Assembly: GCA_028751095.1 (NCBI GenBank)
Contig: JAQZCZ010000014.1
Coordinates: forward strand, 1 to 32,926
Direction of reading: 5' to 3'
DNA: 32,926 nt
Source: Euryarchaeota archaeon Ods01
Lineage (GTDB): Archaea; Halobacteriota; Halobacteria; Halobacteriales; Halorutilaceae
A program made the translations under genes and the position numbers. Shown one piece after another: positions 1-32,926 of the stretch. Under the pieces are notes generated by a model. The model ran no database searches. It had not been told where the DNA came from and saw only the letters and a program-made list of their open reading frames with translations. Within the stretch, counting starts at the first letter, position 1. Every line of letters starts with the position of its first letter.

Positions 1-146
1 CCGAGAGCCACGCGTCCGTCGTCTACCGAGCCGCCGTTGACTCGGTGTTCAGACAGCGGATTCTGCGGTCGGCGTTCGGCTGACACAAATATGCCATTTC
101 CGGCGTAAACACAACAGTTTAGTACCTCGCGCGCTTCGTCTCACCC

Positions 147-1349
147 ATGACGAAGACAGCAGTACTCGCCTTCTCGGGCGGGTTGGATACGAGCGTCTGT
201 GTACCGCTTCTGCGCGACGACGACCATTACGGATACGACAAGGTGATAGGCGTCACCGTCGATGTTGGACAGCCCGAGGAGGATATGCAGGAGGCTTACG
301 ACCGCGAGCATATACTCGACGAACACCGCGTAATCGATGCGACGGAGGAGTTCGTCGAAGAACTCGTCTTCCCGCTGGTCAAGGCGAACGGAAGCTACGA
401 GGGCTACCCGATGGGTACGAGCATCGCGCGCCCCATCATCGCGCGCCACTGTCTACGTGTCGCCGAGGAGGTCGGTGCCGACGCGCTCGCCCACGGATGT
501 ACCGGAAAGGGCAACGACCAGCTACGTTTCGAGGCTGTCTGGCGCGCGGGCGACTTCGAGATTATCGCGCCGATGCGTGAGATGAACCTGACGCGCGAAT
601 GGGAGATGGAGTACGCCGAGGAACACGGACTCGACGTCGAGGCGACCGAGGAGGAGCCTTGGTCGATAGACTCGAATATCTGGAGCCGTTCGGTCGAGGG
701 CGGCGAGATGGAGAATCCGGCGAACGAACCACCCGAAGCGGTCTTCGAATGGACGCAGTCGCCCGACGACGCCCCGGAAGGGGGCGAGACGGTCGAAATC
801 GAGTTCGAAGAGGGAGTACCCGTCGCGCTCGACGGAGAAAGCATGGAAGGCGTCGAACTCATCGAGACGCTGAACGAAACCGCGGGCGAGCACGGCGTCG
901 GACGTAACGATATGATGGAGGACCGCGTCCTCGGACTCAAGGTGCGCGAGGTCTACGAACACCCCGCCGCTACCGTTCTTCTCAAGGCGCACGCCGACCT
1001 CGAATCGCTCGTCTTCAGCCGGTCGCAGATTAAGTTCAAGCAGACGGTTGAGAACCAATGGAGCGACCTTGCGTACGCGGGACTTGTAGACGAACCTCTG
1101 TTCGACGACCTGAACGCCTTCGTTGACTCGTCGCAGGAGGTCGTCACGGGCAAGGTACGTGTCAAGCTACACAAGGGAACGGCGCGCGTCGTGGGACGCG
1201 AGAGCGAGAACGCGCTTTACAGCGAAGAGATGGTCTCGTTCGACACAGGCGGCGTGACAGACGACATCGACCAGACAGACGCCGTCGGCTTTGCGAAGTA
1301 CCATGGGATTCAGGGTCGTATGCGTAAGGGGCAGAAGGACGACAAATGA
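147..1349 (+). CDS. argG: Argininosuccinate synthase
   Basis: N-terminal [12 protein letters not shown]-loop motif, then [24 protein letters not shown] and [14 protein letters not shown], all typical of ArgG. Confidence 0.98.
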
Positions 1350-1487
1350 ACTAACGCCAACTCTGTATATCGCCCTCAGTAAAGACTGCGACTTCACCGA
1401 TATGTGTTCTCATACGGTGCACCACCCGTCTATCTAACCATCTTCGGGCACGCCAGATATTTTGCCGTCCGCACTGAATAACGTGTC

Positions 1488-2087
1488 ATGGAAACGAGAC
1501 AGGTTTCGCTGACCGAGACGCTCACCGAGGACCGTATCAGAGAGGTCGGCGAGAAGATAGCGGGCTTGCCCGACGGCGACGAGTTCGAGCGACGGGTGGA
1601 GGACGACATATGGCAGAAGTTTATTGGCGACGACCACGGCGACTTGCCCGAGTCGGTCGAGTGGGACGACCTACCCGACGAGAGCAAGTCGGTTATCGGG
1701 TACGCGGACGAGGAGAACGCGGAGGTTCCGTGGTGGCTGGAGTCGTTCGGATGGGAGGCAAGTTCGAACGCGGAAACCATTGATAATATCGGTGATTCGT
1801 TGTCAGTTTTCGGTAACACGAACCTTACTGAGATTCATCAGCCGAGACTGGACGAAAATATCACATCGGTACTCAATAGCTTCGATAGACTACACGAAGC
1901 CATAGACGAACGCGTCGGTATTAACGGCGAAAATTCGGACTACTCCTTAGGAGAGGATATCTTCCGAATGTCTGATGGCAAGGTAGAAACGACCGATTCA
2001 TTCGAAGAATGGTTCAAAAATCTGCTCGGTCTGTGTCCACCGCACAACGAAGAACTCACGTCTCTTCTGATGGTTAACTCCAACTGA
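1488..2087 (+). CDS. Hypothetical protein (199 aa), first gene of the AAA+/nuclease-like operon
   Basis: ATG-started ORF with acidic composition, same strand and tightly spaced with the following genes; no recognisable family. Confidence 0.75.
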   Translation: METRQVSLTETLTEDRIREVGEKIAGLPDGDEFERRVEDDIWQKFIGDDHGDLPESVEWDDLPDESKSVIGYADEENAEVPWWLESFGWEASSNAETIDNIGDSLSVFGNTNLTEIHQPRLDENITSVLNSFDRLHEAIDERVGINGENSDYSLGEDIFRMSDGKVETTDSFEEWFKNLLGLCPPHNEELTSLLMVNSN

Positions 2088-2098
2088 GACGTGAGGTA

Positions 2099-2551
2099 GT
2101 GAGGGAAACCTTCTCAGATGGGGATGCTGTCTTGGAGACACTCGAAAGCGTAGGCTATTCAGGAGAGAAGATACACGAGGAGGAGTACCGCAAACCGTTG
2201 AAAAATATCATGCGGGGTATGGGAGGTGTCTTCGATATCGACGTTGAACTTCCCGACGGGATTAGCACATTGGAGATTCTGTTCTACGAGAGTTGGACTG
2301 AGAGTTATGATGTAGACGAAGACACGCTCAAATGGCTGAGGAAAGCAAGCGGTAAGCCAACAAAACTGTCCGATGGCGAGGAGACCATGTTCACCAAAGA
2401 GTGTTTTGGACTACCTCTTCGGAGGACTCGAAGAGGAATTATGTGTGTCACTTGGTCGGAGAGCGACGGTTTCCGACAATCCGGTAGATATTCTACCGCG
2501 GGTAAAAAGTCGAAGGTTCTCGAAATAATGAGTCCATCAAACTTCAGATAG
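2099..2551 (+). CDS. Hypothetical protein (150 aa)
   Basis: GTG-started ORF; stop codon directly abuts the ATG of the next gene (2552); start uncertain (frame is open back to 2078). Confidence 0.6.
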   Translation: MRETFSDGDAVLETLESVGYSGEKIHEEEYRKPLKNIMRGMGGVFDIDVELPDGISTLEILFYESWTESYDVDEDTLKWLRKASGKPTKLSDGEETMFTKECFGLPLRRTRRGIMCVTWSESDGFRQSGRYSTAGKKSKVLEIMSPSNFR

Positions 2552-4405
2552 ATGACGGAAGACCAAGACAAGCTGAATAGCCGCATATTCGACACAGAAG
2601 CAGACTCTGAAAAGTCCGGGCATACAGAAGGGGTGACGGGGAGTAGTTCCACAACGCCCGCCTCCGAGGACGACGACGAACCCACGACGCCCGACGAAAT
2701 CGAGATAGCCGTCGTCGATGAAGTGATACAGACCGATAGACGCGAGAAGACCGTTGAGGAGACCGTCGAACCCGAGGCACTATACGAACGCGTCGAAAGC
2801 CTGACCGTGCCGACCGTGGACGCCGAGACAGTCGAACTCACGCGCGTCGAGCAGTCGGTGAGCCGTCGGGTGCGCCCCGAGGCTTCCGTCGCGGAGAGCG
2901 ACGACGCGACCGGGGTTGATTCCGCGACGCTGAAGGTCCCCGTCGTCGAATCGGTCTCGGCGGAAACAGTGTCAGAGTCGGTAGAGAACCGCGTCTCGCC
3001 CGCCGAGGAACCCGAAGCGCGCGAGAAGTTCGAGGTGACGACGGTCAAGGCGTCGGTCGAAAAGATAGAAGAGTCCGTCAGCCAACAGATAGCACCACAA
3101 CAGAGTTCAAGCATGGAAGAGATAGAACCTGACGAAGAGGACCCCGTATTTTCGTGGGCGGGCGGTTCGCCGTACGGCTCCGGAAAGCCGAAGTTCGTGA
3201 TACACAAGAGCGACGGCGGCGTGGATACGCTCCCGTTCCTCCAAATCCTCCTACGCGACACGTACAAGGAGATGGTAGGCGGAGAACCCAACGGCGAGAC
3301 GGTAGAGTTCGTTGCGAACGAGCCGCGCGTACCGAGCGTGCAGAAGAGCATCGTGACGCTTGACCTGACTGACAGTGGGTGGAGCGCGAAGGTACGCGAC
3401 GGCAAGCCCGTCATACAGCGCAACTCCGACGATATCGTGCCGAAGCTACGTGAGGTCGTTTCGACGCTCTACACGGGCGAACTAGGATACTTCGTCGTTA
3501 ACGCGCCATCGGAGTGGGACGCGCAAGCCGACTTCGTGGAGGAACGGTTCTTCGAGAGGCTCGTCGCGCGGTTTACCGAGACAGAGAAAGACGAAGAGAA
3601 CGACGAAAGCCGAGAAGTGGGTGCGTTTGAGAGATTTGAATCCGCGCCCGTAGTTGTAGCCGAACCAAACTTAGACGGAGAGCAGGAACTGGAAAAGGTG
3701 ACGGCGCTGTACTTCGGCTTCAACGCTGACGAGGGCTTTCCGACTGTGCCGCAGACGGAGGAGGAAAAAGAACGCATCCTCCGAAAGAACGACTGGAAAC
3801 GTATCGCGCTGACAGAGAGACAGACCGAAGGCAACGGTGAGAGCGACGAACACTACTTCTGGAAGTCGGCTATCGTCGAAGGAATTACGCGAGAGATGTG
3901 GCTCGTTGATAAGAGCGAGAACGATGAGCGGTCTTTCGGCGAGTACATCGAAGACAGTATTCTCGGAGAGGATTTGCTTGAGACCGAGGCTGACGAAGAC
4001 GGTAAAGAAAGGAAGACGGACATCAAGGTGAACGACGGCGGAGGCGTGCCCGAGGCTGTTACGGGATTCTTCGGTAACGACGGTACGCGGGTAGAGCTTC
4101 CGCTGTACATAGAGTTTGAGACGGGACGTAACGAAGGCTCGTTCAACTTCCGCAAGATACGCGAGACAGTGGAGAAGTATGATGGTAGCGACGACGGAAC
4201 AGTCTGTGTAGTAGTTCCACCACGCCTGCTGTTCAGGGGCAGGAAACGGGCGAGGATGGTGGTCGAACTGGTCGATAACTGGGAGGGCAACGGATATGTC
4301 CGCGTGCCAGTTCTGAACCGGAGTTACTGCGCGTCGTTAGAACCCGCCGAGGTTGTCGTGAACGAACTCTACGGAGAGGAAAAAGAGGAAGAAGACGATG
4401 TCTGA
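2552..4405 (+). CDS. Hypothetical protein (617 aa): repeat-bearing acidic N-terminus plus putative PD-(D/E)xK nuclease-like C-terminal domain
   Basis: Long ORF; degenerate Val/Glu-rich repeats at residues ~50-185; C-terminal EHYFWKSAIVEGI ... KTDIKV ... LPLYIEFETGRN ... CVVVPPRLL. Confidence 0.85.
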   Translation: MTEDQDKLNSRIFDTEADSEKSGHTEGVTGSSSTTPASEDDDEPTTPDEIEIAVVDEVIQTDRREKTVEETVEPEALYERVESLTVPTVDAETVELTRVEQSVSRRVRPEASVAESDDATGVDSATLKVPVVESVSAETVSESVENRVSPAEEPEAREKFEVTTVKASVEKIEESVSQQIAPQQSSSMEEIEPDEEDPVFSWAGGSPYGSGKPKFVIHKSDGGVDTLPFLQILLRDTYKEMVGGEPNGETVEFVANEPRVPSVQKSIVTLDLTDSGWSAKVRDGKPVIQRNSDDIVPKLREVVSTLYTGELGYFVVNAPSEWDAQADFVEERFFERLVARFTETEKDEENDESREVGAFERFESAPVVVAEPNLDGEQELEKVTALYFGFNADEGFPTVPQTEEEKERILRKNDWKRIALTERQTEGNGESDEHYFWKSAIVEGITREMWLVDKSENDERSFGEYIEDSILGEDLLETEADEDGKERKTDIKVNDGGGVPEAVTGFFGNDGTRVELPLYIEFETGRNEGSFNFRKIRETVEKYDGSDDGTVCVVVPPRLLFRGRKRARMVVELVDNWEGNGYVRVPVLNRSYCASLEPAEVVVNELYGEEKEEEDDV

Positions 4406-5693
4406 GAAGACAAGTCTGCGGGACAAGCTGAATGAGTATGGCACCGAAGACGTGCGCGTCTCGGCACGGATGTCCGGCGAGTGGATGGAAAGAGAGAAGC
4501 TCAAAGCGAAGCTTGAGAGGGATAGCTATGTTGCTAATCCTGAGCCTGTAGAACGTGAACCGCGGTACAAGTATTCTGTACCACGGTACACATACTCTAC
4601 ACGTGAAGGGGAAGTCGTAGAATGGAACCACCATACTCTGTCCGTAAAGTGGATTGGCTCAGAAGCCGAGGATGTCGGTATCGTCGTCGAACTCAAGGGC
4701 GAACAGCTACCGTGGGACGAGAACGACGAACTGGAAGTCGAAGCTGAGGTACTGGATGAGTACGAAGCCGTAGGAGCCAACCACGTCGCAGGTCTTGAAG
4801 ACGAGAAAGAGGAGATACTTGACTTCCTGCGCGGAATCGACGACGACTTCGGTCTTTCCGAGCAGACGGGGATACTCCTCGAAGGACCTCCCGGGACCGG
4901 CAAGACCGAACTCGTGCGCGAAGTCTGCAAGGAGAAGTACGGCTCCGTACCCGTTATCATCTCCGGTCCCGAGATACTGAACAGATGGGTTGGCGAGTCG
5001 GAGCGCGCTCTGCGCAAGAAGTTTGAGGAGGCGCGTAACACACGGCATAAGCTTCTATATATCGACGAACTCGACGCAATCGGACGGTCGCGCGACGATA
5101 CCGAGTCGTACAGCGCGCAGATAGTCCCCCAGCTCCTCGTTCTCCTTGACGGCGTGAAAGCCAAGAAGAGGTCCGAGGGGGACAGCGAAGAAGGAAGTCT
5201 GAAGGTCATAGCGTCCACGAATAAAATCGACGCCGTTGACCGCGCACTCCTGAGACCCGGGAGACTCGGTAGCCGTGTGAGGTTCGAACCGCCGGAAGAA
5301 GAAGAGCGGCTGGCGATACTCCACCACTATCTTGAAAAGATACGTACGAGCGAAGACGGTAAGCTTGGGAGCGAACTGGAGAGGTTCGTTACCGGGGAGA
5401 AGACGGAAGCTCTGGAGGGTATTCCTGAGCGGATGGATAACCTGACAAGAGACGACCAGAGGTTAGATACCGGCGACAGAAAAGGGGGTAGCAAGGTCAC
5501 CGTCGCCGACATGGATGACTATGCACTCGAACTACGTCGTTTTGATGAGGGGAGCGGGAGCAACGATGAGGAAGTAACGGGTGCCGACATAGAGAACTGG
5601 GTCTTCGAATCAGTCAAACGTATCAGGAAGCGAGGAGAAGACACGCTTGATATCGGTACGCTGACCGAAACCCTTGACGACAGCGAGGGCTAA
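4398..5693 (+). CDS. AAA+ family ATPase (CDC48/PAN-like), 431 aa
   Basis: Walker A GPPGTGKTEL, pore/second-region-like ISGPEILNRWVGESERALRKKFEEAR, Walker B LLYIDELDAIGRSRD, sensor/arginine-finger region STNKIDAVDRALLRPGRL; overlaps the upstream CDS by 8 nt. Confidence 0.95.
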   Translation: MSEKTSLRDKLNEYGTEDVRVSARMSGEWMEREKLKAKLERDSYVANPEPVEREPRYKYSVPRYTYSTREGEVVEWNHHTLSVKWIGSEAEDVGIVVELKGEQLPWDENDELEVEAEVLDEYEAVGANHVAGLEDEKEEILDFLRGIDDDFGLSEQTGILLEGPPGTGKTELVREVCKEKYGSVPVIISGPEILNRWVGESERALRKKFEEARNTRHKLLYIDELDAIGRSRDDTESYSAQIVPQLLVLLDGVKAKKRSEGDSEEGSLKVIASTNKIDAVDRALLRPGRLGSRVRFEPPEEEERLAILHHYLEKIRTSEDGKLGSELERFVTGEKTEALEGIPERMDNLTRDDQRLDTGDRKGGSKVTVADMDDYALELRRFDEGSGSNDEEVTGADIENWVFESVKRIRKRGEDTLDIGTLTETLDDSEG

Positions 5694-5696
5694 CAC

Positions 5697-5984
5697 TCAG
5701 TATCCATACCGCTTGTGCGCCTCGTCGATGGGTAGTATCTCGGTGACACGTACCTCGTTCTTCTCCTCGTACACGTCATAGAAAGCCGTGTACTCACGCG
5801 AGATATGGATACGGTAACGTTCATCGCCGTCGATGACTAACTTCTCCTTGTCTCCCTTTCCGCTACCTGGATACGGATTCTCGGTGAGCTTCCTGAGATT
5901 ATCGCGCACTATCCTCTCGCTCTTGTCGGCCAGTCCGCGCAGAAATTCGTCAGCGTCAGGATGGAGGAGGACTTCGTAGCTCAT
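5697..5984 (-). CDS. RelE/ParE-type toxin-like protein
   Basis: 95 aa: MSYEVLLHPDADEFLRGL...RIVRDNLRKLTENPYPGSGKGDKEKL...ERYRIHISREYTAFYDVYEEKNEVRVTEILPIDEAHKRY, a RelE-like fold signature; paired with a small upstream antitoxin. Confidence 0.88.
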   Translation of the reverse strand: MSYEVLLHPDADEFLRGLADKSERIVRDNLRKLTENPYPGSGKGDKEKLVIDGDERYRIHISREYTAFYDVYEEKNEVRVTEILPIDEAHKRYGY

Positions 5985-6184
5985 CCGTCACCGAGAGAAA
6001 CAAGCTCGTCGGAGTCCATCTGCTCAGTCTCGCGCATCTTCTCAGCGAGCTTCTCACGGTTCCGTTTCCGGTATTCGTCGAGAAGTTCGGTGATGACGTC
6101 GTCGTACGAGTCACCCACATCCTTGAGTTTATGTAGCTCGTCGCGGTTCTTCTCCGAAATACGTATCGTCTTCTCGGCGGACAT
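5981..6184 (-). CDS. Small antitoxin-like protein (67 aa)
   Basis: Internal start MSAEKTIRISEKNRDELHKLKDVGDSYDDVITELLDEYRKR (ribbon-helix-helix/VapB-like N-terminus) overlaps the toxin start by 4 nt; the longer ORF to 6436 is antisense to the next gene and is not supported. Confidence 0.82.
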   Translation of the reverse strand: MSAEKTIRISEKNRDELHKLKDVGDSYDDVITELLDEYRKRNREKLAEKMRETEQMDSDELVSLGDG

Positions 6185-6245
6185 ACTTACATGTATGCAT
6201 TGTGTGCGGTCGTATATGTCATTTTCGCCGTCGGTCACGACACGC

Positions 6246-6911
6246 CTAACGCCCTTCCGCGAGACGTTCCGCAAGCGACTCGGGCAGACCCGCACGGCGT
6301 ATCTCGTCCTGAACGCGCGAGACGGGGTACTCGACCCGCCGTAACTCGACCTCGCCCGTTTCCTCGTCCAACAACGCGTAACCCGCACGCGGGTCGCCGT
6401 CCCTCGGCTGTCCCACGCTTCCCGGGTTGACGACAACGCCCTCGTCGTACTCCTCCTTACCCTGCACGTGCGTATGTCCGAGGACGAGTACTTCCTCGCC
6501 GCTTAGGAGCGTCGGCGAGAAGTCGCGCGGGTACGTATACCGGTCGGGCGCGTCCGGAGCGCCGTGAGCGACCTTGACCCGCGTATCGCCGAAAACCGTC
6601 TCGCGCTCGTGCGGGAGCGCGCCGAGCCAGTCGATACGTTCGTCGTCTAACTCCTCCCGCGTCCATTCGACGGCACGTCCGGCGGTCGAATGGAAGCCGA
6701 ACGAACCGCCGCCTGCGACCGCACAGTCGTGGTTACCCTGTACCGTCGCCGCGCCGAGTTCACGGACGGCGTCGATAGATTCGCGCGGATACGGGTTGTA
6801 GCCGACCGTGTCTCCCGCGTTGACGAAGCCGTCTACCTCCGGCGCGTCGTCCAAGACGGCGTCAAGCGCGGGCTTGTTACCGTGGATATCGCTGATTAAT
6901 GCGACGGTCAT
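6246..6911 (-). CDS. Metallophosphoesterase family protein
   Basis: MTVALISDIHGNKPALDAVL, AGDTVGYNPYP, VQGNHD, LGHTHVQ and NPGSVGQPRDGDPRAGYALL calcineurin-like phosphoesterase motifs; internal ATG at 6911. Confidence 0.93.
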   Translation of the reverse strand: MTVALISDIHGNKPALDAVLDDAPEVDGFVNAGDTVGYNPYPRESIDAVRELGAATVQGNHDCAVAGGGSFGFHSTAGRAVEWTREELDDERIDWLGALPHERETVFGDTRVKVAHGAPDAPDRYTYPRDFSPTLLSGEEVLVLGHTHVQGKEEYDEGVVVNPGSVGQPRDGDPRAGYALLDEETGEVELRRVEYPVSRVQDEIRRAGLPESLAERLAEGR

Positions 6912-7471
6912 TCTCCGTTGTACGCCGCTGTCTCGTCGCCGTGGACCGCACACGCGGCGACGGGATGCTCGTACTCCATCTCGTAGGCGCGGCGCGCCGC
7001 CTCGTCGGCGCTCGAAACGTCGAACCCAACCGGTTCAGGGCGCTGAATCTCGTACGTCGCCACGAGGGTAGGCTCCTCGACGCGTTCGACGACGAGGTTA
7101 TCACGGGTCACCGTACCGATATACGATTCTTCTCCGACGACGCCCGCGATACGCGGCGTGTCGTAGTCGTCCTTCTCGTAGTCGAGCGCCAGTAAGGAAA
7201 GCGTGAGCGCGTCACGCGCCGGATAGCCCGCCTCCATCTTCTCCGTCACGGGGTCAACGTGCGTTCCGTTTCCGACTACCGTGGCGTCGGTTCTACCGAC
7301 GCTCCGGAGGCAGTTGTACGCGACGTAAGGGTTGTCGTAGTCGTCTTCGGGAACGACCGCGAACCCGTCGCCTGCGTCGTTCTCGCGGATAACACGGTCG
7401 GGGAAGGAACGTGACGAAACGCGGTAAGCGCCGAACTCGGGTGCGATTACGAGGAAACGTCCTATGTACAT
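6908..7471 (-). CDS. purO: IMP cyclohydrolase (archaeal PurO type)
   Basis: MYIGRFLVIAPEFGAYRVSSRSFPDR..., YNCLRSVG...VVGNGTHVDPVTEKM.. matches the PurO family; ATGA overlap with the downstream gene. Confidence 0.9.
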   Translation of the reverse strand: MYIGRFLVIAPEFGAYRVSSRSFPDRVIRENDAGDGFAVVPEDDYDNPYVAYNCLRSVGRTDATVVGNGTHVDPVTEKMEAGYPARDALTLSLLALDYEKDDYDTPRIAGVVGEESYIGTVTRDNLVVERVEEPTLVATYEIQRPEPVGFDVSSADEAARRAYEMEYEHPVAACAVHGDETAAYNGE

Positions 7472-7503
7472 GGAAACGGATTGGCGGCGCGGAGGAATAG
7501 TAG

Positions 7504-7935
7504 TTACGAGAGAGTCCGGTAGAGTAGGTAGGCGGCAAGTGCCAAGATTGCAACAGGTACGAGGAAACGGGCGGATATCTTGATGAGCGCTCCCGCCACA
7601 GGTAAGAAGATACCGCCTAGGACAAGCGCGACGGCGACGATGCCGCCTATCTTCAGGTACTTGCGTGTGTCGCGTGAGTTTTCGACAGGAACGGCTTCCT
7701 CGTCGGCGTTTTCGAACTCGTCGATGGGTACGTCGTCCTCGACTACTTCGCCGGAGTCGAGCATCTCCTGTATCTCTCCGACGGTCCGATATGTCTCAAC
7801 GCCTTCTTCCAACGTCTCCACCGTCACTACCTCCTCCTCTTCCTCAGCGCGTATATCGACGACCCTGTAGGTCAGGTCGAGTTCAAGGTTGGTGTAGACA
7901 TCACCGACTTCTACCACGTCTTTGTTTCGTGTCAC
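7504..7935 (-). CDS. Hypothetical protein with C-terminal transmembrane segments
   Basis: 143 aa ORF; acidic soluble N-terminus, then IGGIVAVALVLGGIFLPVAGAL and FLVPVAILALAAYLLYRTL hydrophobic segments. Confidence 0.8.
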   Translation of the reverse strand: MTRNKDVVEVGDVYTNLELDLTYRVVDIRAEEEEEVVTVETLEEGVETYRTVGEIQEMLDSGEVVEDDVPIDEFENADEEAVPVENSRDTRKYLKIGGIVAVALVLGGIFLPVAGALIKISARFLVPVAILALAAYLLYRTLS

Positions 7936-7953
7936 GGTGTTTCAAGCCTTTCG

Positions 7954-12335
<4,382 letters not shown>

Positions 12336-12449
12336 CTATATTATCCATTGTACGGTACCCAAATAACCTAACTAACAATACGTGAGGAACTGACTTAAGA
12401 CTACCGTTCCGGCATATTCTTACCGTACTATATATTCCGGAAATTAACC

Positions 12450-12728
12450 CTATGCTTCGAGATAACGTTCGCGGACGCGCTCGTCGACAGCACGGAAACC
12501 CTCACCTAAGGCGCTCCAGAAGTCGACGATATCCTCGTACTCCTCCTGCTCAACGTGTTCCATTACGTCGCCGAAGGTCGTCTCGCTCTCGTGGCTCAGC
12601 ATTATTTCGCGGTCGGAGAAACGCGAGACGAGGTCGTCCTTGTTCGTCGGGAAGTCGTCCTCCTCTATCCAGTTTGCGACGGCAGACATACCGTACGACT
12701 TGCCGTCGTCCGGTTCGTTTATTGGCAT
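12450..12728 (-). CDS. Small haloarchaeal conserved hypothetical protein (possibly DUF5789-like)
   Basis: 92 aa: MPINEPDDGKSYGMSAVANWIEEDDFPTNKDDLVSRFSDREI..; family assignment from recollection only. Confidence 0.7.
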   Translation of the reverse strand: MPINEPDDGKSYGMSAVANWIEEDDFPTNKDDLVSRFSDREIMLSHESETTFGDVMEHVEQEEYEDIVDFWSALGEGFRAVDERVRERYLEA

Positions 12729-12773
12729 GTAGACGGGTAGGGAAGACAGGTTAATTAAACGTCCGTTTCGCGC

Positions 12774-13634
12774 TCAGTCGTCCGCCTCGCCCGCTATAGC
12801 CTCTTCGTCGTCGCCGGTCGGAATCGAACACGACTGGCTGTACTCGACATCGTGGACAGACTCTATCTCGGGGTCGTCGGAACAGACGGGACAGTCGGGG
12901 TCCTTCCGTATCTCGACCTCGTCGAACGACATGTCGAGGCTGTCGTAGAACAGCATCCTGCCGTCGAGAGACCGCCCCTTCCCGAGTACGTGTTTGACGA
13001 CCTCTGTCGCCTGTATGACTCCGATTATACCTGGAAGGACGCCTATGACGCCCGCGGCGGAACAGTTGGGCACCATGCCTTCGGGCGGCGCTTCGGGGAA
13101 CATACACCGGTAACACGGACCGTCGGGGTCGGTAAATGTCGTGACCTGACCCTCGAACTTGAAGATAGCGCCGTGCGAGAACGGCTTTCCGGCGAGTGTA
13201 CAGGCGTCGTTTACGAGGTAACGCGTCGCGAAGTTGTCTGTGCCGTCAACCACGAAGTCGTAGTCGGCGATAAGTTCCTCTATGTTTCCGGCGTTTACGC
13301 GAGTATCGTGCTTCTCGACCGTCACGTCGGGGTTTAGCTGGTTGACGAACTCCTCGGCAGAGTCAACCTTCTTCCGTCCGATGTCGTCGTCGCCGTGAAT
13401 CACCTGACGCTGGAGATTCGAACGCTCAACCTCGTCGTCGTCGACAATGCCGAGAGTACCTACCCCTGCCGCGGCAAGGTACTGTATGATAGGAGAGCCA
13501 AGACCTCCCGCACCGATACACAGAACACGCGTATTGAGGAGCTTGCCCTGTCCCTCAGGTCCTACTTCGTCTAAGATTACGTGACGTGAGTACCTGTCTA
13601 CCTGCTCGCCGTCTAGCTTCGCTGGCTCTGTCAT
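12774..13634 (-). CDS. ubaA: E1-like/ThiF/MoeB-family SAMP-activating or sulfur-carrier adenylyltransferase (UbaA-like)
   Basis: RYSRHVILDEVGPEGQGKLLNTRVLCIGAGGLGSPIIQYLAAAGVG, DDDEVERSNLQRQVIHG, DGTDNFATRYLVNDAC, and CYRCMFPEAP/CPVC zinc motifs. Confidence 0.93.
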   Translation of the reverse strand: MTEPAKLDGEQVDRYSRHVILDEVGPEGQGKLLNTRVLCIGAGGLGSPIIQYLAAAGVGTLGIVDDDEVERSNLQRQVIHGDDDIGRKKVDSAEEFVNQLNPDVTVEKHDTRVNAGNIEELIADYDFVVDGTDNFATRYLVNDACTLAGKPFSHGAIFKFEGQVTTFTDPDGPCYRCMFPEAPPEGMVPNCSAAGVIGVLPGIIGVIQATEVVKHVLGKGRSLDGRMLFYDSLDMSFDEVEIRKDPDCPVCSDDPEIESVHDVEYSQSCSIPTGDDEEAIAGEADD

Positions 13635-13691
13635 TACCTGATGTACGGGATATGCATTAATTACGGTTGTGGTACCGGCAGAACATGCGCG

Positions 13692-15515
13692 TCAGCGCGT
13701 GAACCTTGACGGACAGAGACAGCCCTCCGTCTCCGCGCCTCCGTGACGTGAACCCGAGGCGGTGGCTCGGCGCAGGTCGGCGTTGGTTAGGTCGACACGT
13801 GTCATTCTCGCACCGTCGAAGGAGGCGTTGACCGCGGTCGACGCGCCCAGTTCGGCGTTGTGCAGGTCGGCGTCGCTCATGTCAGCGTCATTCAGGTTTG
13901 CACGCGTCATGTTCGCGGCTGTCAGGGACGAGTCCCGCATACGGACGCCGCGCATCTCAGCGCCGGCGAAGTCGGCGGCTGAGGCGACAACCCCTTCGGC
14001 TTCGGAGTCTTTGAGAGTCGCTTCCGAGATATCAGCGTGCCGTAGGTTAGCGCCGGTCAGGTTAGCGTCGGTCGCGTTCGCGCGCCGCATCTCGGCGTCG
14101 CTGAGGTCAGCGTCCGAAAGGTTGGTTCCGGTCAGGTCTGCGCCCGTCAGGTTCGCGTCGCCGAGGTCCTTGCCGGACAGGTCGACGCCAGAAAGGTCGA
14201 CGTTCGGAGCGACCGGATGGGTTCCGAAGACGGTGTCGTAGCCGCGCGCGACCGAGGCGTTGACGAAGTAGGTGCGCCGGTTCGGAACCGTGAATCCCTC
14301 CTTCACCGTTCCCCACTCATCCGTGACTACGACGGAGGTTAGACAGTCCGTCTCAACGAACGTCCCTGTGGCGTTCTCCTCGGTTCCGATAACGTAGCAC
14401 AAAGGACTGACATCGGTGACGTGGACGGCTTCGAGCAGGAACTCGTCGGCAAAACCGAACGAGGCGTCGTATGCGTCGGCTTCGGCGTGTTCAACCGCGT
14501 ACTCCTCGGCAGGCAGATAGGGTTCGGGCTGGTCGGGACGGTCGACATCGGCGTAGCTACCTAACGGGACGGAGACGGAAAGAAACGCCAGTCCGATACC
14601 GGCAAAGACGGCGACGGCGACAGCGACGACGGCGAGACGGACGAGGCTATCGAGCCACCGCACCGAAAATCGGTAGAGTACGACGGGCACGGTTACGGTC
14701 CATACGACCGAAGCGACGGTGACGAGATATACCGCGTACGGGGCGACGGCGTCGAAGTCGAGAAAGCCGGAAACCGCGTCAGCCGCGTACAACGGGAGTC
14801 CGACGACAGCCAAGCCATGAGCGAAGACGCCGAAAGCGGCGTGGACCTCGCCGACCGCCGACTCGCCGAAACGGAACCCCGGGAAGGCGACAAATACGGC
14901 AAAGCTGAGGACGACGGCGGCGTAGAAGAACAGTACGGAAAGCGATAGGGAGGAATCTGGGCTGACGAGAAGACGCGGTCCGTCAAGGGCACGCCGTACC
15001 GACGACGCTATGACGGCGGTCAGGAAGACGAGGAAAGCCGCGACGAGGACGAAGACGGGAGGGCTTGCAGTGTAGCACGGCGTATGGCTACCGCAACGTT
15101 CGAGAGAGAGCAGGACGTAGATTAGCGCCGGTCCGACGCTCACGAGGGACCAGACCGGTAAGTCGTTGAGACAGAAACGGCGGGGGTCCGTGACACGCCG
15201 AAGGTCCACGGCGGTCAGGTCTACCGTCAGCCCGTCTGCGACGAAACGGCGGACAAGATAGACAGGAGCGGCTACGAAAGGCGTGAGAAAGACGGCGGCG
15301 TATAACCAGCGCCGTTCGCCTTGAGAGTAGAAGACGAGCGCCGACGCCGCACCGGCGGCAACGAGAATACAGAGAGCCAGAACGCCGGAGAAGATAGACA
15401 CGAGGTCCGACTCAACGACGACAGAAACCGTAGCCGCCGCGGCGAACAGGACCGTCGCGGCTACGGTCAAAACGTGGAACTTTTCCATGACTCTGTCTCG
15501 TGTCTCCTTCGACAT
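13692..15515 (-). CDS. Multi-pass membrane protein with C-terminal pentapeptide repeats
   Basis: Several N-terminal hydrophobic segments followed by VDLSGVDLSGKDLGDANLTGADLTGTNLSDADLSDAE... A(D/N)LxX pentapeptide repeats; ORF may extend to 15533. Confidence 0.9.
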   Translation of the reverse strand: MSKETRDRVMEKFHVLTVAATVLFAAAATVSVVVESDLVSIFSGVLALCILVAAGAASALVFYSQGERRWLYAAVFLTPFVAAPVYLVRRFVADGLTVDLTAVDLRRVTDPRRFCLNDLPVWSLVSVGPALIYVLLSLERCGSHTPCYTASPPVFVLVAAFLVFLTAVIASSVRRALDGPRLLVSPDSSLSLSVLFFYAAVVLSFAVFVAFPGFRFGESAVGEVHAAFGVFAHGLAVVGLPLYAADAVSGFLDFDAVAPYAVYLVTVASVVWTVTVPVVLYRFSVRWLDSLVRLAVVAVAVAVFAGIGLAFLSVSVPLGSYADVDRPDQPEPYLPAEEYAVEHAEADAYDASFGFADEFLLEAVHVTDVSPLCYVIGTEENATGTFVETDCLTSVVVTDEWGTVKEGFTVPNRRTYFVNASVARGYDTVFGTHPVAPNVDLSGVDLSGKDLGDANLTGADLTGTNLSDADLSDAEMRRANATDANLTGANLRHADISEATLKDSEAEGVVASAADFAGAEMRGVRMRDSSLTAANMTRANLNDADMSDADLHNAELGASTAVNASFDGARMTRVDLTNADLRRATASGSRHGGAETEGCLCPSRFTR

Positions 15516-15568
15516 AAGACTGACCTCCATCACTTTATTTATTATAGACCGACGCCTGCCACAACGTA

Positions 15569-16654
15569 ATGAACCTGCTCAGGGACCTTTCGGCGCTCGA
15601 AGAGTACGTCCCGGGACGCGGAGTCGACGAGGTCGCGCGCGAACACGGTCTCGACCCCGACGACCTCGCTAAGCTTGCGTCGAACGAAAACCCGCTCGGT
15701 CCGCCGCCTGCCGCAGAAGAAGCTATACACGAGGCGGCGGAAGGCGTCAACGTCTATCCGACCGCCCTCCATAACGACGTACGTGACGAGGTTGCCGAAG
15801 CACTCGACGCGCCAGCCGAGAACGTCGTCCTCGGTCCAGGCGCGGACGGCGTCTTCGATACTGTCGGACGCGCGGTTCTCGAAGACGGAGACGGCGTCCT
15901 GACGCCCGAACCCGGCTTCTCGTACTACGGAATGTCGGCACGGAACCTCGGCGGATACGAGAGTAGCTACCCGTTACGCGACGGCGACGGGTTCGAGTAC
16001 GACGCCGAACGTATCGTCGATACCTACGACGGCGAGAAGGTCGTCTATATCACCGCGCCGAACAACCCGACCGGCACGGACACGACGCTCGAAACCGTCG
16101 AGCGGGTCGCCGACGGTGTCGAAGGAATCGTCTTCGTAGACGAAGCATACTGGGAGTTCTCTGACCGTCCGACCGCAGTCCCCCTCGCTCTCGAACGCGA
16201 CGACGTGGCGGTAGCGCGGACCTTCTCGAAGGCGTACGGACTCGCGGGTCTGCGTGTCGGATACGGTGTCCTGCCCGACAAACTCGCCAGCGCCTACCGC
16301 AAGGTCGTCACGCCGTTCTGTGTCGGTAGCGTCTCCCTCTATGCCGCACGCGGGGCGCTCGGCGACGACGAACACCGGCGCGAAACTATCGAACTCGCAC
16401 GATGGGGACGCGACTACATGAGCGAGGAACTCGAACCGCCGACGTACGAGAGCCACGGTAACTTCGTCCTCGCCGACGTTTCGCCGATGGACGCGGGAGA
16501 GGTCGCCGCCGAGCTGGAACGACGGGGTGTCATCGTCCGCGACACGACCTCGTTCGGTCTACCGTCGTGCATACGCGTCTCGGTTGGGACGCGCGACGAG
16601 ACACGGCGCGCTGTCGAGGAGATAAACTACGTATACGAGGAGGGTACGGCGTGA
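15569..16654 (+). CDS. hisC: Histidinol-phosphate aminotransferase
   Basis: KLASNENPLGPPP, YPTALHNDVRDEVAEAL, ITAPNNPTGT, VFVDEAYWEF and ARTFSKAYGLAGLRVGYG, typical HisC motifs. Confidence 0.95.
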   Translation: MNLLRDLSALEEYVPGRGVDEVAREHGLDPDDLAKLASNENPLGPPPAAEEAIHEAAEGVNVYPTALHNDVRDEVAEALDAPAENVVLGPGADGVFDTVGRAVLEDGDGVLTPEPGFSYYGMSARNLGGYESSYPLRDGDGFEYDAERIVDTYDGEKVVYITAPNNPTGTDTTLETVERVADGVEGIVFVDEAYWEFSDRPTAVPLALERDDVAVARTFSKAYGLAGLRVGYGVLPDKLASAYRKVVTPFCVGSVSLYAARGALGDDEHRRETIELARWGRDYMSEELEPPTYESHGNFVLADVSPMDAGEVAAELERRGVIVRDTTSFGLPSCIRVSVGTRDETRRAVEEINYVYEEGTA

Positions 16655-17157
16655 GAATAGCCGTAACAGGAACACCCGGGGTCGGAAAGACAACGGTAGC
16701 ACGCCGTCTCGCCGACCGCCGCGGCGTCGAGTACGTCGACGTTACCCAAGAGGTACGCGAAGGAGCGTCGGCGGGGCACGACGCTGACAGGAACGTTCCC
16801 GTCGCCGACATCGATGCTCTCGAAGACTCCCTACCCGACGACGGCGTCCTCGACGGACATATCGCACACCGTCTCGACGCCGACTACGCCGTCGTCCTTC
16901 GGTGCAAGCCAAGCGCGCTCCGGAAACGCCTCGAAGAACGCGGCTGGGAACGCGACAAGGTACGCGAAAACGTCGAGGCGGAGGCTCTCGACGTTGTCTT
17001 AGCCGAAGCGCTCGCCGAGGAGATACCGGTCTTCGAGTGGGACACGACCGACGCGACACCGGACGAGACGGTCGAACGGGTCGCCGAAGCTGTCGAGGAA
17101 CGGGAGGAGAGACACGGCGTCGTCGACTGGTCGGCGCATATCGGGGGTGTCCGGTGA
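16651..17157 (+). CDS. Adenylate kinase family protein (archaeal AK6/Fap7-like)
   Basis: GTG start overlapping the hisC stop; VRIAVTGTPGVGKTTVARRLADRRGVEYVDVTQ P-loop kinase, DGHIAHRLDADYAVVLRCKPSALRKRLEERGWERDKVRENVEAEALDVVLAEA. Confidence 0.9.
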   Translation: MRIAVTGTPGVGKTTVARRLADRRGVEYVDVTQEVREGASAGHDADRNVPVADIDALEDSLPDDGVLDGHIAHRLDADYAVVLRCKPSALRKRLEERGWERDKVRENVEAEALDVVLAEALAEEIPVFEWDTTDATPDETVERVAEAVEEREERHGVVDWSAHIGGVR

Positions 17158-17771
17158 TGCTCGCCGAACTCGACGAGACGGCGGAACGCGCCTTCGAACC
17201 CGTCGTCGGAGCCTTCGAACGCGTCGGCGCTACGCCTAATCAGGTATCGGTCCTGTCGTTCGTCGTCGCCGTCGCCGCCGCCGGAGCCTTCTACGCCGCA
17301 ACACCGGAGACGTACGTCACGGGCGCTCTCCTCGTTGCCCTGAGCGGTCTTCTCGACGCCGTCGACGGTCAGTTGGCGCGCCGGATGGGGACGGCGAGCG
17401 CACAGGGCGACATGCTCGACCACACTCTCGACCGTTACTCCGACCTTGTCCTGCTCATCGGAATCGCGGGAGGACTCGACGCATGGGCGCTCGGTCTGTT
17501 CGCGGTTACGGGCGTCTTCCTGACCTCCTACATGGGAACGCAGGCACAGGCTGTCGGCGCGGGACGTGACTACGGAGGCGCTCTCGGACGCGCCGACAGA
17601 ATAGTCCTCATCATCGTCGTCGGCGCGCTCCACCCGTTCGTGCCTGTCGTCGCCGGAGCCGAGGAGGTCGCAGGCTTCGTCGCCTTCGAGTGGCTCCTGA
17701 TACTGTTCGCCGTCGTCGGTAACGTAACCGCACTCCAGCGTTTCTGGGCGTCGTGGAAGGAGCTTTCGTAA
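17157..17771 (+). CDS. CDP-alcohol phosphatidyltransferase (archaetidylinositol-phosphate-synthase-like)
   Basis: Membrane protein with the CDP-alcohol phosphotransferase motif DGQLARRMGTASAQGDMLDHTLDRYSD (pattern DGxxAR...G...D...D); start may be the GTG at 17154. Confidence 0.92.
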   Translation: MLAELDETAERAFEPVVGAFERVGATPNQVSVLSFVVAVAAAGAFYAATPETYVTGALLVALSGLLDAVDGQLARRMGTASAQGDMLDHTLDRYSDLVLLIGIAGGLDAWALGLFAVTGVFLTSYMGTQAQAVGAGRDYGGALGRADRIVLIIVVGALHPFVPVVAGAEEVAGFVAFEWLLILFAVVGNVTALQRFWASWKELS

Positions 17772-17983
17772 ACCTCGCCCGTATGTAAAATAGCTGTTTT
17801 CGCCTACGTCAGCTACTTGTTCGGACGCCGACTACCATCACGTGATGGCAAGCCGACAGGGCTACGCAACGAGATTTAACCACTCCGTGAGACAGCGAAA
17901 AGAACGAAAGAAGTTTGACGGCGAAGAACCCGTACACGTTTGTAAAATGAGCTTTACAGAGGCGTTTTTCGGGAGCGAGTAGA

Positions 17984-18625
17984 ATGCCTAAGCTAACTGA
18001 CCTCGTTATCAACCCCGACGCATTCTTTGAGGAGGAGGCGGAAAGCCCGCGCTTCCTCCTGCCGGCTGGCATCGTCCTCATAGCCGGTATCGTCGAACTC
18101 GCGGGCGGGGTTTACACGAGCAGATACGTCGCTTCCGCAACCGAAGGGGACGGAGTCGGAACGGGAGCAACCGTCCTGTTCTCACTCCCATCGGTACTGG
18201 CGCCTTTCGTGGGCTGGCTCGTCGTCGGTGCGGTTCTCGTCGCCATCACCATCTACTTTGGCGGCGAAGGAAACGCTTCTGGCACGGTCAAGATCGCAGG
18301 ATGGGGCTTCGTACCGTCGGTAGTCGGTTCCCTCGTCGGTCTCGGCGTCATGGTGTACGTCCTGAGCGGGACGGAGCCGTCGGGTATAGAGGAGGCGGTC
18401 AATATGCAGATGGAAGCCAACGAAGCGGTCGAGTCAGCTGAGATGCGTGCGTTGAGATACACGCTCGTGGCGTGGCAGGGCTACCTCTGGACGTTCGGCG
18501 TCAGCCATGTCCGTAACGTCAAACTCCGTAGCGCCGCTGTCGCCGGAGGTGCCGCGGCGGCGTTGGTGGTACTCTGGAACGCGTACGGCGGCACCACATT
18601 ACTCCGTATAACCGAGGTACTATGA
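17984..18625 (+). CDS. YIP1-domain-like membrane protein
   Basis: MPKLTDLVINPDAFFEEEAESPRFLLPAGIVLIAGIVELAGG with several TM helices, a typical haloarchaeal Yip1-family layout. Confidence 0.75.
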   Translation: MPKLTDLVINPDAFFEEEAESPRFLLPAGIVLIAGIVELAGGVYTSRYVASATEGDGVGTGATVLFSLPSVLAPFVGWLVVGAVLVAITIYFGGEGNASGTVKIAGWGFVPSVVGSLVGLGVMVYVLSGTEPSGIEEAVNMQMEANEAVESAEMRALRYTLVAWQGYLWTFGVSHVRNVKLRSAAVAGGAAAALVVLWNAYGGTTLLRITEVL

Positions 18626-20046
18626 CAAGAACTAAACTAACATTCGTAGTCGTACTGTTCGCAGTAGCGCTCGGAACACCCGTCGTCGGAGCGGACGGCG
18701 AAGGCATACATATATCCGAGGTGAACGTGACGCCCGAGACGCCTGAGGTAGACGAGTCAGTCACGGTCACCGCGACGGTCAAGAACGACGGGAACGAAAG
18801 GTTCGACCTGAGTCAGGTAAGGCTGATACGTTGGGACGAGTCCGAGACAGTTACCGCGACCAACCTCGGCACCGTATCGCCTGACGAGGAGATAGAAGTT
18901 CCCCTGACCGTCAGCTTCAGTTCGGAAGGTACGAAGGAGTTCGTCGTCCGCGCGAGCGGTCGGTCGAGTAGTATAGGCTCGGTTGAGTATCCCGTAACGG
19001 TTGAGGTAGGCGGGAGTCAGGCGAACGTCGATACGGATGTCGGCGAAGCCGCGGCAGGCGCTTGGGTGCCTCTCGATGTCGAGGTTTCGAACGGCGGCAA
19101 CGACGAGATACGTAACGTCCGCGTCGAAGCATCGGGCTACGGCGTCGAGACTCAGGAGGGTGGCTTCGTCTCCAACGTCTCGGCGGGAGGTACCAAAACA
19201 GTCCGTCTGTACGTGATGTCGGATACTGCGGGCGAAGAAACAGTTACTACGTCCGTCAGATACACCAACTCAGACGGAAACAGCCTGACGGTCGAAAGAG
19301 ACGAGACGGTCGAGTTCGAGGAGAGCGACCACGAACTCCGTCTTCAGGCTGAGACCTCCGAGAACGGTATCGAAGCCACCGTTGTCAACGTCGGGAACGC
19401 CGCGGTACAGGACGTTCTCGTCGAAGGAGGAGCGGAGGTCGTCCCCGTGGAGATAGAGTATGTCGACCCCAAGTCGTCGGAGACGGTTGAACTTAACGTA
19501 ACGGGGGTTCAGGAGGAACGTGACATCGACCTGTCGGCTTCGTACGACCTCGGCGACGAACGACGCAACGCCGACGCGACGGTAGGGTACGCGCCCGAGT
19601 CGGACGTTCGTCTCACCGGCGTCTCGGTCAACGGGGCGGGGACGGTCACGATAACCGGTAGCGCGAGCAACGTCGGTGTCGAAGACGCCGACAGCGTCCT
19701 GCTTGCCGTCGAGGATACCGAGGGCGTGGAACCCGCGCCGCCTCAGTCGGACTACTTCGTCGGAACCGTACCCGCAAGCGACTTCGGAACGTTCGAGCTT
19801 AACGCTCAGGTGACCGACAACGTCTCGGAGATACCCGTAGAGGTTCGATACGTCTCCGACGGCGAGCGGTTCGAACGTACCGAGTACGTCTCGTACGGCG
19901 ACGATGGCGGCTTCGGCGGCGCCGCGGCAGGACCGAACGAAGCCGAGATACCTGAGGACGACGGCGGATTACCGACATGGGTTATCGCCGCCCTCATCGT
20001 CGGCGTCGTCGCGGTGATGGCGTACGGCTGGAGGAAACGGGAATGA
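18622..20046 (+). CDS. Secreted/membrane-anchored CARDB-like (COG1361-type) protein of ABC exporter cluster
   Basis: Signal peptide, repeated beta-sandwich-like VNVTPETPEVDESVTVTATVKNDGNE segments, C-terminal TM LPTWVIAALIVGVVAVMAYGWRKRE; ATGA overlaps on both sides. Confidence 0.85.
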   Translation: MTRTKLTFVVVLFAVALGTPVVGADGEGIHISEVNVTPETPEVDESVTVTATVKNDGNERFDLSQVRLIRWDESETVTATNLGTVSPDEEIEVPLTVSFSSEGTKEFVVRASGRSSSIGSVEYPVTVEVGGSQANVDTDVGEAAAGAWVPLDVEVSNGGNDEIRNVRVEASGYGVETQEGGFVSNVSAGGTKTVRLYVMSDTAGEETVTTSVRYTNSDGNSLTVERDETVEFEESDHELRLQAETSENGIEATVVNVGNAAVQDVLVEGGAEVVPVEIEYVDPKSSETVELNVTGVQEERDIDLSASYDLGDERRNADATVGYAPESDVRLTGVSVNGAGTVTITGSASNVGVEDADSVLLAVEDTEGVEPAPPQSDYFVGTVPASDFGTFELNAQVTDNVSEIPVEVRYVSDGERFERTEYVSYGDDGGFGGAAAGPNEAEIPEDDGGLPTWVIAALIVGVVAVMAYGWRKRE

Positions 20047-20693
20047 TACTCGAACTGGAGGACGCCGTAAAGAGGTACGACAGCGGCGAGGAGACGTTGA
20101 CGGTCATCGACGGCGTCGACTTTGGCGTCGAGCGCGGCGAGTTCGTCACCGTCATGGGACCGAGCGGATGCGGAAAGACGACTATGCTCAACATGCTGGG
20201 TCTCCTTGACGAGCCTTCGGAAGGAACCGTACGTCTCAAGGGCGAGGACGTAACCGGACTCGACGAACGCGAAAGGACGCGTGCAAGGAAAGAGTCTATC
20301 GGCTTCGTCTTCCAGTACTTCTACCTCATACCGTCGCTCACCGCAGAGGAGAACGTCGAAGCGCCGACGGTCTTTTCGGGCGGGAGCGGGGGGCGCGCCG
20401 CCGAGCTCCTCGAAAAGGTTGGGTTAGGAGACAGGAAGGACCACAAGCCGAACGAACTATCGGGCGGTCAGAAACAGCGCGTCGCGCTCGCACGCGCCCT
20501 CGTCAACGAACCCGACGTTCTCCTCGCGGACGAACCGACGGGAAACCTTGACAAGGGGACGAGCAAGAGAGCGCTCGAACAGATTCGGTCCGTCTGTGAT
20601 GAGGGCGTGGGCGTCGTTGCCGTCACGCACGACGAACGCGTCAAGGAGTACTCCGACAGGGACGTGCAGTTAGACGACGGGGTGGTAGTCTGA
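20043..20693 (+). CDS. ABC transporter ATP-binding protein (MacB/LolD-like)
   Basis: MGPSGCGKTTMLNMLGLLDEPSEG Walker A, LSGGQKQRVALARALVNEPDVLLADEPTGNLD signature and Walker B. Confidence 0.97.
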   Translation: MILELEDAVKRYDSGEETLTVIDGVDFGVERGEFVTVMGPSGCGKTTMLNMLGLLDEPSEGTVRLKGEDVTGLDERERTRARKESIGFVFQYFYLIPSLTAEENVEAPTVFSGGSGGRAAELLEKVGLGDRKDHKPNELSGGQKQRVALARALVNEPDVLLADEPTGNLDKGTSKRALEQIRSVCDEGVGVVAVTHDERVKEYSDRDVQLDDGVVV

Positions 20694-20725
20694 AACGCCT
20701 CTACCGTCTGTTTCCCAGCCTCCTG

Positions 20726-21850
20726 ATGGCGCGCCGGAACATCATGCGTAACAGCCTCCGGTCGGCGCTCGCTTGTTTCGGTATCGTCATAGGGGTCGTA
20801 GCAATAGCGTCGCTCGGTATACTCGGCTTCACGCTTCAGGCGGGATTCATGGACAACATGGGTGACGTGGCGAACCAGATAGAGGTAACGCCCGCGAGCG
20901 GCGGCGACGACCCCATGGGCGGGACGCCGACCGAGGATACGCTCTCGGACCGTGACGTACGTGACGTGCGACAAGCCGCTGTCGGGGCGTCCGTCCTGCC
21001 CGTCAAGGAGGAGGTGGTCGAGATAGAGTACGGAACCTCCTCGGTGACACGGACGGCGTACTCGGTGCCCGAGCCGGACGCGTTGTTCGACGCCGAGGAA
21101 GGGCGTGTTCCGGCTCAGATGTCGAGCGGTGTCCTCGTCGGAAGTACGCTCGCCGAGACGACCGAGGTCAACGTCGGTAGCGCAGTCACGGTCGATAACT
21201 CGTCGTACCGTATCGTCGGCATACTCGAAGAGGAGCCGTGGACAGCGCCACTTAACCCCAACTTCGGTATCATCGTTCCCGAGGGTGAACTCCGAGACGA
21301 GGAGTACAGTAGCGTCATAGTCGAGGACGAGTCGGCGGAGGCGGCGAACTCGACTGCACAGCGTATCGACGAGAGCATGAACCGCCGTGATGATGTCGTC
21401 GAGGTACAGGAGAGTAGCGAGATGATAGAGAACATACAGGAACAGCAACGTCTCCTCAACCTGTTTCTCATCGGCGTCGGCTCTATCTCGCTCTTCGTGG
21501 CGGGCGTGAGCATACTCAACGTCATGCTTATGTCGACGGTCGAACGCCGCGAGGAGATAGGGGTTCTCCGCGCCGTCGGCGTACAGCGCACGAGCGTCCT
21601 CAAGATACTTCTCGCCGAAGCGGCGCTTCTCGGCTTCGTCGGAGGCGCGGTAGGTGTCGCCTTCAGCATCCTCATCGGCGGCGTCATCAACCACTTCATG
21701 CTCGAAGACGCGTTGATGGTCTTCCGTCCGGCGAATCTCCGTTACCTCCTGACGGCGATGGGTTTTGCCGTCGGTATCAGCCTGCTTAGCGGCGCTTATC
21801 CGGCGTGGAAAGCGGCGAACAAACGCCCCGTAGAGGCTCTTCGGGGCTGA
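20726..21850 (+). CDS. ABC transporter permease (MacB/FtsX-like)
   Basis: MARRNIMRNSLRSALACFGIVIGVVAIASLG N-terminus and VERREEIGVLRAVGVQRTSVLKILLAEAALLGFVGGAVG FtsX domain; true start may lie upstream (~20690). Confidence 0.94.
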   Translation: MARRNIMRNSLRSALACFGIVIGVVAIASLGILGFTLQAGFMDNMGDVANQIEVTPASGGDDPMGGTPTEDTLSDRDVRDVRQAAVGASVLPVKEEVVEIEYGTSSVTRTAYSVPEPDALFDAEEGRVPAQMSSGVLVGSTLAETTEVNVGSAVTVDNSSYRIVGILEEEPWTAPLNPNFGIIVPEGELRDEEYSSVIVEDESAEAANSTAQRIDESMNRRDDVVEVQESSEMIENIQEQQRLLNLFLIGVGSISLFVAGVSILNVMLMSTVERREEIGVLRAVGVQRTSVLKILLAEAALLGFVGGAVGVAFSILIGGVINHFMLEDALMVFRPANLRYLLTAMGFAVGISLLSGAYPAWKAANKRPVEALRG

Positions 21851-21894
21851 TGTCCGACGCTCTTTTCGTTCCTGACCTCCTCACGCTCTAAAAG

Positions 21895-22629
21895 ATGGAC
21901 GAGGACGGCTGTAACTGCATACGGTGCAGGACTGAGAGATACGACGTACAGCGACGCGACTCGGTCGATGTCCTCGTCTGGTCCTTCTCCTTGTTCCGCC
22001 GTTATCCGAGTATACTGTTCCTGTTCGGTCTGATAGCCGCGGCGGCAGTCTTCGCACCGGTTTCGGCTGGCGGCGTGGGTGTCTTCGTGGGTGCTCTCGT
22101 CGGCAGAGGATACGTCAACCTCTGCGCCGCCAACGACCTCGGCAAGGAAGACACCGATATAGGCGATAGGATGGTCCGCGTCGTCCGAAAGCTACCGACT
22201 GTCTCGGCGGCGCTGTTCGTCTCGGTCGTCATCGGCGGAGTCGTCGCCCTCCTGTTCGCCGCGCCCGCCCTCATCGTACTCGAAAACGCCGGACTTGACA
22301 ACCTCGTAACCGTCTCGGTCGCGCTCGGCGTTCTCGTACTCGTCGCCGTCTTCGTCCTACTCCTGCTTTACGCTAAGTTCCTCTTGGTACACGAGGCGTG
22401 TTTCATCGGCGGCGGCGGTCCGGTATCGTCCGTCCGTAAGAGCTGGGGCGTCGTCCGTCTGCGGCGTGTCAAGATTGTGCTGGTCGCGGGCAGCTTCTCT
22501 GTAATAATCGGTCTGCTCGTCTTCGGATTCGAGGACGGCGGCGGCGCTTTACGGACGGTCGCCTCGGTCGGAACGACAGCGGTCTACTCGGCAGTCTTCT
22601 CGCATCTGTACGTCGAGAGAACCCTGTGA
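21895..22629 (+). CDS. Multi-pass membrane protein, hypothetical
   Basis: CNCIRCRTERY N-terminal Cys motif followed by several hydrophobic helices. Confidence 0.8.
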   Translation: MDEDGCNCIRCRTERYDVQRRDSVDVLVWSFSLFRRYPSILFLFGLIAAAAVFAPVSAGGVGVFVGALVGRGYVNLCAANDLGKEDTDIGDRMVRVVRKLPTVSAALFVSVVIGGVVALLFAAPALIVLENAGLDNLVTVSVALGVLVLVAVFVLLLLYAKFLLVHEACFIGGGGPVSSVRKSWGVVRLRRVKIVLVAGSFSVIIGLLVFGFEDGGGALRTVASVGTTAVYSAVFSHLYVERTL

Positions 22630-22631
22630 CC

Positions 22632-23537
22632 TCAGCCGTCTACTCCGTCGGGGCGTTCGACGTTAACGTCTCCGTATCCATACCGGAGGTCGGCGAAGAA
22701 CTCGCCTTTCCCGTCGGTATCGACGCTAATCAGGGCGTCATCGTCCCCCTCAGCCTCGAACTCGACCGAGAGGAAGTAGCTGAGACGGACGGGTTCGCGC
22801 GTCTCTTGGTCAACCCATAGATAGGCGTCGAACCCCTCGGTCATGTCGTCGAGCGCCTGTTCGTCCTCGGCTGATTCGTCGTCTCCGCCTTCAAGCGTAT
22901 CGGGTCCGTATGCGTCGGTCACCCTTTCGGAGTGGTCGCCGACATCGGCAGGGTCGAGTTCGAGCGAGAGGACGTAGGCGTCGTCTCCGTCGACGGTTGC
23001 GGCTCCTTCGAGTTCGGCGTCAGCATCCTCGTAGAGGGACACGGTGTCGGCGAGACTGAGGTTCATACCGTCAACACCCCCGTCAGCCGTCTCCCAGCCG
23101 TCGGTTACCTCAGCGCCGTCCTCAGCCTTCCGCGTGTACGTCGTTCCGTCGGAGACGTATCTCGTGGTGTCAAACGCCGTCCGGTTGGTGAAGAAAACGA
23201 GAGCCTCTACTTCACCCTCGCCCTCAGCGTCGACGCGCGCTTCGTCCACGCCACGGTCGAAGGAGCCGTTGGCTTCGAGAGGCACGGAGATGCTGAAGAA
23301 GCTCGATACCGACACCGCCATACGGCTATCGGCGTCGACCGTGTAAGTTTCGGCGTCCTGAGCGGCTTCGACAGACGACGCAAGTATCTCGTCGCCCGTA
23401 TCGTCAGCGTCAGTCTCTTCGACATCGGGGTCGAGTTCAACCCCGAGACCCTCGAAGTCGCCGCCGATACATCCGGCTGTTAGGACGAGGGAGGCGACGA
23501 GGACGAGGACGAGGACGAGACGGTTCACTCGAACCAC
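22632..23537 (-). CDS. Haloarchaeal lipoprotein, hypothetical
   Basis: Signal sequence LVLVLVLVASLVLTAGCIGG with lipobox; acidic body. Confidence 0.85.
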   Translation of the reverse strand: MVRVNRLVLVLVLVASLVLTAGCIGGDFEGLGVELDPDVEETDADDTGDEILASSVEAAQDAETYTVDADSRMAVSVSSFFSISVPLEANGSFDRGVDEARVDAEGEGEVEALVFFTNRTAFDTTRYVSDGTTYTRKAEDGAEVTDGWETADGGVDGMNLSLADTVSLYEDADAELEGAATVDGDDAYVLSLELDPADVGDHSERVTDAYGPDTLEGGDDESAEDEQALDDMTEGFDAYLWVDQETREPVRLSYFLSVEFEAEGDDDALISVDTDGKGEFFADLRYGYGDVNVERPDGVDG

Positions 23538-23995
23538 TCCACGATACCTTTCGCCTTCGCGGCGACGATTACGGCGACAGCGACCGCCGCAGGACCGGCT
23601 GACGACGAAACCTTTGCGAGTACCTTTCTCATACGCGGTCCGTCCTTCTGCTTGCCGAAGACCAGCACCGACGGCGACTCGGCAGGCTGGTAGACTGACA
23701 TCTCACGCCCCTTCTCCGAGTAGCAGATGTCGCCAACCTCGACCAGACCCGCCTCTTCGAGGTTGTCGAGATGGTAACGGATGTTCTGTGTCGAAGTACC
23801 GAGCTCGTCAGCAAGGTCCATCGGTATCTTCGGCTCGTCGTGAACCGAACTCAGTATCGAGAGCGCCGTCTCCGACGATACTGAGCTAAGCACGTCGCGC
23901 GTCGTTTCGTCGTCTATCGTGAGGACATCGGGGACCTCGTTCTTTTCGTCCTCCTGGTCCTCGTCATCCTCCTTTCGCCGTACTGTTCTCATCAC
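23525..23995 (-). CDS. ArsR-like winged-helix transcriptional regulator with C-terminal hydrophobic segment
   Basis: ALSILSSVHDEPKIPMDLADELGTSTQNIRYHLDNLEEAGLVEVGDICYSEKGREMSVYQPAESPSVLVFG; C-terminal AGPAAVAVAVIVAAKA. Confidence 0.9.
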   Translation of the reverse strand: MMRTVRRKEDDEDQEDEKNEVPDVLTIDDETTRDVLSSVSSETALSILSSVHDEPKIPMDLADELGTSTQNIRYHLDNLEEAGLVEVGDICYSEKGREMSVYQPAESPSVLVFGKQKDGPRMRKVLAKVSSSAGPAAVAVAVIVAAKAKGIVEWFE

Positions 23996-24063
23996 TAACG
24001 TTTAGGCACAGAAGGGAAAAGTAGCTTTGGTAAGACAAAAAATTCATCTTTCATACCGCGGCG

Positions 24064-24915
24064 TCAGACTCCGTCGGGAGTCTCCACCTCGCCTTCAAGC
24101 CTCACCGTTCTGCCGTCGACCTCAGATTCGTCTATACCGCCGAACGGGTTTATCATTTCGAGTTCCTCAACGGTTTCGTCGGTAACCTCATCTTCCTCCT
24201 CAAAGACAAATATCCATGTGGCGTCCCCGCCGGTTGGTGTTTCGAGAGAGTGCCCCCAGAGATGTATCTCCTCGGCGTCAACGTCGCCGCCTATGGGTGG
24301 TCCGTACTGACCCGTCATAGAACCGGCATCCGGGAGTTCGTCGAAGACCATAGTGAAGTCGGGTTCAACCTCTTCAAGACGGTCGAGTTCGCTGTTCCGC
24401 GTGTCGATAAGAGTCTCGTACATCTCGCCAACAACGACGGCGTTCTCGTCTATCGCAAACGTGACATCCTCGCCTTCGACCAACGCGTACCCTTCGTACA
24501 CGCCGGCGCGTTCGTGTTCGTCGTCTTCCTCGACGCGTTCAAGGAGCGTGTCAACGTCGAACTCGCCCAGATGTACCGCGGACCCCGACTGAGACAGATG
24601 TCCGTCGTAGGACTCGGCTGGTATGTCGAGGAACTCGATACGTCCACCTTCGACGTACGACGGAGCATATCCCTCGGCGTAGTCGAACCTATGGTTCGTG
24701 TCCTCGCGCGGTCGTTCATGAGCAAGCCAGAGTCGGAACTCGTCGGCTTCTTCGGGGCTGAAGGTAGTCTCCTCGGCTTCTTCGTCCTCTTCGCCGTTCC
24801 CTTCCGGAGTTTCGTCGTCAACGGATTCGTCGTCTTCGCCTTCGCCGTCGAGACAGCCGGATACAGACGCGGCTCCCGCGAGAGCCAACAGACGGCGGCG
24901 GGTGACAGGTCTCAT
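24064..24915 (-). CDS. Twin-arginine/lipobox hypothetical secreted protein
   Basis: MRPVTRRRLLALAGAASVSGCLDGEGEDDES: RR motif plus lipobox Cys. Confidence 0.85.
   Translation of the reverse strand: MRPVTRRRLLALAGAASVSGCLDGEGEDDESVDDETPEGNGEEDEEAEETTFSPEEADEFRLWLAHERPREDTNHRFDYAEGYAPSYVEGGRIEFLDIPAESYDGHLSQSGSAVHLGEFDVDTLLERVEEDDEHERAGVYEGYALVEGEDVTFAIDENAVVVGEMYETLIDTRNSELDRLEEVEPDFTMVFDELPDAGSMTGQYGPPIGGDVDAEEIHLWGHSLETPTGGDATWIFVFEEEDEVTDETVEELEMINPFGGIDESEVDGRTVRLEGEVETPDGV
24066..24083 (-). terminator. Possible terminator hairpin at the 3' end of the 24064-24915 gene
   Basis: AGACTCC-GTCG-GGAGTCT perfect 7-bp stem; on the minus strand a T run lies about 20 nt downstream (aaaaaa on + near 24040). 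Confidence 0.3.
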
Positions 24916-25077
24916 ACCGGTATCGTGGCATCAGCAGTCAAAAAAACCGTCGATAGACAGGATATACTCAGAGGAAGCGGGGTGCTGTCTTCGGATGTCG
25001 TTACGTTCTCTCAGATTAACTAAAACACGCGTTTGGTCCTACGTTAGCTTCATTATGCTGGTCCGCATACCTCGCCT

Positions 25078-25923
25078 GTGAACGCAAAGATAGACCGCGT
25101 CAAGGTCCTTTACGCCGTCGGTGTCCTTCTCGGTATCATCGCGGCGTTCTACTTCGGCTTCGAGCTACTCGAAGACCTGTCGCCGACGACGACGAGCGCC
25201 GTCCTACTGCTCGGCTTCGTCGCCTTCTTCTTCGTCGGTCTGTATGTCGAAACCGAGACGCTCGATACAGTCCTTTACGCCCTCGCCGCGGGTGCGTACC
25301 TCGTCTTCGTCGCCTACACGCTTGCCGTCTTCGAAATCGGTGACGGAGGCGTCTTCGTCCTCCTCGCAGGTTCGTCAGCGCTGTTCGTCGCCCTCGGCTA
25401 CCTGTCGAGCAAAGGGCGTCTCGACATCGAGCGTCGGAGGGCACTCGCGGTCGTCGCGGTAGTCCTCGCCCTCGCCCTCGGGCTTCTCGTCTTCGACGTT
25501 ACGGGCGCACAGCCGACGTACGACTACGACTTTGAGGACGAGGTCGACGTGCCCGACGAGATACGTGGGGAAGAAGTCGTCGGCTCAGTGACCGTCGAGA
25601 ACCCGTTCGCCCTGTCGCGCGTCGCCGAAGCACCGGTTGTCGACGGATGTATCTACACGCCCGACCGCGAGACCGCCGGCGTTAGGTACGACGACAGGAC
25701 GCGCGGCGTCTTAGGCGGAGGCGAGTCACGCGTCCACGATGTCATCGTCAGGGGAGAAGGATTCTACGACCACGAAACCAACGAGCTACACGACGCCTTC
25801 GCTGACCGCGAAACCGTTCCCGTCGAGGTCGCCGACGAATGCCCCGAAGAAGCCGACGAGCCTAAGCTGGTCGTCGTTGTCACCGACAACGAACGCGCCT
25901 CGATAAGCCCGACGGTTCCGTAG
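25078..25923 (+). CDS. Membrane protein, hypothetical
   Basis: Series of hydrophobic helices then an acidic extracytoplasmic-like domain; GTG start. Confidence 0.8.
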   Translation: MNAKIDRVKVLYAVGVLLGIIAAFYFGFELLEDLSPTTTSAVLLLGFVAFFFVGLYVETETLDTVLYALAAGAYLVFVAYTLAVFEIGDGGVFVLLAGSSALFVALGYLSSKGRLDIERRRALAVVAVVLALALGLLVFDVTGAQPTYDYDFEDEVDVPDEIRGEEVVGSVTVENPFALSRVAEAPVVDGCIYTPDRETAGVRYDDRTRGVLGGGESRVHDVIVRGEGFYDHETNELHDAFADRETVPVEVADECPEEADEPKLVVVVTDNERASISPTVP

Positions 25924-25970
25924 TAGTTTCAGGACCGGAACTTTTGTGCCCCGAATTCTTACACAGGGAT

Positions 25971-26741
25971 ATGCCAAAGTCTGCTGACCTCCCCGACTGC
26001 CGTCTGTCCGAGTTCGTCAAAGCGCGCGGCGGAACGACGCACGAGATGGCGGTCATCAACCTCACCCATCCCGACCCCATCAACCGGATGGTCGAGAAAC
26101 TCTTCGAACGCCAGCCGGTCGAACTCGTCGACGTAGACGAGTCGGAGTTCGACGACGACACCGTTATTCTTCTCAAGGACGGAGAGGTCGCCGCGTCGTC
26201 GCCGCTCGACGCCCTCTTAGATGCTGTCCTGTTGGTAAACTCCGACCTCTACACAACGGGAGTCGTCGGTATCGAAGATATCGAACTGCCCGAAGTTATC
26301 GCCAAGCTTTCGGGAACGACCTTCCACGTCCGCGGGTATCCCGAGTCGGACCACGAGAAGATGCCGCTGATACTCATCTCGCGTTACATCGAACGTCTCT
26401 CGTACCTCAACGGAGGCACGCACCGCGCCTCTTTCCAGCGCCTGTCGAGAATCGATGATGAGAAGGGTACGCTCAAGGTGTACAGGAAGATAGGCGACAG
26501 ATGTCCCAACGTACACGTCTACGGGGTGCCGGACCGCCTTCCTCCGCGCGAACTAGACGTCACGGCGCACGCGGGATACAGCGGCGACTTCGACTCAACC
26601 TGGTTTGTCCTCCACGTCTCCGAGAAGGAGTCGGCGGCTCTCGTCGCAGTCGAGGTCAGCGCGAACGAGTGGAAGGGGTACTGGACCTTCGAAGACGACG
26701 AGGTTTCGGATGTGGAAGAAACCGTCAAGAAGTACCTGTAG
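25971..26741 (+). CDS. DICT-sensory-domain-like haloarchaeal protein
   Basis: LSEFVKARGGTTHEMAVINLTHPDPINRMVEKLFERQPVELVDV...LYTTGVVGIEDIELPEVIAKLSGTTFHVRGYPESDHEKMPLILISRYIE; family assignment by resemblance. Confidence 0.75.
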   Translation: MPKSADLPDCRLSEFVKARGGTTHEMAVINLTHPDPINRMVEKLFERQPVELVDVDESEFDDDTVILLKDGEVAASSPLDALLDAVLLVNSDLYTTGVVGIEDIELPEVIAKLSGTTFHVRGYPESDHEKMPLILISRYIERLSYLNGGTHRASFQRLSRIDDEKGTLKVYRKIGDRCPNVHVYGVPDRLPPRELDVTAHAGYSGDFDSTWFVLHVSEKESAALVAVEVSANEWKGYWTFEDDEVSDVEETVKKYL

Positions 26742-26769
26742 CGAGGGGTAGCGACGGATGAGAGCGGAT

Positions 26770-26842
26770 GGGTTCGCCCGGTTTCGAACCGGGGACCTCC
26801 GCCTTGTAAGGGCGGTGTCATAACCAACTAGACCACGAACCC
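26770..26842 (-). tRNA. tRNA-Val (anticodon TAC)
   Basis: Cloverleaf on minus strand: gggttcg...cgaaccc acceptor stem, CCGCC-CTTACAA-GGCGG anticodon arm, GGTTCGAAACC T-arm. Confidence 0.97.
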
Positions 26843-26939
26843 TGTTTTTCCACAGGTTTCGGGCGTTTTTCTATCTTTGGTTTTCCGCGTTGTTCTGAAT
26901 GGAAAGTATTATTTCCGCGAAACCACGAGATACGGATGC

Positions 26940-27013
26940 GCCGCCTTAGCTCAGCCTGGGAGAGCGCTCGACTGAAGATCGAGTTGTCCCCCGTTCAAAT
27001 CGGGGAGGCGGCA
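26940..27013 (+). tRNA. tRNA-Phe (anticodon GAA)
   Basis: gccgcct...aggcggc acceptor stem, CTCGA-CTGAAGA-TCGAG anticodon arm, CCCCGTTCAAATCGGGG T-arm. Confidence 0.97.
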
Positions 27014-27114
27014 TATTCTGAGCGGGTGAGTGTAGCGAACCCCGAAAAAACGACGCCCCCCTGACTTGAGCAGAGAACGGAGCGGGCGACGTAGGAGCGA
27101 AGCGGAGTGACCGA

Positions 27115-27144
27115 GTTCAAATTGGGGAGGGGGCATGTTCTCAG
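27115..27144 (+). repeat. Degenerate copy of the tRNA-Phe 3' end (possible att-site remnant)
   Basis: gttcaaattggggagggggcatgttctcag matches gttcaaatcggggaggcggcatattctgag (26993-27022) at 26 of 30 positions. Confidence 0.75.
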
Positions 27145-27250
27145 GCACCGGTGGTCGCCGCGCCGGCGGTTATCTGACTCCGAAGCCCCAACATAAAGAA
27201 CCCCGTTTGCGGGGAGTAAGTCCTACACGGTTACGAAGACAGTATCGGGT

Positions 27251-28174
27251 ATGGGCGCTGATTACTCGCTCGGCACTTCGGAGCATAGCTACCGTTACTA
27301 CAGGAACGCCGTCGAAGGGCACTGGGACCCGTACGAGATAGACCTTGAGGAAGACCGCGAGAACCTCGTTGCGATGGCTGACGATGTCGACTGGTCGGAT
27401 GAGGAGATAGAGAACTCAACCAACATACTGGGGTCGGCGCTCGCCATGTTCGGAGCGGGAGAGGAGTCGGTAACCGAGGACCTCGCGCCGCTCGCCGTCG
27501 CTCTCGAAAGTATCGAGGACCAGATGTTCATTACGACCCAGATGTACGAGGAGGCGAAACACGCCGACTTCTTCGACCGTTACTGGCGTGAGGTCATTAA
27601 TCCCGCCAGGGAAGCGGTCGGCATGGGAACCACGTCGCCCCACGAAGACAGGTGGTACGCCGACGAGTACATAGACCTGTTCGAGCGCGAGGAGGAGGCG
27701 ATGCACCGTCTCCTTGACGAGAACACGCCGGAAAACCGCGTCAAGGCGCACGCCCACTACCATCTTACCGTCGAGGGCATTCTGGCGCAGACGGGCTACT
27801 GGGGGCTGACCAAGAACTTCGACGGCACCGCCGACGACCTGCCGCACCTCCCGGGACTCGTCAAGGGTATCAAGCTGATACGCGGCGACGAGGCGCGTCA
27901 TGTCGGATTCGGTATGAAGAAGGTCAAGAGCGCGATACACGACGAGGGCGTTGACGAAGAGGTTCTGCACTCGACACTCGAAGACATCGTCCCGCTCGTC
28001 CAAAAGACCGTGATGCACGTCTGGGACGCCGTCGACGACCCGAGGGACTTCCCCGGGACGGGACCCGGACGCCTCGCTCAGTACGCCGCCGACAGACATC
28101 AGGGACGTATGAAGCAGATGTTGGATGCTGACACCGAAATCCCCGAACTCGAAGAACTCACGGCACTAGAATAA
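27251..28174 (+). CDS. Ribonucleotide reductase R2-like ferritin-superfamily protein, probably an R2lox (R2-like ligand-binding oxidase)
   Basis: GAGEESVTEDL, YEEAKH, HYHLTVEGILAQTGYWG and IRGDEARHVGFG metal-ligand motifs. Confidence 0.88.
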   Translation: MGADYSLGTSEHSYRYYRNAVEGHWDPYEIDLEEDRENLVAMADDVDWSDEEIENSTNILGSALAMFGAGEESVTEDLAPLAVALESIEDQMFITTQMYEEAKHADFFDRYWREVINPAREAVGMGTTSPHEDRWYADEYIDLFEREEEAMHRLLDENTPENRVKAHAHYHLTVEGILAQTGYWGLTKNFDGTADDLPHLPGLVKGIKLIRGDEARHVGFGMKKVKSAIHDEGVDEEVLHSTLEDIVPLVQKTVMHVWDAVDDPRDFPGTGPGRLAQYAADRHQGRMKQMLDADTEIPELEELTALE

Positions 28175-28223
28175 CGGCTCTTTTCTGCGGCGTATATTTA
28201 CGGAAGCACTACGAAGCCCCACT

Positions 28224-29009
28224 GTGTCCGAGACGATGCTAAGCAGACTCCTCGAACGTAACGAGAGCCACGTCCGTAAGCTTCCCGAGGGATACTTCGA
28301 CGACGTTCAGGAAGGACAGGAACCCGCCGCAGTCTCTGTCTGCTGTTCGGACTCGCGCGTTCCGCAGGAAGGAATGTGGGACGTTGACAAGCCCGGATGG
28401 CTGTTCACGCCCAGCACCATCGGCAACCAAGTCTGGGACGTGTACGACGGGGAGAAGGTCGTCGACGGTAGCGTCCTGTACCCGATGGAGTTTACGGACA
28501 CGAAGGTGACGCTCATCGTCGGACATACGGGCTGTGGTGCCGTGTCAGCGGCGCTCGAAGCCGTCCGCAACGAGGAGGATGAGGGAAATGAAGCCCCCGC
28601 GGGCGTCGCAAACTGGGTCGAAAACCTCATTCCTGTCGTCAAAGAAAGCCTCGAAGACGGCGGTGGCGGCGAAAAAGATATCTCCGAGGGTATCACAAAA
28701 TGGGTCGAAAGCCTCGTCCCCGTGGTCGAAGAAGGTCTCGAAGACGAACGTGTCAGCAACGACCGCGAAGCCTCTCTCGTCGACCAGCTCGTTGAGTACA
28801 ACGTCGACGCACAGGTCGAGTTCCTCCTCGGAAGCAACGAAGTCCCCGACGACGAGACCGTCTACGGCTTCGTCTACGACTTCCAAGGAATCTACGGCGA
28901 CGAACGTGGACGCGCGTATCTCGTAAACGCCGACGGCGAGACCGACGAAGACGCCTTACGCGACCTAGTTCCCGACAGACATGAGGGGGCTGTCCGCCGT
29001 CTCCTGTAG
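28224..29009 (+). CDS. Beta-class carbonic anhydrase
   Basis: CCSDSRVPQEGMW (C-x-D-x-R) and VGHTGCGAV (H-x2-C) zinc/catalytic motifs; GTG start. Confidence 0.95.
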   Translation: MSETMLSRLLERNESHVRKLPEGYFDDVQEGQEPAAVSVCCSDSRVPQEGMWDVDKPGWLFTPSTIGNQVWDVYDGEKVVDGSVLYPMEFTDTKVTLIVGHTGCGAVSAALEAVRNEEDEGNEAPAGVANWVENLIPVVKESLEDGGGGEKDISEGITKWVESLVPVVEEGLEDERVSNDREASLVDQLVEYNVDAQVEFLLGSNEVPDDETVYGFVYDFQGIYGDERGRAYLVNADGETDEDALRDLVPDRHEGAVRRLL

Positions 29010-29954
29010 CTACTCCTCGACAAGCTCGACGGCGTACTCGTCGCCCTCGTAGATGAAGTAGACTTCGCCTCCGCCGACCGAGACACCCCTGCCGAGGAGC
29101 TGTCCGAGGCTTCCGCGGCGTGTCGTGGGTATCTTGAGGTGGACCTCATCAACGCCCTCCTCAAACTGCGGAAGCGTGTTACGTAGAACCTCCTCGTTCG
29201 CCGCCTGCTCACGGATTAACGTTGGAATATCGTACGGCGTCGGTTCGGTTTCGTCACCACGGCGCACAACGAGCGTTCCCGGCGTCTGATACTCCTCGAT
29301 TTCGTCGTAATAGGTCGTATAGACAGTCACGACGCCGTCGTCGCGCTCGACGCTCGTCACAGTCTCGTCGACGGGTTCGAGGATGAGTTCCGCGCCCGTG
29401 ACCTCGAAAGCCGCCCCCCTGTCGCGCCGCCCAAGGTAGAAGCCGTAGACGCCGTCGCCAACGGCGTAGTCGGCGTCGTCGCCGAATCCAACCGTCTGCG
29501 AAACCGTGCCGCCCGGCTCGACCATCTGCCAAGGCTCGGGTATCTCGCGCGCCCTCAGTAGCTTCCAGTCGCCGTCGTGTAGCTTGTAGACGTTCCAGCT
29601 GTACGGGTTGACGCCGAACTCCTCGTCACCCTCGTTTCTGAGCGTGAACTCGACCTCGGCGGGCGGTTCGACCGTCTCGTCCGATGGCTCGACGTAGACC
29701 GGCGCGTCGCCCCTGTCGTGGTACCAGACCGTCCGGTCGGCGTGCGGGAAGGAGGGGAGTTCGTACCCACGGAACTCAGTCGTCTCCTCGTCACCGTTCT
29801 CGTCGTTGACCCCGTCGTCTCTGTCGTCGCCCCCGTCACCGTTTCCGTCGTCGTTCCCGTTCCGTCCGTCGTTCTCGTCACCGTCAAGACATCCGGCTGT
29901 CACCGTCACGCTTCCGGCGGCGAGAGCCGCGAAACGTCTCCGTGTCAGCTTCAT
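29010..29954 (-). CDS. Twin-arginine/lipobox hypothetical secreted protein
   Basis: Internal start MKLTRRRFAALAAGSVTVTAGCLDGDEN; Asp/Gly-rich linker, beta-rich body. Confidence 0.85.
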   Translation of the reverse strand: MKLTRRRFAALAAGSVTVTAGCLDGDENDGRNGNDDGNGDGGDDRDDGVNDENGDEETTEFRGYELPSFPHADRTVWYHDRGDAPVYVEPSDETVEPPAEVEFTLRNEGDEEFGVNPYSWNVYKLHDGDWKLLRAREIPEPWQMVEPGGTVSQTVGFGDDADYAVGDGVYGFYLGRRDRGAAFEVTGAELILEPVDETVTSVERDDGVVTVYTTYYDEIEEYQTPGTLVVRRGDETEPTPYDIPTLIREQAANEEVLRNTLPQFEEGVDEVHLKIPTTRRGSLGQLLGRGVSVGGGEVYFIYEGDEYAVELVEE

Positions 29955-30055
29955 GGACAACGTTACGGCTGCATCGTCATAAGCCAAACGTAGGCTAAAA
30001 CCCGCGTTTGAGTTAAACAGAAGAGTCAACCGTCGGGGACACGTACCGACGCCCG

Positions 30056-30907
30056 ATGACCGCCTCCGTGACAGGCGTCGGACGGCTCTACTCTTCGGCT
30101 CTAACGGCGGTCGGTCTTCTCGTACACAGCAACCTGTTCGTCTCCGTCTCCGCCACCTCTGTCGCCGTCACAACCGTCCTTCTCACCGACCTGCCTCTCG
30201 AACCCCTGCCGTTGTTCATAGTCTTCGCGGCGACACTCTTCGTCTACAGCTTTAACCGTATCACCGATATCGCCGAGGACGAGGAGAACGTACCGTCACG
30301 GGCGCGTTTCACGCGAAGGTACGGGAAGCCTCTCTTGGCAGTCGGCGTGACGCTCTACGTCGCCGCGTTCGCCGTCGCACTCGCCATAGGCGTCAGGGGG
30401 GCGCCCTTCCTCGCACTACCTCTCATAGTCGGCATCGTCTACTCGGTCTACGCAAAACGGCTTCTCCTCGTCAAGAACCTCGTCGTCGGCGCGGCGTGGG
30501 GCGCTATACCTCTCGGCGTCGGCGTCTACTACGGCGCGGTCTCGTCCGAAATACTGTACCTCGCCGTCTTCTTCGGCGTCGAAATAACCGCCGCGGCGGC
30601 TCTGTTCGACATCAAGGACATCGAAGGCGACAGACGCGAAGGCATCCGTACGGTTCCCAACGTACACGGACCGCGCGCCACGCGTCTCGCCGCCCTCGGC
30701 GTCGTCGCGGCTCTCGTACCCGCCGTCTTCGTCGCCTCGCATGTCTTCGGAGCGGAGTATCTCGTCCTACTCGGATTTCTCGGCTACGTCGCCGGTTACG
30801 TTCCGTTCGCCAGACGCGACCGTGGACCGCTGTTCTACGGCTTCGTGATAGACGGCGAACACGTCTTTCTCGCGGCTCTCGTGGCGGCGGTTGAGGTGCT
30901 TAGCTGA
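30056..30907 (+). CDS. UbiA-family prenyltransferase
   Basis: Polytopic; NRITDIAEDEENVPSRA and FDIKDIEGDRREGIRTVPNVHG Asp-rich motifs. Confidence 0.9.
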   Translation: MTASVTGVGRLYSSALTAVGLLVHSNLFVSVSATSVAVTTVLLTDLPLEPLPLFIVFAATLFVYSFNRITDIAEDEENVPSRARFTRRYGKPLLAVGVTLYVAAFAVALAIGVRGAPFLALPLIVGIVYSVYAKRLLLVKNLVVGAAWGAIPLGVGVYYGAVSSEILYLAVFFGVEITAAAALFDIKDIEGDRREGIRTVPNVHGPRATRLAALGVVAALVPAVFVASHVFGAEYLVLLGFLGYVAGYVPFARRDRGPLFYGFVIDGEHVFLAALVAAVEVLS

Positions 30908-31184
30908 AGACGCCTTTTCGTCTTGAGGCAAGCGCCGCGAGTCCCCATCCGAAGACGAAGACGGCAACCCCCGCGACGATGAGAAAGAGGGGGACGGCGA
31001 ACTCAACGTTGACGGTGCGCGAGTCGACGAGGACTCCTTGGTCGACGGCGACTGAGACGGCACGGACACCGCCGTCTATCATGAGGACAGCGCCGAATCC
31101 CGCGACTGCATACCCAAGGAGGACGAAGAAAAGGGAAGCCACGCGGCGCGTGCTTCCTCGGAACGGGACCGGCGACTTGGTCAT
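30900..31184 (-). CDS. Small membrane protein, hypothetical
   Basis: 94 aa with two hydrophobic segments (VASLFFVLLGYAVAGFGAVLMI; VPLFLIVAGVAVFVFGWGLAAL); overlaps the 3' end of the UbiA gene by 8 nt. Confidence 0.65.
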   Translation of the reverse strand: MTKSPVPFRGSTRRVASLFFVLLGYAVAGFGAVLMIDGGVRAVSVAVDQGVLVDSRTVNVEFAVPLFLIVAGVAVFVFGWGLAALASRRKGVFS

Positions 31185-31229
31185 GTCGGTTGTTTGACAC
31201 TCCCCGAACTTGATTCTTTCCGCAGAGAC

Positions 31230-32198
31230 CTACCCGTGGTGGAAACGGCTTACGAGAGCGACCGAGACGAGGGCGAGAACCGCGGCGACGAATCCGAAGC
31301 CAGGAAGACCCTCGCCTTCGTCGTCACCTCCATCGTCATCACCCTCGTCGTCGGCACCGTCGTCTTCGTCTGTATCCTCCTCACCGTCGTCACCCTCATC
31401 GCCGCCGGCGTCAGCCTCTTCGACATCGACAGCAGTCCTGTGTGTCGTGACCTCCTCGCCTTCGTCGTCCTCGACACGGAGTTCGGTCGTAAGTTCGTGG
31501 CTACCCGCCGAGGCGTTGTCAGGAACAGACAGTTCGAGAGACGGCGTCAGTATGCTTCCGTCAGTCTCCAGCCAGACGAAGGACTCATCGCCCGAGGACC
31601 ACGCCGCGCCGTCGTCGTCAGCCGAATCGACCGTCCAGTTTTCGGGATACTCGACCACCTCAAAGACGACGGTCCGGTCCTCGTCGATGTCGAGGGCGTA
31701 GTCGGCGGTCGCGGTTCCGCCGGCTTCGACAGAGACGACCGAGGTCAGGGGCGAGACGTTACCCTCGTCGGTCACCGTTCCGTTCTCAACGGTGACCTCG
31801 GTGGTTTCGGTCTCCGCCTCCTCGGTGTCGCCGTCGTCAACGGTAAGTTCAGCGGTGAGGTTATGGACGCCCGAGGTCGCGTTCTCTGGCACCGACACGT
31901 CTACCGACGGTCTCAGAACTTGGTCGTCGGCGGTCAGCCAGATGAAGACTTCGTCGTCGGGACTCCACGCACCGCCGTCGGTACTGTTGTCTTCGACCGA
32001 CCAGCCGTCGGGATAGTCTTCAATGTCAAGGGTGACCTCGTCATCCTCGTCCACGATTACGTCGTACTCAACTGCCGTTTCCTCGCCCGCGTCAACCGTC
32101 ACGTCATCGGAGGCGACAAAACCGGCGGCAGGGGCGGCGAACAGACATGTCAACAAGATGGCTACGGTAGCCGTTATCGGAACGGTCGTGTACCTCAT
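31230..32198 (-). CDS. Secreted protein with two tandem beta-sandwich-like domains and PGF-CTERM anchor
   Basis: MRYTTVPITATVAILLTCLFAAPAAGFV signal peptide; duplicated domain; Asp/Gly-rich stalk; C-terminal GLPGFGFVAAVLALVSVALVSRFHHG. Confidence 0.88.
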   Translation of the reverse strand: MRYTTVPITATVAILLTCLFAAPAAGFVASDDVTVDAGEETAVEYDVIVDEDDEVTLDIEDYPDGWSVEDNSTDGGAWSPDDEVFIWLTADDQVLRPSVDVSVPENATSGVHNLTAELTVDDGDTEEAETETTEVTVENGTVTDEGNVSPLTSVVSVEAGGTATADYALDIDEDRTVVFEVVEYPENWTVDSADDDGAAWSSGDESFVWLETDGSILTPSLELSVPDNASAGSHELTTELRVEDDEGEEVTTHRTAVDVEEADAGGDEGDDGEEDTDEDDGADDEGDDDGGDDEGEGLPGFGFVAAVLALVSVALVSRFHHG

Positions 32199-32281
32199 GG
32201 TATACCGGCGTATCCGCCCCGTCAAAAAGCTTCGTCAGACGTAGGGCGAGGGATTAAACGTCTTCCGAACTACGTTAGGTC

Positions 32282-32752
32282 ATGACCTCAGAACTGTACG
32301 GGTCCGAGATGTCAACCGAAGAAGCCGAGCGGTTCCTCGAAAGGACGGGGGTTGGAACCCTCGCGTTCGGCGACGAGGACGGAGGGTACGCGGTCCCGAT
32401 GTCTTTCGGATACGACGCCGCAAACGGACGTTGCGTCTTCCAGTTCGCCTTCGGCGACGGAAGCCGTAAGCAAGAGTACATCGAAAAGGGCGGACGCGTA
32501 ACCCTCTCAGTCTACGAACGCACCGATACCGAGGACTGGCGTACCGTACTCGTTGAAGGAGGCTTGGAGGAGATACCGCCCGAAGAAGAAACACGCGCCT
32601 CGGCGGTCTTCGCGTCTCAGGCGAGGATGGCGTCGAACGAGGTCTTCCGTCAGCCTGTGGAAGAAACCGAGTTCGTCTGGTATGCGCTCGACGCCGACGA
32701 GGTAAGCGGGAGACAGAGCGTAAGCGGTCCCGTCGGGGATAGATTAATATAG
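32282..32752 (+). CDS. Pyridoxamine 5'-phosphate oxidase-like/FMN-binding split-barrel family protein
   Basis: MSTEEAERFLERTGVGTLAFGDEDGGYAVPMSFGYD...FQFAFGDGSRKQEYIEKGGRVTLSVYE. Confidence 0.88.
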   Translation: MTSELYGSEMSTEEAERFLERTGVGTLAFGDEDGGYAVPMSFGYDAANGRCVFQFAFGDGSRKQEYIEKGGRVTLSVYERTDTEDWRTVLVEGGLEEIPPEEETRASAVFASQARMASNEVFRQPVEETEFVWYALDADEVSGRQSVSGPVGDRLI

Positions 32753-32785
32753 GAGGGTGAGAAAGTAGCGTGAGAGGTGTAATAC

Positions 32786-32926
32786 ATGGTAAGAGAAGAC
32801 GGAAAGAGGAACTTTGCACTGAGGGAAGAAGGAGAGGAGACGAGCGTATTCAGCGGAAACACGCCTAGGCAGGCGGCGTTGAAGGCGGCGCGTCGTTTAG
32901 AGGCGGAGTCGAGCGAAAGCGAAGCG
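32786..32926 (+). CDS. MC1-like non-histone chromosomal protein (partial, runs off window)
   Basis: MVREDGKRNFALREEGEETSVFSGNTPRQAALKAARRLEAESSESEA... resembles archaeal MC1 (NFxLR...VFxGxxPRQAALKAA); ATG at 32786, no stop before window end. Confidence 0.85.
   Translation, partial: MVREDGKRNFALREEGEETSVFSGNTPRQAALKAARRLEAESSESEA

Follow-up and report, generated by a model that had tools for sequence, protein, structure and literature searches.

The stretch of DNA analysed here (the window; 32,926 nucleotides from Euryarchaeota archaeon Ods01) carries near its start four open reading frames (ORFs) on the same strand with tight junctions. These lie downstream of argG and are followed by a toxin-antitoxin pair and a metallophosphoesterase. 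A previous sequence-only reading of this DNA had described the same arrangement, and its coordinates and placement were all verified: the stop of the second frame (2549-2551) abuts the ATG of the third (at 2552), and the third and fourth overlap by 8 nt. That reading also took the locus for a four-gene system. The four ORFs stand, but the four genes do not, as they make up a three-gene cassette (A, B and C) whose first gene is broken. The features are as follows:

147-1349: argG, upstream neighbour of the cassette
1488..2087, + strand: 5' part of gene A (formerly gene 1), an ORF of 199 aa ending at the frame-change stop
2099..2551, + strand: 3' part of gene A (formerly gene 2), 150 aa, GTG start, in a different frame
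2552..4405, + strand: gene B, 617 aa
3839..4231, + strand: predicted nuclease active-site region of B, residues 430-560 (ESDEHYFWK ... TE ... D ... EFETG ... VVVPP)
4398..5693, + strand: gene C, a classic AAA+ ATPase of 431 aa
5697-5984, - strand: RelE/YoeB-like toxin (weak match), 95 aa, a neighbour outside the cassette
5984-6184, - strand: VapB-type antitoxin (Pfam VAPB_antitox, E 1.2e-7), a neighbour outside the cassette
~6246-6911: metallophosphoesterase, beyond the toxin/antitoxin pair

A sigma-70 promoter scan was set aside as uninformative for archaea.

Intact relatives of A are single proteins of ~340-414 aa, and genes 1 and 2 of the window correspond to their N- and C-terminal parts. 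Residues 1-199 of the 5' part, which include a near-invariant PWWLxxFxW motif, fit the N-terminal ~210 of the ~360 positions in the A profile, while the 3' part fits positions 221-356, with the frame shifting between about 2075 and 2098. The GC content drops from 0.61 to 0.47 past ~1776. The earlier view that genes 1 and 2 encode separate system proteins takes its support from the window itself, where they appear as two ORFs, each in its own frame. However, all 13 loci with an intact copy carry A as a single unbroken gene, each window ORF aligns only with its own half of A in relatives, and the sole other broken copy, in Halorutilus salinus, is interrupted at a different site. We therefore regard the two-gene version as having almost no chance of being correct. 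Programmed frameshifting was also ruled out, given the single continuous frame in all other relatives, and the frame break in the window could stem from an assembly error. Searches of Pfam, NCBIfam, PHROGs and PADLOC returned no family for A. It gave no significant structural match, its AF2 model was unusable (pTM 0.46), and a single match to FtsX_ECD was insignificant and was rejected.

The true unit is a cassette of A (~370 aa), B (~617 aa) and C (AAA+), which occur in the order A-B-C at every one of 15 loci in genomes or plasmids. The sequence-only reading had tied its proposal to the co-occurrence of homologues elsewhere, and this survives the comparison; nor does the AAA+/617-aa pair match a characterised system in PADLOC, NCBIfam or Pfam. 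A and B are present in an identical set of 11 of 394 Halobacteria genomes (hypergeometric 1e-21, relatedness ignored), spread patchily over 9-10 genera, and the B and C trees are congruent in their main clades. A scan of genome contigs that relied on two peptide patterns found three loci only. Class-search matches in two further genomes (G071 and G365) were rejected as low-complexity similarity to large subtilases, and no B relatives were found in the viral contigs or phage records searched.

By its sequence, C is a single-ring Cdc48-like AAA+ protein. It has one AAA domain (~117-330; Pfam AAA, E 4.5e-31) with an aromatic pore loop (RWVGESE), and it matches Cdc48/p97 profiles down to E 5e-95. 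The Walker A (GPPGTGKT), Walker B (LLYIDELDAI), sensor-1 (STN) and RPGR motifs are intact and kept in relatives, in agreement with the Walker and second-region motifs reported before, and the AAA catalytic residues, including the arginine fingers, and the pore-loop W197 are invariant across 11 aligned members. C shares its AAA domain, pore loop and second region of homology with CDC48, PAN and Vps4, but differs from them in its one AAA domain (CDC48 has two), its divergent N-terminus and a variable C-terminal extension; the ~110-aa extension of most relatives is missing from the window protein. It falls under every family cut-off, including the curated ones for CDC48 (120.9 vs 802.65 bits) and PAN (113.2 vs 500 bits). 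As a good Cdc48-like ATPase, C might be a specialised PAN/Cdc48 paralogue with client-specific partners that serves protein quality control or DNA maintenance rather than defence. We consider this very unlikely, as the cassette is found in only 11 of 394 genomes, is plasmid-borne, sits beside defence genes and evolves fast, and C lies far under the PAN and CDC48 cut-offs.

Protein B comprises a variable acidic repeat region (~1-190), a middle domain (~195-330) and a C-terminal domain (~408-600) that is predicted to be a PD-(D/E)XK-like nuclease. The long acidic repeat region picked out in the 617-aa protein by the sequence-only reading is the poorly conserved N-terminal ~190 residues. Its suggestion of a nuclease-like C-terminus gains support from six residues (H434, K438, E479, D490, E521 and E523) that are invariant in all 27 well-aligned members of the wider B family, a misaligned ORF (L107) in the 28-row motif table being excluded from the count. 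In the AF2 model, built from four sequences and of moderate confidence (pTM 0.60), these residues are placed on an alpha-beta-beta-beta-alpha-beta core with a local pLDDT of about 55-82. The conserved acidic D...(D/E)xK/E constellation of the PD-(D/E)XK superfamily is present as D490 and E521-x-E523. BamHI, with catalytic residues E77, D94, E111 and E113 (PMC8845596), has a glutamate instead of the lysine of this motif (PMC4081073, PMC8845596). B likewise has glutamate at this position, in an E...D...ExE arrangement whose local EFETG is identical to the BamHI motif, but it differs in its spacing, in an extra H/K pair on the first helix and in its lack of detectable sequence-profile homology to BamHI or the PD-(D/E)XK families. 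Metal-dependent nuclease activity would be expected of such a site. B matched no Pfam, NCBIfam, PHROGs, PADLOC or PDB profile beyond a single HSDR_N_2 match (E 0.057), and its C-terminal domain matched the profile of no solved nuclease. Foldseek returned nothing at E<=0.001, with weak nuclease matches only (e.g. EcoT38I and endodeoxyribonuclease I), and a single match to prefoldin was insignificant and was rejected.

The sequence-only reading had also expected defence-type company for the AAA+/nuclease-like pair. Other genomes supply it: the association of the cassette with known defence genes and mobile DNA goes beyond chance. TmtA (Tiamat) lies directly upstream of the cassette in two genomes (G002, G046) and no more than 40 kb away in two more (G142, G292), at a rough Poisson P of about 1e-5. 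Intact copies include those of Halorubrum coriense and of plasmids in Haladaptatus sp. DYSN1 and Haloplanus sp. GDY1. Three copies are on megaplasmids, integrases, IS and TnpB are close to cassettes, and an N-6 methylase is near the Haloplanus copy. A diverged B relative with a partner termed c5 lies within a BREX locus (G016), between MNT/c5 and PglX-PglZ. B relatives that have c5 or another partner, A', lack the AAA+ gene, so the role of C is specific to the A-B-C variant. By profile comparison A' and c5 are related (95%), and A is homologous to neither (1.2% probability with A', 0.1% with c5). As neighbours vary from locus to locus, this guilt by association is statistical. The genomic context favours immunity.

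Taken together, we somewhat favour a horizontally spread haloarchaeal immune cassette, probably a new kind, in which B is the nuclease effector, C a Cdc48-type ring motor and A a sensor or adaptor. The sequences compared support this through gene content and order, obligate linkage, AAA+ motifs, nuclease-like residues, congruent trees and defence context, and the fast evolution under constraint described below also speaks for it; nuclease activity, ring assembly, contacts among A, B and C and the sensor role of A we infer. In such a system, C would form a hexameric ring whose aromatic pore loops thread and remodel a protein partner with ATP, and A would link an invader signal to B and C. At rest, A might silence B or present it to C. 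Upon infection, C would pull on either A or the flexible N-terminus of B with its long repeat region, and this would free or assemble B in its active form, a PD-(D/E)XK-type endonuclease whose E/D/ExE site resembles that of BamHI and which would then cut the invading (or all) DNA. Of the earlier proposal of an ATP-dependent nuclease or unfoldase system, an undescribed, conserved AAA+ and nuclease-like system remains, minus its gene count.

An McrBC-like ATP-dependent restriction system, in which A would recognise a mark on DNA and the ring of C, bound to B, would translocate DNA instead of protein before cutting takes place, is the less probable reading at perhaps one-third of that weight. The combination of an AAA+ ring, a PD-(D/E)XK-like subunit and a third, possibly target-reading subunit would suit it, as would the B relatives near methylase-type defence loci and the methylase by the Haloplanus copy. 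Against this, C falls in the classic Cdc48/PAN branch, which has the protein-threading aromatic pore loop, and not in the McrB branch, no McrB or McrC match was found, and the cassette contains no methyltransferase.

In the Halorutilaceae the system is decaying. A is broken at different places in two genomes (the window and H. salinus), and a third (G706) keeps C with A and B absent, while Halorutilaceae B and C remain intact and constrained despite the broken A. Sequence change in the cassette is about fivefold faster than in neighbouring genes and is under constraint (dN 0.38 for B and 0.32 for C vs 0.07-0.08 for argG and gyrA; dN/dS 0.27 and 0.19). With A broken, the window cassette is probably inactive or dying. 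G288 has the toxin-antitoxin pair but no cassette, and in H. salinus the pair lies on the opposite side of the cassette, so that it is part of the ancestral argG-metallophosphoesterase interval and not, as was once supposed, a local sign of a defence island. The opposite placement of this pair raised the idea that H. salinus and the window species acquired the cassette independently, which was rejected as less simple: their C proteins form one clade with that of G706 (99/97), better explained by a single acquisition with rearrangement and fast divergence. The decay seen in a streamlined host family, like the three megaplasmid copies and the integrase neighbours, would be compatible with a module that maintains plasmids or islands, by addiction or by excluding competitors, and whose nuclease hits cells or elements that lose or lack the cassette and is restrained by A or C. 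However, the cassette has no small antitoxin-like partner, and if A were an antitoxin, active B should have been lost first; an intact, constrained B beside a broken A argues against addiction and leaves maintenance an improbable explanation.

Beyond CRISPR, the immunity of archaea has been explored little, and A and B, absent from Pfam, NCBIfam, PHROGs and PADLOC, are invisible to current defence scans. More tentatively than for the immune cassette itself, and at slightly under even chances, B may found an archaea-wide superfamily of BamHI-type effector nucleases with interchangeable regulators, with A-B-C as its unfoldase-switched form of immunity. If so, the regulators, found within BREX as well, would be A' or c5 or the combination of A and a Cdc48-type unfoldase, and a Cdc48-like protein unfoldase would directly switch a DNA-cutting effector; we know of no described immune system that does this. 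The pairing of an unfoldase with a nuclease-like protein offers a testable case of unfoldase-triggered DNA cutting. Members of the wider B family come with at least two other partners, and one is embedded in BREX; together they are a natural series for asking which part senses and which kills. The Halorutilaceae give a view of the part-by-part loss of such a system.

Several known systems resemble the cassette in part. The anti-phage system IetAS (AAA+ IetA with the subtilase IetS) also pairs a classic AAA+ ATPase with a hydrolase, and IetA models are the best PADLOC matches of C (E 6e-17); yet C scores 52.9 against an IetA equivalog cut-off of 510 bits, the partner is nuclease-like instead of a subtilase (B had no peptidase S8 match), and there is a third gene, A. 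McrBC likewise joins a ring ATPase to a PD-(D/E)XK-type subunit, but C is on another AAA+ branch and A is an unrelated partner. In CBASS with TRIP13 (Cap6) and HORMA (Cap7), an AAA+ remodeller controls a nuclease effector, and C has a weak TRIP13 match, although the cassette has no nucleotidyltransferase, HORMA or NucC gene. BREX loci are reported to recruit auxiliary nucleases, including PD-(D/E)XK effectors, and no Cdc48-type cassette is named in the sections and term searches of the BREX review that were covered (PMC12839542). The G016 BREX locus likewise contains c5 and the diverged relative of B that it partners, whereas the window locus lacks PglX, PglZ and BrxC, its neighbours being argG, the toxin-antitoxin pair, the metallophosphoesterase and gyrA. 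A-B-C is an unrecorded family, probably a variant of AAA+/nuclease defence.

The window is one of the contigs that make up a haloarchaeal assembly of ~1.87 Mb. A sequence-only reading had delimited four same-strand ORFs in it, and that reading was right about their coordinates and tight junctions. Its treatment of the first two ORFs as separate genes did not hold, as they are the halves of a single protein of ~340–414 aa in relatives, here called A. In the search of B relatives, the first ORF corresponded to the N-terminal half of A and the second to the C-terminal half. The features concerned are as follows.

1488–2087 (+), first half of A
2099–2551 (+), second half of A
2552–4405 (+), B, 617 aa
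4398–5693 (+), C, AAA+ ATPase
5697–6184 (−), toxin-antitoxin pair, with the toxin at 5697–5984
6246–6911, metallophosphoesterase
26769–26842 (−) and 26940–27013 (+), divergent tRNA-Val(TAC) and tRNA-Phe(GAA) pair

A precedes B at every locus found. In the window its frame changes between about 2075 and 2098, and A of Halorutilus salinus is also broken, near residue 68, inside a short AG repeat. The two breaks lie at different places, so at least one of them either arose independently or is an error of assembly. Within A the GC content drops in both genomes (window, 0.61 to 0.47; H. salinus, 0.57 to 0.48), and a milder fall occurs in only some other relatives. The protein carries a near-invariant PWWL..F.W motif; it matched no known family, and fold prediction gave no usable model.

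The idea that these genes belong together was borne out in the genomes and plasmids searched, where their homologues co-occur as A-B-C at 15 loci. This order, on one strand, holds at each of the 15 loci where B is full-length, and the gene ends mostly overlap or abut (gene calls at relatives' loci were made from ORFs in this analysis; one Haloplanus record duplicates a genome already counted, and B of H. rubicundus is annotated short at its N-terminus). The cassette is carried by 11 of 394 Halobacteria genomes, a sample from a larger group, and A and B occupy an identical set of 11. It was also found in one Halobacteriales metagenome genome, in a genome outside the order but within the phylum (G640), and on plasmids of Haladaptatus and Haloplanus. 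No copy was seen in the phage records or viral contigs searched, and no description of the cassette was found in the open-access literature. The trees of B and C are concordant in their main groups. The exception to this linkage is G706, a genome of the same genus, where the corresponding chromosomal site holds C by itself, at full length. This lone C (L069 9315–10901) is 528 aa long, with a C-terminal extension and without A and B.

What lies between argG and the metallophosphoesterase (window 1350–6245; L015, L067, L068 and L069) varies across Halorutilaceae and one other family.

Contents of the argG–metallophosphoesterase interval
G288 (same family): toxin-antitoxin pair and small ORFs only
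H. salinus: toxin-antitoxin pair, then A-B-C
Window: A-B-C, then toxin-antitoxin pair
G706: lone C
G021 (another family): permease and PIN-domain gene

The window toxin has only a shortened match in H. salinus (L015 reverse complement ~7557–7754), where the antitoxin is intact and 84% identical. The three Halorutilaceae C proteins form one clade (99/97), so a single acquisition of the cassette in this family is likely. Among sampled genomes, the closest cassette-bearing relative of the window is H. salinus F3-133, a streamlined archaeon on which a new haloarchaeal order was founded (PMC10134839). Since the acquisition, identity has fallen to ~50% for the cassette, while most flanking genes retain 80–88%; B and C have dN values of 0.38 and 0.32, compared with 0.07–0.08 for argG and gyrA, and dN/dS values of 0.27 and 0.19 respectively, with synonymous sites near saturation. 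This is rapid change under constraint, the pattern expected of conflict genes. In the window lineage the system is probably on its way to loss, A first.

Two A-B-C loci lie 160–250 bp downstream of the Tiamat defence gene TmtA on the same strand, and two further loci have TmtA within 40 kb. TmtA occurs in 80 of 394 genomes, and a rough Poisson estimate for each closeness count is about 1e-5, on the assumption that the 11 genomes together have ~seven TmtA loci. Integrases, IS110, TnpB, Orc/PolB and D5-type primase genes also recur nearby. We consider a role in defence or inter-element conflict probable for the cassette. In Haloplanus sp. GDY1 (L019 5979–7586 and L041 5279–8092), the cassette lies between genes for a MoxR-type AAA_5 ATPase and a VWA-domain protein. 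Metallophosphoesterases of one family adjoin B-family cassettes in three settings (window; L042 13105–13764; L039 7987–8658), following on the same strand in two of them; this may reflect an optional accessory role or coincidence.

Two diverged B-like proteins served to build a wider-family profile, which picked up relatives in 24 of 394 genomes of the phylum, a count that takes in the window and G640. HHalign matches the diverged members to B across its middle domain and its C-terminal domain (99.4%, E 2e-21). At the loci read they have no AAA+ partner beside them; their partners are A' (~320–480 aa, nine loci) and the smaller c5 (five loci), related to each other and not to A. In the halophile G016 a BREX locus encloses a c5 gene and its B relative: PglX-PglZ lie on one side of the pair and a nucleotidyltransferase-like gene on the other, and helicases, large ATPases and a BrxB-sized gene are distributed over the two flanks (PglX and PglZ identified by PADLOC, E 0; the remaining BREX genes by eye).

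G016 BREX locus, L114 735–13942 and L113 5871–19598: two large ATPases, two PglX (one split), PglZ, nucleotidyltransferase-like gene, c5-B' pair before PglX

In G527 (L109 7223–15202) a CARF-like ORF and a protein called 'TPR' by PADLOC (E 0) adjoin an A'-B' pair. As B occurs with different partners (AAA+ and A, A' or c5), it appears to be an effector that has been joined to various regulators.

C is a single-domain classic AAA+ ATPase whose catalytic motifs are all invariant among aligned relatives, as is a tryptophan in its pore loop. Most relatives have an extra C-terminal domain of ~110 aa, absent from the window and H. salinus copies. The earlier reading had labelled C CDC48/PAN-like with intact motifs; Cdc48/p97 is its closest resemblance, yet C falls far below every family cut-off. 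We lean towards C working on protein rather than DNA. In the mechanism we propose, A would sense or present an invader signal, a C ring would tug, through its pore loops, at A or at B's flexible part, and this would switch B into DNA cutting.

B has three parts: an acidic repeat region that varies, a middle domain that is conserved, and the C-terminal domain that had been called nuclease-like. Residues H434, K438, E479, D490, E521 and E523 are unchanged in 27 of 27 well-aligned wider-family members. An AlphaFold2 model (four sequences, pTM 0.60) predicts an alpha-beta-beta-beta-alpha-beta core in which a helix carries H/K, the second strand D490 and the third strand ExE. On the other side, Foldseek nuclease matches were all weak and no profile search reached a known nuclease. 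The nuclease evidence from sequence and model is thus good, not decisive, and we regard B as quite probably a nuclease. The order of elements in the model is that expected for the PD-(D/E)XK fold, and the local B sequence EFETG is the same as that of BamHI, an enzyme with catalytic residues E77, D94, E111 and E113 (PMC8845596) and a glutamate in place of the usual lysine (PMC4081073).
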